DNA of 64,000 nt from Chitinivibrionales bacterium (GTDB lineage Bacteria; Fibrobacterota; Chitinivibrionia; Chitinivibrionales; FEN-1185), in assembly GCA_035516255.1 (NCBI GenBank), contig DATJAL010000002.1, positions 1-64,000 of the forward strand. Reading direction: 5' to 3'. A program made the translations under genes and the position numbers. Positions 1-64,000 of the stretch are shown piece after piece. Position 1 is the first letter of the stretch; each line of letters opens with the position of its first letter. The notes under the pieces are model-generated. The model saw only the letters and a list, made by a program, of their open reading frames with translations. It did not search any database and had not been told where the DNA came from.

Positions 1-135
1 TCCGATCTCAAGGCAAATATTTCTGATCTCATTATCAACCTCTTTGCTAAAAACAACTTTTCTGTATTTTGCTGGACAGACAAAGTGATAAAGCAAAACC
101 GAGACATTATGACTCTTATGTATATATTCGCTCAT
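1..135 (-). CDS. tnpA: IS200/IS605-family transposase TnpA, N-terminal part (runs off the window)
   Basis: Reading the minus strand from the ATG at 135 gives 45 codons open to the window edge, starting MSEYIHKSHNVSVLLYHFVC followed by PAKYRK. The pattern 'HNV..L.YH.V...KYR' is the N-terminal signature of the Y1 (HUH) single-strand transposases of IS200/IS605; the catalytic HUH pair and tyrosine would lie beyond the edge. These enzymes cut and rejoin single-stranded ends that fold into hairpins, and a perfect small hairpin sits 20 bp upstream of the start. Whether the gene is intact cannot be judged here. A RAYT (REP-associated) relative is the main alternative. Confidence 0.85.
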   Translation of the reverse strand, partial: MSEYIHKSHNVSVLLYHFVCPAKYRKVVFSKEVDNEIRNICLEIG

Positions 136-154
136 GCATAAGAAAATACAAAAG

Positions 155-171
155 TCGAAGCAGAGCTTCGA
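155..171. repeat. Perfect hairpin upstream of tnpA, probable IS200/IS605 end structure
   Basis: TCGAAGC (155-161), loop AGA, GCTTCGA (165-171): a perfect 7-bp stem with a 3-nt loop just upstream of the transposase start. Elements of this family carry subterminal imperfect or perfect hairpins instead of terminal inverted repeats, and the left-end hairpin lies upstream of tnpA. The exact left end and cleavage tetranucleotide are not identified; the AT-rich stretch to 235 probably holds the boundary. Confidence 0.6.
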
Positions 172-235
172 GGAATTATACCCAAGAGATTAAAATCAAA
201 ACTATAAATCATTAAAGAAGAAAAAATATTTATTA

Positions 236-2209
236 TTACATCCTAAACCCCAGCCTCATCCCCATATTAATCCCGAACCGTTCCAGAAACACCGGCAGCT
301 TCGCCATGTCGAAGTCATAGTAATATTCCCTGATATTCGGCCAGTCGAACACGTTGCACACCTCCACATAGCCGTCGAACCGCGTGAGAAAGCGGAGCCT
401 TTCGATGGGCTGGTAAAACTGTATTTTAAAATCGACCCGTTTGTAGTCCGGCACGCGTGAAAACGACGCGGCATAGGCCGGGCCCGAGTCTGAAATGTAA
501 ATCTCCCGGTACGGCAGCCCCGTGGAATAGAACCCGATCAGGAAAAACTGCATCCGGCCGGAAAGGGCCCTGTACCGCAGGATTGATTTCCCGGAAAAGG
601 GGACGTTCCATTCGTAGGGCACGCTGCCGGACTTGTAGGTGCGGGTCGCCTCGTTGAGGTCGAGCATGGTGGTGAGCTGCCAGTGCTCGAGGAGCGACAG
701 GATGACCGACGGCGCGGCGCCGCCGATGAGCAGCGGGCTTTCGAGCGACGGGTCCCACACCAGGTTGCCGGGCGTGAGCGAGCGCGCCGGGCAGCGGTCC
801 TTCCACTTGACATATGCGTCAAGCGACAGGTCGAGCCACCGGGCGGGGGCGGTCTGGCCGTTTACCGAAACGGAATACGTTTTTTCCAACGAGCCGCGGT
901 ATTCGTACACCGGCAGGCCGCGGATGTCGGGACGGGTCGTGGTGATGCCGGCAGATATGCCGGTTGACCATTTTTCATACTGGAGCTTCAGCCACAGGCC
1001 CGGGTCCGCGTACAACCGGTACCATGGCGCAATGCCGCCAACGAGAATGTTTGCGCCCATAGCCAGCCTGCCCGTGCTGCGCTGGCCGCCAGCATGGACC
1101 TGCACCTCGGTCTCATGAACGGATTCCTGTTTTGCAAGACCGAGGCTGTCCAATTCCCGCTGGGTCTGGCGCGCATTGGGCAGAATGGTCTGCTGTCCAT
1201 TCCATTCCAAGCGCTCGGTTTGGACCGAAACGTCGTACAGCGACGAGCCTTCCTGCACGCGGCAAAGTTCTGCCTTCAGGGTAGCGTTGGTGCGCTCGAC
1301 ATGGTCGAGTGGAATAATGTAAACGTATTTTTTCCCCTCGTAATACTGCTGGCGCGAGCCGCCTGCCGTGATCTTGAATACGCCGTCGCGAAGCGTGTCC
1401 TCGAACGAGACCGCGCCGATGCCCCAGGGCACGGTCATGGCCGGCCCATGGATTGACGGCTGGTAATTGTCCCATGCGAATAGCAGGTATTCCCTGAAAA
1501 GCTCCCTGTTCAGGGAATGCGTAGCGGTAAACACGCCGTCGCCGAACGTGGAGGGCATCCCGTATCCCAGGGCCGCCTGTTCCGAGCTTCTGGACTGGAG
1601 GCCCAGCCAGCTGATTTTATACGAGTCGGTGTTGGTGACCGACAGCTGGTACAGGTCGGCGCCTTTTCTTGCGGGAAGCGACAGTGAAATGTCCTGGCAC
1701 AGCGCTCCGATGCCGATGGAAAGCTCGGGTCGTGGAATAAGCATCGCGTTTGCCGGCCTGCTGATGCCGGGATCCGTGGCGATCACCGAGGCCGACGCGC
1801 CGGCATACCGTCCCGCAAGCTGGTCGGTGACGAGGCGCACCGTTTTCACCGTGGAGATCATGGTGGCGCTGTGGTCGCAGAAGGTGTTGTTGGAGAAATG
1901 CGAGGGCGCGAACGTCGGCACCGAATACGTCTGGAACATGTTGTCGAACGGGCTTTCGCCGTGAACGAGCAGCGACGACCCCGCTTCAGGCACGCCGATG
2001 ATGCCCGGCTTGAGCACGAGCAGTTTGTTCACGTCGTCGGTGAGCCCTGTCTGCTTTTCTTCCTGCTCGACCACCAGGCGCTCCTGCGTCGGGCTTTTTC
2101 TGCCAGTAACGGTGAGCGTGTCCACCGGATTGGAATGCGTTGTATCCGGAGCGGCAAATGGCGTCTCTGCAATGACAAGCGCGAACGCAAGGCGGCAAAG
2201 ATTTTTCAT
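236..2209 (-). CDS. TonB-dependent outer-membrane receptor
   Basis: 657 residues with an N-terminal signal peptide (about 1-20), then a plug-like domain about 30-155 containing 'VDTLTVTGRK' and 'LLVLKPGIIGVPEAGSSLLV', the layout of a TonB receptor plug in which the gate region precedes a 22-strand barrel. The rest has alternating aromatic and hydrophobic strands and ends in an aromatic-containing strand (GMRLGFRM), as outer-membrane barrels do. Length fits small TonB receptors. No TonB, ExbB/D or substrate gene is adjacent, so the ligand is unknown. A weak AGGA lies about 13 bases before the ATG. A receptor-like barrel with a signalling role is the alternative. Confidence 0.75.
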   Translation of the reverse strand: MKNLCRLAFALVIAETPFAAPDTTHSNPVDTLTVTGRKSPTQERLVVEQEEKQTGLTDDVNKLLVLKPGIIGVPEAGSSLLVHGESPFDNMFQTYSVPTFAPSHFSNNTFCDHSATMISTVKTVRLVTDQLAGRYAGASASVIATDPGISRPANAMLIPRPELSIGIGALCQDISLSLPARKGADLYQLSVTNTDSYKISWLGLQSRSSEQAALGYGMPSTFGDGVFTATHSLNRELFREYLLFAWDNYQPSIHGPAMTVPWGIGAVSFEDTLRDGVFKITAGGSRQQYYEGKKYVYIIPLDHVERTNATLKAELCRVQEGSSLYDVSVQTERLEWNGQQTILPNARQTQRELDSLGLAKQESVHETEVQVHAGGQRSTGRLAMGANILVGGIAPWYRLYADPGLWLKLQYEKWSTGISAGITTTRPDIRGLPVYEYRGSLEKTYSVSVNGQTAPARWLDLSLDAYVKWKDRCPARSLTPGNLVWDPSLESPLLIGGAAPSVILSLLEHWQLTTMLDLNEATRTYKSGSVPYEWNVPFSGKSILRYRALSGRMQFFLIGFYSTGLPYREIYISDSGPAYAASFSRVPDYKRVDFKIQFYQPIERLRFLTRFDGYVEVCNVFDWPNIREYYYDFDMAKLPVFLERFGINMGMRLGFRM

Positions 2210-2256
2210 GAACGGAGCATCCTAAGTGATTCCCTAATTAGCGGCATGCGCTGCCG

Positions 2257-2334
2257 TCATTCCCGCGGAAGCGGGAATCCAAGATGGAAATACCATAAGA
2301 GACGATGGACTCCCGCTTTCGCGGGAGTGACAGA
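2257..2334. repeat. REP/BIME-like pair of inverted palindromes
   Basis: Two GC-rich hairpins face each other: ATTCCCGC..GCGGGAAT (2259-2278) and CTCCCGC-TTTC-GCGGGAG (2310-2327), flanked by TCATTCCCGC at one side and GCGGGAGTGA at the other, so the whole 78 bp is itself an inverted repeat. This 'TCATTCCCGC..GCGGGAATCCA' unit is a well-known mobile intergenic repeat type in many bacteria. It lies upstream of the TonB receptor and beyond the end of the lactonase-like gene. Confidence 0.75.
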
Positions 2335-2469
2335 TGTCGCCATATTCTTGGATTCTTAGAATCTCCCTAAACCCAAAATAACAGGATGTAAAGCGTGATA
2401 GAAACTTTGAGACAAGACTACGCAGTGACGGGAATTTTATTGCGAAAAGTAAATTGTTTTGGGATGGAT

Positions 2470-4317
2470 TTATGCGAAATCAATGCGGGCAATCGCATAC
2501 GGGCCGAGTGAAATGCGGAGCCTTCCATGCAATGAGAATAATTTTCTTCCTGGATTTTTCCTGAACTGATCTGAATCCAGACACGCTTTAGAAACCGTTT
2601 TTCTATCCAGATATTTTACCGACACGGTATCCGGCGGATCATGTATCAACACATCCCTTTTTTCCTGAGTCATATTTGCAATCAAGCAACGCTTCCTGTT
2701 TTTTGTTTCCAGAATGCATGCTTCGACGGTCCTCCTGTTTTCATCCTGAAACACCCTTACATTGCCGCCGGCAAATTCCCCAATGTCAGCAAACACCTGA
2801 TACACGGGGAATACTCGCGCCCCGTTTTTTTCCATGATGCCGCAATCGCCCGTTGTTTCGAAATAGGTAACGCCCGAAACGCCCGCCTCCGCCAGCCTGA
2901 TGATGCTTCCCAGCGTCCATGCTGCCCCAAAAAGGGTTTTCTGGCGCGCATCGGGGCCATGGTCTTTTTGCGGCGATTCGGGAACGGGGCGCGGGCGCAG
3001 CGTGATTGGGGTCAAAAAAATGTCTTTGCCCGGAAACAGGTTTTTCGCCGCACGCACCGTATGCGGCTGCCCTTCCAGATTGTCAATAACTGAGGAATCA
3101 TCAAAGGCGTGAACCTGGGGATTTGCCGAATAGCAAACGCCATCGCAGTTCTCCAGGTGGGGACGGTTTCTGTTGATTTCGACGAAATACCGGTCTGCGC
3201 CGGTAATTACCGCCGCTTTCGGTGCGCATTTTCTCAGCATGTCAATTACGGCGCGAATCGTCTCATGGGAGGTGACCTTCTCCCCTTTCCGGAACACAAG
3301 AAACCGTTTTACGCGCGATCCTTGATCTCCAAAGACTTTTTCCAAGCGTTTGACGTCCTGGTTAAACAGGAGTTTTTCTTTCCTGAAATACAAAGCCAGT
3401 TCCAAAGGCATGCTCAATGCTTTTGAATATGCTGCCGCTGTTTTCATGATTTCGGGAAGTTTTTTATCATCAACCGGCACATTCACACGGAGATGTGAAA
3501 AACGGCACGCTTGCAGTAATTGCAATTCCCTTTTGTCATAAAGCCTTATTTGGTCGGGAATGGCTGTTCCAATTTCCGGAACAATAAACGCTTTTTTTAT
3601 TGAAAAATCAACATGAATAAATTTTGTTGTAGAACTTTTATTCTTGGTTTGCCCCTGCGTCTTCACCCGCAATAAAACTCCCTGCGACACCTTTTCCCCT
3701 TTTTTCATCCTGAACGGTATATTGTCGAGCAGCGGAGGGCAATAAGTTTTGAACGAAGCGTCGGTCCAATTCCTTTGGTCTTCCGTCTCAAAAACATTCC
3801 CGAAAAACCGCAGTTCACCTGAAATTCCATGACCGAACCGCTGACGGAGCGCGCGGATATCCTTAAACGGCTGCCGCGGTTCCACCAAGGCAGGAAATCG
3901 TGATATCTCCTTTGACCCGCTTATGGTTTCAACCATAACCTTTTTCCCGGCGCATTCCTTTAACGGATGCAACACACACATCCCAATCCGGTTATAATCA
4001 AATGCAGGACCCGCTATTCCCTGCATGGAGAATGAAATCGTATTATCATCTGATCCTTCAATAGTTCCATGCCAACCAAAACGGATTTCATTCCTCGAGT
4101 GACGGCAATCAAATTCAATCCTAAATGATCGCGCCTTTTTTTCAACAGAGACATTTTTTATTTCAGGCGTTATGGTGTTCCAGTATTTATCGCGCACGGC
4201 AGCATAAATCCGCCGAACGACCTCGATATCGCCTGCCATCACGTTACGGATTGACCCATCACAATACGTGCAAAAAAGGTCACCGGCCCGAAGTACAATG
4301 GGTAGGGATGTTTTCAT
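2470..4317 (-). CDS. D-apionate lactonase-like protein
   Basis: About 615 residues from the ATG at 4317 (an upstream in-frame ATG at 4353 and TTG at 4359 are possible; none has a strong ribosome-binding site). The order of conserved blocks matches the ApnL family of D-apionate lactonases as I know it: 'GSIRNVMAGDIEVVRRIY.AVRD..W.TI.PEI', 'CVLHPLKECAG', and 'FETEDQRNWTDASFKTYC', then a TIM-barrel-like middle and a beta-rich C-terminal domain. ApnL opens the lactone of oxidised apiose in plant-cell-wall sugar use. No other apiose-pathway gene is nearby, so the physiological substrate is inferred from family only. Cytoplasmic; no signal peptide seen. Base composition is lower in GC than neighbouring genes. 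Confidence 0.6.
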   Translation of the reverse strand: MKTSLPIVLRAGDLFCTYCDGSIRNVMAGDIEVVRRIYAAVRDKYWNTITPEIKNVSVEKKARSFRIEFDCRHSRNEIRFGWHGTIEGSDDNTISFSMQGIAGPAFDYNRIGMCVLHPLKECAGKKVMVETISGSKEISRFPALVEPRQPFKDIRALRQRFGHGISGELRFFGNVFETEDQRNWTDASFKTYCPPLLDNIPFRMKKGEKVSQGVLLRVKTQGQTKNKSSTTKFIHVDFSIKKAFIVPEIGTAIPDQIRLYDKRELQLLQACRFSHLRVNVPVDDKKLPEIMKTAAAYSKALSMPLELALYFRKEKLLFNQDVKRLEKVFGDQGSRVKRFLVFRKGEKVTSHETIRAVIDMLRKCAPKAAVITGADRYFVEINRNRPHLENCDGVCYSANPQVHAFDDSSVIDNLEGQPHTVRAAKNLFPGKDIFLTPITLRPRPVPESPQKDHGPDARQKTLFGAAWTLGSIIRLAEAGVSGVTYFETTGDCGIMEKNGARVFPVYQVFADIGEFAGGNVRVFQDENRRTVEACILETKNRKRCLIANMTQEKRDVLIHDPPDTVSVKYLDRKTVSKACLDSDQFRKNPGRKLFSLHGRLRISLGPYAIARIDFA

Positions 4318-4407
4318 GATAAAGTTACCTATTATCAATTGATTCTTTTGCATACACAATGTAATATTTTATCAACATGAAAAGCTTTTAATTTTTTAAC
4401 AAGTCTT

Positions 4408-4436
4408 TTGAAAAACGGCCCGCGACTTGTTATAAT
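4408..4436 (+). promoter_or_regulatory. Sigma-70-type promoter for the histidine kinase operon
   Basis: TTGAAA (4408-4413) and TATAAT (4431-4436) are separated by exactly 17 bp, a near-consensus housekeeping promoter, 48 bp before the kinase start codon and reading toward it. It is the best sigma-70 match noticed in the window. Confidence 0.75.
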
Positions 4437-4483
4437 ATACCAAGACGCGGCTTTTACGTCCAAAACCCTGTTTTTGCAATTTT

Positions 4484-5581
4484 ATGAAATCAAATACCCC
4501 CACCACCTGGTTTCGGTTGCTATTTGGCAGAAAGGCAAAACCTTACATTGTCTTTTGCGCCATCATGGGCGCGTACCTTCCCGTGCAGATGGTTCTTCTG
4601 CAGCTGCTGCGCGAGGACACCACCATTACCTTTGCCGTTGTTCCCATTCTCTTTTCCGGATGGTTTCTGGGTCCTCTGTGGGCGGGCGGATCCGGCGTCA
4701 TCGTCATCATCGGCTTCTGCCTGCTTAAATATTTTACCTTCGGCATGGACTCGCTCGTGGAGATGGCCATCGGGTCATTGTCGATTTTCATTTTCTCCCT
4801 TATCGGGATCGCCATCGGCCGCATGGAAGAGCTCAACCGGCTCCTTAAGAAAGAGCTCAACGCCAGGAAAATCGCGGAGCAGCAGCTTTCGCGCTCGAAC
4901 AACGAGCTCCAGCAGTTCGCCTATATCGCCTCGCACGACCTGCAGGAGCCGCTCCGTAAAATCACCGCGTTCGGGTCGCGGCTCGCCGACAAATACAAGA
5001 GCGCGCTGGACGAACAGGCCCAGGATTACCTCGCCCGCATGCAGAACGCGGCCGTGCGCATGCAGAGCCTCATCGACGGCCTGCTCACCTATTCGCGGGT
5101 CACCACCAAGGCCCAGCCCTTCTCCCAGGTCGACCTTTCGGTGATCGCAAGCGAGGTGCTCGTTGACCTCGAAACAAAGATCAAGGACACCGGCGCAAAG
5201 ATCGAGTGCGTCGTGAACGCCGTGATCGCGGCAGACCCTTTACAAATGCGCCAGCTGTTCCAGAACCTCATCGGCAACGCGCTCAAATACCACGCGCCGG
5301 GCGTTGCACCCGAGATCAAGGTGCGCGCGGCGATTGAGGGCAGGCAATGTACCGTCACCGTGAGCGACAACGGAATCGGGTTTGAGCAGCAGTACGCGGA
5401 ACAGATTTTCGGCGTGTTCACGCGGCTCCACGGCCGCTCGAGCGGCTACGAAGGCTCGGGCATAGGCCTTTCGGTGTGCCGCAAAATCGTTGAGCGCCAC
5501 GGCGGGACCATCACCGCAAAGGCGGAACTGGGAAAGGGCGCGACGTTTACGGCGTTGATACCGGTTCAGCAGGCGGCATGA
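4484..5581 (+). CDS. Membrane sensor histidine kinase
   Basis: 365 residues. About 20-112 holds three to four hydrophobic segments resembling a DUF4118/MASE-like membrane sensor; 113-140 is a short coiled coil; the HisKA H-box is 'ASHDLQEPLRK' with the phosphorylatable His at 151; the ATPase domain shows the N box 'QLFQNLIGNALKY', G1 'VSDNGIGF' and G2 'GSGIGLSVCRKIVERHGG'. The H-box type is that of phytochrome-like kinases that pair with stand-alone receiver proteins, and such a receiver is the next gene. No clear ribosome-binding site precedes the ATG. First gene of a three-gene set with the REC and REC-PP2C proteins, read from the promoter at 4408. Signal sensed is unknown. Confidence 0.9.
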   Translation: MKSNTPTTWFRLLFGRKAKPYIVFCAIMGAYLPVQMVLLQLLREDTTITFAVVPILFSGWFLGPLWAGGSGVIVIIGFCLLKYFTFGMDSLVEMAIGSLSIFIFSLIGIAIGRMEELNRLLKKELNARKIAEQQLSRSNNELQQFAYIASHDLQEPLRKITAFGSRLADKYKSALDEQAQDYLARMQNAAVRMQSLIDGLLTYSRVTTKAQPFSQVDLSVIASEVLVDLETKIKDTGAKIECVVNAVIAADPLQMRQLFQNLIGNALKYHAPGVAPEIKVRAAIEGRQCTVTVSDNGIGFEQQYAEQIFGVFTRLHGRSSGYEGSGIGLSVCRKIVERHGGTITAKAELGKGATFTALIPVQQAA

Positions 5582-5667
5582 TCCGCTGTAATCACGCAAT
5601 GCGTCACCTATCTTTTATGTATTGTCAATACAGGTTGGTTGAGGATTAAATCATGAAGGGGTAATTC

Positions 5668-6120
5668 ATGCAGGATAAAAAAAGTTCCGTCGTCATCCTC
5701 ATGGCCGACGACGACGAAGACGACCGTCTCATGGCGAAAGAGGCGTTCACCGAGGTGAAGCTCATCAATTTTTTCCATACCGTTGAAAACGGCGAGGAGC
5801 TGATGGACTACCTGCACCGGAGGGGAAAATACGCCGACCCTGCCGCGTCGCCGAGGCCCGGGCTCATCCTGCTCGACCTCAACATGCCGAAAAAAGACGG
5901 CCGCCAGGCGCTCAAGGAGATAAAGGCAGACCCTCTGCTTCGCTCCATTCCCATCGTGGTGCTCACCACGTCCAAGGCAGAAGAAGACATTTTGCGCAGC
6001 TACGACCTCGGCGTCAATTCGTTCATTGTCAAGCCCGTCTCGTTCGCGGGGCTCGTTGACATCATGAAAACGCTCACGAAGTACTGGTTCGAGATCGTTG
6101 AACTTCCACCCCAGGCCTGA
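5668..6120 (+). CDS. Single-domain response regulator (Rcp1-like)
   Basis: 150 residues forming only a receiver domain. Acidic pocket at 14-16 (ADDDEDD), phospho-acceptor Asp70 in 'LLDLNMPKKDG', conserved Thr100 and Lys122 ('FIVKPV'). The long loop before the acceptor and the 'DLNMPKKDGR' motif are typical of the receivers that work with phytochrome-type kinases. It has no output domain, so it probably acts as a phosphotransfer link or by protein binding. Start supported by AAGGGGT upstream. Lies 86 bp after the kinase and 3 bp before the next gene. Confidence 0.92.
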   Translation: MQDKKSSVVILMADDDEDDRLMAKEAFTEVKLINFFHTVENGEELMDYLHRRGKYADPAASPRPGLILLDLNMPKKDGRQALKEIKADPLLRSIPIVVLTTSKAEEDILRSYDLGVNSFIVKPVSFAGLVDIMKTLTKYWFEIVELPPQA

Positions 6121-6123
6121 CCC

Positions 6124-7314
6124 ATGGAAAAGCGCCCCATCGTGCGAGTCTGCCTTGTCGACGACGACGAGGATTACTACATCATCACGAGCGACCTTCT
6201 CCGCGAGATCACCTCGTTCTCGTTCAAGATCACCTGGTTCAACACCTTCGAAAAGGCGCTCGTAGGGCTCGACCATCCCGATTTCGACGTGTTCGTGTTC
6301 GACTACTGGCTCGGCGCCAAGACCGGGCTCGACCTTCTGCGCGCCGTGATCGCGAAGAACATCAGGATTCCGGTGATCATGCTCACGGGCCACGGCGACC
6401 GTGAGATCGACATGGAGGCGATGAAGGTGGGCGCAGCCGACTATCTGGTGAAGGGGAAAATAGACGCGGCGACCCTCGAGCGATCCATACGCTACGCGAT
6501 CGAGCATGCCAAGGTGCTCGAGGAGCTTCGCGCGTCGCGCGATTCGCTCCGCAAAACCAGCCTTGAACTCGAAAAAGCGCTTGCGGGCATCAACGAGGAA
6601 CTCGAGATGGCCCGGCGCGTCCAGAAATCCATGCTGCCCCCTACCGTTGAAACGCGGCCGGGATTCGACTGCTCGGCCGTGTTCCTTCCCACCGGGTTCG
6701 TGGGCGGCGACATGTACGATGTGGTGCATCTCTCCGACACCCATGTCGCGTTCCTTATCCTTGACGTATGCGGCCATGGCGTGCCTGCCGCGCTCATTTC
6801 GGCAATGGCAAAAGTGTCGTTTGCGCGGTACCTTCCGAAAAACCCCTCGCCCATGGCGGTCTTTTCGCAGGTAAATGCCGAGCTCTGCTCGTTCATGCCC
6901 GAGGGCCGCTATGCAACGGGCTTCCTTGCCGTGCTCGACGTGAAGAAAAAGGAACTGCTGTTCTCCCGCGCTGGCCATCCTCCCGCCGCGCTCGCGAGCC
7001 CTCAAAAAGGGTCCGTTGACTACCTCACCACGGGCGCGCCGCTCATCGGCGCGTTCGCCGACAGCGAATTCGAGCAGGCCTCGGTGGCCGTTGCGGCTGG
7101 CGACGTGATGGTGCTGTACACCGACGGGCTCATGGAAAGCGTCAACGAGAAAAACGAGCGCTATCCCATGAAGGAGATGGAGGAAATAATGCTTAACGCC
7201 GGAAACAAATCCGCGGACGCGATCGGCAAGGCGATTATTTCCTCATTGAAAAAATTTGCGGGCAAGACCCTGCAGCATGATGACATCACGGTGCTGGTGA
7301 TGAAGGTTCATTAA
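6124..7314 (+). CDS. Response regulator with PP2C/SpoIIE-type phosphatase output
   Basis: 396 residues. Receiver domain 1-125 with acceptor Asp60 ('VFDYWLGAKTG'), coiled-coil linker about 130-170 ('ELEKALAGINEELEMARRVQ'), then a PPM/SpoIIE serine phosphatase domain about 185-396 with the family blocks 'GGDMYDVV', 'DVCGHGVPAALIS', 'GRYATGFLAVLD', 'AGHPPA' and 'LYTDGLMESVNEK'. Such RsbU-like proteins dephosphorylate an anti-sigma-factor antagonist to switch a partner protein. No antagonist (STAS) or anti-sigma gene is in the window, so the target is unknown. Begins 3 bp after the previous gene; same operon. Confidence 0.92.
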   Translation: MEKRPIVRVCLVDDDEDYYIITSDLLREITSFSFKITWFNTFEKALVGLDHPDFDVFVFDYWLGAKTGLDLLRAVIAKNIRIPVIMLTGHGDREIDMEAMKVGAADYLVKGKIDAATLERSIRYAIEHAKVLEELRASRDSLRKTSLELEKALAGINEELEMARRVQKSMLPPTVETRPGFDCSAVFLPTGFVGGDMYDVVHLSDTHVAFLILDVCGHGVPAALISAMAKVSFARYLPKNPSPMAVFSQVNAELCSFMPEGRYATGFLAVLDVKKKELLFSRAGHPPAALASPQKGSVDYLTTGAPLIGAFADSEFEQASVAVAAGDVMVLYTDGLMESVNEKNERYPMKEMEEIMLNAGNKSADAIGKAIISSLKKFAGKTLQHDDITVLVMKVH

Positions 7315-7400
7315 ACCGTCTTCTTGATTTCCCACATACCAAGCTCGTGTTGTTGGAGCCGTGCTTACTAATTTCTGTTTTACAAAACAATATTAATCTT

Positions 7401-7930
7401 GGCGTTCCGCGGCTTTGCCGCGGAAGACCGCCGGGGTCCGGGCAGCGCCGCGCTCCAGCGCGGCCTCCAGTCCGGCCTAACGCTTGTCATAAGTCAACTT
7501 ACCATTCTTGTTTTTACCCAGCGGCCCAGCCGCAGCCGAAGGTGCATAAACATTTTTTATTTTCATTCTTCGCCATCAGCGCGGTCCCGAGGCTTAAATG
7601 GCTCGCCAGGATGAATAACCTTGTACCGAGTATCGCTTGTGGAGTTTGAAAAGAAGGAGGAGGATGTGCCGCGCCGGTGAGGACTGGAGGGTTCGCTGGA
7701 GCGCACCGTCATTTCATTCCCTGAGGTAAGGTAAATTGCGCTGCGCGCTTTTATTATACCATTTGTCTCATGCCGGCCACCTCATCGCCCGGTCGTCGAG
7801 CAGCCGCTTTTAAGCGGCGTATCGAGACGCGGGCGGTCCGGCCAACGAGGCGAATAGCCGAGCCCGAAAGGAGGCACAGTGTCGTGACCAGTAGACGCCA
7901 TTATAGTGCTTATCGGCGAGCTCTCCTGGT
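7401..7930 (+). ncRNA. Candidate structured RNA region, no protein gene
   Basis: The 658 bp between the PP2C gene and hisH hold no convincing ORF but many strong stems: TTCCGCGG-CTTTG-CCGCGGAA (7405-7425), GCCGCGC-TCCA-GCGCGGC (7447-7464), and a long hairpin around 7796-7835 built on GCCGCTT/AAGCGGC with flanking TCGA/TCGA and GCCCG/CGGGC pairs. TGTGCC near 7666 can pair with GGCACA near 7875, closing a multi-stem domain of about 210 nt. Strand is assumed from neighbours. An orphan HEARO/omega-type RNA is one possibility, from general architecture only; a mobile repeat remnant or hisHF leader are others. Boundaries are approximate. Confidence 0.35.
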
Positions 7931-7972
7931 TACTTGAATTGCAGCCGGAAATTATTTTTAAACGGTGTCATT

Positions 7973-8587
7973 ATGATCTCCATCATTGATTACAAAGCGG
8001 GAAACCTCACCTCGGTCAAGCGGGCGCTCGATTTTCTCGGCATCCAAAGCGTGATCACGCCGGACGCCGAGGTTGTCCGCAAGAGCGAGCGCATCATTTT
8101 TCCGGGGGTTGGAAACGCGGCAGCCGCCGTGCCGGTGCTGCGCGAGCGCGGCATCGACAAGGCGCTTGCGGAGGCATTCAGCGCGGGAACGCCGATGCTG
8201 GGCATCTGCCTGGGCACGCAGATCATTCTGTCGCGCTCCGAGGAGGGAAACACCGAATGCCTCGGATTGATAAAGGGAAATGTGTTAAAATTTTCCCTCA
8301 AGGACGCCTCGCTTAAAATTCCCCACATGGGCTGGAACAAACTCATCATGAAAAAGAAGCATTTTCTTTTAAAGGACGTTCCGCCCGGCACGCAGATGTA
8401 CTTCGTCCACTCATTTTATCCCAGGCCGGACAACGAATCCGCCGTCATCGCCTCGTGCGAGTACGAGATAGAATTCCCGGCCGCGATCGGCGTTAACAAC
8501 CTTTTCGCCACGCAGTTCCACCCGGAAAAAAGCGGGCCGCCGGGACTTTCTATCCTCAAAAACTTCGCCGCCTGGGAGCCGCAATAA
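7973..8587 (+). CDS. hisH: Imidazole glycerol phosphate synthase, glutaminase subunit HisH
   Basis: 204 residues from the ATG at 7973, where the family's usual start [11 protein letters not shown] begins; an upstream in-frame start at 7934 would add an unrelated tail. Class I glutamine amidotransferase with nucleophile Cys79 ('GICLGTQ') and the His183/Glu185 pair ('FHPEKS'). HisH releases ammonia from glutamine and passes it to HisF in the fifth step of histidine synthesis, also feeding AICAR to purine synthesis. Its stop overlaps the hisF start by one base (TAATG), as expected for an obligate heterodimer. No other his gene is in the window. Confidence 0.95.
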
Positions 8588-9363
8588 TGCTGAGCAAACG
8601 CATCATCTCGTGCCTTGACGTACGCGACGGCAAGCTCGCTAAGAGCGTGAAGTTCGTGAACACCAAGGACATCGGCGACCCGGTGACGACCGCGAAACGC
8701 TACTATGAAGCGGGCATCGACGAACTGGTATTCTACGACATCACGGCGTCGAGCGACAAGCGCGACATCATGCTCGACGTGGTGAGCAGCGTGGCCGCGC
8801 AGATCTTCATCCCGTTTTCGGTGGGCGGCGGCCTGCGCACGGTTGACGACTGCAAAAAGGTCCTGCTTGCCGGCGCCGAAAAGGTGAACGTGAACACCGC
8901 CGCGGTGGCGCGGCCCGAGCTCATAGCCGAGGCCTCGGCCGCGTTCGGCGCGCAATGCGTGGTGCTTTCCATGGACGTTCTCGCCGTCCCGGTTTCGAAA
9001 AAAACGCCCTCGGGCTACGAGATCGTCACGCACGGCGGCCGCACGCGCACCGGCATGGACGCGGTCGCCTGGGCACGGCGCGGCGAGCGGCTCGGCGCGG
9101 GCGAGCTCGTGGTGAACTCCATCGACGCCGACGGCACCAAGGAAGGCTACGAAATCAAGCTCACCCGCATGATGGCCGAGGCGGTGGGCGTCCCGGTCAT
9201 CGCCTCGGGCGGTGGGGGCACTCCCGAACACCTGTACCGTGTCTTGACAGAAGGCAAGGCCGACGCGGCGCTCATCGCGTCGATCCTGCATTACGGCGAG
9301 TACTCGCTGCGGGAAATAAAGGAATATCTGGCGAAAAAAGGCATTCAAGTCAGAATGACTTGA
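8587..9363 (+). CDS. hisF: Imidazole glycerol phosphate synthase, cyclase subunit HisF
   Basis: 258-residue TIM barrel. The two catalytic aspartates are at the canonical positions, Asp11 ('SCLDVRDG') and Asp130 ('VVLSMDV'), and the phosphate-binding loops 'SVGGGLR' and '[12 protein letters not shown]' are intact, as is '[11 protein letters not shown]'. The product closes the imidazole ring of PRFAR using ammonia from HisH. Start is the ATG overlapping the hisH stop. The hisHF pair stands apart from any his operon visible here; since all catalytic residues are present I read it as the true enzyme and not as a sugar-amidotransferase look-alike. Confidence 0.95.
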
Positions 9364-9434
9364 TGTCCCGCAAGGCAGGCTGATTCCCGAAACGACAATG
9401 GCGGTTATTTTTCTTCTTTTTTAGGGGGCAGGTA

Positions 9435-11054
9435 ATGAAACAATCTGCGTTAGCCGTCCAATCTTTCATGATTCTGTATCTTTCACTCGTAAACTCATTT
9501 TCCTCCACCCTCATCGTCGCGCCTTCGGGCGGCGCCTATTCATCCATCCAGGCGGCGGTGAACGCGGCCGGTCCCGGCGACACCGTTCTTGTTCGGCCGG
9601 GCACCTACAACGAGGCGATGTCATTTGGAAAGAGCGGCGATGCGTCCGGTTCCATAACCCTCAAAGGTGACGGCGGCGCGATCCTTGACGGGACCGGCAA
9701 GGGTGAGACCGGCATCGCCATCGACAGCAGGAATTACATCAAAGTGATCGGCATGGAGGTACAAAACTTCACGGGAAGCGGCACGCCCATCGGCATCAGC
9801 GTACAGGGAAGCTCAAGCAACCTCGAACTGCGCGGCAACAAGGTGCACAACATAGAAAACGACAACGGCAACGCGCACGGCATCGCCCTGTACGGGACGT
9901 CGGCGACGCCGATCAGCAACGTCATTCTTGACGGCAACGAAGTTTACAACTGCAAGCTCGGCCAGAGCGAATCCATGGTGCTCAACGGCAACGTCACCGC
10001 GTTCACCGTGTCGAACAACGTCATCCACGACAACGACAACATCGGCATCGACTTCATCGGGTTCGAGGGCAACGGCCCGGCAGACCAGGACCAAACGCGC
10101 GGCGGCGTGTGCGCCGCAAACCATGTTTATCACATCAGCTCCGCATCCAACCCCACCTACGGCGGCGATCGCAGCGCCGACGGCATCTACGTCGACGGCG
10201 GAAAGGACATCGTCATCGAGCGGAACGTTGTTGACAGCTGCGACATCGGCATCGAGGTAGCGAGCGAGCACGGCGGCAAGACCACGAGCGGCGTCACGGT
10301 GCGGAGCAATTTCGTTTCCCGGTCGTACCAGGGAAACATCCTTTCCGGCGGCTACGACGCCACAAGGGGCAACGCGGCGGACATCGTCATCGTCAACAAC
10401 ACCCTGTATCACGGCGGGGACGCCGAGATCGTGCTGCAGTACAACTGCAGCGCCATCGCCATCATCAACAACATCTGCGTCGCCAAATCGGGAAACCCCT
10501 ACCTGTCGAATTCCGGCTCCAATAACACCGGCATCACGGTCGACAACAACCTGTATTATGGCGCAGGCACGAGCTCGCCGGGCTCGTGGCCCGACGGCCA
10601 CCCGAAGTACATCAACCCCCTGCTCATCAACGCGCCGGCGGACATGCACCTCCAGTCTGCCTCTCCGGCGAGAAACAGCGGCGCCACGCTTTCGGCGGAT
10701 ACCGTAGGAACGCTTGACATCGACGGCCAGCCGCGGGTGCAGGAAGGCATCATTGACATTGGCGCGGACGAGGCCGGCGCGGCAGCGGTGTCACGTCCTT
10801 TCTATACGTCTCAACAAAGGCGTGCGGGAATAAATTCATCGCGACACCTGATAACGGTTTTCGGCATTGCCCCTTTTGTTCCGGCAACGGTGCGGCTTTT
10901 TTCAATGGACGGAAAGAACCTGAGAGCGGTTTCCTTCAACAACAACGATGGCATGCTGATGGTGGATGTAAACGGTCTTGCTGCGGGAAGATATTTGGTG
11001 AAGCTGTCCTGCGGTGAAGAAGTGATTACGGGGATTGTATGGATTTGCAAATAG
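9435..11054 (+). CDS. Secreted right-handed parallel beta-helix protein with C-terminal sorting-like domain
   Basis: 539 residues. Signal peptide about 1-24; then 'APSGGAYSSIQAAVNAAGPGDTVLVRPGTYNE', the standard N-cap of pectate-lyase-like beta helices, and repeated 'N.V' coils up to about 440 ('NNVIHDNDNIGIDFIG', 'IIVNNTLYHGG'-like turns). The last ~75 residues ('TVRLFSMDGKNLRAVSF', 'LAAGRYLVKLSCG') resemble the Por/type IX secretion sorting domain of Bacteroidetes and Fibrobacter proteins. A strong AGGGGGCAGGT site precedes the ATG. Polysaccharide lyase or epimerase activity is possible, but no catalytic motif is recognised. Role inferred: cell-surface or secreted carbohydrate binding. Confidence 0.8.
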   Translation: MKQSALAVQSFMILYLSLVNSFSSTLIVAPSGGAYSSIQAAVNAAGPGDTVLVRPGTYNEAMSFGKSGDASGSITLKGDGGAILDGTGKGETGIAIDSRNYIKVIGMEVQNFTGSGTPIGISVQGSSSNLELRGNKVHNIENDNGNAHGIALYGTSATPISNVILDGNEVYNCKLGQSESMVLNGNVTAFTVSNNVIHDNDNIGIDFIGFEGNGPADQDQTRGGVCAANHVYHISSASNPTYGGDRSADGIYVDGGKDIVIERNVVDSCDIGIEVASEHGGKTTSGVTVRSNFVSRSYQGNILSGGYDATRGNAADIVIVNNTLYHGGDAEIVLQYNCSAIAIINNICVAKSGNPYLSNSGSNNTGITVDNNLYYGAGTSSPGSWPDGHPKYINPLLINAPADMHLQSASPARNSGATLSADTVGTLDIDGQPRVQEGIIDIGADEAGAAAVSRPFYTSQQRRAGINSSRHLITVFGIAPFVPATVRLFSMDGKNLRAVSFNNNDGMLMVDVNGLAAGRYLVKLSCGEEVITGIVWICK

Positions 11055-11196
11055 GAAATATCATCCTGTGACTTTGCGGCACGGGCCCATCAGGTCCCAG
11101 GCGCATGCTGTAAGCTGCACAATAAACTCGCGGCGAACGTGAGAAAATATTTTTTCATGCAATCCTTCGAGCGATCAACCGCAGCGGCTTGCCGTT

Positions 11197-11769
11197 TCAT
11201 TCTTTTTTTTCCGCGTCAGGTGCAATTCCGGCATCCTGCAGGAGTTTTCTTGCACACTCCGGGCACAACCCGTGCGTGAATTCGGCGTTTGTTTTCTGAC
11301 CTAGGTACGTCTCCAGCTTCTGCCACTCTCCTTTGTCGTTTCGTATCTTTTTACAGCTCGCGCAGATGGGAAGTATGCCTTCAAGGACTTTTACCTCTGA
11401 CATCGCCCGTTCAAGCTCTTGCCTTCCCCTGTGTTCCCTGCCGTAGAGTTCCCGCAGCCGTGCCAAGGTCCAACCCATGATGACAAATGACGTCAGGAGT
11501 ATCAGGGTGTTCCAGACGGCCAGCAAATGATGGGAATACGTATGGCCCGTGTAATAGTCAGCGGCGAACCAGGTCAAGGCCGAGAGAAATGAGGCGACAA
11601 CCGAGGATGCTGGTCCCACGTACCACGCCGCAATGCTTATGGGGATAAAATAAAATACGAAGAAATAGAACTCGTAACCGGTGATGTAGTCTAAATACCC
11701 TATAAACGCGGTAAGCATGATGATGCCGGTCCAGATTAATAACAATCTGCTATTTACCGCCGTTTCCAT
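11197..11769 (-). CDS. Membrane protein with C-terminal cysteine-rich (zinc-ribbon-like) tail
   Basis: 190 residues. Four hydrophobic segments span about 8-100 in a MASE/DUF4118-like layout, followed by a coiled coil (104-128) and the tail 'LEGILPICASCKKIRNDKGEW' with a second cysteine pair 'HGLCPECARK'. That tail, with two CxxC pairs, is common at the C-terminus of PAS and receiver proteins in many phyla; its function is not established. The protein lacks a kinase, GGDEF or PAS domain, so it looks like a sensor membrane module joined directly to this tail. Monocistronic; a redox or metal-responsive signalling role is only a guess. Confidence 0.75.
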   Translation of the reverse strand: METAVNSRLLLIWTGIIMLTAFIGYLDYITGYEFYFFVFYFIPISIAAWYVGPASSVVASFLSALTWFAADYYTGHTYSHHLLAVWNTLILLTSFVIMGWTLARLRELYGREHRGRQELERAMSEVKVLEGILPICASCKKIRNDKGEWQKLETYLGQKTNAEFTHGLCPECARKLLQDAGIAPDAEKKE

Positions 11770-11995
11770 AATTCTCCCTTATTGTTGCTGCTGACAAACC
11801 AAAACTTTATGATGAAGATAAATGAGCGATTATGCTGGGTCAAGTGTTCAAAAAGGAAAATAGTTTTCAGCGAAAAAATACCTTATTGATCCTTATAGCG
11901 TTCGGCTACCATCGAGTCATGGTTCGCGAATCGGTTATCATCAACTATATTTCTTGTGTTGTCGGATAACAACTTTCCGTAAAAGGGCCGTGGCC

Positions 11996-13030
11996 GTGAA
12001 GGATAGACTCTCCCGATTCATCAATTATAAAGTGCTCGGCTACCCGTCGTCCATCGTGCTTCAGACCATGTCCGGATGCAACCTCAAGTGCCGGCATTGC
12101 TTCCTGAGCCAGTTCGGCGCGGGCATTCCGGACGGGCCGCGCGGCGCAATTGACTTTGAAGAATTCGCCGTACGGGCCAAAAAGATCCTCCCCTTTATCA
12201 GGCGCGCCGAAACGTTTCTTTTCTCCGGTTTCGAGGCGCTGTTGCACAAAGACCTGTTTCGCATGATGGAGTTCACGCTTTCGCTCAACCCGGCCATCAC
12301 CTTCCCCATTTACACCAACGGCAACAGCTTCCGCGACGACACCGTCTCGCTGCTGTCGAAATTCCCGGTTCCCGAGGTGGCGGTGTCTCTTGACGGAATG
12401 AGAAAAGAGACGGTGGAGGCGTTCAAGACGGGATCGTCGTTCGAGCGCACGGTTCAGGCGATCAGGGACCTCAGGGCCGGGCTTCCCGCGAGCGAGATAA
12501 AGACCGTTTTCGTGATGCATCGCGGCAACATAAACGAATTTCCGGATTACCTCGATTTCGTCGATTCCCTCGGAATCAAAACAATATTTGTCACCAACCT
12601 GCTGTGTTTTTCAAAGGACTTTTCGGGCGCCGCCCTGTACGGAAATAACGGCAATCCCGAAGCTGAGGCCGTGCTCGATGCGGCAATACACAAGGCCGGG
12701 AGAAACGGACAGGAACTGCATCTTCCGCGCATGAGGCCTGAGCCGCTGGGATGCGAGCAATGCCTCGGCCTGTTCATCGACATTAAAGGGAATGTGTGCC
12801 CCTGCGATTACCTCTCGGTAAGAACCTCATTTTACCTGTTTGACAAGGAAAACCACCCCGACCCCGTCATGTTCGGCAACATTCTCACCGGCGACATGAA
12901 AAATATCTGGTTCGGAAAGGAATTTTCATCGTTTCGCGCTTTGCATAAAAAAGCGCACGTCCCGCCGCAATGCACCTGCTGCACCGATGCCTACGGCATG
13001 CTCTGCAGCCACCGGAAGGTGATCAGATAA
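11996..13030 (+). CDS. Radical SAM / SPASM-type protein
   Basis: About 344 residues from the GTG at 11996, chosen because AAAGGG lies just upstream; a TTG at 11954 or GTG at 11990 are alternatives. The radical SAM cluster is CNLKCRHC (Cys28, 32, 35 from this start), followed by the barrel motif 'TFLFSGFEALLH' and 'AVSLDGMRKET'. The C-terminal part carries a SPASM-like cysteine set: 'LGCEQCLG', 'GNVCPCDYLS', 'QCTCCTDAYGMLC', able to hold extra Fe-S clusters. Such proteins modify peptides or act in cofactor maturation. No short precursor peptide gene was recognised next to it, so the substrate is unknown. Confidence 0.85.
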   Translation: MKDRLSRFINYKVLGYPSSIVLQTMSGCNLKCRHCFLSQFGAGIPDGPRGAIDFEEFAVRAKKILPFIRRAETFLFSGFEALLHKDLFRMMEFTLSLNPAITFPIYTNGNSFRDDTVSLLSKFPVPEVAVSLDGMRKETVEAFKTGSSFERTVQAIRDLRAGLPASEIKTVFVMHRGNINEFPDYLDFVDSLGIKTIFVTNLLCFSKDFSGAALYGNNGNPEAEAVLDAAIHKAGRNGQELHLPRMRPEPLGCEQCLGLFIDIKGNVCPCDYLSVRTSFYLFDKENHPDPVMFGNILTGDMKNIWFGKEFSSFRALHKKAHVPPQCTCCTDAYGMLCSHRKVIR

Positions 13031-13108
13031 ATTCGCCCGATGTTCTTGCTTTATTTCCGGGAGATCCCGTCATTGGCTCTTGACAATATAGAGACTGGCA
13101 ACGGGTCA

Positions 13109-13429
13109 TCATCCAAGACGGAATTTTGCGGAGAGAACCAGAAACGCGATGATGAAAAGCAGGCAGATGATGTTCGCCGCGATCTTGACATTGACCAGTT
13201 TTTCGAACAATTCCCTGTTTTTATAATAGGCAAGGTTGGTGACGGCGTCGGCCGCCAGGCTGACGCAGATCGCGATCATGAGGACTGACCGCAGCACGTT
13301 GGCGCTGTTCAGCGTGCATACCGCCGCAATAGCGATCACGGCGGAAGCCGCGAGCCAGAAATACTGAACCGAGGGGGATTGCGGCTTTTTCTGCAGCAGG
13401 TGCGTCCGGTATTCTTTAAAAATATTCAT
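13109..13429 (-). CDS. Small membrane protein of unknown function
   Basis: 106 residues with three hydrophobic segments (about 24-42, 46-64, 82-102) and a basic N-terminus. I do not recognise the family. It reads in the same direction as the next two genes upstream (13456-14049 and the OmpA-family gene), 26 bp from the former, so may share a transcript. No clear ribosome-binding site. Confidence 0.55.
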   Translation of the reverse strand: MNIFKEYRTHLLQKKPQSPSVQYFWLAASAVIAIAAVCTLNSANVLRSVLMIAICVSLAADAVTNLAYYKNRELFEKLVNVKIAANIICLLFIIAFLVLSAKFRLG

Positions 13430-13455
13430 GCTGTTGATTCCCGGGCGTGTTGTTT

Positions 13456-14049
13456 CTACTGAATCGCTGCAAGGCTCTCGAGAAGATTCTGAAGGCCGGA
13501 CACCATCGCGTTCCTCGCAACCTTTGCCGCAAACGGCGTGGTGTCAATTGCGCTGCGGCCGTCTTCCGCGGTGATGACGAACTGGTTTATCAGGGAGCCC
13601 GTCGAGGCGGCGAACACCTTTACCCTGAACTTCACCGCGGCCTTGATCTGCTGGGAGAACACCTTGTTCGTTTCCTCGATGGTGTAGGAGAGCAGTTCCG
13701 CGTCTATTTGGAAGTCCGCCGATCCTTTGTCCTCGGCAAGCGCGCCGAGCTCGCGAAGCATGCCGGCAAGCGAATTGAGCAGGACCGCACTCGGCAGGGG
13801 TTTGCATACCAGCGGAGAGGTGACGAACCTGCCGGTCCTCGTGGCGCCCACCGTGTCTGACCCGATGTTTAGTCTTTTGTCCGTCACAACGCCTATAACG
13901 TACTTCTTGGCGAGTTTCTGCGAAAAAATCCCTTTGAAATTTTGGATGCTCGGGTCAATTACTACAGGGTCGCCGTAATTATCTGCAATTGCCGCAATGG
14001 AAATAAGCGCCACTCCAATAAACGTTTTTGCCATCAGACTAAGGTTCAT
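13456..14049 (-). CDS. Exported protein of unknown function
   Basis: 197 residues with a signal peptide (about 1-22, AxA-like cleavage 'AIAADN' region) and no lipobox cysteine. The mature part reads like the periplasmic 'YajG/transport-auxiliary' type: an N-terminal 'GVVTDKR' strand, then 'LRELGALAEDKGSADFQIDAEL' and 'AAVKFRVKVFAASTG', a pattern of proteins that compute a resistance or transport-accessory fold. Assignment to that family is weak. Start is well supported by GGAGG eight bases before the ATG. Lies downstream of a strong terminator that isolates it from the OmpA-family gene. Confidence 0.65.
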   Translation of the reverse strand: MNLSLMAKTFIGVALISIAAIADNYGDPVVIDPSIQNFKGIFSQKLAKKYVIGVVTDKRLNIGSDTVGATRTGRFVTSPLVCKPLPSAVLLNSLAGMLRELGALAEDKGSADFQIDAELLSYTIEETNKVFSQQIKAAVKFRVKVFAASTGSLINQFVITAEDGRSAIDTTPFAAKVARNAMVSGLQNLLESLAAIQ

Positions 14050-14133
14050 ACTCGCCTCCGTACGCCTTTATGATACCCACACAAAATACTTTGCGACAAG
14101 CCCCTTAAAAATGCATTGATCCCAGATGCAAAT

Positions 14134-14165
14134 AAAAAGGGGAAGAAGCGTGCCGCTTCTTCCCC
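14134..14165 (-). terminator. Rho-independent terminator of the OmpA-family gene
   Basis: GGGGAAGAAGCG (14139-14150), loop TGC, CGCTTCTTCCCC (14154-14165): a perfect 12-bp stem. Read on the minus strand it is followed by five T (complement of AAAAA at 14134-14138), 21 bp after the OmpA-family stop codon. Confidence 0.9.
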
Positions 14166-14186
14166 TTCCCTCCTGACAAATTAGAA

Positions 14187-16745
14187 TCAGTACTTGGCTC
14201 CCTTGATCTGCGCGGCCTTGACACGTTCATGGAAGTCCGCCTCGAGCAGCTTGAGCCTCTGGTAGTCTTCCTTGGTGTCAATCACCTTGAATTCCACGCG
14301 GCGGTTGAGCGCGCGGCCTTGGGCCGTGGCGTTCGTGGCGATCGGCCGCGTCTTGCCGTAGCCGATGGCGATGAGCGAGGAATCCGGAATGCCCTGCTGC
14401 GTCACCAGGTAGCCGCGCACCGATGCCGCGCGTGCGGCAGAGAGCAGGAGGTTGTAATCCTGGTTGCCCCTGCTGTCGGTGTGACCCTGTACCTCGTACC
14501 GCAGGAACGGGTACTGCTTAAGGAAGTTCGCGATAGACATGAGCGCGGTGTAGGAGTCGGTGGTGAGCTCCGCGCTCGCGGTCTTGAAGTTGATCGCCCG
14601 CAGCGCCTTATTAAGCGCCTTCTCTTCCTTGGCCGTCGGCTTAGGCACCGTGTCGGGACACCCGTCGTCGTCCTTGTAGCCGTTGTAGGTTTCGGGCTCA
14701 TTCGGGCATTTGTCAAGCGTGTCCGGGATGCCGTCCTTGTCGTTATCGTAATCCGGACAGCCGTCCTTGTCCTCGAAGCCGTCTATATCCTCGGGCTCGT
14801 TCGGGCATTTATCAAGCGAATCCGGAACGCCGTCCTGGTCGTTGTCGTAGTCCGGGCACCCGTCCTTGTCCTGGAACCCGTCAAAATCCTCTGGCGCGTT
14901 CGGGCACTTGTCAAGCGAATCCGGGATGCCGTCCTTGTCGTTGTCAAAATCCGGACATCCGTCTTCGTCTTCAAAGCCGTCGTAATCCTCGGGCTTGGTC
15001 GGGCATTTGTCAACTCCGTGGCACACCTTGGCGTAGAGCGAGTCCTTGCCAAGCTCGTGCACCCATGGATCGCATATGCTGTCTTTGTCCTGGTCCGGAT
15101 CCGGGCAGCCGTCCGGTCCAAGCGTGCCTTTGAACGTCGAGTCGGGCTCAAACGGGCAGTGGCTCACCTTTTTGACCTTCTTCTTCACGCCCCAGTTGAT
15201 GTTGAGGCCGGCGGCCACTTCGAATCCGCGCGACGGCGTGAACCACCAGTTGCCGATGGCCTTGTAGGCGCCCTGTATCGAGAAATAACGGAAATTGAGA
15301 CCCATGCCGAGCGCCGACGCCCACTGCTCCGGGCCGCCGGCCACAAATCCCATGCGTAAAGGCAAAAAGTTGTGCAGGAAGGCAAACTCGGATCCCAGCG
15401 AGAGGCGCGGTAGGTAGGACCGCCCGGGGCCGGGGGTAAGCTGCTGCTCGTAGTTGACGGCCACATTGGCATAGTCGGCAAGAATGTAAAGGCTCTTGTT
15501 GGTTGCCTTGGTGAAATCAAAGATCCTCGCGTACCCGATGTTGAGCGAGAGGGGCAGCCACGTGGTCACGGCGCTTGCCGCGTTGTTGAGCGTGTCGCGC
15601 GAGGTCGGGAATGTCTCGCCGGCCTGCCGGTTGCCGAACAGGGTGTAAATCGCGCTGTCGGCGTTTTTATTGTGCGCGTTGATGCCGCTGATGAGACTGT
15701 ACAGGTCGAGGTTGTCTTTCTTGACGTCGTAGGTGACAGACTTCACGTTGTTGGTCCAGAAGAGCACGCCCAGGTTCTCGATGTTGATCGAAAGTGCCGC
15801 GTCGTCGTCGTAGAGAATGCCGCCGGCGTCCACGCCGATGCCGTGGCCGTTGATGGGAAAACTGAAGTTGTTGTCTTTGTCAAGGAACGGATTCTTGTTG
15901 TCCATCATCCACGGGCCGTGTAACCCGAGCCCCGCGGTCTGCACGTTAAAATGCCCGTCCATTTTGATCACGTTTTGAACGGAGTCGTAGGTGATGTGTG
16001 AGCCGGGAGTGGACGAGGCCTCAAGCATGCTGTGTCCCATCACGTATTTAACGCCCACGCCGCCCGCGGCGTACCGCATATGGAAGAATTTTTGCAGCGC
16101 CGGAATGGTGAGGGGCAGACCCAACTGAAGCGTGAAATCGGTTGCCCAGATGCCTTGCTGGTTGAACGAACTGAAATCAAGCGTGTTGCCGCGCTGCAGG
16201 CCGACGCTGCTTCCCTTGGGGGAAAACAGCAGATCGAACGGCGCTTCGGGTATGCGCAATTCCTCGTCAAAATGCGTGGTGACGTCAAACGCTAAACGCC
16301 TGTAAGCGAACGACAGCAACGAAGTGCGAAAGCCGCTGTAGATCGAGGTACCGCCCTTGAGTTTGTCCGAAATTTTCTTGGAAACCAGGTCCGCCGAATC
16401 GCCCGGTTTGATGTCGAAGCTGTTGTTCAACACATCTTTGATAAATGCCTTCTGTTTTGCCGAATCCGTGGGTATGTTCGCGAGAAAGGAGAATGGAGAA
16501 AGCGCGAGCTTGTCGCTCCAATACCCCATGCCGTAATCGGTGATCGGCAGCAGAAGCAGGCCGCCCCACGGCACACGGTCGGTTCCGAGAAGCGCCGGGT
16601 TCTGAAAGACCGCCTCAGGGGCGCTGCCGGTCACGTTCCTGCCGGTGCTGGTACCGGCGCTGATGGGATTATCGTCAACGGCCGCGAAAACGGTTATGGG
16701 CACGGCGAACAACACGGCGACTGCGAGTTTTTGTACGGTGTTCAT
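14187..16745 (-). CDS. OmpA-family outer-membrane protein with thrombospondin type 3 repeats
   Basis: About 852 residues; the ATG at 16745 is preferred over 16754 because the GGAGGG site is too close to the latter. Signal peptide about 1-21; residues 25-530 form a barrel-like region that opens 'TSTGRNVTGSAPEAVFQNPALLG', as in TraF/DUF5723-type membrane proteins; about 540-690 contains five or more calcium-binding type 3 repeats of the form 'DND.DGIPDSLDKCPN.PED'; about 700-830 is an OmpA peptidoglycan-binding domain ('INFKTASAELT', 'VQGHTDSRGNQDYN.LLS..RA', 'GYGKTRPIA', 'NRRVEF'). It should anchor the outer membrane to the wall. The neighbouring lipoprotein gene ends 58 bp upstream and reads the same way. 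Confidence 0.92.
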   Translation of the reverse strand: MNTVQKLAVAVLFAVPITVFAAVDDNPISAGTSTGRNVTGSAPEAVFQNPALLGTDRVPWGGLLLLPITDYGMGYWSDKLALSPFSFLANIPTDSAKQKAFIKDVLNNSFDIKPGDSADLVSKKISDKLKGGTSIYSGFRTSLLSFAYRRLAFDVTTHFDEELRIPEAPFDLLFSPKGSSVGLQRGNTLDFSSFNQQGIWATDFTLQLGLPLTIPALQKFFHMRYAAGGVGVKYVMGHSMLEASSTPGSHITYDSVQNVIKMDGHFNVQTAGLGLHGPWMMDNKNPFLDKDNNFSFPINGHGIGVDAGGILYDDDAALSINIENLGVLFWTNNVKSVTYDVKKDNLDLYSLISGINAHNKNADSAIYTLFGNRQAGETFPTSRDTLNNAASAVTTWLPLSLNIGYARIFDFTKATNKSLYILADYANVAVNYEQQLTPGPGRSYLPRLSLGSEFAFLHNFLPLRMGFVAGGPEQWASALGMGLNFRYFSIQGAYKAIGNWWFTPSRGFEVAAGLNINWGVKKKVKKVSHCPFEPDSTFKGTLGPDGCPDPDQDKDSICDPWVHELGKDSLYAKVCHGVDKCPTKPEDYDGFEDEDGCPDFDNDKDGIPDSLDKCPNAPEDFDGFQDKDGCPDYDNDQDGVPDSLDKCPNEPEDIDGFEDKDGCPDYDNDKDGIPDTLDKCPNEPETYNGYKDDDGCPDTVPKPTAKEEKALNKALRAINFKTASAELTTDSYTALMSIANFLKQYPFLRYEVQGHTDSRGNQDYNLLLSAARAASVRGYLVTQQGIPDSSLIAIGYGKTRPIATNATAQGRALNRRVEFKVIDTKEDYQRLKLLEADFHERVKAAQIKGAKY

Positions 16746-16802
16746 CACCCTCATCCCTCCTATTAATCAATTTCACTCGGGCGTATATCGGTTGAGCGTT
16801 TA

Positions 16803-19184
16803 TTACTTTTTAAACAGTGAATCCAGGCTGTTGATGCCGTCGATATGGAACCATGAATTCAACTTGATCCAATCGGTGTTGAGGAGCGCGTCAAAGGCCG
16901 TTGCGCTTGTATCAATCACGCCATTAGCGTTCTTTTTCGGGAGAAAACGTACCTCCCACCGTAATCCTATCGTATCAGCCCTTAACAATTTGTCAAGATC
17001 CGCGTCATTCACGACCACTGAATTATTCACCGTAGTATTCGAGTCTCTCTGCGGAATCAATAGGCCGGTGTTGCCCAGCAAATTGAAAAAACCCGAGGGT
17101 GGACTATTAATGTAATTCGAAAGAGTGTTAGTGGATATGTAATTGGCTTTATCGGCAGTGTCAACGAGCCCATGGACATTAACAGGGTCGGTGGCAACAA
17201 GTGAATATAGCTTAAGGTCCAAATTAGTGAAGTTAGTAACTTTTACATTAAAGGCGTCATGACGGTCGCGCAGCCTTCTCAGCATGACCAGTAGGGCATT
17301 GTTAGAGTCACCCAATGCGACCTTTATGCCGCCCAGATCCATGACCGTGGTGTCAACCACTTTCCAGCACAGAGGAGCCACCAAAGAATAATTTGCCAAA
17401 GCCTGAACGATCATGCGCCCCACATATCTTATATAATCCGTATCGAGTGGGTTGGTCAGATCGTTCACCGCCAAGAGGGTCGTGTTGGTGGGAACGACGG
17501 TTGAGGCCTTTATCCTCACCGAATCCGGATAGTTGTTGACCACTTTGGTAATGTCAATGGACCTTCTGTAAACAGAATCTTTCGATACATGAGTAAATAC
17601 CTCCGAGTCCGGGACATTGACGGTGGTGTCGGTAACGCTGGAAATGGTATAAAGAACACGCATGGTGTCAATAAACGCGCCGGCCGGAATGTTTACGTTC
17701 ATGGCCATGTTTGCAAAAACCTTCTGCAAAACAAAATTATTGCGCAACGAATCAGTGACCGATTTGCTCCAAGGAAGGTTAACGGGAATGTTTTTAGCAT
17801 CGGCCGTCCTGCGGTATGCGATCCTTGAGATGCCGAACATCTTGTCGAACTTGAACGAGGTCGTACGGATGATGAAGTTGAGAGAGTCGCCCGCATTTAT
17901 CGTTACCGTGTCCCCGTGCTGTCCTATGGTAATTACATAGTCGACTTTCGTTACCGATTCACTGTCGAGGTCATGAGTGTTCCATTCCCATTCCGGAAAC
18001 ATCCGGAAACCCGACAGGTTTTCCTTGGAGGAAACCTTGGCGGTCTGTCCGGGTTTAATCACAACTATCGTGGGCGTGACCTCTCCCTCATAATAATTTA
18101 GAGAATCTTGATCGGTGAGGCCTACAAGGGTACTTATCGAAGTAAGGGGCGGTACGTGACGTATGCAATAATCTGACATCCATAGGTTTCTATGATTCAC
18201 CAACATGTTCAGCTCAAGGTCGGTATTGTTCGTGACTAAATAATTAAAAAATCCTTTTGCAATATCGATATAGTCAACACTCACCGTGTCGGTAAGCTTA
18301 TAATCATTTGTAAAGGTACGCTGAAAATTAGAGAACACATAATCGAGTGCGACTACCTTGGTTGCTACAAGCCCGTTGAGAGAAAAAATCGCCTGGAGGT
18401 TGTCTCCTGCGGCAAAGGTACCGTTTGCGGCAGGAGTGACGGTGATGGATACCGTCATCACATTGTCCAGCACTTTGGCGCGCGCGTCGAATTGCACAAC
18501 GCCGATTGAGTGTGCCGCCAGATTGTTTGTCGCAGAGGTGCCTAGATTGCCGGCACTTATTGAAACAGTGCTAAACGCCGCCGCCGAGTTGTTGACAATC
18601 GTGACATTGGCTGTTTGCGGAGTGTCCATGAGAACAATATGAATCACGTAGGTGAGCGTTACCGGTAACGCGCCTGAGGACATCGGGGTGTTGGCTGTAT
18701 AATTGCCTGTAAGTGGAACAGTGAGAGTGTCGTTGGGCGCCCCTGACAAAGGCAAGGGACCAAATACGTCGGTAAAATATTTGTCCGCAAGACTGTCCTC
18801 ACTGATCTTGTATTGCGCCGTATCTTTTGTCGGGATGCCGAATGCAACGGTATCAGGTATTGTCTTTTTGGCCGCGGAATCATATAACGGATAAGCCTTT
18901 AAAATAACCATGGAGGTGTCGTAAACCGTCGTTATACTTTTGACCGTCTTTGGCGTTTTAGTGGTGTCCCATGTCGTATCGTAAGTAGTCGTTCTTAACG
19001 CCTGGATCTTGTTGAAGAAAAGTGTGTCCATCAAAGCGCCAAGTATGAATTTCTTGTTGGCCGTGACTGGCAGATCGATGCTGGTCCGCCATTGCAGGTC
19101 TTTGTCCGTAGGGCTTGAGCAGAGCATCGCAAAAGCCATGAGGACCGGCGTCAATCTTGACGCATTTTTAATGATCTTTTTCAC
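16803..19184 (-). CDS. Large lipoprotein of unknown function
   Basis: 793 residues from a GTG preceded by GGAG/GAGG. The N-terminus MKKIIKNASRLTPVLMAFAM-LC-SS has a basic start, hydrophobic core and a lipobox-like cysteine near residue 22, so it is probably lipid-anchored. The mature part is rich in Thr, Val, Asn and Asp and appears all-beta, with repeated 'DTTMV/VDT' stretches; no catalytic motif or known domain is recognised. It lies 58 bp upstream of the OmpA-family gene in the same direction, suggesting a surface pair. Composition is lower in GC than the OmpA gene. Function cannot be named. Confidence 0.7.
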   Translation of the reverse strand: MKKIIKNASRLTPVLMAFAMLCSSPTDKDLQWRTSIDLPVTANKKFILGALMDTLFFNKIQALRTTTYDTTWDTTKTPKTVKSITTVYDTSMVILKAYPLYDSAAKKTIPDTVAFGIPTKDTAQYKISEDSLADKYFTDVFGPLPLSGAPNDTLTVPLTGNYTANTPMSSGALPVTLTYVIHIVLMDTPQTANVTIVNNSAAAFSTVSISAGNLGTSATNNLAAHSIGVVQFDARAKVLDNVMTVSITVTPAANGTFAAGDNLQAIFSLNGLVATKVVALDYVFSNFQRTFTNDYKLTDTVSVDYIDIAKGFFNYLVTNNTDLELNMLVNHRNLWMSDYCIRHVPPLTSISTLVGLTDQDSLNYYEGEVTPTIVVIKPGQTAKVSSKENLSGFRMFPEWEWNTHDLDSESVTKVDYVITIGQHGDTVTINAGDSLNFIIRTTSFKFDKMFGISRIAYRRTADAKNIPVNLPWSKSVTDSLRNNFVLQKVFANMAMNVNIPAGAFIDTMRVLYTISSVTDTTVNVPDSEVFTHVSKDSVYRRSIDITKVVNNYPDSVRIKASTVVPTNTTLLAVNDLTNPLDTDYIRYVGRMIVQALANYSLVAPLCWKVVDTTVMDLGGIKVALGDSNNALLVMLRRLRDRHDAFNVKVTNFTNLDLKLYSLVATDPVNVHGLVDTADKANYISTNTLSNYINSPPSGFFNLLGNTGLLIPQRDSNTTVNNSVVVNDADLDKLLRADTIGLRWEVRFLPKKNANGVIDTSATAFDALLNTDWIKLNSWFHIDGINSLDSLFKK

Positions 19185-19665
19185 CTCGCACTCTCCTTTC
19201 GCAATTTTATCGCATAAGGAACCGCGTGCTTACAATTTCTCGGATTTGAAGCGGTCACCCTATTTTGATAATATAATCAAAACATGTATTGGTAGCCAAT
19301 TAAAAATAAGCGGAAATCGACAACATTTCCGACATTTTAATCAATGATCGTTCCACTAATTGCCGCCAGAAATTTGCATGAAAAATTTTTTGGCTTTTAA
19401 ATACAGAAAAACATTCAATATTAATGGAGCAATTCTTATGCGCTTTGATTTTTCCTCTTTATTATGAATTCTATATCATTATTATATATAATTAAACAAT
19501 TTTCAACCGAACAATTTTATAAAACTAATAATGAGGTCAAAGCACCCATTACAGAAAGCATTTTTCTAAAAAGATTGGGGATTTTGCCGATTATCAAGGA
19601 ATTATCGAGAAATGCAAGAAATGAGGTTTCTTCGCCTCAAAAAAAAAGATGGTAATGTGAGAATA
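19185..19665. other. AT-rich intergenic region with one palindrome
   Basis: No supported gene. A perfect inverted repeat TTTTGAT-N6-ATCAAAA lies at 19263-19282, about 80 bp upstream of the large lipoprotein start, at a position suited to an operator. Short ORFs here, such as 19464-19655, have no ribosome-binding site, family resemblance or coding-like composition. Confidence 0.6.
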
Positions 19666-20553
19666 CTAAAGAAGCCCGGTGCTGAAATACCTCTCAGCCC
19701 TGTCGGGCAGGACCGTGGCCACAATTATGCCTGGATTCTCCTTGGCAATTTTTCGCGCTGCCCAGACGTTTGCGCCCGAGGATGTTCCAACAAGCAAGGA
19801 GTTTGATTTCGCCAGTTCTCGGGTGGTATTGATGGCGTCATCGTCGGTGACCTCAACTATTCTGTCAACAAGGGAGACGTCGAGCACGTCCGGGATGAAG
19901 CCGTCACCAATGCCCTGGATGGCGTGCAGGCCCGGTTCGTGGCCGAGGAGCGCGGACTTGTTGGCCGGCTCCACCGCGACCAGAATAATTTTCTTGTTTT
20001 TCTCTTTGAGAAACGCGCCCACGCCCTGCAGCGTGCCGCCGCTGCCGATCCCCGACACAAATGCGTCGATGTTCCCTTCGCACTGCCGCCAGAGCTCGGG
20101 CGCCGTGGTTTCGTAATGCACCCTGGGATTCGCCGGGTTCTTGAACTGGTTGGGCACAAAGGCCTTGTTCTCCTTTGCAAACACTTCGGCCGCGCGCACC
20201 GCGCCGGCGACCCCTTGGCTGTCCGGCGTGAGCACAAGATTGCCGCCAAGCACGCGGATGATGTTCTTGCGCTCCTGACTCATGCCTTCGGGCATGAAAA
20301 TGTAGACCTCATATCCCTTTGCGACCCCGACCATGACAATGCCGATGCCGGTGTTGCCGGACGTCGGCTCGACGATTTTGGTTCCTTGCCCGAGCGATCC
20401 GTCCCGTTCTGCGGTTTCGATCATGGCGAGCGCTATCCTGTCCTTGATGCTGCCGCCGGGATTTAAAAATTCCGCCTTTGCAACGACGCGTTCGCCCTTG
20501 AGCGTGACCAGCGGTGTGTTGCCGATGAGATCGAGAACCGAGGACGGTTTCAT
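19666..20553 (-). CDS. cysK: Cysteine synthase (O-acetylserine sulfhydrylase)
   Basis: 295 residues, fold type II PLP enzyme. PLP lysine Lys37 in 'NPGGSIKDRIA', substrate loop 'EPTSGNTGIG' (62-71), phosphate-binding 'GIGSGGTLQG', and the C-terminal 'GTSSGANVWAA'. It makes cysteine from O-acetylserine and sulfide. At 295 residues it is slightly short for CysK (about 310) and lacks insertions of cystathionine beta-synthases, which share the fold. AAGGAAA precedes the ATG. Divergently transcribed from a Crp/Fnr-family regulator, 96 bp apart, so that regulator may control it. No serine acetyltransferase gene is nearby. Confidence 0.93.
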   Translation of the reverse strand: MKPSSVLDLIGNTPLVTLKGERVVAKAEFLNPGGSIKDRIALAMIETAERDGSLGQGTKIVEPTSGNTGIGIVMVGVAKGYEVYIFMPEGMSQERKNIIRVLGGNLVLTPDSQGVAGAVRAAEVFAKENKAFVPNQFKNPANPRVHYETTAPELWRQCEGNIDAFVSGIGSGGTLQGVGAFLKEKNKKIILVAVEPANKSALLGHEPGLHAIQGIGDGFIPDVLDVSLVDRIVEVTDDDAINTTRELAKSNSLLVGTSSGANVWAARKIAKENPGIIVATVLPDRAERYFSTGLL

Positions 20554-20649
20554 TATTGTTTCCTTGCTGACCGTATGGTTACCGAATAGAAATAAAATAC
20601 ATCAAACGCAGATGCTATTTTATCATCATAAAACGGGCGCTGCGGCATT

Positions 20650-21309
20650 ATGGACATTTCCCTTCTCCTTGATTATTCAGATTTTTTCAAGGGCATCTCC
20701 AAAAAAAGCAAGGAGACCCTTGCGGCGGTCTGCATTCCCAAAACGCTGCAGAAAAACGAGACGCTTTTTTCCGAGGGCGACACCGGCCACAACATGTACC
20801 TCCTTTCCACCGGCAACATCCGGGTGTTCAAGTCCGGTCCCGGCGGCAGGGAATCGGTCATCAAGATCATCAGGCCGGGCGAAATTTTCGCCGAAGTCAT
20901 CCTGTTCGAGGAGGACGAATATCCGGCCAGCGCTGCAGCGGTCAAGAAGAGTCTCGTGTACCTTATTCCGAAACGTCAATTCTCCATCCTGCTCTCCGAC
21001 CAGTCCTTCCGCAACGATTTCATCGCCATACTCATGAAAAAGCAGCGCTATCTGGCTGGCCGCATCCACTACCTCACCAGTTGTGACGTGGAGGAGCGGT
21101 TCGTGCGGTTTCTTGAAGAGCAGTACGGAAGGAAACAGGAGTACCGGATCCTGATCCCCAAAAAAGACATTGCCCAGGCGATAGGGACGACATCGGAGAC
21201 TTTTTCGAGACTGATGAAGCGGATGCAGAAAGACCGCATATTGACATTGAAGAAAGACAGAATAGTGATGAGAGAAAAGTTCTGGGCGGACAAGCAGCCA
21301 TCTATTTGA
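20650..21309 (+). CDS. Crp/Fnr-family transcriptional regulator
   Basis: 219 residues. Cyclic-nucleotide-like beta-roll 15-125 ('LFSEGDTGHNMYLLSTGNIRV', 'RPGEIFAEVILFE'), a long dimer helix (about 115-140) and a C-terminal winged helix 150-205 with the recognition-helix pattern 'DIAQAIGTTSETFSRLMKRM'. The Arg-Ser pair that binds cAMP in Crp is absent and there is no N-terminal cysteine cluster as in Fnr, so the effector is unknown. The recognition helix motif T(T)SET.SR is standard for Crp/Fnr DNA contacts. Divergent from cysK; overlaps the end of the convergent HAD gene by 8 bp. Confidence 0.9.
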   Translation: MDISLLLDYSDFFKGISKKSKETLAAVCIPKTLQKNETLFSEGDTGHNMYLLSTGNIRVFKSGPGGRESVIKIIRPGEIFAEVILFEEDEYPASAAAVKKSLVYLIPKRQFSILLSDQSFRNDFIAILMKKQRYLAGRIHYLTSCDVEERFVRFLEEQYGRKQEYRILIPKKDIAQAIGTTSETFSRLMKRMQKDRILTLKKDRIVMREKFWADKQPSI

Positions 21310-21946
21310 CGGCGCCGATCAATCCGGGGATTTCCTTTACGCTGTTGGCAATCCGGTAAGCTCCCTTAAAATCCCCTCCCCTTGTCAATTCATTCGGAAC
21401 AATAATGCACTGCACCCCCGCACCGAGGGCCGCCGTCAGCCCGCGCTGCGAATCCTCGACCGCGATGCATTCTTCTTTATCAACACCAGCCCGCCTCACG
21501 GCTTTTTCATAGGGTTCGGGATCCGGCTTGGATTTCTCCACATCATCAACGGTGATAACAAAATCAAAATGGTCAAGCAGGCCAGCCCTTTTATGGATGA
21601 TGTCGAAATGCTCGCGCGTTGAGGTCGTGACGATTCCCATGGTGTAATGCGGGGAGAGCAGTTCCAGCGTTTCCACAACACCGTTTAAAACAAGTGGCTT
21701 TTTTCTGAGATATGATTTGTACAGCGCATTGCGGCGGCTTCGAAGCGTCTCAATGTCCGCCTGCGAAAACCCTTTTTGCCCGGCAAGGACAAACGCGCCC
21801 TTTGATTGGACGAGCAGCAGATCATGATATTGCTCTTTCGAAAGGTGAATTCCCTCTTTGGAAAGGATTTTTTTCGTGGCGAGAAAATAAAGGCGTTCCG
21901 TGTCGACCAGAACGCCGTCATTGTCCCAAAAAATTGCCTTTATCAT
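21302..21946 (-). CDS. HAD-superfamily hydrolase (phosphoglucomutase/phosphatase type)
   Basis: 214 residues. Motif I 'FWDNDGVLVDT' gives nucleophile Asp8 and acid/base Asp10; motif II is the serine/threonine stretch 'IVTTSTRE'; motif III/IV are 'KSKPDPEPYEKAV' (Lys) and 'VEDSQRGLTAAL' (Asp). A helical cap after motif I makes it a subfamily I enzyme like beta-phosphoglucomutase or phosphoglycolate phosphatase; the substrate cannot be chosen from sequence alone. AGGAAT precedes the ATG. Fourteen bases downstream of the big ATPase-TPR gene, so probably its operon partner. Confidence 0.88.
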   Translation of the reverse strand: MIKAIFWDNDGVLVDTERLYFLATKKILSKEGIHLSKEQYHDLLLVQSKGAFVLAGQKGFSQADIETLRSRRNALYKSYLRKKPLVLNGVVETLELLSPHYTMGIVTTSTREHFDIIHKRAGLLDHFDFVITVDDVEKSKPDPEPYEKAVRRAGVDKEECIAVEDSQRGLTAALGAGVQCIIVPNELTRGGDFKGAYRIANSVKEIPGLIGAVK

Positions 21947-21960
21947 GAATTCCTGAATGC

Positions 21961-24900
21961 CTATTTCTTCAGCTTCCTCCAGGCATCTTCCAGTTTGACA
22001 AGAATCTCCCGCGCCGGCCCCAGGTTGGGGTTCCTCGCCACGAGCTCCTTCAGGCTCGCAATAGCGTGCATAAGGTCGCCGGGCGCTTTGGCCAGCTCTA
22101 TGATTTTCTCAAAGGCCGCCTTTGCCTTGTCCATGTTGAGCGCCATGACCGCGGCCAGCGCGAGGTTCACCTGTATCCATAGCTCGTCGGGTTTTATCGC
22201 CAGGGCCTTTTCGCTCGCCTCGATCGCCTTCGCGTAATCCCCCATCGTGTAATAGGTGAGGCCGAGGCTGCCCCACGTCATGGCGTCGCCGGGCTTCAGC
22301 TCGTTCACTTTTTTGTACGCGGCAACCGCCCCATCGTAGCGGCCGGTGTAATACGACGCAAGCGCGATGGAGCCCCACGCGTCCGCGTCGGCGGCGGACC
22401 GCTCCACTACTTTCGTGAACGACGCGATGGCGTCGGCATAGCGTTCGAGCGAGAATTGAATGCGTCCCTTGTTGCTCCAGGCGGCGAGCTTGTCGGGCGC
22501 GAGCTCCGCCGCCTTTGCAAAGGCGGCGATCGCCCCGTCGTTGTTTCCCTGCGCCTCGCTCGCGATTCCCATGTTGAACCAGGCGTCGCTGTTGCCCGGC
22601 TGTTTGTCGACGATTGTTTTATACACCTTTACGGCCTCGACGTAATCGCCGGCCGCATGGAGCGACAGCGCCAGGTTGGTGCGGGCATTTGCCATATCGG
22701 GTGCGAGGTCGAGCACCTTGCGGTACAAGGCGACCGCCTCGGCGAACTTGCCTTTTGCGTGATGGCAAAGCCCCAGCGTATAGAGGGTATCCTTGCTGTT
22801 CGGAGAAAGTTCCCTGGCCTTGGAAAGAAATTCTATCGCCTCGTCGTATTTTTTCTGGTAATAGCTGCACAGGCCCGCGTTCTGCCACGATTCCTGCTTG
22901 CCGGGATCGGCCTTCACCGCCTCGCGGTACGCGTCCACCGCCTCCGAAAAACAATGCACCGCCTGGTTTGAAACGCCCATGAGGTGCCACGTGCCCGCCG
23001 CACCGGGATTTATGGCCGCGGCTTTTTTGAAAGCCGTCACTGCCTCGTCGTGCTGCTCGAGTGCAGCGTACGAAATGCCCAAGGCGAGCCATGCCTCCTC
23101 TTTTTCCGCGCGAAGGGCGCAGGCCTGGGAAAGCGCCGCGACCGCCTCCTCGTGCTTCGCGGTATCGGCCAGAACGCGTCCCAGGTTGAACCACGCCTCG
23201 TAAGAATCCTGCGAAAGCTCGGTAGCTTTTGTAAAGCACCTGGCGGCCTCGTCGAACTTCTTAAGCGCGTAGAACGCGAGCCCTTTGTTGAGGCTGACGC
23301 CCGGCTGTCCCCGCAGCAATTCCTCGGCTTTTGCATAGGGCGGGAGCGCTTCCTCGAACCGTCCCAGCGCATGAAGCGTGAGCCCCATGTTGTACCATGC
23401 CGGCCCGAACCCTGGATTGGACTCGGACGATTTCGTGTACGCCTTGAGTGCGTCTTCGGGCTTTTTCAGCTCCCGGTAGGCATCGCCGAGGTTGTTGTGC
23501 GCCTCAAAATGTCCCGCCATGGCCTTGACCGCCTTTTTATATGCGGCGACCGCCGCGTCAAAATTCTTCATCGCGGCATTGGCGAGGCCCGCCTTGTTGA
23601 AAGCGTCGGGGAAGTCTTTTTTAATGTCTGTTGCTTTTGTAAACGAATCGACCGCTTTCCCGGCGTCACCCGCGTCGAGTTGGGCGCAGCCGAGGCCGTA
23701 CCACACCTTTTCATCCTGCGGGTTGAGCCGCGCCGCGGTCTCAAAGGCCTGCGCGGCCTCGCGGTACAGCTTCTGCGCATACAGCTGCTGGCCGAGCAGT
23801 TCCGCGGCCTTCTGATGCGCCGGAGAAAGCTCGAGCACTTTTCTGCATGACACGACCGCCGCCGCGGCCTGGCCGAGTGCCGCCTGCGAAAGCGCCAGGT
23901 CGTGCCAGCAAGCATCGTCGCCTGACGCGCAGGCGATGGCTTTGCGGTACGATTCTATCGCGGCGCTGTGGTCGTCCAGCGCAGCCTGCGAAAGTCCAAG
24001 CATATGCCACACCTCTGCGCTGTCTGCCCTAAGGGCCGCGGCCTTTGCAAATGACCCGGCAGCTTCCTTGAATTTTTTCTGTTCGTATTGCTCAAAGGCG
24101 AGGCCGTGCCAGGTTTCAAAGCTGTCCGGTTTGCAGGCCGCGGCCTTTGCCAGCGAATCCTCCGCCTGGACATGCCGCTTGAGCGCGGCATACGAGCAGC
24201 CCAGGCTGTACCAGGCGTCATAACGGTCGGGCCTGATTTCGGCGGCCCTGCCGAAGGCCTTTATCGCGGTCTCATACTGCCGGGCCGAAACAAACGCGGC
24301 GCCCACGCCGAAAAATCCCTCCACCACCATGTCCCTGAACATTTCCGATTCGTCAACATGCGGCTCGCATTTTTCAAGCTCGCCGAATGCCTTGTCGAAT
24401 TCCGCCCGGCGGAAAGCGCTGCTGGCGAGGCGAAGGTGCACCACGGCCTGTTGCGACGTGGAAAGCGCCTTTCCGGCGTCGGCGAGCGCGGCGGTGAGCG
24501 CATTTTCGGCGGCCGACGGTTTTTCGCCGCTCCACAGGGGCAGCCCTTCCACGGCATGAAGGCCGGAGGCAAGCACGCCGCAGAGCGAGGCCATGGCGGA
24601 CGGCAGCACGGGAATGAATTCTTCGAGCGCGGCGAGGATCATACCGGCAAGCACGTGGTTGTACAGCAGGCATTCGCAGAAATGGCCGGGAATGACGCGC
24701 GCCACTTCGTCCCGGTCGTACCATAAAAGGCTCTGGATGCACCCGAGCAGGGTGGTCTCGAACCGGTCGTCGATATACCTTTTGTCAATTGCCTGGACCG
24801 CGGTCTGGAGCTGGCACACCTGCTCGTTGTACTGCGCGAACGCCGCGGCCCCGAATTCCTTGATGATGCCGGCGTGCGGCGCCATTGCCGCGGCCGACTC

Positions 24901-26229
24901 CTTGACGAGGTACCTGCGGAACAGCTCAAGCACGCCGTCGTGCATCCTGCCGCCGCTCAAGAACGGATAACGCTGCGCCATCTCCGCTACCCAGCCCTCG
25001 GCCTCGGCGGCCGGCACGCCCCAGAGCGCCGCAAGCGCCTTGCGGTCGTGGTGCGGAAGCATGGCCAGATTGATGATGCGGGTGAGGGTTCGTTCGTCAT
25101 CGCACGTGGAAAGGAACCGTGTCACGATGGTGGCGGTCTTGTCGAGCACGGTGTGCGCCTTGCGCACCCCGTCGAGAACATCGGCCGGAACGGCGCCGCC
25201 GATTGCGCTGGCAAACACATCGCGCACCACGATGGGCACGCCGGCGGTCGCCTCTTCGATTCTGACGGCGGCGTCGCCGTCCAGCGTAACGCCCAGGGCC
25301 TGGCCGCACTCGTCGATATCCCGGTAGGAAAACGGCAGATCATCAAATGAAACGGCGCAAAGCAGCTCCTCGGGAAACTCGTTGCGGTACTGCCTGAGCA
25401 TCTTGTCGCGGCTGCTCACCACCGCGACAACCCTGCTTTTCTGTTCGAACAGTTTTCCAAGAAAAACGTTTCTGAGCCAGAACTCGATCATGGGATTGCT
25501 CACACGTTCGACATTGTCAAGCAGAAGGGCCACGGGATTTTCCACGGAAAGCGCCACGATGCCGTTGACAAGGGTACTGGTCAGCCGGCCATCCGCGTTT
25601 TCGAACAGGTCGCAATCCTCGCCGGGCAGCTTTTTTTCGTCCTTGAGCCAGCGCAGAAAGGCGGCCTCAGCCTCCTGCCGTGCCATGCGCGCGTGGGGGG
25701 GTGCGCCATTCACGGCATCGGTAGTCTGCGAAGCCGCCTTCTGAGCCGGCTCTTCCGATAAGTCAAATTCTCCGTCGCCCTGCGGGGTGCGGCGCCATTC
25801 GTCCCGCCGCAGCGCGCTCACCCGGGCGATCACCTGGTCGAGCCGGGCCTCCATCTGGCTGTATTCCGAAAATGTCTCTTCGAGTCCGAGCCCCGGATCC
25901 GTGAGCACGGCATGCAGGTGATGAATCACCATTCTCGGGGTGAACGGCAGAATGTTGCGGGTGAACAGGGGGTCGTTAAAATCGACGGCAATGGTCTTGA
26001 TAGATTTCTTGGTCTCGGCGCTCACGCCTTCGGCAATGGCACTGCATTGCCTCATCATGGCGCTCCTGCCCATTCCCGGCTCACCGTATAAAAGAAACAG
26101 CTGGGGATATGCCGGAGGACCGTCTTTCTGCTTTTTGGGCTTCGCCTTTGTCTCAAGGGCGGTTGCTACGAGGCTGTCCCTGAAGTTTTTAATCAATACC
26201 CGGCGTCCGACAAAAACATCCTTGCTCAT
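21961..26229 (-). CDS. Giant P-loop ATPase fused to a long TPR array
   Basis: 1422 residues. N-terminal AAA/STAND-like ATPase 5-400: a P-loop 'LLYGEPGMGRSAMM' (48-58) and a Walker B strand 'NPVALLLDNVERV' (about 235). The usual Walker A lysine is replaced by Arg55, which may weaken nucleotide hydrolysis. A helical middle (400-640) leads into about twenty 34-residue TPR units to the end ('AWYSLGCSYAALKRHVQAEDSLAKA' type, repeated). No signal peptide or membrane segment. STAND proteins of this layout act as signal hubs or defence switches; which applies here is unknown. The HAD gene follows 14 bp on. Confidence 0.85.
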   Translation of the reverse strand: MSKDVFVGRRVLIKNFRDSLVATALETKAKPKKQKDGPPAYPQLFLLYGEPGMGRSAMMRQCSAIAEGVSAETKKSIKTIAVDFNDPLFTRNILPFTPRMVIHHLHAVLTDPGLGLEETFSEYSQMEARLDQVIARVSALRRDEWRRTPQGDGEFDLSEEPAQKAASQTTDAVNGAPPHARMARQEAEAAFLRWLKDEKKLPGEDCDLFENADGRLTSTLVNGIVALSVENPVALLLDNVERVSNPMIEFWLRNVFLGKLFEQKSRVVAVVSSRDKMLRQYRNEFPEELLCAVSFDDLPFSYRDIDECGQALGVTLDGDAAVRIEEATAGVPIVVRDVFASAIGGAVPADVLDGVRKAHTVLDKTATIVTRFLSTCDDERTLTRIINLAMLPHHDRKALAALWGVPAAEAEGWVAEMAQRYPFLSGGRMHDGVLELFRRYLVKESAAAMAPHAGIIKEFGAAAFAQYNEQVCQLQTAVQAIDKRYIDDRFETTLLGCIQSLLWYDRDEVARVIPGHFCECLLYNHVLAGMILAALEEFIPVLPSAMASLCGVLASGLHAVEGLPLWSGEKPSAAENALTAALADAGKALSTSQQAVVHLRLASSAFRRAEFDKAFGELEKCEPHVDESEMFRDMVVEGFFGVGAAFVSARQYETAIKAFGRAAEIRPDRYDAWYSLGCSYAALKRHVQAEDSLAKAAACKPDSFETWHGLAFEQYEQKKFKEAAGSFAKAAALRADSAEVWHMLGLSQAALDDHSAAIESYRKAIACASGDDACWHDLALSQAALGQAAAAVVSCRKVLELSPAHQKAAELLGQQLYAQKLYREAAQAFETAARLNPQDEKVWYGLGCAQLDAGDAGKAVDSFTKATDIKKDFPDAFNKAGLANAAMKNFDAAVAAYKKAVKAMAGHFEAHNNLGDAYRELKKPEDALKAYTKSSESNPGFGPAWYNMGLTLHALGRFEEALPPYAKAEELLRGQPGVSLNKGLAFYALKKFDEAARCFTKATELSQDSYEAWFNLGRVLADTAKHEEAVAALSQACALRAEKEEAWLALGISYAALEQHDEAVTAFKKAAAINPGAAGTWHLMGVSNQAVHCFSEAVDAYREAVKADPGKQESWQNAGLCSYYQKKYDEAIEFLSKARELSPNSKDTLYTLGLCHHAKGKFAEAVALYRKVLDLAPDMANARTNLALSLHAAGDYVEAVKVYKTIVDKQPGNSDAWFNMGIASEAQGNNDGAIAAFAKAAELAPDKLAAWSNKGRIQFSLERYADAIASFTKVVERSAADADAWGSIALASYYTGRYDGAVAAYKKVNELKPGDAMTWGSLGLTYYTMGDYAKAIEASEKALAIKPDELWIQVNLALAAVMALNMDKAKAAFEKIIELAKAPGDLMHAIASLKELVARNPNLGPAREILVKLEDAWRKLKK

Positions 26230-26367
26230 AGGCCCCCACCCTTGCAGTAAAAGAACGCTGTCCCCGGCGGAACAGTGTTTCCACCGTTAAATATATCATT
26301 CAAGATGAACCTGCGTGTTTATTGAATTAAAATAATAATAGCTGTTAATGAAAAGTCAGATTTTCAA

Positions 26368-26397
26368 TTGAGAAAGGCTCTTTGAACGCCTTATAAT
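26368..26397 (+). promoter_or_regulatory. Sigma-70-type promoter for the lipoprotein-SDR pair
   Basis: TTGAGA (26368-26373) and TATAAT (26392-26397) with an 18-bp spacer, reading toward the lipoprotein gene whose start lies 85 bp downstream behind an AGAGGAGG site. Lies in the 252-bp AT-rich gap divergent from the ATPase-TPR gene. Confidence 0.65.
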
Positions 26398-26481
26398 ATT
26401 TTCCTTCAAATTTTGCTTTACAATCCGTTCAAATCTATTTTTTGCTTGAGGACTTAAATTGTTAAATAAGAGGAGGACTGG

Positions 26482-27054
26482 ATGAAATTGAACTTTTTAC
26501 CCGCGGGCGCCTGTCTGGTGTGCACAGCGTTTTTAATCGGCTGCCTTTCGCGCCAGACCGTAAGCGTGAGCACGACTCCTGAAAAAAAATACGGCGCGGC
26601 GCAGATTTTGCACGGAACCGGCGAGTCCTATGATTCTGCGGTTGTCATCACCGGCGGAAAAGACTACGCCGAGGCGGTCGCCTGCGAAGACATTTTCATC
26701 AGCAATTCGTGGGGCATCAAAGAAAAGGACTGGCGGCTGGTTGAAAAAACAACGGTGACCGAAAATAAAAGGACCTACGATATGGTGCAGGTGGAGATTC
26801 CAAAAGTGGGTGAAAAACATTTTTATTATTTCGACATCACCCATTACAAGAAAAAGCCCAAAGCGCGGTCGGATGAAGAAACCGGGGAAACCGAACGATC
26901 GTCGGCGCCCCAGGAAAAGCAGGCGCCCCGCCAGGCACCGCAACCTTCAAAGACCGAGGTAAACCCGACCCCGCAGGCAAATGACACGACAGCCGCGCCG
27001 GCGCAACATTCGCCGCAGGCACAGGACACGCTTGCGAAAACGGAGAAAAAGTAA
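26482..27054 (+). CDS. Lipoprotein with Pro/Gln-rich tail
   Basis: 190 residues. Signal sequence ending in a clear lipobox 'FLIGC' (Cys21). A globular part to about 130 contains no recognised domain ('GESYDSAVVITGGKDYAEAVACEDIFI', 'YYFDITHYKKKPK'); from 131 to the end is a low-complexity stretch rich in Pro, Gln, Ala, Thr and Lys, typical of a flexible linker through the periplasm. Excellent ribosome-binding site. Five bases separate it from the SDR gene, so they are co-transcribed. Role unknown. Confidence 0.8.
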   Translation: MKLNFLPAGACLVCTAFLIGCLSRQTVSVSTTPEKKYGAAQILHGTGESYDSAVVITGGKDYAEAVACEDIFISNSWGIKEKDWRLVEKTTVTENKRTYDMVQVEIPKVGEKHFYYFDITHYKKKPKARSDEETGETERSSAPQEKQAPRQAPQPSKTEVNPTPQANDTTAAPAQHSPQAQDTLAKTEKK

Positions 27055-27059
27055 GCCCC

Positions 27060-27815
27060 ATGGCTCGTTTTCCCTGTGCCGGCCGGACCGCCCTTGTCAC
27101 CGGCGGCGCAAAGCGCATCGGCAGGCACATCGCGCTTGCCTGCGGCCGCGAGGGCATGAACGTGGTTGTCCATTACCACCGGTCAAGGCAGGAAGCGCAG
27201 CTGCTCGTTCAAGAGCTCACGGTGGAAAAAATCACGGCCTGGGCGGTCGGCGGCGCACTTGACACGTCGGAAATGTGCGACAAACTCATCCGCACGGCCT
27301 CTTCCCTTTGCGGCAATTCCCTTTGGCTCCTGGTCAATAACGCTTCAATGTTCCCCGCACGGTCGCTTGACAAAGTCTCCTTCGGCGATCTGGCCGCCAG
27401 CGTCCGCGTCAATGCATGGGCGCCGCTGTGCCTGAGCAGGGCGTTTGCGGAAACGGCTCGTCCGGGCGGCAGCATTGTCAACCTGCTCGACGCGCGCATC
27501 GCAGGATACGATAAAAGCCACGTCGCTTACATTCTATCCAAGCACCTGTTCGCCGCAATCACGAGACAATGCGCCATCGAATTCGCGCCCCGCATCCGCG
27601 TCAATGCGGTTGCGCCCGGCCTCATTCTTCCGCCTGCCGGTAAAACCGAAGCCTACCTGAACAAACTCAAAAACACCGTCCCTCTCAGAATGCACGGCAG
27701 GCCCGAGGACCTCGCCGCGGCAGTCGTGTTTCTTGCAAAAAGCCCGTTTGTCACCGGAGAGACCATTTTCGTTGATGGCGGGAAACACCTTCTGGCGCAT
27801 AACACGGGTTTTTAA
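27060..27815 (+). CDS. Short-chain dehydrogenase/reductase, FolM/pteridine-reductase-like
   Basis: 251 residues, Rossmann fold with the NADPH motif 'TGGAKRIG' (14-21), 'NNAS' (93-96), Tyr157 and Lys161 ('YILSK'), and the C-terminal 'VTGETIFVDGG'. The usual catalytic Ser is replaced by Asp144 ('LLDARIA'), the arrangement seen in pteridine reductase PTR1 and FolM, along with the 'GGAKRIG' start. Likely reaction: NADPH-dependent reduction of dihydrobiopterin/dihydrofolate-type pterins. A generic ketoacyl-ACP reductase is the alternative. Follows the lipoprotein by 5 bp. Confidence 0.82.
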   Translation: MARFPCAGRTALVTGGAKRIGRHIALACGREGMNVVVHYHRSRQEAQLLVQELTVEKITAWAVGGALDTSEMCDKLIRTASSLCGNSLWLLVNNASMFPARSLDKVSFGDLAASVRVNAWAPLCLSRAFAETARPGGSIVNLLDARIAGYDKSHVAYILSKHLFAAITRQCAIEFAPRIRVNAVAPGLILPPAGKTEAYLNKLKNTVPLRMHGRPEDLAAAVVFLAKSPFVTGETIFVDGGKHLLAHNTGF

Positions 27816-27902
27816 CTATCTCCTTTCCGCATTCATTGCTTTATTGTTATAATTAACATTTGGCGTCGGGTTCTTCATCATACTCGATCAAACAAGCGTG
27901 CT

Positions 27903-30509
27903 ATGCCTAAATCCGCCCGCAAAGAAAAAACCCATGCTGTCATCGGCCTTTTCATCGAAGGCGCCACGGTGATGCATCAGTCAAACCTGTTCTATGGCGC
28001 GGCCCTGGGGGTGCGCCTGCGCGGGGCAAGCCTCATCTGCGTGCCGAGCATAACTTCCGGAGAAACGCAGCAGAACCAGTCCGGCACGCATAACCCGTTG
28101 TTCGAGCATGTCAGCGCGGCCGACATTGACGGGCTCATCATTTCGGGCACGCTCGGCAGTTACGATTCACCCGAAGCGTTCGGCAGTTTTTACTCCCGGT
28201 ACCTGCCGCTGCCCATGGTAAGCATAGGAAAAGCGCTCGGCGACATGCCCGCGGTGTTCGTTGACAATGAGGCAGGATACCGCGAGCTTGTGCGCCACCT
28301 TATCCACGAGCACCGCTTCAAGCACCTCGCATTTTTACGCGGCCCGCAGGAAGACCCCGATGCTGAGCTCAGGTTCAATGTCTTTCTCGACGTTCTCACC
28401 GAGTACGGGCTTTCGGCCGATCCCCTGCTCATCATACAGGGCGACGGAACCAGGCGTTCTGGCGAGTTGGCCGTTAATGCGCTGTTTGAGCAGAGTAAAA
28501 CGGAATGCGAGGCCGTTATCGCGGCAAATGACGACATGGGCCTCGGCGCCCTTTCCGCTTTAGTAAACAGGGGCGTGCGCGTACCCTATGATATCGCGGT
28601 GACCGGGTTCGGCGACATCGAGGAATGCGGCTACGTCACCCCGCCACTCACCACCGTGCGCCAGCCTTTGTACAACATCGGCCTGCAGGCTGCGGAGATC
28701 ATCATGGATCTGATTGACGGCAGGCAGGTGTCGCGCCGCGTGTTTCTCCCCACCGAGACCATCATCAGGCAGTCGTGCGGGTGCTCGTTCGGCGCTCACC
28801 TGCAGAAAATCCGGGCGAAGCACCAGCTCTCGGGGAAGCACCACCGCGAACACTCGTTCATGGAAATGCAGGAGCGCATCGTCACCGAAATGGCGGCCAC
28901 GGTCACACAGGCATCGCCGCCCGGAAAGCAGGCGGCGGCCGGCGACGCGCTGTCGGCGCGTCTCTACAAGGCGTTCTTTGTTGACACAAAGGGAAAGCTC
29001 AGGAACGTGTTCCTCCAGGTGCTCGACGAGGTGCTACGCGCCACGCTCGCCGCCGGCGGCGAGGTGCTGGCCTGGCAGGACGCGTTGTGGACCCTGCGCG
29101 CTCACGCCCAGGACGTGCTGTCGCATACCGAGGCGCTCTTTGCCGAAGAGCTGCTCCACCAGGGCACGATCATGATCGCCGAAAGCGGCCGCCGAGCGCA
29201 GGGCATCGCCAAGCTCCAAGAGGAGGCGCTGCTTGACACGGTGCAGACCATCGTGCAGACCCTCATGACCACCTTCGACGTCAACCGCCTGCTCGACGTC
29301 ATCGCCCAGGGGCTGCAAAGCCTGGGCATCCCGCGCGGGTTCGTGGTGCTGTGCGGGGAGCAGGCCGCCTCGCTCATCATGCCCTCGCTGCTTGCCGGGC
29401 CCCGATCACCCGCCGCAATGCTCGCGCTGTCGTTTGACGAACGCAAAACCCGCAAATACCCGCCGGGCGGCATGTCGTTTCCCGGAAACCAGCTGCTCCC
29501 CATGGGCATGCTCCGCCGCGAGCGCCCCTTCACCATGATGGTGGTGCCGCTCCTTGCCGGAAGCGACCTGCTCGGATTCCTGCTTCTGGAAACCGGTCCT
29601 CCGCAGCTCTCGCTGTACGAAATACTTTCCGAGCAGATCTCGAGCGCGCTCACCGCCTCGATCCTCGTGAAAAAGGTGCATGACCAGACCAATGCCCTGG
29701 CGCTCGCGAACCGCCAGCTCGAATCAGAGGTGTCGCAGAAAGAAAGCGCCCAGGCCGAGCTCGTTGCGGCCAAGGAGGCGGCCGAGCGCGCCAACACCTC
29801 AAAGAGCGTGTTTCTCGCCAGCATGAGCCACGAGCTGCGGACGCCGCTCAATGCCATCGTGGGATACAGCGAGATGCTCGCCGAAGATGCGGCCGACAAA
29901 AAAGACACCCAGCTCGGCTCGGACCTCGAGAAAATCCGGACCGCGGGAACGCACCTGCGCGCAATCGTCAACGACATCCTCGACCTGTCCAAGATCGAGG
30001 CGGGCAAGATGGGTTTATATTTGGAAGAATTCGATCTTGCCACGGTCATTCGCGGCGTTGCCGACACGATGCGGCCCCAGCTGGCGGACCGACCCATCAC
30101 CATCGCCACCGAATGCCCTGATACAATGGGCGCCATGTTCGCCGACAGCACCAAGGTGCGACAGATCCTTCTCAACATCGTGGGCAATGCCGTCAAGTTT
30201 ACAAAAGAGGGAATGATACGGCTTGCGACGGCGGCCGCGCAGGAAAACGGCAGGGACTTTTTCAGGATTTCGGTGCGCGACACCGGCATCGGCATGACGG
30301 CCGAGCAGGCCCGTCATGTGTTCGAGGCGTTCACCCAGGCCGACGCGTCAACGTCGCGCAGGTACGGCGGCACCGGCCTCGGCCTCGCCATCTCGCGCAG
30401 TCTGTGCAGGCTCATGGGCGGGGACATCTCCGTGACGAGCGAGACGGGCAAGGGGTCTGAGTTCGTGATCCTGCTGCCGGCAAGGGTGGAGGCGGCGAAT
30501 GAGAAGTAA
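27903..30509 (+). CDS. Sensor histidine kinase with LacI-type periplasmic-binding sensor domain
   Basis: 868 residues. 10-300 is a LacI/ribose-binding-like (Peripla_BP_3) domain: '[22 protein letters not shown]', '[11 protein letters not shown]', '[37 protein letters not shown]', with no helix-turn-helix before it and no signal or membrane segment, so it is cytoplasmic. 300-600 includes a GAF-like region; a coiled coil leads to the H-box '[16 protein letters not shown]' (His643), then N, G1 ('VRDTGIGM') and G2 ('[10 protein letters not shown]') boxes. It presumably senses a small sugar-like ligand. A TATAAT at 27848-27853 may be its promoter. Overlaps the next gene by 11 bp. Confidence 0.9.
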
Positions 30510-31140
30510 ATGTGCGCTTTTGATGATGCTGTTTACGATGAGTTGCCTTGCGGACAATTCCGGAGGTACAAGGTTCAGGTTGAACATAGGAACCGGAGCG
30601 GAATACACTTTTACCACCAGATACCAAAATCAGTTCGATTCAACCACTTCCTTTTCCTTTTACTCTCTTTTTGCATTGACGCCTTCTCTGAACATTGGCG
30701 CTGCCATTAATTCCCGGTTTTCACTTTTTTTGCATTACTCACACTTTTGTGTTTTCTTTGACCAATTTAACCAAAAGATCCAACAAGCATCGTATGTCGC
30801 TGTTGCAGGAACGGTTTGGCCGAGCGAAAAATTCAGCCGAATTTATTTATCATATTCATTGGGACCGGCTTTTTTCTGGTATCCAGTCGCGTTTTATCAA
30901 GCCGGGTTAAGAAGTTTCGGCGGGATGACAACGGTTTCTCTTGGATACCATTTCAGCAAACATTTCAGCGCTCAAATCGATTTAGATTATTTGGGATATG
31001 GATATGGCGCCTCAATTAACAGAACGACCATTGCCCCTGGTGATGCTTCCAATACCATCATAAACATGGGCACTTCCAATTTCGGCGACAATTTTTTTGA
31101 TATGATATTCGGCCTGTCCGCCTTTTGGGACATTTTCTGA
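30499..31140 (+). CDS. Outer-membrane beta-barrel protein
   Basis: 213 residues. N-terminal signal sequence (about 1-18), then alternating strands rich in aromatic residues and Gly/Ser ('[13 protein letters not shown]', '[15 protein letters not shown]', '[23 protein letters not shown]') ending with the aromatic pair 'WDIF', consistent with a small 8-10-strand barrel of the OmpW/OmpA-barrel kind. No family is recognised with certainty. Its start lies inside the end of the kinase gene (11-bp overlap), and a receiver gene follows, so an outer-membrane protein is wedged inside a signalling operon. Possibly the barrel is an output or accessory of this system; that is inference. Confidence 0.7.
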
Positions 31141-31158
31141 CAGGAAAAATACGCTCGT

Positions 31159-31536
31159 ATGCTGCTTGTCCTTATTGTTGAAGACAATCCCCTCGACGCC
31201 GACATGCTCTCCCGCCGGTTGAAACGGAAAGGGTATGACGTGATCGTCGCGCAGGACGGCGAGACCGGCGTGGCCATGGCGCGCGAACGGCTTCCCCACT
31301 GCGTCATCATGGACATGGGGCTGCCTCTTCTTGACGGGTGGGAAGCCACGCGCCGGCTCAAGGCATCGCCCATCACCTCGGCGATCCCCGTGATTGCCCT
31401 TACTGCGCACGCCATGGCCGAGGACAAAAGCCGCGGCCTTGCTGCCGGATGTGACGGCTATGAAACCAAGCCGCTGGAATTCGACAGGCTCATCTCAATA
31501 ATGGAAAGCTTGATCAGCAAAGGAGCAAACGCATGA
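31159..31536 (+). CDS. Single-domain response regulator
   Basis: 125 residues, receiver domain only: acidic pair 'VEDN' (8-10), acceptor Asp52 ('IMDMGLP'), Thr-Ala 'LTAHAMAED' and Lys about 108 ('ETKPLEF'). Sequence type is that of the CheY-like modules cut from hybrid kinases, so it probably receives phosphate from the LacI-sensor kinase. Overlaps the next gene by four bases (ATGA), ensuring coupled translation. Confidence 0.92.
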   Translation: MLLVLIVEDNPLDADMLSRRLKRKGYDVIVAQDGETGVAMARERLPHCVIMDMGLPLLDGWEATRRLKASPITSAIPVIALTAHAMAEDKSRGLAAGCDGYETKPLEFDRLISIMESLISKGANA

Positions 31537-32684
31537 CGACGCAGCCGCGCATCCTTGTTGTTGACGACATCCCCGACAACCGCGAACTGTTGTGCCGGCT
31601 CCTGGTACGCCAGGGGTATGCCGCCGAGATCGCGGGAAACGGCCAGGAAGCCCTCGTTTGCCTTGCAAAAGAGAAGTTCGACTGCGTGCTGCTCGACATC
31701 ATGATGCCGGTTTTGGGCGGCATCGAGACGCTGTCGCGGCTCAGGGCCGACGAAGCGCTGCGCCATATCCCCGTGATCGTGGTGTCGGCCGTGGATGACG
31801 TTGACAATGTGGTAAAATGCATCGGGCTCGGCGCCGAGGACTATCTGTTCAAGCCGGTCAACAAGGTCCTTCTCAGCGCGCGCGTGTCGGCCTCGCTGGA
31901 GAAAAAGCGGCTGCGTGACCAGGAGCAGGCCTATACGCTTCACGTCAAGCACGAGCTGGAACTCGGCCGCCAGATCCAGGCGGACTTTCTACCTGAATCG
32001 CTCCCCCGGCCCGACGGCTGGGAGGTGGCGGTGTCGTTCGAGCCCGCGTTCGAGGTGGCCGGCGATTTCTACGACGCCTTCATGATCGGCGAAGAGCGGC
32101 TCTGCTTCGTGATCGCCGACGTGTGCGGCAAGGGCGTGGGCGCGGCGCTGTTCATGTCGCTGGTGCGCAGCCTGATCCGTGCGTACGCCGAGCAGGCAAA
32201 GGGCGGCGATAACGACATCCTGCACGCCGTCACCCTCACCAACAGCTACCTGACCCGCTACCACCGCATGAAAAACAGTTTTCTCTTCACCACGCTTCTG
32301 TTCGGGGTGATCAACACAAAGCTGGGGACACTCAAGTACATCGCGGCGGGACATTATCCACCGCTCATCCTTACGAACACCGGCGTGATTTCATCGCTCA
32401 CTATCTGCGGCCCGGCGCTGGGCATCATCAACGAACCCGATTTCGCGATCAAGGAGGCGCAGCTTTCCAAAGGCGACATCCTCCTCGCTTACACCGACGG
32501 CATCATCGAGGCGAAAAACGCAGCCGAGGAACTTTACTCAAAGGAACGCCTTGTCGGGGTCTTGGAATCCAGGCCGCAGGACGCAAAGGCTCTGCTGGTG
32601 CGCGTCGAGGCGGGGCTGGCGAATTATATCGGGGACACCGAGCAGTCGGATGATATTACAATGATGGCGATAAAGAGGCTGTAA
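31533..32684 (+). CDS. Response regulator with PP2C/SpoIIE-type phosphatase output
   Basis: 383 residues. Receiver 1-125 with acceptor Asp55 ('VLLDIMMPVLGG') and Lys at 'FKPV', a short coiled coil (130-155) and a SpoIIE/PPM phosphatase to the end with 'AGDFYDAF', 'DVCGKGVGAALFMSL', 'AGHYPPLIL', 'LAYTDGIIEAKNA' and 'QSDDITMMAI'. Metal-binding aspartates of the family are all present. Shares its layout with the protein at 6124-7314. Final gene of the kinase / barrel / receiver set; the substrate phosphoprotein is not encoded here. Confidence 0.92.
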   Translation: MTTQPRILVVDDIPDNRELLCRLLVRQGYAAEIAGNGQEALVCLAKEKFDCVLLDIMMPVLGGIETLSRLRADEALRHIPVIVVSAVDDVDNVVKCIGLGAEDYLFKPVNKVLLSARVSASLEKKRLRDQEQAYTLHVKHELELGRQIQADFLPESLPRPDGWEVAVSFEPAFEVAGDFYDAFMIGEERLCFVIADVCGKGVGAALFMSLVRSLIRAYAEQAKGGDNDILHAVTLTNSYLTRYHRMKNSFLFTTLLFGVINTKLGTLKYIAAGHYPPLILTNTGVISSLTICGPALGIINEPDFAIKEAQLSKGDILLAYTDGIIEAKNAAEELYSKERLVGVLESRPQDAKALLVRVEAGLANYIGDTEQSDDITMMAIKRL

Positions 32685-32699
32685 TAAATTTGCTAATAA

Positions 32700-32859
32700 A
32701 ATTTACGGGGGAGAAGTATCTCCCCGGCCGCGGCCTCCTCGTCCGCAAAGAGCGGGACTGCGGGGTCCTCGGCACTCCCCTCTCCTTCAGCTGCAAGCTG
32801 CACACATCCGCTGGGCGCACCCGCGGAAAGTAGCTGAAAAGCGTTCCAATACAGTTGAT
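32700..32859 (-). repeat. Hairpin-rich conserved element, copy B
   Basis: Non-coding. On the minus strand it carries, in order, ATCAACTG (32859-32852), GGGTGCGCCCAGCGGA (32822-32807), GCTTGCAGC (32798-32790), GAGGACC (32770-32764), GGCCGCGGC (32735-32727) and a closing hairpin of the type GGGGAGA-TACT-TCTCCCC (32725-32707). All six blocks recur in the same order in copy A at 34727-34900 on the plus strand. The block 2 sequence folds with its flanks into TCCGCGGG/CCC(A)GCGGA. The element starts 16 bp after the stop of the REC-PP2C gene; strand is arbitrary, and a 3'-UTR element reading plus is equally possible. Confidence 0.6.
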
Positions 32860-32886
32860 CAAACCTTTTTATTTTGGTGAATGAAT

Positions 32887-34488
32887 TCACCTTTTACACA
32901 ACATTTTTACATCATCGACAAATAATTTTATCTCTCTGTCTTTCTTTGTCCTTATCTCCACGTCGATTTCCTTTCCCGATCCCGGCACCGCTTCGAGCGG
33001 CAGGGATATGCTTGTCCAGTCTGCAAACGCATAGTCCGTGTATTTTCCCGCCTTTGCAGGTGAAAAGTCCTCGCCTTTGAAATACGTCCATTTTTTATCA
33101 TCGGCCCATTTCATGCGGAAACAAAGACTGCCGCTCCCGCGGATAACCATTGTCAAGGCAGCCTGCCCGCCTTGCGCCGGAACAGCCATTCTGCCGCGCG
33201 CGGCGGAGGCGTTTTCCTTTGCTCTTCCTGAAATTTTAAGACAGTATTTTCCCGCATGCGGATTCACGGTGTCCCTGGTTACCTTCACCTGCTTGACGCA
33301 TGAGACCCAGCACTCTGCACCGTCTTCAAACCCACCCACTACTCCCGACACGGCCTTCGAAGTAATTTCTCCGGTGTCAAGACTGTCGGGCCGGTAGGCG
33401 CACCTGCAGAACCTGGCAACGACCGGCAAATGGTCGGAATACCCTTCCCCTGCATGGTATCGCGCGTTCTTGACGTAGCGCATCTGCCACCGGTACGGCG
33501 CGCCGCCCTTGAGTAGGCGGCCGTTCCACGTGAACGCATAAAATGAATGGTTGACATACGAGATGCCCGCCGCATCGAACATGGACGCGGGGAGCAGAAT
33601 GTGATCGGGCGTTTCCGGCCTGCCCTTGAACATAGTGCTGAGCCGACGCGCCTCCGGCTGTTCGAGCCATGTATCATACATGCCGGGGGCACCCGCCCTA
33701 AGCGCTTTTTTCTGCGTAAAGGCAACAAACTGCATTGGCTTTGAAGAAACTGTTCCTAATACATGGTTGAGCCCCGTTTCACCCCTGGTGTCGTCCCCGC
33801 CCATGGTATGGAACGTTTCGCATTCATCATAATCCTCGTTGAAATCGCCCGCTACCACATAGTCTTTCCCTTTTGGCAACTCGGCCAGACGCTGCTCGAG
33901 CAGCCTGGCATTTTCGAGCCTGGCCGATTCCTTGTGCAGTTTAGAGGGCCAGTGGCAGGCGAACACGGCAAGCGTGTCGCGGCCGAGGAAAATGTCGGCC
34001 CGCAGCATGTTCCTGTTGTACGCTGCCGCATCGACGGCGACGCCGAAACTTGTTTCCGACAGCACCGGAAATTTGGACAGGACAACGGGCATCACGCTGC
34101 CCCTGTTGGCATGGCCTCCCAGCGCATAAAACGGATAAGCGCATTTTTTCTCCTTAAGGACTTTGCAGAGCCCCTGAACCGCGTTCTCGTTTTCCACTTC
34201 GACAAGCACCGCGATGTCGGCATTCATTGCCGCAAGCACCGACGCGATGTTGTTGAGCTTGATCTCATAGGTGTTTTCGTTCCAGTTGTACTGGCCGGGT
34301 TTGTACTCGTCGTATTCGGTTCCGTTGTCAACCATGTCGAACAGGTTTTCAACGTTGTAGGAGACGAGGGTGACCGTGTCGGGGATGGTGCCGGTGAATT
34401 TTTGGGGCATGCCGATGCGGTCGGGCTTTTGCTGGCAGGATAATAAAAGGAGGAGAATTGCCGCAATTAAAATCCGTTGAAACATCAT
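32887..34488 (-). CDS. Lipoprotein with endonuclease/exonuclease/phosphatase domain
   Basis: 533 residues. Signal sequence with a lipobox 'LLLSC' (Cys18). Residues 38-370 form the EEP fold: 'SYNVENLFD', the metal-binding glutamate in 'VLVEVEN', 'ACHWPSK', 'VVAGDFNEDYDE' and the catalytic 'YSDHLPVVA'. 370-533 is a beta-rich domain that could be a carbohydrate-binding jelly roll. EEP proteins cleave phosphodiesters or phosphomonoesters (nucleic acids, lipids or sugar phosphates); the surface location suggests extracellular DNA or phospholipid, but the substrate is unknown. The gene is flanked on both sides by copies of one hairpin-rich element. Confidence 0.88.
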   Translation of the reverse strand: MMFQRILIAAILLLLLSCQQKPDRIGMPQKFTGTIPDTVTLVSYNVENLFDMVDNGTEYDEYKPGQYNWNENTYEIKLNNIASVLAAMNADIAVLVEVENENAVQGLCKVLKEKKCAYPFYALGGHANRGSVMPVVLSKFPVLSETSFGVAVDAAAYNRNMLRADIFLGRDTLAVFACHWPSKLHKESARLENARLLEQRLAELPKGKDYVVAGDFNEDYDECETFHTMGGDDTRGETGLNHVLGTVSSKPMQFVAFTQKKALRAGAPGMYDTWLEQPEARRLSTMFKGRPETPDHILLPASMFDAAGISYVNHSFYAFTWNGRLLKGGAPYRWQMRYVKNARYHAGEGYSDHLPVVARFCRCAYRPDSLDTGEITSKAVSGVVGGFEDGAECWVSCVKQVKVTRDTVNPHAGKYCLKISGRAKENASAARGRMAVPAQGGQAALTMVIRGSGSLCFRMKWADDKKWTYFKGEDFSPAKAGKYTDYAFADWTSISLPLEAVPGSGKEIDVEIRTKKDREIKLFVDDVKMLCKR

Positions 34489-34726
34489 GATTAAAATATA
34501 CTATGAGGTTATGAAGGATATTTTCCTAGAAAACTCAATTTATAAATCACGCAAAACAAACTCGAGACTTTTATTTCGTCAGCACGGTTGATGAACCGAA
34601 AAATATTTTTATCCTTAGAGGACTTTGACATTAATCAACTTATTTTGATTCTAAAAAGGTCACTAACGGTACTGGCTGGAATAATGAAATCCTGCATCAG
34701 TTAAATCAAAATCCCCCTCATTTTTT

Positions 34727-34900
34727 ATCAACTGCTGTGTCAAGGGTGCGCCCAGCGGAGGGTTCGGGCTTGCAGCCGTTGGTACCTGGCTGCACCCGGG
34801 AGGGGGTAGCAGAGGACCGGGCGCGCGAATTTACGGATACGATATCCCTGAAAAAAGGTGGAACGCGACCGGGCCGCAGCAAGGGGGAAACCTCCCCCCC
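34727..34900 (+). repeat. Hairpin-rich conserved element, copy A
   Basis: Blocks ATCAACTG (34727-34734), GGGTGCGCCCAGCGGA (34744-34759), GCTTGCAGC (34768-34776), GAGGACC (34812-34818), GGCCGCAGC (34872-34880) and the closing GGGGG..CCCCC hairpin (34883-34900) match copy B in order. A further stem GCAGCC/GGCTGC (34772-34792) and GGATA/TATCC (about 34835-34848) also fold. No ORF of interest overlaps. It ends 13 bp before the stop of the ACP gene on the opposite strand. The rest of the 425-bp gap (34489-34726) is AT-rich with nothing recognised beyond a likely promoter for the EEP lipoprotein. Confidence 0.6.
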
Positions 34901-34913
34901 ATGAATCATTATT

Positions 34914-35204
34914 TTATTTTCGTTTTTCCTTCGCCACAAACTCTGCAATCGAGTCCACCGACTTGATGATGAACCTGCCGATGTTTTGGTCGTCGATGTG
35001 CACGCCATAGGTGCGCTGAAGGGCCATGACGATCTCGAGCGCGTCAACACTGTCGAGCTGGAGCGCGGAATTGTTTTCGAACAGCGAGGCGCTGTCGGGG
35101 ATGTCCTCGGGTCTCACGTCGGAAATTTTGAGCGATTCGAGGATGAGTTTTTTGATTTCCAATTTCAATTCAGGAGTTGCAAGACCTGTTGTCTGGTTTT
35201 CCAT
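34914..35204 (-). CDS. Acyl carrier protein-like protein
   Basis: 96 residues, four-helix carrier with the phosphopantetheine attachment motif 'LDSVDALEIVMAL' and Ser52. Preceding 'SLFENNSALQLDS' and following 'IDDQNIGRFIIKSVDSIAEF' match ACP helices I and III. It is not the fatty-acid AcpP of a fab cluster; its partner is the BtrH-like gene 55 bp upstream. GGAGAAA precedes the ATG. Last gene of the HTH-BtrH-ACP operon. Confidence 0.92.
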   Translation of the reverse strand: MENQTTGLATPELKLEIKKLILESLKISDVRPEDIPDSASLFENNSALQLDSVDALEIVMALQRTYGVHIDDQNIGRFIIKSVDSIAEFVAKEKRK

Positions 35205-35259
35205 TTTTCTCCAATGATTTCCCGTCCCTTTGCGGGCCGGGCTTTTTTTTATTATATCA

Positions 35260-36276
35260 CTATTTTACCATGGAGAGAAGAGTTTTAAAAAATGCTTCTT
35301 CTTCATCCGCACGCGCATAAATCATCCGTCGTATTTCCTGCAGCCTGCCGTCGCCGAGGTCGCGGTCTTTGCCGACGCGCGCCACGAACAGCGAGAGTTC
35401 GCGCCACCGGTCGCCGATGGCCATGATTTTCTTTGACATGTCGGAAAGCTCCGGCCTGTTCAGCAGCGTGGCGGCCTCCTGCAAAAACGAGGCGTACATG
35501 AAACGGAACCCGCCGCCGCCCGTGCCGCGCTCTTCAAGCGTGATATGGATGGACATGATCGCATGCGACAGCGCGTCCATGTTGCGGGCGATTTTGGGCC
35601 AGGCGGGAATGCTGTCCGCGAACCGGCGCATGCCCTTCACACCGATAAACGGGACCGGCAGCTTCACCATGTTGAACGACGCCTGCCTTATGCCCTGGAC
35701 CACTGCTTTTTTTAGCGTGTCTTCACGCAGCCCGCCCTCGGGAACGGAGGCGATGTAGAACTGGAAACCTTTGGGCGCAAAATCCGATTTTGCGAAACGC
35801 GCCTTGTCAAGCGAATCCTGTGCAATCATCGAGAGGGAGGGATAATAGCAATCGCTCACCAGGAAACCGCCGTTTTCCTTCCCCACCACCACGATGAAAT
35901 GCGCGTTGAAATGCACGCGCATGTAAGAGGGGATGTAGTCCATGTAGAACATGTCCACCTGCACCGTGGTCGGGATTCCTTTGTCAAGGAGCGCCTCGAG
36001 CGATGCGCGGGCCTTTTCCGCACTTCCGAATTTCTGCACGGCGTATTTGATATCGAGCCGCTTTCCCAGGTTTTTCCGCATCTGGCCCGGCATGTTGCGC
36101 ATATCGAACACGGGAAACACCATGTACGGCGTCTTTACAAAAACGAAAAATATCGCGCCGCTGATGCCTAGGACCATGGGTTCGCTTATGACAAGCCCCC
36201 TGTGCTTGAGCAGCGCCGACAGCATTCCCGATTCGCAATGCGCTGCCATTTTATGTTCAAACGGGATCTGGCTCAT
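35260..36276 (-). CDS. BtrH-like acyltransferase/peptidase-fold protein
   Basis: 338 residues. The N-terminal half (1-150) is the BtrH_N type: Cys14 in 'AAHCESGMLS', His126 in 'HFNAHFIVVVG' and Asp142 in 'VSDCYYP' form a papain-like triad pattern. The C-terminal half resembles DUF4872. In butirosin synthesis BtrH moves an acyl group from the carrier protein BtrI to an aminoglycoside, so a co-encoded carrier protein here fits strongly. Start ATG overlaps the end of the HTH gene (ATGA). Acyl donor and acceptor are unknown; no aminoglycoside genes are present. Confidence 0.8.
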   Translation of the reverse strand: MSQIPFEHKMAAHCESGMLSALLKHRGLVISEPMVLGISGAIFFVFVKTPYMVFPVFDMRNMPGQMRKNLGKRLDIKYAVQKFGSAEKARASLEALLDKGIPTTVQVDMFYMDYIPSYMRVHFNAHFIVVVGKENGGFLVSDCYYPSLSMIAQDSLDKARFAKSDFAPKGFQFYIASVPEGGLREDTLKKAVVQGIRQASFNMVKLPVPFIGVKGMRRFADSIPAWPKIARNMDALSHAIMSIHITLEERGTGGGGFRFMYASFLQEAATLLNRPELSDMSKKIMAIGDRWRELSLFVARVGKDRDLGDGRLQEIRRMIYARADEEEAFFKTLLSMVK

Positions 36277-36740
36277 TGGTTCCCCCGGCCGATTTCAAGC
36301 ACGGAAAGATACGGGTTGGCCGTTTTTCTGCTGGTTACGGTAAGGTTCTTTTCCTTTGGGACAATAAGCTGGAACATGTTCGCAACGGAGACACCGAAAA
36401 CGTCCGCATAGCGTTTGACCACTTCAACCGGCGCCTTGGCAAAACCTGCGGGCGTCTGGTGCTTAATCACCTTTCCCTTGGAAATGCCGACGCGCATCGC
36501 GATGTCTGCAGGGGTCATGTTGTAGAGCAGCATATAGTATACCACCGGGCTTATATCGCCTTTTCTGAGCCTGCCGGTGCATTCGGTCTCGATGTTCTGG
36601 CGCTTCTGGAAGAAATCGTCCACATAATTTTTTGTCAGGTACGCGCCGGTCTGCAGCGGGCCGTACGAGCCGTCCGCCTTTTCGACATACAGCAATACCT
36701 GATGCTCATCATAATCGACGCGGGCGTCGTTTTCTTTCAC
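36273..36740 (-). CDS. Helix-turn-helix protein of the BtrH-ACP operon
   Basis: 155 residues from the GTG at 36740, chosen because AGGAGGTG stands about six bases upstream; a longer ORF to 36791 has no such site. The middle (about 70-125) is an XRE-like helix-turn-helix: 'YNMTPADIAMRVGISKGKVIKHQ' followed by 'VVKRYADVFGVSVANMFQLI'. The N-terminal 50 residues look globular, with no known domain. It overlaps the BtrH-like start by four bases. Probably regulates the operon, possibly its own promoter; not shown. Confidence 0.72.
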   Translation of the reverse strand: MKENDARVDYDEHQVLLYVEKADGSYGPLQTGAYLTKNYVDDFFQKRQNIETECTGRLRKGDISPVVYYMLLYNMTPADIAMRVGISKGKVIKHQTPAGFAKAPVEVVKRYADVFGVSVANMFQLIVPKEKNLTVTSRKTANPYLSVLEIGRGNQ

Positions 36741-36960
36741 AGAACACCTCCTGATTGTAGAAGGCCTGCAACTGTGGCCGTTCTGGTGCAACCCCTGAAA
36801 AATGACTTTAAAAAATATATTTGCGGATGGTTTTTGAGAGAAGAAATTTTTGGATAATACAGGATTATTACATAAAATTTATAGCACGGTTAGTTGCATA
36901 CGGTGATCGATATGGTGTGATGACAGATTTAAGAACGGCAACCTTTCCGTCTTTTCTGCT

Positions 36961-37692
36961 TCAAGACTTCTTTGCAACAATGGTGATTCCGTCTTTGAAT
37001 CCGTCTGGGAGAAAAATTTTTACAAATGCGTCCTTTTTCAACATGGGGAAATAATCAGCAAACTTCGCCGAGACAATGGCAAACCCGGCCTTCGAAAGAT
37101 ACTCAAGAAGTTCCTGTTTGGTATATTCGCGGAAATGGCCGGGATTGTCCCGGCTCTCGCGGATTTTCTCATACGGGTTTTTTCCCTTGAGCATGGCCCA
37201 TCTTTTTCTCAGGGAAACCGCATTCGGCGTCTGGAGCACCATAACCCCACCCGGGCAGATAATAGAATGTATATACCGGAGCACTGCCAGCGGCGGAGTA
37301 TGCAGATGTTCAATCACCTCTGCGAACACGACAATATCCATGGCCGGAATTGCCGGGCGTTTTGCCGGATCCCGCACTTCATTCAAATCGAAATCAAATT
37401 GGTTTTTCAAATCGAGCTTTACATTTCTTGGCAGGTGACCGCCCCTGCTTTCGTCGTGAATAAAACCCAGGGTATAAACAACGTCATTGGGAAAACTGCG
37501 CCGCAAGAGTTCCGTAAAATAAGACGGCCCTATATCCAGGATTGAGGCCTTATTTTTTTTCGCCTCGGGCCTTATCTTTTCCACAATATCAAGCAGATAG
37601 CAAAAACGCCTGGCCATGGCATGCAGGTAGTTGCGCTCTTCGGCGTTTAGGCCGTCATGGTCAAACAAGGAAATTATTTCTTTGCCGTCCAT
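36961..37692 (-). CDS. Class I SAM-dependent methyltransferase
   Basis: 243 residues with the methyltransferase fold: motif I 'ASILDIGPSYFTELLRR' (SAM-binding glycine loop), an acidic end of strand 2, and motif 'AMDIVVFAEVIEHLHTPPLAVLRYIHSIICPGGVMVLQTPN' of the Methyltransf_11/23 type. C-terminal 'FREYTKQELLEYLSKAGF' is typical of enzymes that methylate small molecules or sugars near glycosyl pathways. AAGAGAA precedes the ATG. It lies 220 bp upstream of the HTH operon in the same direction, and divergent from clpB. Substrate unknown. Confidence 0.88.
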   Translation of the reverse strand: MDGKEIISLFDHDGLNAEERNYLHAMARRFCYLLDIVEKIRPEAKKNKASILDIGPSYFTELLRRSFPNDVVYTLGFIHDESRGGHLPRNVKLDLKNQFDFDLNEVRDPAKRPAIPAMDIVVFAEVIEHLHTPPLAVLRYIHSIICPGGVMVLQTPNAVSLRKRWAMLKGKNPYEKIRESRDNPGHFREYTKQELLEYLSKAGFAIVSAKFADYFPMLKKDAFVKIFLPDGFKDGITIVAKKS

Positions 37693-37936
37693 TTATTCTC
37701 TTCTATTGCCTATTTGGTATGGACAAAATATGCTTGCCCCGGGGAAAAGTCAAGCGCGGACCCGTTGACATTACTGTTAGTCAAGAAAAGTCATCACACC
37801 GATTGTGGACAGGCTTTGCAGGGAAATCAACCTTCTTGTCGCTGCATGGATGAATAATATTGGCACGAATGGGTTTCAATTTGGAACAAATTATCTTTAA
37901 TTCGCTTTTTAATCCCGCTGTTGAAATACAATCAAC

Positions 37937-37965
37937 TATTTGATTTTAAAGAAAATAATCAAATA
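37937..37965. promoter_or_regulatory. Inverted repeat upstream of the clpB sigma-54 promoter, possible enhancer site
   Basis: TATTTGATT (37937-37945) and AATCAAATA (37957-37965), a perfect 9-bp inverted repeat with an 11-bp spacer, centred about 60 bp upstream of the expected clpB transcription start. Bacterial enhancer-binding proteins for sigma-54 use such dyads. No regulator is assigned. The rest of the 336-bp gap upstream (37693-37936) holds nothing else recognised; no CIRCE element is present. Confidence 0.5.
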
Positions 37966-37985
37966 ATTTAAAAATTATTTTTCTC

Positions 37986-38001
37986 TGGCACCCGCATTGC
38001 A
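37986..38001 (+). promoter_or_regulatory. Sigma-54 promoter of clpB
   Basis: TGGCAC-CCGCA-TTGCA matches the sigma-54 consensus TGGCAC-N5-TTGCW at every defined base with the obligatory spacing between the GG (-24) and GC (-12) elements. It would start transcription near 38011, 18 bp before the clpB ATG, leaving just room for the AAAGGAG site. A dyad lies upstream. Confidence 0.85.
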
Positions 38002-38028
38002 CTACTATGAAGAAAAAAGGAGACCGTC

Positions 38029-40614
38029 ATGAATCCTGAAAAATTCACCAGCAAATCCCAGGAAGCCATTAACGGCGCGAACAAGATCGCCGTTGAGATG
38101 AACCATCAGGAGCTTGTTCCCCCGCACCTGATGCTCGCGCTCGTGATGCAGACCGGCGGCCTGGTACAGACCATCCTTGAAAAACTCGTGGTTGACATAA
38201 AGGACATTGCCGAAGCAATCATAGAAGGCCTGCGCAAAATACCCGCGGTCACGGGCAGCGGCGCCTCGCAGACCTATATGTCGCGCGGCCTCACCCAGGT
38301 CATTTCGGAAGCGGAAAAAACCGCATCACGCATGAAAGACGAATTCGTGAGCGTTGAGCATCTGCTGCTTGCCGTGCTTGAAAAGGACGCCGAATGCAAG
38401 GAGATTGCTGAGCGTTTCCGAATCACTCACGCAAAAGTCATGGAAACGCTCAAGGCTGTCCGGGGCAACCAGCGCGTGACCTCGCCGGAGCCGGAGGCAA
38501 CGTTCAACGCGCTGGAAAAATATTCGCGCAACCTCACCGACATGGCGCAGAAAGGGAAGCTTGATCCGGTCATCGGCCGCGACGAGGAGATCAGGCGCGT
38601 CATCCAGATATTATCGCGCCGAACCAAAAACAATCCCGTGCTCATCGGCGATCCCGGCGTGGGCAAAACCGCGATCGTTGAAGGCCTCGCGCTGCGCATC
38701 GTGCGCGGGGACGTGCCCGAGGGGCTCAAGAACCGCTCGCTCGTGTCACTCGACATGGGCGCGCTCATCGCGGGCGCAAAGTTCCGCGGCGAGTTCGAGG
38801 AACGGCTCAAAGCCGTGCTCAAGGAAGTCACCGAGGCACAGGGAAGCATCATTCTCTTTATTGACGAACTGCACACCGTTGTGGGTGCCGGGGCCGCAGA
38901 AGGCGCCATGGACGCCGGCAACCTGCTCAAGCCCATGCTCGCGCGCGGCGAGCTCCACTGCATTGGGGCCACGACGCTGGAAGAATACCGAAAGCATATA
39001 GAAAAAGACAAAGCGCTCGAGCGAAGGTTCCAGACCGTACTTGTTGACCAGCCGAACGTGGAAGACACCATATCCATTTTGCGCGGCCTGCGCGAGCGCT
39101 ACGAGGTGCACCACGGCGTGAAGATCCGCGACGCCGCGCTCGTGGCCGCCGCCGTTTTATCTGACCGCTACATCTCGGACCGGTTCCTGCCCGACAAGGC
39201 CATCGACCTCGTTGACGAGGCGGCGGCGAGCCTGCGCACCGAAATGGACAGCAGCCCGCGCGAACTCGACGAGGCCTCGCGCCGCCAGATGCAGCTTGAG
39301 ATCGAAATCACGGGCCTGAAAAAGGAAAACGACGCGTCGTCGAAGGAGCGGCTGCACAAGCTGTCGGCCGAACTCGCCGAAGTAAAGGAAAAGGTCAGGC
39401 AGCTCAGACTGCGCTGGGACGGCGAAAAACAGCAGATCGCCTCGCTGCAGCAGCTGCGGCAGAAGCTCGAGCAGGCCAAATACGAGCTTGACAAGGCCCA
39501 GCGGAACTACGACCTGAACACCGCGGCGCAGATCAGGCACGGCACCATTCCCCAGCTCGAGCGCCAGATCGGGGAGGCGGAAAAGGCGCTCAAGGACCGC
39601 AACGGCAACCGCCTGCTCAAGGAGGAAGTTGACGAAGAGGACATCGCCGCGATCGTTGCACGGTGGACCCATATTCCGGTGAGCAAGCTCGTTGAGGGTG
39701 AAAAGGAAAAGGTGCTCACGCTCGCCAGGCACCTGCACGAGCGCGTGATAGGCCAGAACGAGGCGGTCGACGCGGTCGCCGACGCGGTGCTGCGCGGACG
39801 CGCCGGGCTCAAGGACCCATCCCGTCCCATCGGCAGCTTCATCTTTCTCGGGCCCACCGGCGTGGGAAAGACCGAGCTGGCGCGCAGCCTGGCGTTCAAC
39901 CTGTTCGACGACGAGCACGCCATGATCCGCATTGACATGTCGGAATATATGGAAAAGCACACCGTTTCACGGCTCATCGGCGCCCCGCCCGGCTACGTGG
40001 GCTACGACGAGGGCGGCCAGCTCACCGAGGCGGTGCGCAGAAGGCCCTACAGCGTCATATTGTTCGACGAAATCGAGAAGGGGCACCCCGACGTGTTCAA
40101 CGTGCTGCTGCAGATCCTCGACGACGGCCGCGTGACCGATTCGCACGGCCACACCGTGAATTTCAAGAACACGATCATCATCATGACGTCGAACATCGGC
40201 TCGCAGCACATCGTGGACAGCGCGGGAAAGGATTACGAGGAGATAAAAAAGACCGTGCTCGCCGAGATGAAAAATTATTTCAGGCCTGAATTCCTGAACC
40301 GGGTCGACGAGATCGTGGTGTTCCACGGACTGAGCCAGGAAGACATCGTCAGCATTGTTGACATACAGCTCAAACGGTTCGCGGAACTCCTCACGGGAAG
40401 AAACATCGGGTTCTCCGCGGACAAAAAAGCCGTCGCGCTGCTGGCGAAAACCGGTTTTGACCCGGTGTACGGTGCGCGGCCGCTCAAGAGGACCATCCAG
40501 CGCGAACTGGAAACCCCAGTGTCGAGGCTGCTGGTGGCTGGAAAACTCAATGACGGACAGTCGTTAAAGGTTTCGGCAGAGGGAGACAAGCTGGAATTCA
40601 AAGTGAGCGGTTAA
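38029..40614 (+). CDS. clpB: ATP-dependent disaggregase ClpB
   Basis: 861 residues, full length. N-terminal Clp_N repeats 1-145, first AAA+ domain with Walker A '[10 protein letters not shown]' (about 207), the long coiled-coil M-domain about 400-530 ('[26 protein letters not shown]'), second AAA+ domain with '[10 protein letters not shown]' (about 608) and a C-terminal ClpB_D2-small domain. The M-domain marks it as ClpB and not ClpA/ClpC. It resolubilises aggregated protein with DnaK. A strong AAAGGAG stands before the ATG. The promoter is sigma-54 type, unusual for this gene. Confidence 0.97.
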
Positions 40615-40698
40615 TCTGTAAAATGAGGATGATTTACGGATATGCAATTTCCAGCGAACGAATTACGTATAGTTCTAGTGTAGGGGAAGGAACGGAAT

Positions 40699-41760
40699 AT
40701 GGAAATTTTAAAGGATTTTGTTAACGATCAAGGGCATGGTCGGTTAGTGCATCAAGAGGCAAATCCGCATGTACTGCAGGGCGGCGCTATGTTTGAAAAC
40801 GACGTTCTCGATTCCTATTCCCAGGCCGTGATCCGCGCCGCCGATATTGTCATGCCTTCGGTCGTGAAAATAGAGGTGAAGGCTGAACAGAAAAACCGCG
40901 ATGGTGATCAAAAACAAGAAGGCCCTTCGCCTGAAGGCAGCGGCTCAGGCATGATATTCACGCCGGACGGGCTCATTCTCACCAACAGCCATGTTATCAG
41001 AAACGCGTCGTCCATCAGCGTGACGCTCCTTGACGGAAGAACATTTCACGCGGAGGCCATCGGCGATGACCCGGGAACCGACATCGGCATCCTCCGCATC
41101 CACGGCTCGGACCTCTTGCCAGTGCAGCTCGGCGATTCGCAGTCGCTCAAGGTTGGACAGCTCGTGATCGCCGTGGGCAACCCGTTCGGGTTCCAATGCA
41201 CCGTGACCACGGGCGTGGTGAGCGCGCTGGGCAGGTCGCTGCGCTCGCAGTCAGGCCGCCTCATCGACAACATCATCCAGACCGACGCGGCGCTCAACCC
41301 GGGAAATTCGGGCGGGCCGCTGGTGACCGTGGCCGGCCAGGTGGTGGGCGTCAACACCGCGGTCATCATGATGGCGCAGGGCATCTGCTTCGCGGTCGCG
41401 GCGAACACGGCGAAAATCGTGATCACGCAGCTCCTGACAAAAGGAAAAGTGATCCGGAGCTACCTCGGCATCGCGGGCCAGACCGTGCCGCTGCACACCC
41501 GCGTGGTGCGTCACCACGGCCTGACGTCCGCAACAGGCATGTTCGTCACCAGCGTGGTGGCGGCCAGCCCGGCGGAGAAATCCGGCATCGTCGAGGGCGA
41601 TATGGTGGTTTCGTTTGACGGCCAGCCGGTCTCCGACGTGGACGACCTCCAGCACCTTCTCACCGAAGAAATGATTGGCCGCGCCTGCAAAATAAACGTG
41701 CTGCGCAGGTTTACGCAGAAACTTGAGCTTGAAATCGTGCCTGCTGAAATGCCCGAATAA
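40699..41760 (+). CDS. HtrA-like trypsin/PDZ protease without signal peptide
   Basis: 353 residues. Catalytic triad His98 ('LTNSHVI'), Asp128 ('GTDIGIL') and Ser204 ('NPGNSGGPL'), then a C-terminal PDZ domain about 245-345 ('VVAASPAEKSGIVEGDMVVSFDGQPV'). The N-terminal 40 residues (MEILKDFVNDQGHG) are polar and show no export signal, so unlike DegP it should be cytoplasmic, or use another route. Follows clpB by 84 bp in the same direction, which suggests a shared stress role. Length fits a single-PDZ family member. Confidence 0.9.
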   Translation: MEILKDFVNDQGHGRLVHQEANPHVLQGGAMFENDVLDSYSQAVIRAADIVMPSVVKIEVKAEQKNRDGDQKQEGPSPEGSGSGMIFTPDGLILTNSHVIRNASSISVTLLDGRTFHAEAIGDDPGTDIGILRIHGSDLLPVQLGDSQSLKVGQLVIAVGNPFGFQCTVTTGVVSALGRSLRSQSGRLIDNIIQTDAALNPGNSGGPLVTVAGQVVGVNTAVIMMAQGICFAVAANTAKIVITQLLTKGKVIRSYLGIAGQTVPLHTRVVRHHGLTSATGMFVTSVVAASPAEKSGIVEGDMVVSFDGQPVSDVDDLQHLLTEEMIGRACKINVLRRFTQKLELEIVPAEMPE

Positions 41761-41787
41761 TCCGCGGCTCGGAATTATTTTTCTTCC

Positions 41788-42954
41788 ATGAACATCATCA
41801 CAGAAGGCCTGCGGGTCCCCATCAAATCCTGGTGCGCAACCATCGAGCCGGGCGCGCTGAAGCAGGCGGTCAACCTCACAAAACTCCCGTTTGTCTACGG
41901 GCATGTCGCGGTCATGGCCGACTGCCACGAAGGCTTCGGCATGCCCATCGGCGGCGTTATCGCCTGCAAGGACGCCATCATCCCCAACGCGGTGGGCGTC
42001 GACATCGGCTGCGGCATGTGCGCGGTGCAGACCGATCTTCCGGTTTCGTCAATCGATGCGGACACGGTGCGCACGGTGCTCAACCGCATCCGCGGGCTTG
42101 TCCCCATGGGCTTTGACCATCACAAACATACCCAAGACTGGAAAGGGTTTGACCGGGCGCCCGACGTGCCAATCATCCAGCAGGAACTTGACTCTGCGCG
42201 AAAACAGCTCGGCACGCTCGGCGGCGGCAACCATTTCATTGAAATCCAGGCGGGAAACGACGGCCATGTCTGGCTCATGATCCACAGCGGCAGCCGTAAT
42301 TTCGGATACAAGGTAGCCGGTGAATATCATGAAAAAGCGCTCGCCTACTGCCGTCAGCACAATATCGAATTGCCCGACAACGACCTGGCGTTTTTCCCCA
42401 TGGACAAGCAGCTTGCCCGGGAATATAAAACCGCCATGGACTATGCGCTTGATTTCGCGGCCGAGAACCGGCAGAGGATGAAACAGGTCTGCCAGGAGCA
42501 ACTGCGGGCCGAGACCCGTTGCGGTTTTCTGCGGGAGATCAACATCCATCACAATTTTGCCGCGGAAGAAACCCATTACGGACGGACCCTGATCGTGCAT
42601 CGCAAGGGCGCCACCCGCGCGGGCAAGGGCCAAAGCGGCATCATTCCCGGCAGCATGGGATCGTCATCCTACATCGTACAGGGGCGCGGCAATCCGGATA
42701 GCTTTTTGTCAAGCTCGCACGGCGCCGGCAGGATTATGGGCCGCAACGAGGCGAACCGCAGGCTTACCTACGAGGAGGTCAGACAGGCAATGAGGGGCAT
42801 CGTGTTCGACACGTGGCCGCGCGGCAGAAAGGGAAAAATTGACTTGAGCGAAGCGCCGCAGGCGTACAAGGACATCAACGCCGTGATGGCGTCGCAAAAA
42901 GACCTTGTGGACGTAAAGGTGAAACTGCGGCCGTTGGGCGTGGTGAAGGGTTAA
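41788..42954 (+). CDS. rtcB: RNA-splicing ligase RtcB
   Basis: 388 residues, the compact RtcB type. Conserved metal and GTP-binding blocks: 'ADCHEGFGMPIGG', 'VGVDIGCGM', 'GTLGGGNHFIEI', 'NIHHNFA', 'VHRKGATRA', 'IPGSMGSSSYIVQG' and the guanylated histidine in 'SSSHGAGR' (His311). It joins RNA 2',3'-cyclic phosphate to 5'-OH ends, using GTP and Mn2+. No RtcA or RtcR gene is near. Follows the HtrA-like gene by 27 bp. Confidence 0.96.
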   Translation: MNIITEGLRVPIKSWCATIEPGALKQAVNLTKLPFVYGHVAVMADCHEGFGMPIGGVIACKDAIIPNAVGVDIGCGMCAVQTDLPVSSIDADTVRTVLNRIRGLVPMGFDHHKHTQDWKGFDRAPDVPIIQQELDSARKQLGTLGGGNHFIEIQAGNDGHVWLMIHSGSRNFGYKVAGEYHEKALAYCRQHNIELPDNDLAFFPMDKQLAREYKTAMDYALDFAAENRQRMKQVCQEQLRAETRCGFLREINIHHNFAAEETHYGRTLIVHRKGATRAGKGQSGIIPGSMGSSSYIVQGRGNPDSFLSSSHGAGRIMGRNEANRRLTYEEVRQAMRGIVFDTWPRGRKGKIDLSEAPQAYKDINAVMASQKDLVDVKVKLRPLGVVKG

Positions 42955-42998
42955 TGAGTTGGGGTGACAAATGGGTGACCACTGACTGCTGATCGCTT

Positions 42999-43544
42999 TC
43001 AGAATCTCGCCTCGGTAATCACTTTTCCGTCCTCGGCCTTAAATCTCAAAAAGTAGGTTGCGAAATACGGATCTCCCTGCACCGCCGTGCAGACAAACGC
43101 GATATAGGACTTGCCCGATTCTAAAAATTTTCCAAACGGCGGGTTTGATGCGACATCCATTTTGAGCGCTTCACCGCCGCCAAGCAGTTTCGCTACGGTG
43201 TCCGGCGGGAGCAGCCGTGCCGGATTTCCTGATCCGTCAAGCACGAAGAGGTGCGCGCTGTCAATCGGAATGGGCCGGCTGCCGGCGTTTTCTATTTTCA
43301 CCACGAACACGCCGACGTTTTTTTTCAGCGACGCCTGATAACAGGCGTTGTTTTTCGTTTCGTACAGCGGCTGCTTCACCGCCCACACATTTAGACCGCA
43401 GTCCGGGTTCCGCAGCCAGCATTTGCGGTAATCCAGATCGCTCAGGGTGATATATTTGTAACCGGCGCAGCCGGCAAGAAGCGCGATGCCGATAGCAAAA
43501 AAACGCCGGAACGATCTGCGCTGCCGGTTATTATCGCGTTTCAT
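42999..43544 (-). CDS. Lipoprotein of unknown function
   Basis: 181 residues. Basic N-terminus, hydrophobic core and lipobox 'LLAGC' (Cys26). The mature part contains a beta-sandwich-like stretch 'VGVFVVKIENAGSRPIPIDSAHLFVLDG' reminiscent of DUF-type immunoglobulin-like periplasmic domains, but no family is recognised. Its start overlaps the end of the CutA gene by 14 bp, in the same direction. Confidence 0.75.
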   Translation of the reverse strand: MKRDNNRQRRSFRRFFAIGIALLAGCAGYKYITLSDLDYRKCWLRNPDCGLNVWAVKQPLYETKNNACYQASLKKNVGVFVVKIENAGSRPIPIDSAHLFVLDGSGNPARLLPPDTVAKLLGGGEALKMDVASNPPFGKFLESGKSYIAFVCTAVQGDPYFATYFLRFKAEDGKVITEARF

Positions 43545-43845
43545 CTGCTATCCATTGGAGAAATGCGGAGTTGCCGCCGACAATCGGGAGCACCGTGATG
43601 CAGGGACAGTCGTAACTGTGAATCGCCTTTATGCGTTTGATTGCCTTTTTCGCAAGCGACTGCTTTGTCTTGAGGACGAGCAGCGATTCCGCGCCCTGTT
43701 CAAGCTTGCTCTTCCACCAATACACCGATTGGATTTTGTCAACAATATTGGCGCAGGCCGCGAGACGTTCCTTTACGATCATTGCACCGATTTTTTTTGC
43801 CTCTTTTTTATTCGAGGCGGTGACATATAATGCGACGGTTTTCAT
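43531..43845 (-). CDS. cutA: Divalent-cation tolerance protein CutA
   Basis: 104 residues from the ATG at 43845; the ORF could start three codons earlier at a TTG. Family marks: 'LYVTASNKKEAKKIGAMIVKERLAACANIV', 'SVYWWKSKLEQGAESLLVLKT' and the C-terminal 'LPIVGGNSAFLQWI', matching the trimeric CutA1 fold. Role in copper tolerance is by family name; the biochemical role is not settled. Overlaps the following lipoprotein by 14 bp. Confidence 0.9.
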   Translation of the reverse strand: MKTVALYVTASNKKEAKKIGAMIVKERLAACANIVDKIQSVYWWKSKLEQGAESLLVLKTKQSLAKKAIKRIKAIHSYDCPCITVLPIVGGNSAFLQWIADETR

Positions 43846-43891
43846 TCTTATCAAAAACTATATCCTGCGATGATTGTCCGGAAAAGGTGGA

Positions 43892-43921
43892 TTGACGGAT
43901 TTGCCGATTGTTTCATTATCT
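43892..43921 (+). promoter_or_regulatory. Possible sigma-70-type promoter for the glutaminyl cyclase gene
   Basis: TTGACG (43892-43897) and TTATCT (43916-43921), 18-bp spacer, 42 bp before the start codon. The -35 box is good, the -10 box only moderate. Confidence 0.35.
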
Positions 43922-43962
43922 GTTTGTCCCTCCTTTACCTTCCACCTATTTTTAGCTATTAA

Positions 43963-44712
43963 ATGAAAAAAACCACATCACTGCTGCTCCTGCTGGTGCT
44001 GGCATCATCAGCCGTAAGCCAGCCGTCTTCAATTCCTGTTATAGTGCCAAAAGTCATTCGCACCATTCCGCATGACACCAAGGCATTTACGCAGGGGCTT
44101 TTCTATTACAAAGGGCTGCTCTACGAAAGCACCGGCCTTTACGGCCAGTCGAGTCTGCGCGTCATTGATCCCAAAGACGGAACCATCATAAAAAACATTC
44201 CCGTTGCCGATATTTTCGCCGAAGGGTGCGCGAGGATGGATTCTTTTCTTGTCCAGCTCTCGTGGCGCGAAAAGGCGGCTCTCGTGTATTCGCTGCCGTC
44301 GCTTAAGTATGTCCGTTCATTTTCGTACGACGGCGAAGGCTGGGGGCTCACCTCATCCGCCGCGTCGTTTTACATGAGCAACGGCAGCGATACGTTGTTC
44401 ATCAGGAATAAAAAATTTTCCATAATTGGAAAGATGCCGGTGACAAATGCGGGAAAACCGCTCTTGTCCCTTAACGAGCTTGAATATGTCAAGGGGCTCG
44501 TCTATGCCAATGTGTGGTTCGATAAGTCAATTTATCTGATCCAGCCGAAAACAGGAAAAGCGATCAAAATTGTGGACTGCACTTCTCTTGTTGCGCAAAA
44601 CGCGTCGCAAACCGACCAAGACGTTTTAAACGGAATCGCCTACAACAATGTCACCGGAACGTTTTATCTGACGGGAAAAAACTGGCGGTATATTTTTGAG
44701 GTGAGGTTGTAA
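43963..44712 (+). CDS. Glutaminyl-peptide cyclotransferase (bacterial beta-propeller type)
   Basis: 249 residues. Signal peptide 1-19 (cleavage after 'AVS'). A five-bladed propeller with the family blocks 'HDTKAFTQGLFY..GLLYESTGLYG.SSLR', 'FAEGCARM', 'YDGEGWGLT', 'LNELEYVKGLVYANVWF' and 'VLNGIAYN', the Glu_cyclase_2 type. It converts N-terminal glutamine of exported proteins to pyroglutamate. The start lacks a clear ribosome-binding site. Transcribed away from CutA and toward larB, separated from it by an inverted repeat. Confidence 0.9.
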   Translation: MKKTTSLLLLLVLASSAVSQPSSIPVIVPKVIRTIPHDTKAFTQGLFYYKGLLYESTGLYGQSSLRVIDPKDGTIIKNIPVADIFAEGCARMDSFLVQLSWREKAALVYSLPSLKYVRSFSYDGEGWGLTSSAASFYMSNGSDTLFIRNKKFSIIGKMPVTNAGKPLLSLNELEYVKGLVYANVWFDKSIYLIQPKTGKAIKIVDCTSLVAQNASQTDQDVLNGIAYNNVTGTFYLTGKNWRYIFEVRL

Positions 44713-44778
44713 GGTTCAGGGTTCAGCGTTCAAAGGTTATATATTTTATCTGTTGAACCAGGAACCTTCGAACCTTTT
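44713..44778. repeat. GTTCA-type inverted repeat between convergent genes
   Basis: GGTTCAGGGTTCA (44713-44725) and TGAACCAGGAACC (44754-44766) pair at 11 of 13 positions; AAAGGTT near 44731 and AACCTTTT (44771-44778) form a second pair. It fills the gap between the convergent QC and larB genes and probably ends both transcripts. Repeated GGTTCA words may indicate a simple-sequence origin. Confidence 0.55.
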
Positions 44779-45532
44779 AACGCGCATTCATCAATGCCGC
44801 TGCATACCCGGCGCCGAACCCGTTGTCGATGTTCACCACCGTGAGTCCCGACGCGCAGGAATTGAGCATGGCAAACAGCGGCACGAGCCCTCCGAGGTGC
44901 GAGCCGTAGCCCACGCTCGTCGGCACCGCGATCACCGGGCACGCCACGAGGCCTGCCACTACCGACGGCAGCGCGCCTTCCATGCCGGCCACGACAATCA
45001 CCACTGATGCGTCGTGGATCTCCTTGTGATGGGCAAACAATCGGTGAATGCCCGCAACACCCACGTCGCTGAGTGTGGCGCACGGATGGCCGAGCACCTC
45101 CACGGTGCACCGCGCCTCCTCGACAACGGGAAGGTCAGCGGTGCCTGCCGAGGCAATCAAAATGGCGCCTTTGACATTGTCCCTTTTTTTCCAGTGCTTG
45201 GATTTTTTCCAGAAACATTTTCCAGTTTCGCTGACTTCCACTCCCTTTATTTCTTTTTTAAGCAGGGCAAGCGTTGCTTCGGACGCCCTTGTGCCGAACA
45301 CGGTCTCATCGTGCGCCATGAGGCTTTTCGCAATGGCAAGCACCTGCTGCGGCGTCTTGTTCTGGCAGAATATTACTTCCGCGTATCCCTTTCGCAGTGC
45401 CCGGTGATGGTCAACGCGGGCAAACCCCATGTCTTCATACGGAAGCGTGGAAAGCTTTTTCATAGCGGTTTCAACAGGCATTTTTTTGTCGGCAACCGCC
45501 TTGAGCACCTTGAGCAGCGATTCGTGTTCCAT
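44777..45532 (-). CDS. larB: Nickel-pincer cofactor biosynthesis protein LarB
   Basis: About 251 residues from the ATG at 45532, behind AGAGAGG; a longer ORF from 45586 adds an unlikely tail. An N-terminal helical part is followed by a PurE-like C-terminal half: 'KGAILIASAGTADLPVVEEA', 'DVGVAGIHRLFAH', 'VVIVVAGMEGALPSVVAGLVACPVIAVPTSVGYG' and 'VVNIDNGFGAGYAAA', the standard LarB blocks. LarB carboxylates and hydrolyses nicotinic acid adenine dinucleotide in pincer cofactor synthesis. LarC, LarE and a lactate racemase (LarA) are not seen in this window. Confidence 0.93.
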   Translation of the reverse strand: MEHESLLKVLKAVADKKMPVETAMKKLSTLPYEDMGFARVDHHRALRKGYAEVIFCQNKTPQQVLAIAKSLMAHDETVFGTRASEATLALLKKEIKGVEVSETGKCFWKKSKHWKKRDNVKGAILIASAGTADLPVVEEARCTVEVLGHPCATLSDVGVAGIHRLFAHHKEIHDASVVIVVAGMEGALPSVVAGLVACPVIAVPTSVGYGSHLGGLVPLFAMLNSCASGLTVVNIDNGFGAGYAAALMNAR

Positions 45533-45606
45533 AACAACCTCTCTGTTTCCTTTCCAAAGCCCGCCGCTTGTTCCGGCACCATGCATCCGTCAAAATATAT
45601 ATGATG

Positions 45607-46557
45607 TTACTTTGCCGCCATTACTTCTGCAAGCGCCGCCTTGATGTCCGCCGTTGATTTTGCCCTGAAAATTTTCGACCTGATCCCTCCTGCGCCGGGC
45701 AATCCGCGAATATACCATGATGCGTGCTTCTTCATTTCGGCCGCAGCCGTCTTTTCACCATTTAATTTTACGAATCTGTCGACATGACCAAGCGCCGTTT
45801 CCATTCTCGCTTGTAATGACGGCGGCGCAGCCGGCGATTGCGCCAAAAGCGCCTTGACAGAAGAAAATATCCAGGGGTTGCCCAGCGCTCCCCTGCCGAT
45901 CATCACCGAATCGCAGCCGGTCTGCTCAAACATATCCGAGCCGTCTTTGGCCGAGAGGATGTCGCCGTTGCCGATCACGGGCACGGCCACCGCTTTCTTG
46001 ACAACCGCGATCCTTTCCCAGTAGGAATGCCCTGAAAAGCCCATGGTTTTCGAGCGCGGATGCAGGATCACGGCGCTCGCCCCGCATGCAACCGCGGCCT
46101 GCGCGAATTCGACGTCCACCCAGTGGTGCTCGCTCCAGCCCGAGCGCAGCTTCACGCTCACCGGCACCGACGATGCCTTTACCATTGCGGTGACGATCTC
46201 CTTGAACAGACGCAGGTCCCTGAGCAGGGACGCTCCGCCGTTCTTTTTCACCACCTTCGGGACCGGGCAACCGGAGTTCAGGTCGATAAAATCGGGGTTC
46301 GCTTTTTTTTGGACAAGCTCCGCGGCGCGGGCCAAGCGGTCGGGCTTTGCGCCGAACAGCTGTATCCCGATCGGGCGCTCCCGATCTCCACAAATAAGAA
46401 GCGCATCCGTTGGCCTTGACCGGTAGAACAGTCCTTCTGCGCTCACCATCTCCGACATCACCACGTCCGCGCCGTGCTCCCTGCACAAACTCCTAAACAC
46501 GCTGTCCGTGATGCCCGCCATGGGCGCCAGAAAAAGTTTTTTTCCTGAAAAATCCAT
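45607..46557 (-). CDS. dus: tRNA-dihydrouridine synthase (DusB-like)
   Basis: 316 residues. FMN-binding TIM barrel with 'LAPMAGITDSVFRSL', catalytic Cys97 in 'DLNSGCPVPKVV', 'VKLRSGW', 'ILHPRSKTMGFSG', 'VIGNGDILSA' and 'VMIGRGALGNPWIF', followed by the small helical domain. It reduces uridine in tRNA. DusA/B/C distinctions cannot be settled from this alone; the motif set is closest to DusB. Reads toward larB, 74 bp from it. Confidence 0.93.
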   Translation of the reverse strand: MDFSGKKLFLAPMAGITDSVFRSLCREHGADVVMSEMVSAEGLFYRSRPTDALLICGDRERPIGIQLFGAKPDRLARAAELVQKKANPDFIDLNSGCPVPKVVKKNGGASLLRDLRLFKEIVTAMVKASSVPVSVKLRSGWSEHHWVDVEFAQAAVACGASAVILHPRSKTMGFSGHSYWERIAVVKKAVAVPVIGNGDILSAKDGSDMFEQTGCDSVMIGRGALGNPWIFSSVKALLAQSPAAPPSLQARMETALGHVDRFVKLNGEKTAAAEMKKHASWYIRGLPGAGGIRSKIFRAKSTADIKAALAEVMAAK

Positions 46558-46700
46558 TGGAAAATCCCGTGCCAGTAAAATACATGACCATTATTGACAG
46601 AGTGTCATCAGAAACATCCACCGTCTTTTTTGTCGGCATGATAACATTATTGAATTATTTTAACTTGTAGTTTTAATTTCACAATAGAAGAAAGCGCTGT

Positions 46701-47630
46701 ATGAAAGTGCTGCATGATGTGACTTTTTCCTCGCCGCCGGCGTTGCTCGCGGCATGGCCGGGCATGGGGAACGTGGGCCTTATCGCCATGGATTACTTGC
46801 GCCGCTATTTGAGCGCCGGGCTTTTCGCGGAAATCGACATGAGCCCGTATTTCATCCCGGATTCCATTATCGTCAAGGAGGGCATCGCGCAGCTCCCGGA
46901 CATCCCGTCGAGCGTCTTTCACTACACCACGAGCCCCGACCTCATCATCTTCGAAAGCAACGCGCAGATCGGCGGCAAGGACGGCATCGCCATCATCAAG
47001 ACGATCCTCGACATCACCCGCCAATACAAGGTGTCGCGCATCTTCACCGCCGCCGCGCTCGCGCAGCCCATGAGCTTCCAGACCAAATCCGAAGTGCTCA
47101 TCGCCTGCTCGAGCACCGCGCACCTCGACACAATACGGCATTTCGGCGTGGTGCCCATGCCCGACGGGTATATCGCGGGCCTCAACGGCCTTCTGCTCGG
47201 TGTCGCCGCCTCCCGCGGCATCGACGCGGCGTGCCTGCTTGCCACCATGCCGTCCTATGCTGCCAACATGCCGTATCCGAAGGCGTCCCTTGAGATCATC
47301 AAGGTGTTCCAGAAGATCTTCTCCCTCAACCTCGACCTCGCCGAACTCAATGCAAGCGCCTCGGACATGGACCAGCAGCTCGCGGCCATCGAGCAGCGCA
47401 TCAAACAGCTGTTTCCCGCCGAAAAGGAGTCCAACGAGGAGATGTCGGGCCTCGACGAGGAGAAGGTGCCCCACTACATCATGGAGAAGATCGAAAAACT
47501 GTTCAAAAAGGCGGAACAGGACCGGTCCGCCGCGCAGGAGCTCAAGAAAGAGCTTGACAAATGGAACCTGTTCGAGTTGTACGAAGACCGCTTCCTTGAT
47601 TTGTTCGAAGACAACAACAGCAAGCAATAG
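46701..47630 (+). CDS. PAC2-family protein
   Basis: 309 residues. N-terminal PAC2 domain 10-215: 'ALLAAWPGMGNVGLIAMDYLRR', 'IIFESNAQIGG', 'IFTAAALAQPMS', 'DGYIAGLNGLLLGVAASRGIDAACLLATMPSYAANMPYPKA'; a C-terminal helical tail about 230-309 is acidic. PAC2 proteins resemble proteasome-assembly chaperones; in bacteria lacking proteasomes the role is not established. Expressed from its own promoter, not identified. The following gene is convergent 10 bp away. Confidence 0.85.
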   Translation: MKVLHDVTFSSPPALLAAWPGMGNVGLIAMDYLRRYLSAGLFAEIDMSPYFIPDSIIVKEGIAQLPDIPSSVFHYTTSPDLIIFESNAQIGGKDGIAIIKTILDITRQYKVSRIFTAAALAQPMSFQTKSEVLIACSSTAHLDTIRHFGVVPMPDGYIAGLNGLLLGVAASRGIDAACLLATMPSYAANMPYPKASLEIIKVFQKIFSLNLDLAELNASASDMDQQLAAIEQRIKQLFPAEKESNEEMSGLDEEKVPHYIMEKIEKLFKKAEQDRSAAQELKKELDKWNLFELYEDRFLDLFEDNNSKQ

Positions 47631-47640
47631 CGGACGGGCC

Positions 47641-49077
47641 TTATTTTTTTCCGCCGGCCCCCGGCATTTTTTCAAAGGCATACACGATGCCGTCGCCGCC
47701 GCGGGTAATTTTCACGGGGAAAAAGCGGAACCCGTTCACCTCGTAGGTTCGCGGCGCCGAAAGAAAGGAAAATGCCCTGTCCCAGCCCGCCATGTCGTTC
47801 CTTATGTAAACAGCAACTCCCCGTGAAATCCCCTGCTCGAAATCCCTCCTTGCTTCCGCTTCCCTGAACATGAATATTTTCCGCGAGGCTTTTTCGCCGA
47901 GGTGGTAGGCAAAGAAACCGGCAGACCTGCCGCACAGGACGACGTCCGCTTCCTTTTCCAAATTCCTGACGGTTTCAAGAGTGCCTGCCCTGGTTTCAGC
48001 GACTGCATTGTCGGTCTTGATCGTTGCGGCGGTGATTGACGGCAGGTCATACTTTGCGCCGATGCATAGAAGCGCAACGCACCCAACACCGAGAACCCAT
48101 TTATTATGGAACGTCTCCGCGAACACAAGCACGGCATACAAGCAGCAAATAAGCATGGGCAAGGCGAAGAAACGGACCTGAAACAATATCGGGGCCTTTG
48201 CAGAAAGGAGCCAGAAGAATAAAAACGGCATGAGCACCAGAATGGCCATCAGCAAATGGACAACGCGCTTTGTCCGGATTGCATAATAGAAAAGTCCTAG
48301 AAGCCCCAAAAGATGCACGGGGAGATTGTAAACGGCCATGATATTTGCGCCGGCCGCGGCCCAAAAGTCATGGAAATTCACCGGTTTTACTCCCAGCGTC
48401 AAGATATAATAATTTGTCAAATCATTGGAATAGGTCGCGCTTCCGGATATGGCATGATCAAACGACCTCCAAATGACCGGCGCGAGCAACGGGATAAAAA
48501 GCCACCAGGAAAACCCACGCTCTTTTTTAAACAAAGTCAACAGTATAAACACCGGCGGCAACAGCCATGCCTCCGGCCGCAGGAGCCCCGCGCCGAGCAG
48601 CGCAATCACGGTAGCGAAGCGCCATTGATTGACAAAGGAATAAACGGCGGCAAGCGCCAGAAAAAGGTACAGCATCGGATAATAGGCAGACATGATGAAT
48701 TCCGGGATCACGATGGTGTTGCACGCCATAAAAAGCACAAACGCGACCGCACCCGCCCAAAAAGGTTTGCCGAATTTTTGCGCCGTTTTCATGAGCAATG
48801 CCAAAATGCCCGTTGTAAAGATACAAATTGCCGGATACAGTGCGCTGTGCCCAATTGTTCCGCATACCAAGGCGAATAACGGTTTTGGTGTTTCGAGGGG
48901 GAGTTTAAAATGGCGCCCGAGGTAATTCAGCCACATTATTTTATAACTGAAGTAAGCGTCTTCCCGTTTTCCCCCCAAAAAAAGCGGCAGCAGCAGAAGG
49001 AATATGAATGTCGCCGCGCAAATAAAAATAAGAGGCCAATCCGGCTTCCAGGCATTTGAGGCATTATCTTTCTTCAA
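47641..49077 (-). CDS. Multi-pass membrane protein, GT-C glycosyltransferase-like
   Basis: 478 residues with about ten hydrophobic segments between 15 and 370 and a soluble C-terminal 110 residues. The first extracytoplasmic loop has 'GGKREDAYFSYKIMWLNYLG' with an acidic pair, as in lipid-sugar-dependent GT-C enzymes. C-terminal 'VLCGRSAGFFAYHLGEKASRKIF' is characteristic of such membrane proteins, not of a known catalytic domain. Likely adds a sugar at the outer face of the inner membrane; substrate unknown. It lies beside the TMTC-like cluster, reading the other way. Confidence 0.7.
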   Translation of the reverse strand: MKKDNASNAWKPDWPLIFICAATFIFLLLLPLFLGGKREDAYFSYKIMWLNYLGRHFKLPLETPKPLFALVCGTIGHSALYPAICIFTTGILALLMKTAQKFGKPFWAGAVAFVLFMACNTIVIPEFIMSAYYPMLYLFLALAAVYSFVNQWRFATVIALLGAGLLRPEAWLLPPVFILLTLFKKERGFSWWLFIPLLAPVIWRSFDHAISGSATYSNDLTNYYILTLGVKPVNFHDFWAAAGANIMAVYNLPVHLLGLLGLFYYAIRTKRVVHLLMAILVLMPFLFFWLLSAKAPILFQVRFFALPMLICCLYAVLVFAETFHNKWVLGVGCVALLCIGAKYDLPSITAATIKTDNAVAETRAGTLETVRNLEKEADVVLCGRSAGFFAYHLGEKASRKIFMFREAEARRDFEQGISRGVAVYIRNDMAGWDRAFSFLSAPRTYEVNGFRFFPVKITRGGDGIVYAFEKMPGAGGKK

Positions 49078-49185
49078 TGGGCCTTCTTCATGGTATCTTT
49101 ATAATAAAAATAGTATAATGAATATGCATTATTTTCCAGACTGCAATATAAAAAGTTCAATATCAAATAAACCTCTATTCTCTTT

Positions 49186-49401
49186 ATGAACAACGTTAAA
49201 CCATCTCGCAAAGTCGTTTATTTAGTTCTCTCTCTGCTTGTTGACGTCTTCTTTTTTGCATATTGCAAGACCTGCGTTGCGCATCGTCAATTGGGTGACG
49301 CATACAAATTATGCGGTAAAACCGAGCTTGCGACAAAACATTTTATAAATGCAGATTCGCTGGCTTCGCTTGCAATCCAAAAAGTGAAACAACAACCATG
49401 A
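49186..49401 (+). pseudogene. Collapsed TMTC-like paralogue (N- and C-terminal ends joined)
   Basis: 71 residues: an N-terminal hydrophobic segment (11-27, 'VVYLVLSLLVDVFFFAY') is followed directly by a TPR end piece 'HRQLGDAYKLCGKTELATKHFINADSLASL'. That end piece parallels the C-termini of the next two genes ('SHRQLGKAYSSSSRHDLAQREFAIADSLTSL' and 'SHRELGRAYQSCGKTDLAKEQFSIADSLSL'), so about 560 residues appear to be missing in between. It ends ATGA-overlapping the next start. I read it as an internal-deletion remnant of a fourth copy; it could still be translated as a short peptide. Confidence 0.65.
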
Positions 49402-51302
49402 TCGAAATTAATTTGAAACGCCGTACCCTTTATCTTATTGTCCTTCTGCTCATTGCATGCGTTTCCGCTGTTTATTGGGATGTGGACAAATTTGAATTTA
49501 TCAGCTTTGACGATTCCCAGTATGTCTCAAACAATTATCATATTTTCTCAGGATTCAACAAAAAAAACATGCTCTGGGCGTTTACCTCTTTCTATGCGGC
49601 AAACTGGCACCCGCTTACATGGCTTTCACATATGCTTGATTGTCAGCTTTACCGCCTTAAACCCGCTGGCCACCATCTCACCAACGTGATGTTCCACCTT
49701 TTGAACACACTCCTCCTGTTTTTTGTTCTCAAAGGCATGACAGGCGCTGTCTGGAGGAGCGCGCTTGTTGCCGCGCTATTCGGACTTCATCCACTTCACG
49801 TAGAATCGGTCGCGTGGGTTTCCGAAAGAAAAGATGTGCTGAGCGCCTTTTTTATGCTGCTCTCCGTATTATTCTATTCATCATTTGTAATTCGTCAAAA
49901 ACGGAGCTACTATGAAGGGGCTCTGGTGACGTTTGCTTTGGGCCTGATGGCAAAGCCCATGATCGTCACGCTTCCGTTTGTGCTTCTGCTCCTTGATTTT
50001 TGGCCTTTTCGGCGTTTTGCCTTGACAGGAACAGTGTCGCTGAACGGCGATGTCTCCCAAAAAAGATTTATTTCACTATGCATTGAGAAAATACCGTTTT
50101 TGGTGCTGACGGCCGCATCATGCATCGTTACCGCGCTTGCCCAGCATGCGGGAAAAGCCATTGGAAAAACTGACAAGTTTTCGTTTGTGGCAGGGTTTGC
50201 AAATGCAATGATCTCCTATGTGAACTATATGGGAAAAATGTTCTGGCCTGTCAAGCTTTCCTTCTTTTATCCGTTTCCCGCGACCCTCCCGTCCATTTGG
50301 AATCTTCTTTTTTCCTTCATTATTCTTTTCATAATAACGTTCTTTGCGATCATTCTTGTAAAAAAGAAACCTTATTTTTTAATGGGGTGGCTTTGGTTTC
50401 TGGGAACCATGGTACCTGTCATCGGGATTGTCCGTGTCGGATCCCAGGCCATGGCCGACCGGTACACCTATATCCCACTTATTGGACTTTTCATCATTTT
50501 TGTATGGGCGCTATACGAGGTTGCCGCCCGAAGCAGAATGTTTAAGAGCGTGACAATTGGCGCTTTGCTCGTCGTACTTTGTCTTCTTGCCTATCAAGCC
50601 CGGAAACAGACCCAGTATTGGAAAGACGATCTTACCCTAGGAAACCACGGCCTTTCCGTTTCCAAAGAAAATTTCTTTGCCTACAATCTTGAGGGGAATT
50701 ATCTGCTCTCTCAAAACAATTACCGCGAGGCGTTTCGTTGTTTTGCCACTTCACTTTTTCTGTGTCCGGAACAAGAGGTTCCACTTTCGAATATCGGGCT
50801 TATCTTCCTCAAACAGGGAAAACCAAAAGAAGCCATTGCCGTTTACAAGAAATTGCTTATAAAAGACCCAGACAATATTATGGCCAATCTCAATTGCGGC
50901 AATGCCTATGGTTTGCTCGGCGACACAAGGTCCGCTATTGCATGTTTTACTCGCATCATTACCATTGATTCCACATATGCTCTAGCTATCCATAATATCG
51001 GTGAAGCATTTGAAGCGCAGAGGGATTATCAAAAATGCAGGTCTTATCTTCTCATGGCCCTCCAAAGGGATCCTAACAATGCCGAAACATATTATGCGCT
51101 AGGAAATTGCTGTTTTTATGACAATGATATGTTGGCGGCCGTTCAATGGTATAAAAAATCGATTTCCCTTTACTATGATTTTGCAGATTCGCATCGTCAG
51201 TTAGGAAAGGCATATTCCTCGTCCAGCAGGCATGATCTTGCGCAAAGAGAATTTGCAATTGCAGATTCTCTGACATCGCTTGACACTGCCAAAAAAAGGT
51301 AA
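49398..51302 (+). CDS. TMTC-like GT-C glycosyltransferase with TPR repeats, copy 1
   Basis: 634 residues. Up to ten hydrophobic segments (about 12-415); the first loop carries the acidic 'FISFDDSQYV' expected at the GT-C active site, then 'NWHPLTWLSHMLDC', 'LFGLHPLHVESVAWVSERKDVLS' and 'GLMAKPMIVTLPFVLLLLDFWPF', signature blocks of the TMTC/DUF1736 protein O-mannosyltransferase type. From about 430 the C-terminal TPRs. Translationally coupled to the remnant before it (ATGA). These enzymes glycosylate exported proteins in eukaryotes; bacterial targets are unknown. Confidence 0.87.
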   Translation: MIEINLKRRTLYLIVLLLIACVSAVYWDVDKFEFISFDDSQYVSNNYHIFSGFNKKNMLWAFTSFYAANWHPLTWLSHMLDCQLYRLKPAGHHLTNVMFHLLNTLLLFFVLKGMTGAVWRSALVAALFGLHPLHVESVAWVSERKDVLSAFFMLLSVLFYSSFVIRQKRSYYEGALVTFALGLMAKPMIVTLPFVLLLLDFWPFRRFALTGTVSLNGDVSQKRFISLCIEKIPFLVLTAASCIVTALAQHAGKAIGKTDKFSFVAGFANAMISYVNYMGKMFWPVKLSFFYPFPATLPSIWNLLFSFIILFIITFFAIILVKKKPYFLMGWLWFLGTMVPVIGIVRVGSQAMADRYTYIPLIGLFIIFVWALYEVAARSRMFKSVTIGALLVVLCLLAYQARKQTQYWKDDLTLGNHGLSVSKENFFAYNLEGNYLLSQNNYREAFRCFATSLFLCPEQEVPLSNIGLIFLKQGKPKEAIAVYKKLLIKDPDNIMANLNCGNAYGLLGDTRSAIACFTRIITIDSTYALAIHNIGEAFEAQRDYQKCRSYLLMALQRDPNNAETYYALGNCCFYDNDMLAAVQWYKKSISLYYDFADSHRQLGKAYSSSSRHDLAQREFAIADSLTSLDTAKKR

Positions 51303-51308
51303 CGGTGC

Positions 51309-53225
51309 ATGCGCGTGGCTATAACAGAGCGTTTTTCTCTCTACGCGGTTGTCTTTTGTCTCATCGCATCCGTCTCCTTTGCCTATTGGCAGGTGGATAA
51401 ATTTGATTTCGTCAGCTTTGACGACCATGAATACGTTTCTAATAACCCTCATGTCATGTCCGGATTTAGCAAGAAAAATATTGTTTGGGCTTTTACCTCA
51501 TTCGATTCGGCCAACTGGCATCCGCTTACATGGCTGTCGCACATGCTTGACTGTACGTTCTATGGGAAAAGACCCGCTGGGCACCATCTTACCAATTTGC
51601 TATTGCACATTCTAAATGCATTATTGCTTTTTTTCCTTCTCAGGGCGATGACTGGTTCAGTGTGGAAAAGTGCCTTTGTCGCGGCATTGTTCGGACTGCA
51701 TCCCCTTCACGTTGAATCGGTTGCCTGGGTGTCGGAAAGAAAAGACGTATTAAGTGCCTTTTTTATGTTGAGTGCACTGTTGTGCTGGACTTCTTATGCC
51801 CGAAAGAAACAGCGGGCTTTTTATTTTTTAACACTTTTTCTATTTACTCTCGGCCTCATGGCAAAGCCCATGATCGTCACGTTGCCTTTCATATTGCTGC
51901 TTCTTGATTTTTGGCCCTTCCAGCGGTACCGAGAGATTCCCGGAGAAAGTTTGGAATCGCCGAGAACCCTATTTACAAAAAGAATGCTCTTTTTAGGTGC
52001 TGAGAAAATTCCATTTATTATTCTTGCCATTGCATCCTGCATCGTTACCGTCCTGGCTCAGCATGCGGGAGAAGCCATTGTAAAAGCGGATGAATTATCC
52101 TTACTGTCCAGAATCGAAAATTCCGTTATTTCTTACGTTCGCTATATTTGTAAAATGTTTTGGCCATCACGGCTTTCCTTTTTTTATCCGCATCCGGTGA
52201 AACTGTGGCCTGTGTGGATATTGGTCTTTGCTTGTCTGATGCTTCTCGGCATCACCGTATTCGCCTTGCTTAATGTTAAAAAACGGCCCTATTTGATTGT
52301 CGGTTGGCTCTGGTACCTGGGAACACTTATTCCCGTGATCGGCTTGGTCCAAGTTGGCTCACAGGCAATAGCAGATCGGTATACCTATATTCCGTTGATA
52401 GGGCTTTTTATGAGTCTAACGTGGCTGCTTTCTGATTTTGCTTCGAGCAATCGTTTATATAAAATTGCGGCCACGATTTTCTCGCTGGCCGTTCTCTCCA
52501 TCGCGGGTGTTGCCGCTCGAGCGCAGGTGGGATTTTGGAAAAACGATCTTGCGCTTGCAGATCATGGAATTACAGCTACAAGGGATAATTTTATTGCCTA
52601 CAGCATTAAAGGCAATTATCTGCTTGCCCATAACCAATACGACGAAGCTCTTTATTGGTTGCAAAAATCGGTTTTGCTGCGACCTACTCAGACTATGGCT
52701 CGATGCAACATTGGCTTGATATACCTTAGAGAAAAAAAGGCAAGAGAAGCAATTGCCGTTTTTAGCGAATTGTTTGCTCTCGACTCGAACCATACCCTTG
52801 CAAACCTTAACTGCGCTAGCGCGTACGAGATGATCGGCGATTCAAGATCGGCGATTCGTTGTCTCCGCCGCGCTGTTGCGGCGGACCCCTCCTTCAACGC
52901 CGCTTTGCATAATCTCGGAGTCATTTACGGCACAATGAAAGACTATCCGAATTGCAGGCAATATCTTTTAGAAGCGGTTCAAAAAAATCCCAACGACGCG
53001 GAATCTTTGTTCTGGCTTGGCAAATGCTGTTATTATGACAATAACATTTCGGAAGCGATAGGGTGGTTTACAAAATCCATAGCTATTGTACCCGATTTTC
53101 CTCAATCTCATCGTGAGCTGGGGAGGGCCTACCAGTCCTGTGGCAAAACGGATCTTGCAAAAGAGCAATTTTCAATTGCGGACTCACTCTCCTTATTTCA
53201 GCGGAAAACAGAAAAACATTATTAG
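51309..53225 (+). CDS. TMTC-like GT-C glycosyltransferase with TPR repeats, copy 2
   Basis: 638 residues, close to copy 1 along its length, including 'FVSFDDHEYVSNN', 'NWHPLTWLSHMLDC', 'LFGLHPLHVESVAWVSERKDVLS' and 'LMAKPMIVTLPFILLLLDFWPF'; more than half the membrane half is identical by eye. TPR region about 430-625. AGGTAA precedes the ATG, six bases after copy 1. A tandem duplicate of recent origin relative to copy 3. Confidence 0.87.
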   Translation: MRVAITERFSLYAVVFCLIASVSFAYWQVDKFDFVSFDDHEYVSNNPHVMSGFSKKNIVWAFTSFDSANWHPLTWLSHMLDCTFYGKRPAGHHLTNLLLHILNALLLFFLLRAMTGSVWKSAFVAALFGLHPLHVESVAWVSERKDVLSAFFMLSALLCWTSYARKKQRAFYFLTLFLFTLGLMAKPMIVTLPFILLLLDFWPFQRYREIPGESLESPRTLFTKRMLFLGAEKIPFIILAIASCIVTVLAQHAGEAIVKADELSLLSRIENSVISYVRYICKMFWPSRLSFFYPHPVKLWPVWILVFACLMLLGITVFALLNVKKRPYLIVGWLWYLGTLIPVIGLVQVGSQAIADRYTYIPLIGLFMSLTWLLSDFASSNRLYKIAATIFSLAVLSIAGVAARAQVGFWKNDLALADHGITATRDNFIAYSIKGNYLLAHNQYDEALYWLQKSVLLRPTQTMARCNIGLIYLREKKAREAIAVFSELFALDSNHTLANLNCASAYEMIGDSRSAIRCLRRAVAADPSFNAALHNLGVIYGTMKDYPNCRQYLLEAVQKNPNDAESLFWLGKCCYYDNNISEAIGWFTKSIAIVPDFPQSHRELGRAYQSCGKTDLAKEQFSIADSLSLFQRKTEKHY

Positions 53226-53233
53226 GCAGGTCT

Positions 53234-55312
53234 ATGATTGCCTTCTTAAAGAAAGAAAGTCAATCCGTCATCATCCTCGGCTTGACGGTAATCACCCTTG
53301 CCGTATACTGGCCGGTGCAAGATTTCCCCTTCATATATTATGACGACGATGAATATGTCTATGACAACCCCCACGTTCAACAAGGCCTTTCCATAAATAA
53401 TTTTCTCTGGGCCTTTCAGTCGAGATCCGCCGCCAACTGGCATCCTCTTACCTGGCTTTCATTGATGCTCGACACGGATCTGTACGGGAAAAATCCCGAA
53501 GGCTATCACCTCACCAGTCTATTGCTCCATATTTTCAATGTGCTTCTTCTATTCCTTATTTTATCGAAGCTGACGAAAACAAAATGGCGTTGCGCTTTTG
53601 TTTCATGCCTTTTTGCCCTGCATCCGCTTCATGTCGAATCGGTCGCTTGGATTTCGGAGCGCAAAGATTTGCTCTGCGCGCTTTTCATGCTGCTGAGCAT
53701 ATGGGCGTACTCTGATTATGTTGGTACTCGAAAACTGCCGGCGTATATTCGAGCACTAATTTATTTTGCCTTTGGCTTAATGGCAAAACCCATGCTGGTG
53801 ACGCTGCCCATAGTATTGCTGCTTCTTGATTTTTGGCCCTTGAGTCGATTTGTTTCCGGCACAAATACCATCACCGTCAAAGAGGGTGCCTCCGGCTATC
53901 GGCATGGGACAATAGCATTGCTTCTGGAAAAAGTGCCTTTTCTGCTTTTGTCAATTTCCTCATGTTTCATTACACTGTATGTGCAGAAAGCGTCGGGTGC
54001 GGTCGCCGATTTTCCTCTGGATCGGCGGGTGGCCAATGCGGTCATTTCATATTTGTTATATTTAAGAAACACCGTCTTTCCCTGTCACTTGGCCTTTTTT
54101 TATCCATTCCCGTCTAGCATTAACTTGGTTTTCTTAGCAGTATCGGTTTTGATTATGGGGGGAATATCTGTTGCCGCGATTCGATCAAGGCGCCGCGTCC
54201 CCTGGTTTTTTACAGGCTGGTACTGGTATATGGGAACATTGCTTCCCGTCATCGGCGTCATTCAAGTCGGTGCGCAGGCAATGGCCGACCGTTATACATA
54301 CATTCCGCTTATAGGTCTGTTTGTCATATTCTCCTGGGGAATAACGTGCGTTTTTGCCTTCCGCTTGTTTCAAAGAATAATGATAACGGTAATCGCCTTA
54401 TGCTTATGTGGCGTTCTTTCAGTAATGGCAAGAAGACAAGTAAATTATTGGCAGAGCAGTGCCTCACTATTCCGCCATGCTCTCGTAGCCACCGATCATA
54501 ATCACGTCGCGCACAATAACCTCGGAAAGGTGCTTTATTTACAAAACATGCCCGACAGCGCAAGGCACCATTTTTCAGAGGCCATAAAGATCCTACCCAC
54601 TTATTCAATCGCACTCTACAATTTCGCGTACGTCTTGAAACAGCAGGGTAAATTTAACGAGGCAATTCCCTTATTTCAACAGGCGATAGCATGCGATTCG
54701 AACTATTTTCATGCTTATCAACGCCTCGCAGAAACCTACGAGCGCCTCGGTAAAGACTCATTGACGATTGTCTACTCTCGTAGAGCCCTACGGCTTGATC
54801 GCGATTCCTTTTCTTCCTGGTTATTGCTTGCAAAGACATTGTATAACAATAATTCTCTCGACACAGCATTACAGTATGTAGACAATGCACTTAGATGCTG
54901 TCCATCCTGTTGGGAAGCACATTATTATCTCGGACTGATATATTTAAAAAAGAGGCTGTTAGATAGTTGCTTTTATCATTTATCGTATTCATTACGCCTC
55001 AACCCTTTTTCATGGAGCCTCTGCAATTCCATGGGCCAAGAATTATTCAGATACGGCCAGGGGTCGTATGCCGTTCGGATGTATTCCCGCGCAATCAATC
55101 TTGCCCCGACTATGGAAAAGATCTATCTTAACCGCGCTATTGTATTTGCCGTCGAGAACAAACTCGATTCTGCTGTTGCTGATTGTCAGCATGCCCTGCG
55201 TTTAAAACCGAATTTTACCGCAGCTCATTTTTGTCTGGGACGGGTATTTGAACAAATGGGCGCGCAGGATTCAGCCAAATTTCATATGCGTGAAGCGGGA
55301 AAGACCGATTGA
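53234..55312 (+). CDS. TMTC-like GT-C glycosyltransferase with TPR repeats, copy 3
   Basis: 692 residues, the most diverged and longest copy: 'FIYYDDDEYVYDNPHV', 'NWHPLTWLSLMLDTDL', 'LHPLHVESVAWISERKDLLC' and 'LMAKPMLVTLPIVLLLLDFWPL' in the membrane half, then six or so TPRs from about 430. The acidic triplet replaces FDD of the other copies by YDDD. Starts 8 bp after copy 2; ends at a strong terminator. Confidence 0.87.
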   Translation: MIAFLKKESQSVIILGLTVITLAVYWPVQDFPFIYYDDDEYVYDNPHVQQGLSINNFLWAFQSRSAANWHPLTWLSLMLDTDLYGKNPEGYHLTSLLLHIFNVLLLFLILSKLTKTKWRCAFVSCLFALHPLHVESVAWISERKDLLCALFMLLSIWAYSDYVGTRKLPAYIRALIYFAFGLMAKPMLVTLPIVLLLLDFWPLSRFVSGTNTITVKEGASGYRHGTIALLLEKVPFLLLSISSCFITLYVQKASGAVADFPLDRRVANAVISYLLYLRNTVFPCHLAFFYPFPSSINLVFLAVSVLIMGGISVAAIRSRRRVPWFFTGWYWYMGTLLPVIGVIQVGAQAMADRYTYIPLIGLFVIFSWGITCVFAFRLFQRIMITVIALCLCGVLSVMARRQVNYWQSSASLFRHALVATDHNHVAHNNLGKVLYLQNMPDSARHHFSEAIKILPTYSIALYNFAYVLKQQGKFNEAIPLFQQAIACDSNYFHAYQRLAETYERLGKDSLTIVYSRRALRLDRDSFSSWLLLAKTLYNNNSLDTALQYVDNALRCCPSCWEAHYYLGLIYLKKRLLDSCFYHLSYSLRLNPFSWSLCNSMGQELFRYGQGSYAVRMYSRAINLAPTMEKIYLNRAIVFAVENKLDSAVADCQHALRLKPNFTAAHFCLGRVFEQMGAQDSAKFHMREAGKTD

Positions 55313-55346
55313 AAAACCCCGCCTTCAAAGAAGACGGGGTTTTTTA
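55313..55346. terminator. Bidirectional terminator between TMTC copy 3 and the pilin gene
   Basis: AAAACCCCGCCTTC, loop AAA, GAAGACGGGGTTTTTT. The stem has 11-12 bp with one mismatch, flanked by A-run and T-run, so it ends the plus-strand TMTC operon and the minus-strand pilin transcript, which converge here. Confidence 0.9.
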
Positions 55347-55365
55347 CTAACATCTACGCGAGGCA

Positions 55366-55794
55366 TTACCTCCAGCTCGGCGCGTATCTTGCCAATGCGG
55401 CTGTGGCATATTTGGAGTTCGTCTGATCGATGGTGCCATAATCTGAGCCCGTGCAAGACCCGAATGCCGTGTTCACAGTTGCGGTGCCCGTAAAAGTTGT
55501 GGCCGTGGCGTTCGTCATGGTATATATGAACCAACGGCTCGAGGAAGGAACATCGACTCCAGCAGAATCCCTCAAGAACGCAAACTGGGTCACATATTGA
55601 CCCTTCTCGGCGTTATATGCCAACTGGCCTGTATAAATAGCCGTCAACTGCGTGGGAAACTCAGACGCTTTTGCCTTTTGGGACGCATCGAGGAATTTAG
55701 GAATTGCAACCGCGGCAAGGATACCCACAATAACTATAACCACCATTAATTCTACCAGCGTAAAACCCTTTGTTTTATTGAGTATGTTTTTCAT
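55366..55794 (-). CDS. Type IV pilin / pseudopilin
   Basis: 142 residues. Class III prepilin leader 'MKNILNKTKG' with cleavage before Phe and the N-terminal 'FTLVELMVVIVIVGILAAVAIPKF', Glu5 of the mature protein present. The 133-residue mature part with a Cys and Thr/Ala-rich region suggests a small pilin or pseudopilin. The pilus machinery (PilB, C, D, Q) is not in the window. AAGGAG precedes the ATG. The 177-bp region upstream contains no assigned promoter. Confidence 0.93.
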   Translation of the reverse strand: MKNILNKTKGFTLVELMVVIVIVGILAAVAIPKFLDASQKAKASEFPTQLTAIYTGQLAYNAEKGQYVTQFAFLRDSAGVDVPSSSRWFIYTMTNATATTFTGTATVNTAFGSCTGSDYGTIDQTNSKYATAALARYAPSWR

Positions 55795-55971
55795 ATGTTT
55801 ACTCCTTGAGATTAAAGATGATCAGCATAACACATTGTTCCATAATCTATTGTAAAAACCTTCCCTTATACTGACCCTCCTTTCCTGAGCATCGCAGCTC
55901 CGCTGGATTTCAGGACTCTATATGTAATCATACCATAAATATCTTTCTATGTCAAGAATATTTTTTCCTCG

Positions 55972-56244
55972 TTAAGTCTCTTGAGGTCGTTTTAATATTA
56001 TATATAGATGCTCAATAGGAAGGGTTCCCGACCGTACTGACATGTGTGAAGTCATACTAGTCACTTCCCAACCCTGCTCTCCCATTTTACCCAAAAAATT
56101 AAAAAGTGTGACGTCGGCCCAGTTCTGCTGCTGCTTACCGTTAATATAATGAACCTTCCACGAAATTTCCCGCGGCAGGACAAAACCAAAAATACCCTTT
56201 CCATATTTTTCCGCAATTAAAAATTGATATTCCCATTTTACCAT
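55972..56244 (-). CDS. Small DUF4177-like protein
   Basis: 90 residues starting 'MVKWEYQFLIAEKYGKG', with 'LFNFLGKMGEQGWEVTS' and a C-terminal 'LYIILKRP', the layout of small DUF4177 proteins ('YEY.V...LNELG.EGWE.V...LILKR'). AGGAG stands eight bases before the ATG. Function unknown; may be a regulatory or binding protein. Intergenic gaps of 177 bp and 185 bp flank it. Confidence 0.7.
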   Translation of the reverse strand: MVKWEYQFLIAEKYGKGIFGFVLPREISWKVHYINGKQQQNWADVTLFNFLGKMGEQGWEVTSMTSHMSVRSGTLPIEHLYIILKRPQET

Positions 56245-56429
56245 AGAAATTCTCCTAGACTTCGGCGATTACTCAAATTTACCGTAGTTATAACTATATC
56301 ATTCTTGCCACCATTCTTCAAGGAAAAATATCTGTTCAATAATAATTGATCCTAAACGTCGATTCTTAATTTGCTATCTTGCTTATGAGGAATAAGTTCT
56401 TTCACGAACAAAATATAGAATTTTAAGAC

Positions 56430-57848
56430 TTAGTAGAAATGAGTATTAATAAAATAGACTGTATATCCTAATAACAGGCACGAATATGAGGCGATAATTG
56501 CATTTTTCCATTTTTCCCAGAATTTATTCCAAAACGCTCTATTGAAATTTAAGAGAAATATGAGAGGGAGAAGAGAAATAAAATAACGTCCCTGCAGGCC
56601 ATAAATCGTAATTGAACCCACCGGCGATAAAAGGAAAAATCCTACAGCAATGATTACGATATTTCCATAACCAATACTGCCAATAATCATTTTCTGACGC
56701 AAAGATAGCAGCATGTTTTTTGAGGAATCCAATAATGATATTGCAAACAATACTAAACCGTGTATAAAAAGAATTGTATGATTGAGGTGTGTATAGGAAT
56801 ACCCCAATCTTCCCATCGTGCCAATGATCCATTCTTTACCTTGAGTAACAAAATTGAGCAGGAAATGGATGGCGAAAGCTCCGGGTGCCGATGTTATGAT
56901 CTGTAGCTGTTCATGGACATTACCGTAAAAATCATTTTGCAGGACCCTTCCACCTTTCAATTGAAGTGAGGATACATAGTTGTCCCATGTCAGCGAGGGT
57001 AAACAACAAATGACACAAAGACTAACGAACATCGCCAAAGACTTTGTTGGAGAACCGATATTATTTTGTGGAATGACAAAAAACAAGAACGGAACAATGT
57101 AATAGCCGGGTTTTGCAAAACAATAAATCAGCGAAATAAAAACATAAATCATCATTTCTGCCTTTCGAATCTGTTTTTCTCGTAAGGCATATCGCAACGC
57201 CAGGGCAACAATAAGAAATGAAAGAGAAATGTTCATAACATCGTAGGTCACTGACGCAGCCTGAAATAATGTCATCGGATTCAATGCAAGCGCCATCATG
57301 ACACATTTATGTATTGGAATAAACTTTATCGCCATATAAACAATAAGGAGATAAAAAATCAATCCCGCAATCCTTGCACCCCAGAGTAAATGTATTGGAT
57401 TTGAATTAATAATCTTCGCACTCCAAATACCAATAACAAAAGGAGTATAGGGGACCGGATTGATTTGATAGCTTGGATTGTCGTAAAACACTTTCGTCTG
57501 TTCTTGCAAAGGCGTACACTCTAGTTCTTTGAGTTTTGCTCTGTTTATTTTATATCCGATATTAAAAGGTATACCTTGGAATGATTCTGAAATATAAAAA
57601 AGATTCACGGGCAAATATCCGCCGATCTGCCCTTCATGTTGTCGTGGAGGAACTTGACCCGTGGAAAGAAAATATGAATTGTAAAAATGCCGGTCTTCAT
57701 CATTTGAATGAAATGGCGGATTTGAGTATACCATGAGCATTCCGCAAATATATCCAATAAATAGAAATAAGTTTTCGGGAGAAAAAATACGTTGCCGGGT
57801 CAAAGGTATTTTATAAAGTGCTAATTGTTTCCAACCGAATATAATCAT
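56430..57848 (-). CDS. DUF2142-family membrane protein
   Basis: 472 residues with about eleven hydrophobic segments. 'MVYSNPPFHSNDEDRHFYNSYFLSTG' near residue 40 and 'GLQGRYFISLLPLIFLL' near the C-terminus are diagnostic of DUF2142, a GT-C-like family linked with surface polysaccharide or teichoic-acid-like sugars. Base composition is among the most AT-rich in the window. Its start overlaps the TPR gene's stop by four bases (ATGA), giving coupled translation with that gene. Confidence 0.82.
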   Translation of the reverse strand: MIIFGWKQLALYKIPLTRQRIFSPENLFLFIGYICGMLMVYSNPPFHSNDEDRHFYNSYFLSTGQVPPRQHEGQIGGYLPVNLFYISESFQGIPFNIGYKINRAKLKELECTPLQEQTKVFYDNPSYQINPVPYTPFVIGIWSAKIINSNPIHLLWGARIAGLIFYLLIVYMAIKFIPIHKCVMMALALNPMTLFQAASVTYDVMNISLSFLIVALALRYALREKQIRKAEMMIYVFISLIYCFAKPGYYIVPFLFFVIPQNNIGSPTKSLAMFVSLCVICCLPSLTWDNYVSSLQLKGGRVLQNDFYGNVHEQLQIITSAPGAFAIHFLLNFVTQGKEWIIGTMGRLGYSYTHLNHTILFIHGLVLFAISLLDSSKNMLLSLRQKMIIGSIGYGNIVIIAVGFFLLSPVGSITIYGLQGRYFISLLPLIFLLNFNRAFWNKFWEKWKNAIIASYSCLLLGYTVYFINTHFY

Positions 57849-58588
57849 GATTTCCTTAATGAGGTCTTTTTTAGAAGGGATAATAATTGTTTTGCGTCTG
57901 TACGATTCGGGTTTATGGCAACGGCCCTTTCCAAATAATCAATTGCATCCGGAAAGCGTTTCTGTGTACTCGCTATGTAACCTAAAAAATAAAGTGCTTC
58001 ATCGTCCAGTTGATTAATGGTCAGAATTTTTCCAAAATACCATTGCGCCGAATCAATTGATTGTGAATTTAAGAAAACATTCCCAATAGTTTTAAGAAGC
58101 GGAATATTATTTGGCTGAATTGCATATGCTTCCCGGAGAAAATATTGTGCCGTCAAATTATCTTTATTGTCAATAAATAACCGTGCTTTTTTCATGAGCA
58201 CCGAGACAAGAAGTTCCGTCGCTAAATCGTCCACCCTGTTTACAATCGATCCGCTTCCCAGGCGGATTGCTTCTTTGGCATGCACCACGGCTGAATCATA
58301 TTTCCCGATAATGTCATAATATGTTCCCAGGTAATATTGCACCCGTGCATGTTGCGGGAATCTTCTGGATAATACTATGAGCTTTTCTCCCCCTTCATTC
58401 AATATTCGTTGTCTTTGAAGAGGATCCAGTATTTCTTGGGCTTTAATGACCTGGTGAAACGCCTCGTACCAAGGGTTAATGAGATGAACTTTGGGGGCGT
58501 TCCAGAAAAAAACATATCCCGCAAATGAAAGAATGGGAAAGAGATAAATAGTCAGATTTTTTAGACGCTGTAATTCCTTCTTATCCAT
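57845..58588 (-). CDS. Membrane-anchored TPR protein
   Basis: 247 residues from the ATG at 58588; the open frame extends ten codons further up to a TTG. One N-terminal hydrophobic segment (about 12-30), then TPR units from about 75 to the end ('QYYLGTYYDIIGKYDSAVVHAKEAIRL', 'ALYFLGYIASTQKRFPDAIDYLERAVAINPN'). Coupled to the DUF2142 gene by an ATGA overlap. Possibly organises glycan assembly proteins; inference from TPR and pairing only. Confidence 0.78.
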   Translation of the reverse strand: MDKKELQRLKNLTIYLFPILSFAGYVFFWNAPKVHLINPWYEAFHQVIKAQEILDPLQRQRILNEGGEKLIVLSRRFPQHARVQYYLGTYYDIIGKYDSAVVHAKEAIRLGSGSIVNRVDDLATELLVSVLMKKARLFIDNKDNLTAQYFLREAYAIQPNNIPLLKTIGNVFLNSQSIDSAQWYFGKILTINQLDDEALYFLGYIASTQKRFPDAIDYLERAVAINPNRTDAKQLLSLLKKTSLRKS

Positions 58589-58854
58589 AATAAAACATTT
58601 TCTAAAATTCCGTAACAATACCCTTTTCTTTGAATATTATACCCTATTTCCTTATCAATAGTGTTATAAAAAAGGAAATCTACCAAAAGCTAATTGGAAA
58701 ATCTTTTTGGAAAATTCCAAAAGAATCAGATTCCAATTATATTGAAGGAGACCGGGAGAAGAGAATTTCTTTATAACGATTCTTAGGAACGCCGCATGAC
58801 CGGGGGTGCTCGTTAGCAATCTCTTCGAACCACAGTGCAAAAGAGCGCCGTGTC

Positions 58855-59529
58855 TTATTTACTCGTTGAAAACGCCTGCAATTTACCCTTAATATAGCGT
58901 TTTACCTCTGGATTCTCACTGGTGGTATATACAAATTCAAGAAAATCCCTTCCTTCCGCCGGTTCCCCGGCTTTTTTAAACATTGCGGCGGCTATGCCCG
59001 CCAATTTATATCCGGGAGCGTTTGGTTGCGTAACCGCACGCGCCATGTATTGCGCCGCTGTTTTCTTGTCACCATATTTGTAATAAATCATTCCCAAATA
59101 AAAATACAGCTTCCATTTATTTTCCACCGTACTGGACACGCCCCGCTCAAGAATTACGCGCGCAGCATCCGGATCCATGCATATATCAGGAATCATGAGG
59201 CCGGCAAATTCATAAGCCGGATAAAAATTTGGATTAATCTTAGTAACAAGATCCACCATGTGCACGAGCCATTGATACTGTTTGTCGGTAATAAAGTGGC
59301 TGCCGAAATAAATAGTTGTCCGGATCCACAAATAATCAGCATATGCGGTATGGAATCCGAGAAGATAGGGTTTTATTTTTTCACTTTGGGGGATAAGTGA
59401 CATGCTTGCAGGTGCCCATAGGTTTGCACGAAAGGATGTCAACTTGTTTTGGGTGCCAAGAAGCAAAATCCACAAAACGGCTATACCCAAGACGGTAAGG
59501 GGCATATGCCACCAGGCTGCCCTTTTCAC
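58855..59529 (-). CDS. TPR-like membrane protein of the ABC exporter operon
   Basis: 224 residues from the GTG at 59529, which overlaps the permease stop (TAGTG) and has AAAGGAT upstream; an ATG at 59559 is less likely. One N-terminal membrane segment (about 8-25), then a helical part: 'DYLWIRTTIYFGSHF', 'YPAYEFAGLMIPDICMDPDAARVILERG' and a TPR-like repeat 'WKLYFYLGMIYYKYGDKKTAAQYMARAV'. Function unknown; the gene's coupling to the permease suggests an accessory of the exporter. Confidence 0.75.
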   Translation of the reverse strand: MKRAAWWHMPLTVLGIAVLWILLLGTQNKLTSFRANLWAPASMSLIPQSEKIKPYLLGFHTAYADYLWIRTTIYFGSHFITDKQYQWLVHMVDLVTKINPNFYPAYEFAGLMIPDICMDPDAARVILERGVSSTVENKWKLYFYLGMIYYKYGDKKTAAQYMARAVTQPNAPGYKLAGIAAAMFKKAGEPAEGRDFLEFVYTTSENPEVKRYIKGKLQAFSTSK

Positions 59530-60305
59530 TAGAGATCCTTTTTTGAAAAAAGCGCGCATGATAACGTAAGAAAAAGCGCAGTATAGAGAATTCCGTAAAC
59601 AACGGCATATCCGTAATAGGCCGTTGGAAGGTTTATGTTATAGACGATATTATCCCGCACATTAAAATGTTCAAGATTCGGCAGCACGAAGTAAATCACT
59701 TTAAGGAGAACCGGATAAAGCGATCCTTTTGCCTCAACGAATTTAATTGAGAGCAGGTCATTAAAATGGCCTGCAATATAAAATGCGAGGGAAAAAATAG
59801 AAGCAAGCATGGGCGTGGTAAGCGTGGAAAAAAATATCGACGCAGAAATCATAAGTGACATCTCGGCCCAAATCAGAAAAATCGCATAAATGAGAGTCAG
59901 TTGAACGGTGCCACCCAAATAGATAAGCGTTCCAATAAAAATTATAGACATGACGAAATAATTAATTAGGAGTGTGAAAAGAAGGCCGGCAAACTTTCCG
60001 CACACAAACTGGTTACGGGAAACCGGTTTGGTAATGACATGATACACCGTTTTCTGGCTTATTTCCCTTCCAAGCATGCCCACGCCGATGAACACCGCAA
60101 GGAGCAGCCCTGCAAGCGACATAGTGGCAAGCCCGAAATCCTGCATTACCTGTATCCGGGCAAACACGGACCAGTCTGCCACAAACACCGAGAGGACAAT
60201 GAGCGCAACAACGAAAAAAAGCACGAGATACAGCACGTTGTTCCGAACTGTTTCCTTGAAGGTGTTTGTCGCTATCTCGGAAATTGCCCGCAGGTAGCTT
60301 TTCAT
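59529..60305 (-). CDS. ABC-2-type transporter permease
   Basis: 258 residues with six hydrophobic segments and the ABC-2 layout: an N-terminal helix 'ISEIATNTFKETVRNNVLYLVLFFV', a cytoplasmic loop 'GREISQKTVYHVITKPVSRNQFVCGKF' and a periplasmic region near 185-230. AAAGGAAATAA precedes the ATG, which follows the ATPase stop directly. With the ATPase forms an export system; substrate unknown, though the family commonly moves lipids, polysaccharides or small peptides. Confidence 0.88.
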   Translation of the reverse strand: MKSYLRAISEIATNTFKETVRNNVLYLVLFFVVALIVLSVFVADWSVFARIQVMQDFGLATMSLAGLLLAVFIGVGMLGREISQKTVYHVITKPVSRNQFVCGKFAGLLFTLLINYFVMSIIFIGTLIYLGGTVQLTLIYAIFLIWAEMSLMISASIFFSTLTTPMLASIFSLAFYIAGHFNDLLSIKFVEAKGSLYPVLLKVIYFVLPNLEHFNVRDNIVYNINLPTAYYGYAVVYGILYTALFLTLSCALFSKKDL

Positions 60306-61229
60306 TTATTTCCTTTTGTAAATTATATCCTCTAAGGAAGCTGTGCGTTTTACCACCGATTCGCAGAACAACCCCTTTTCACAAAGAAATTGCAAGCATT
60401 GCCTAGGGTCCTTACCAGGCGGAATCATAATAATGTCCTTGCCGTCAGTTGCCTTTGTTATCGTATACCCCATGGATGACAGCGTCTGTGTATCAACATT
60501 GCTAAGACCCATCACAATGCATTCTGTACCACTTTGACCCTGTGAAAGAAGTTGTGAAATTGGTCCTTGATATTCCAATCGTCCGTGGGACATGACCAAT
60601 ATATGGCTGCATACGGATTCGACATCATCGAGAATGTGGGTGCTGAAAAAAATGGTTTTGCCCTTTTGTGCCAGATCAAGCAAAATTTCCCTGAAAAGCC
60701 TTCTGCCCAACGGATCGAGGCCGCTCATCGGCTCATCAAGAATATAAAGATCTGAATTGCACAGAAGCGCTTGGGCCATCGAGAGCCGCTGCTGCATGCC
60801 TTTTGAAAGCTCTTTCACCTTGGAGTCTGCTGATGCAGACAGCTCGACCGTCTCAAGTACGCGCATGATATCTGCTTCAGCCGATTTTTGGTCTTCCTGC
60901 ACCAAATTTTCTGCAAAACGGAGCGTTTCGCGCACCGTGAGGTGCTCGTAAAAATAGGGGCGTTCGCTTAAAAACGAAACACCTTTTCTTGCTGAAGGAA
61001 GCGCCGGGTCGAGGCCGTTGATCCGGACTGTTCCCGAAGTGGGGCGGACAAGACCTAAGAGCATTTTGATGCTTGTGGTTTTGCCAGCTCCGTTGGGACC
61101 TATAAAACCGGTCACCATATTTTTTTCCATGGTAAAGGAGCAATTTACCACGGCAGCCACTTGCCTTGTCCAAAAATGCTTTCGAAAGTTCTTGCAAACG
61201 TTTTGAAATTCAATAATGGGGATGGACAT
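60306..61229 (-). CDS. ABC transporter ATP-binding protein
   Basis: 307 residues. Walker A 'GPNGAGKTT' (44-52), Q-loop region, signature 'LSKGMQQRLSMAQALL', Walker B 'LYILDEPMSGLDP' and H-loop 'FSTHILDDVESVCSHILVMSHG' are all intact. C-terminal extension about 220-307 is typical of ABC-2 exporters of the NodI/CcmA class. Immediately upstream of the permease, no spacing. Confidence 0.95.
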   Translation of the reverse strand: MSIPIIEFQNVCKNFRKHFWTRQVAAVVNCSFTMEKNMVTGFIGPNGAGKTTSIKMLLGLVRPTSGTVRINGLDPALPSARKGVSFLSERPYFYEHLTVRETLRFAENLVQEDQKSAEADIMRVLETVELSASADSKVKELSKGMQQRLSMAQALLCNSDLYILDEPMSGLDPLGRRLFREILLDLAQKGKTIFFSTHILDDVESVCSHILVMSHGRLEYQGPISQLLSQGQSGTECIVMGLSNVDTQTLSSMGYTITKATDGKDIIMIPPGKDPRQCLQFLCEKGLFCESVVKRTASLEDIIYKRK

Positions 61230-61316
61230 AGGTGTTGAGCTTTCTTGCCGGATTACGCAATAAAGATAATATGATTAAAAAGGCAAACACAAAAAAAAAC
61301 TTGTATTTTATTTCCT

Positions 61317-62609
61317 GTGAGCCGCCAAAAAAAACGCACCGTCCACTACTGTAAAACCCACCGGAAAGCACCTGCAGCCGGCAGATGCGTCGTATGCAAA
61401 TCATGGGTATGCAAGCAATGCTCAGCGAGAATAGACCGCCAGCTATATTGTGAAAAATGCATTCCCCCAAAACCTTTATATGAAAAATCTGTCGTTTCTG
61501 CGCCCTTGCCCGAGGTTCCTCAACCTCCAGCGCTACCACCAGCGCCGGCAACGTTTAAACCGCAGAGGACAATCCCCTGGCGGCAACTGGTGTTTTTTGC
61601 CAGCATATTGCTCGCGCTATTCGGCATCTTGTTTTCCTTTTGGAACATGCATGCTACAGCAGAACTCTCCGCCCAGAACCGCATCCTCAAGGAAAAAAGG
61701 AGCGAGCTTCTCGACCAGATCAAAGAGCGCAACCGTGAAATTTCGGATCTGCGCAGTACGCTTGATTCTTTGAACCATTATATCGACCGGACGGTTACAA
61801 AAAAGAAAAATCCCTTTGTTTTTCGGAATGACCTCAGCGGACTGTCCCTGCTCAACGGCCTGCCGATGTCGTTTGACAACGGAAGGCCCGATAAACGCCT
61901 TGTCTGTCTTACCTTCGACGGCGGCTCGGTTGCCAACGCAGCCACCGATATTCTCGACACCTTAAAATCCCGCAATGTGAAAGCGACAATGTTTTTGACC
62001 GGTCAATTTGTTAAAAAATATCCGGATGTTGTGCTGCGTCTGGTACGGGAGGGACATGAAGCAGGAAACCACACCTTTTCGCATCCGCATCTTACTTCTT
62101 TTGCACAGGACCAGACGCAATCGATATTGCCTGCCATCACCGAGGCATATCTTGACCGGGAACTTGGAAAAACAGATTCCCTTTTCCATATATTGACCGG
62201 CGTCCCGCTTGCACCGCTTTGGCGTGCACCGTACGGCGAATACAACCGGACCATATGCATTTGGGCCCAGAAAGCCGGATTTCTGCACGTCGGATGGCGG
62301 CAAGGCAGAACATGGAAACTTGGCCTCGACAGCAACGACTGGATCAGCGACGAGGGATCGTCAGGCTATCATACGCCGCAAGAGGTGTATGATAAAATCG
62401 TGGCGCTTGCCAACAGACCGGAAAATGGAATCAACGGCGGCATCATTCTCATGCATCTGGGCACGGTGCGCACTCAGAAGGACAAGCAGGTCCATCTGAT
62501 GCTCGGAAGGCTTATCGACACGCTCCGGTCCCTTAATTACCGTTTTGTGCCCATATCGGAAATGCTGAAAGAATCCGGGATTGATATTGGAACATTAAAG
62601 CATAGTTAA
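61317..62609 (+). CDS. Zinc-finger, transmembrane, polysaccharide deacetylase fusion protein
   Basis: 430 residues from a GTG. N-terminal B-box-like module: Cys12, His15, Cys24, Cys27, Cys32, Cys35, Cys45, Cys48; a proline-rich linker (50-85); one membrane segment about 87-108; a coiled coil (110-155); then a NodB-type domain about 190-420: 'LVCLTFDGGSVANAA' (Asp201 in place, the second Asp replaced by Gly202), 'AGNHTFSHPHLTSF', 'LWRAPYGEYN' and 'IILMHLGT'. The metal-binding histidines are present. A cytoplasmic metal-binding head anchored to a periplasmic deacetylase is unusual. Substrate could be peptidoglycan or exopolysaccharide. Confidence 0.88.
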   Translation: MSRQKKRTVHYCKTHRKAPAAGRCVVCKSWVCKQCSARIDRQLYCEKCIPPKPLYEKSVVSAPLPEVPQPPALPPAPATFKPQRTIPWRQLVFFASILLALFGILFSFWNMHATAELSAQNRILKEKRSELLDQIKERNREISDLRSTLDSLNHYIDRTVTKKKNPFVFRNDLSGLSLLNGLPMSFDNGRPDKRLVCLTFDGGSVANAATDILDTLKSRNVKATMFLTGQFVKKYPDVVLRLVREGHEAGNHTFSHPHLTSFAQDQTQSILPAITEAYLDRELGKTDSLFHILTGVPLAPLWRAPYGEYNRTICIWAQKAGFLHVGWRQGRTWKLGLDSNDWISDEGSSGYHTPQEVYDKIVALANRPENGINGGIILMHLGTVRTQKDKQVHLMLGRLIDTLRSLNYRFVPISEMLKESGIDIGTLKHS

Positions 62610-62659
62610 AAGAATTTGATATGTTGTATTTTCAAAAGAAATAATAAACCAAGAAAAAA

Positions 62660-63316
62660 ATGTTTGATACCCATCATCTCAGAGAGCTGCTGATTAGGAC
62701 TCCAGGTATCCTTGTCGGCCTCACTATTCATGAATATTGCCATGCATTAGTTGCACATTGGCGAGGTGATGATACTGCAAAAATGGTTGGACGTCTTACT
62801 TTAAATCCCATTCCCCACCTTGATCCAATAGGAACAATACCCTTATTATTTACGACTTTTGGTTGGGCAAAACCGGTTCCTGTAAATTACTACAATTTGC
62901 GAAATCCCCGGCTCGACTCTGCACTCGTAAGTGTTGCTGGTCCGATATCGAATATTTTTTGTGCATTATCTATTGGTTTTGTTTTTCGGATTTTACAGAC
63001 CTTTTTATCCGCAGAAGGATCTTTGCTTTATACATTCCTTATTCTAAGTAAGGCTTATGCAATTAATATAGGCCTATCTTTTTTCAATCTATTACCTGTT
63101 CCCCCACTTGATGGCTCCAATATTCTTTTAAGCTTTCTTCCTCGTTCACAAATAGAACCATATTTCAGAATGATGCGCCATATACCGACCATTTTCCTTG
63201 TCCTTATTGTCTTAGAACTTATGTTTAATATAAAAACAATTTCATTTATACTTAATCCTCTTTACAAGCCGTATTATTCATTCTGGACCTTTATCATTTT
63301 TGGCGGAAGGATGTAA
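62660..63316 (+). CDS. Site-2 protease family membrane metalloprotease
   Basis: 218 residues, M50-type. Active-site motif 'HEYCH' (His24, Glu25, His28) in the second helix and the third ligand Asp151 in 'NLLPVPPLDGS'; conserved 'VAGPISN' near 93. About five membrane segments. It is the short, PDZ-free type found widely in bacteria, whose substrates are mostly unknown. Lies 50 bp after the deacetylase fusion and 3 bp before the heptose kinase gene, in one direction, so perhaps one operon. Confidence 0.93.
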   Translation: MFDTHHLRELLIRTPGILVGLTIHEYCHALVAHWRGDDTAKMVGRLTLNPIPHLDPIGTIPLLFTTFGWAKPVPVNYYNLRNPRLDSALVSVAGPISNIFCALSIGFVFRILQTFLSAEGSLLYTFLILSKAYAINIGLSFFNLLPVPPLDGSNILLSFLPRSQIEPYFRMMRHIPTIFLVLIVLELMFNIKTISFILNPLYKPYYSFWTFIIFGGRM

Positions 63317-63319
63317 TTC

Positions 63320-64000
63320 ATGCCCACCCCAAACATCTCGCAAAAGCGTTTGAAACAGATTGCGGCTAACTTTTCCCAATCATCAATCATGGTGGTGGGC
63401 GATTCCATGCTCGATGAATATGTTTGGGGAGATGTCAGCCGCATATCACCGGAAGCACCCGTGCCCGTCGTGCATGTCCGGTCGCGTTCATCCCGGCTGG
63501 GTGGCGCGGCCAACGTGGTGCAGAATCTGAAAAGCCTCGGCGTTAGCCCTTATCTTGTGTCGTTGTGCGGAAACGATGACACCGGCATACTGTTACGGAA
63601 AAAACTGGAGCAAGCGGGCTGTAATTCAAAGGGGCTGGCCGTGTCGTGCCAAAGGTCCACTACCATTAAAACAAGAATTATTGCGCGGCACCAGCAGGTG
63701 GTGCGTGTAGACAGCGAAACGGTTATTGATGTGACAAAAGACGAAGCTGAAGTCTTGTGGAAGAGCGTTTCTTCCGAATTGTCGCGAGTGAAGGGCGTCA
63801 TCATATCAGATTATTCCAAAGGCGTTGTATCCAAACCGTTTATTGTCCAGCTTCTTGATGCTTGCAAAAAAAGGAATCTGTTTGTTGCCATAGACCCCAA
63901 AGAACGGCATTTCGATTTATACAAAGGCGTGAGCATCATTACTCCCAACCTCAAGGAAGCGCATGCCGTACTCGGCGTGCCCAACGCTCAAGTCAATGAC
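63320..64000 (+). CDS. hldE: Heptose-7-phosphate kinase (HldE/RfaE kinase part), runs off the window
   Basis: 227 codons open to the window edge from the ATG at 63320. PfkB/ribokinase fold: 'VGDSMLDEYVWGDVSRISPEAPVPVV' with the RfaE-type 'ISPEAPVPV', 'LGGAANVVQNLKSLGV' and 'DPKERHFDLYKG'-like C-terminal stretch. It phosphorylates D-glycero-manno-heptose-7-phosphate in LPS inner-core heptose synthesis. Whether the nucleotidyltransferase domain follows, as in bifunctional HldE, or is separate (HldA type) lies beyond the window. Starts 3 bp after the protease stop. Confidence 0.93.
   Translation, partial: MPTPNISQKRLKQIAANFSQSSIMVVGDSMLDEYVWGDVSRISPEAPVPVVHVRSRSSRLGGAANVVQNLKSLGVSPYLVSLCGNDDTGILLRKKLEQAGCNSKGLAVSCQRSTTIKTRIIARHQQVVRVDSETVIDVTKDEAEVLWKSVSSELSRVKGVIISDYSKGVVSKPFIVQLLDACKKRNLFVAIDPKERHFDLYKGVSIITPNLKEAHAVLGVPNAQVND

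Follow-up and report, generated by a model that had tools for sequence, protein, structure and literature searches.

The window, that is, the whole 64-kb stretch of DNA that was analyzed, carries two copies (A and B) of a structured repeat, located on both sides of an Exo_endo_phos-family gene (Table 1). In copy A the last hairpin (P3) ends approximately 15 nt away from the stop codon of a PP-binding gene that runs against the element; in copy B the distance from P3 to the stop codon of a response-regulator gene, likewise in opposing orientation, is 22 nt. Both copies and their opposite orientation, as given in the preliminary description, were confirmed by reading the sequence and by two covariance models, for which A and B were the sole element copies in the window. 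Model R1 represents the shared 5′ domain and was obtained from 42 copies, copy A being part of its training alignment; model R2 represents the full unit of the sister species G001 and was built from 18 copies of that species alone, and its matches to the window copies are therefore independent. Copy A was matched by R1 at 34723-34806 (+; E 4e-21, 91 bits) and by R2 at 34731-34901 (+; E 6e-18, 78 bits), and copy B by R1 at 32842-32778 (-; E 1e-4) and by R2 at 32834-32706 (-; E 6e-7).

The element is about 130-215 nt long and consists of three hairpins, P1, P2 and P3, preceded by a leader. On the element strand the order from 5′ to 3′ is leader, P1, GAGGGGG, P2 and P3, and both the order of the hairpins and the orientation of the modules are fixed across copies. 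P1 is lineage-specific, with GGGTGC...GCACCC in the genus of the window and GGGGCGTTGCGGGG...CCCCGCA in other families; P2 (GTAGCGGARGAC-hairpin-GGCYGNAGCGA, with a GTAG inside the element at its foot) and P3 (GGGGGAAACYTCCCCC) are common to the whole phylum. Several kinds of middle module were found in the genome of the window, with TAGCGGAGGACCGG..., GAGGACCCCGCAGTCCCGC... or GATCGCCGCCGCC..., or having an extra GCCCGCCCAAC..AAGGGCGG arm, and some copies have no middle module and consist of P1 and P3 alone. At one site of this genome (G000 C10:40166) P2 is missing while it is present at the orthologous G001 site (C41:69845), and the gap lies between GGGGG runs. Additionally, in the G001 C35 spacer (L239), orthologous to G000 C9:6528, the place of the element is taken by a hairpin unit that is related to it but composed of other modules (GGATCGCCGGCGCACAGCGCCGGAAGCC...), which is a module exchange at one site.

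Table 1. The two element copies and the neighboring genes in the 64-kb window.
Feature	Position	Strand	Evidence
Copy A, complete element (leader, P1, P2, P3)	34723..34901	+	R1 and R2 matches
Copy A P1: GGGTGCGCCC (34744-34753) paired with GGCTGCACCC (34788-34797), loop with CTTGCA	34744..34797	+	A1 consensus structure, sequence
Copy A P2 module: TAGCAGAGGACC...GGGCCGCAGCAA, long variable tip	34807..34882	+	R2 alignment, P2 covariation
Copy A P3: GGGGGAAACCTCCCCCC	34883..34899	+	Sequence, context table
Copy B, degenerate (leader and P1 5′ arm kept, P1 3′ arm lost)	32706..32842	-	R1 and R2 matches
Copy B P1 5′ arm (GGGTGCGCCC)	32813..32822	-	Sequence
Copy B P3 (GGGGAGATACTTCTCCCCC)	32707..32725	-	Sequence, context table
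Neighbor: Response_reg + SpoIIE phosphatase gene, stop faces copy B P3	31533..32684	+	Pfam
Gene between the copies: Exo_endo_phos family, lipoprotein-like signal	32887..34488	-	Pfam, ORF
Neighbor: PP-binding (acyl-carrier-like) gene, stop faces copy A P3	34914..35204	-	Pfam

Among the sequence blocks reported as shared by the two copies, GGGTGCGCCCAGCGGA, CTTGCAGC, GAGGACC, GGCCGCRGC and the final G/C hairpin were recovered when the sequence was read. The block ATCAACTG of copy B (about 32859) is a coincidence and not a homologous leader, since R1 aligned the leader of copy A with TTCAGCTACTTTCCGC of copy B (to 32842). Copy B is degenerate: its first hairpin has lost the 3′ arm, which reads GGTACCCGGCCGCACCC in relatives, and its middle module differs from that of copy A; the unequal spacers between the blocks of the two copies are explained by these two differences.

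Using R1, and therefore the 5′ domain, 72 copies were found in the 4.28-Mb genome of the window (61 contigs); these and all other copy counts are lower bounds, with 20-150 candidates scored per genome. Copies were located by covariance-model matches instead of regular-expression searches, which gave many false palindromic matches. Chance, which had been contemplated at the outset along with simple similarity between GC-rich hairpins, is excluded because the 213-nt copy A used as a blastn query gave 42 matches in its own genome, and because the 15-mer GGTGCGCCCAGCGGA occurs 15 times there and 0 times reversed (0 occurrences were also found in 60 related genomes). As regards the gene between copies A and B, Pfam supported its assignment to the Exo_endo_phos family, and its flanking by the element is incidental, since the 5′ domain occurs at 72 places dispersed throughout the genome. 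A separate consensus characterizes the sister species G001, and 28 copies were detected in it with R1 and at least 42 with R2. Matches to R2 were present in 21 of the 40 genomes of the order, with up to about 70 copies each, and in 123 of the 168 genomes of the phylum, corresponding to 20 of its 41 genera; the genomes without any R2 match served as internal negatives. More than 60 copies were counted in genome G032, several of them lying where a contig stops, which points to recent and nearly identical copies, and the upstream part of the G032 copies is a different, longer and AT-rich domain.

None of the 4227 Rfam families matched the 64-kb window at the gathering score, nothing was obtained at E≤5 for the element region, and the loci of 11 relatives gave matches only far below the gathering score and nothing credible. 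A published description of this repeat family was not found in a search that covered mainly open literature, and this absence is no proof of novelty. Plasmid and phage records gave zero element matches, and three exact-pattern matches on two contigs were obtained in IMG/VR. A GC-rich predicted provirus (IMGVR_UViG_2781125683_000001) carries two copies (L261:5390-5480 and L260:330-420), one of them within a 751-aa reading frame that remains open across the copy and matches phage head proteins weakly, and the other beginning directly behind a stop codon. When genome contigs were scanned with a pattern of the P1 core, 17 single matches were retrieved, mostly in GC-rich Actinobacteria, and were read as chance.

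The preliminary description had also proposed a search for covarying stems, and these were seen in shuffle and anchor-based counts, above all in P2. In the G001 structure, pairing was observed in 96.9% of the cells, with 35 double changes versus 12 in shuffled alignments (0 of 500 reached the observed number), P2 contributing foremost. The tip of P2 had 71 different sequences among 77 copies, as counted from anchors with no structural alignment, and was Watson-Crick paired in 84.4% versus 36.6% when shuffled and 26-33% when slid. In a phylum-wide set of 54 sequences, whose model-fitted alignment is biased toward the model structure, 95.8% were paired versus 72.4% when shuffled, and double changes were found in P1, P2 and P3. 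The P1 core of the window's own genome showed zero covariation in the A1 consensus alignment, since it hardly varies there. This strong covariation, together with the many copies and the lack of an Rfam match, bears out the original impression of an unrecognized, repeated and structured family.

The nature of the folded strand was also considered. G-U pairs in the P2 tip showed no clear excess over A-C (16 versus 12 in the anchor-based count), and these low and balanced numbers do not point to RNA; taken with the 31 versus 17 that another method gave for the G000 P2 stem, they provide no clear signal for the choice of strand. A caution on the pairing is that template switching of DNA can also give rise to perfect palindromes. 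The comparison of folding energy between the element and its reverse complement was mixed, P2-P3 of G000 favoring the element strand and P1 of G001 the opposite one. Purine-purine mismatches (GGA/GNA) are conserved in P2 on one strand only, which would fit an RNA or a single-stranded-DNA motif on the element strand. A site of DNA architecture, like the BIMEs bound by gyrase or IHF, at which a protein would bind the duplex or a cruciform and organize supercoiling between genes, would agree with numerous intergenic GC-rich palindromes having perfect stems and few G-U pairs. It is nevertheless improbable in view of a P2 tip that is free in sequence, so that only the conserved foot could be sequence-specific, of the lack of a known binding protein and of a copy number that varies between 0 and about 70 among the genomes of a single order.

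The occupation of orthologous sites was compared between the two sister genomes by blast of the flanking proteins. Five sites carry the element in both. Among the other G000 loci, the first 14-15 were tested by searching pieces of the flanking proteins in G001, and at nine of these loci both neighbors were close together in G001, none with the element. The spacers with and without the element measured 186/33 nt (element of 156 nt), 356/194 nt (170 nt), 315/122 nt (174 nt) and 421/238 nt (167 nt), and, with other sequence differences too, 430/180 nt (160 nt) and 545/259 nt (170 nt); at two of the nine loci (C16:148817 and C61:4534) the spacer was longer in G001. The first three of these pairs are the simplest, the G001 spacer being shorter by roughly the length of one element, and C9:6528, where G001 has the related hairpin unit, is also among the nine. 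The flanking DNA of C29:16205 could be aligned up to the edge of the element. These presence/absence differences between the sisters are probably insertions rather than deletions, two events that such a comparison does not separate formally. The target-duplicated ends hoped for in the preliminary description were looked for at both element boundaries, and neither a target-site duplication nor a fixed target motif was seen; terminal inverted repeats across the unit and conserved or duplicated flanks were likewise absent.

The position of the element relative to genes was analyzed in 95 full copies from the two sister genomes, with genes called by a codon-usage script. Only 3 of these copies overlapped a called gene by >20 nt. 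In 64 copies an opposing gene had its stop codon ≤60 nt from the P3 end (median distance about 20), and in 4 the other end of the element was near a co-directional stop codon, a 64:4 bias with p about 2e-16. The adjacency to stop codons noticed at copies A and B is thus a strong directional trend in this genus and not a general one in the phylum, since 28 copies of other genera were placed before a gene start and 23 facing a stop codon. Such a pronounced bias in orientation may reflect selection for function. In several f8 genomes (L174, L176, L177, L181, L184, and L186), copies precede, by 130-160 nt, a gene encoding 340-344 aa, probably one orthologous site that has been kept for long; these conserved positions and the five sites shared by the sisters also fit long-term retention for function. 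A U-run after P3 was absent in the genus of the window, where T amounted to 6-25% in G000 and 5-20% in G001 over the first five positions, and P3 is therefore not an ordinary intrinsic terminator here; T reached 61-66% at positions 1-2 after P3 in other genera.

The main rival to a mobile repeat is an RNA element that acts in cis at the 3′ ends of mRNAs and is kept by selection. Its hairpins, transcribed together with the neighboring gene or in the direction opposite to it, would terminate transcription, hold up 3′ exonucleases or shield converging genes from each other. The bias at stop codons, the strong covariation, the one-strand mismatches of P2 and the T following P3 in many copies of other genera would all agree with it. 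We consider it rather unlikely, since copies of other genera are unbiased, P3 has no U-run in the genus of the window, G-U does not exceed A-C in the P2 tip and the nine tested sites are not common to the sister species. Such a role of the RNA would in any case be compatible with a mobile origin. Far less probable is that the copies are a family of small-RNA genes, each driven by its own promoter in the direction of the adjacent stop codon: no conserved promoter-like sequence was found upstream, about 70 similar copies occur in one genome, and neither a U-run terminator in the genus of the window nor an Rfam match was detected, against which can be set the covarying stems, the one strand preferred by the mismatch pattern and the long 5′ spacers, which could hold promoters.

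An enzyme responsible for mobilization was also sought. The Y1_Tnp loci from eight genomes were not flanked by the element, the nearest copy being 3.4 kb away, and copies were present in two genomes (G050 and G014) with zero Y1_Tnp matches; a RAYT partner was rejected on these grounds. The Y1_Tnp genes L145 (G000 C16:70097-70333) and L144 (G001 C33:25060) are flanked by short palindromes of their own (CGACCTTCAGGTCGGG; AACCCCAACGGGGTT, and others) and look like ordinary REP/RAYT pairs, distinct from the element studied here. The window itself contains a fragment of a Y1_Tnp transposase gene at 4-105 (-), truncated by the contig end. The window's own genome gave no reverse transcriptase, no copy with an internal transposase was seen, and a parent IS was not found. 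An attC-like site was also considered, and a matching core motif was not seen. A different multi-copy hairpin, GGGTGCGGGT...GGTGCCCACCCGC, was observed in AT-rich surroundings in G035 (L058, L062), and seems to represent another repeat family with no relation to the element.

The preliminary description had left three readings side by side, namely, a small RNA, a 3′-UTR element and a mobile element. The mobile one is best supported, by the polymorphism of sites between the sisters, the swapping of modules and the species-specific consensus, and positive evidence for the small RNA was not obtained. We therefore consider it probable, at roughly 0.6, that the family is a non-autonomous and mosaic mobile palindromic repeat of REP/BIME or MITE type, extending over the phylum. 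The unit is a string of hairpins, P1-P2-P3, which behave as modules that copies exchange, acquire or lose, and P2 can drop out cleanly between the GGGGG runs flanking it. A putative enzyme would copy the unit into new intergenic places, presumably by recognizing, on one strand, the foot and stem that are conserved in P2/P3, with hairpins of single-stranded DNA as the proposed substrate. In the genus of the window, insertions would persist mostly with P3 some tens of bases past a stop codon, where they would have a low cost, become part of the 3′ flank and perhaps affect the neighboring mRNA. An improbable variant is an ancient, phylum-bound structured RNA that is itself mobile through the folded RNA or a single strand, with a constant P2 foot and P3, a sequence-free tip, an exchangeable P1 and targeting of gene 3′ ends in some lineages. 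Since the element forms the 3′ flank of dozens of genes of this genus in one orientation, its effect on mRNA ends is directly testable. The family is new for catalogs of RNAs and repeats, and constitutes a useful marker for annotation and typing.

Compared with known systems, the element is a multi-copy extragenic palindrome with a common consensus, as REPs are, its 72 core copies being nearly all intergenic. It shares with the GTAG-type REPs the multi-copy intergenic hairpins often near stop codons, a conserved GTAG before P2 and compensatory stem changes, and differs from them in having 130-215 nt and three hairpins versus 20-40 nt (PMC3733652). GTAG repeats have been recorded in Proteobacteria, Cyanobacteria, Chloroflexi and PVC, Fibrobacter not being mentioned (PMC3733652). 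A REP unit ends with GTAG, whereas the GTAG of this element is internal; moreover, a fixed GGA/GNA internal loop, the absence of a flanked RAYT gene and the phylum-wide span are not features of those REPs. Like the BIMEs of enterobacteria, the element is an intergenic mosaic of palindromic modules that varies from copy to copy, but its order P1-P2-P3 is fixed and directional, with no regularly alternating REPs and no known binding protein (PMC2817692). MITEs and other non-autonomous IS derivatives are similarly short, non-coding and present or absent at orthologous sites, but the element has no terminal inverted repeats, target-site duplication or parent IS. Since its size and the lack of a RAYT partner and of target duplications set it apart, it is described as a new variant of REP, BIME or MITE. 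With the structured RNA families of Rfam it shares conserved covarying stems, although no family matched at the gathering score. As a rule, REP-like repeats are confined to a lineage and associated with a RAYT transposase. In the present family, a single constant P2-P3 module extends across most genomes of the phylum with a lineage-specific P1 and no RAYT beside it, and the family is therefore a good case for studying how hairpin repeats spread and persist.
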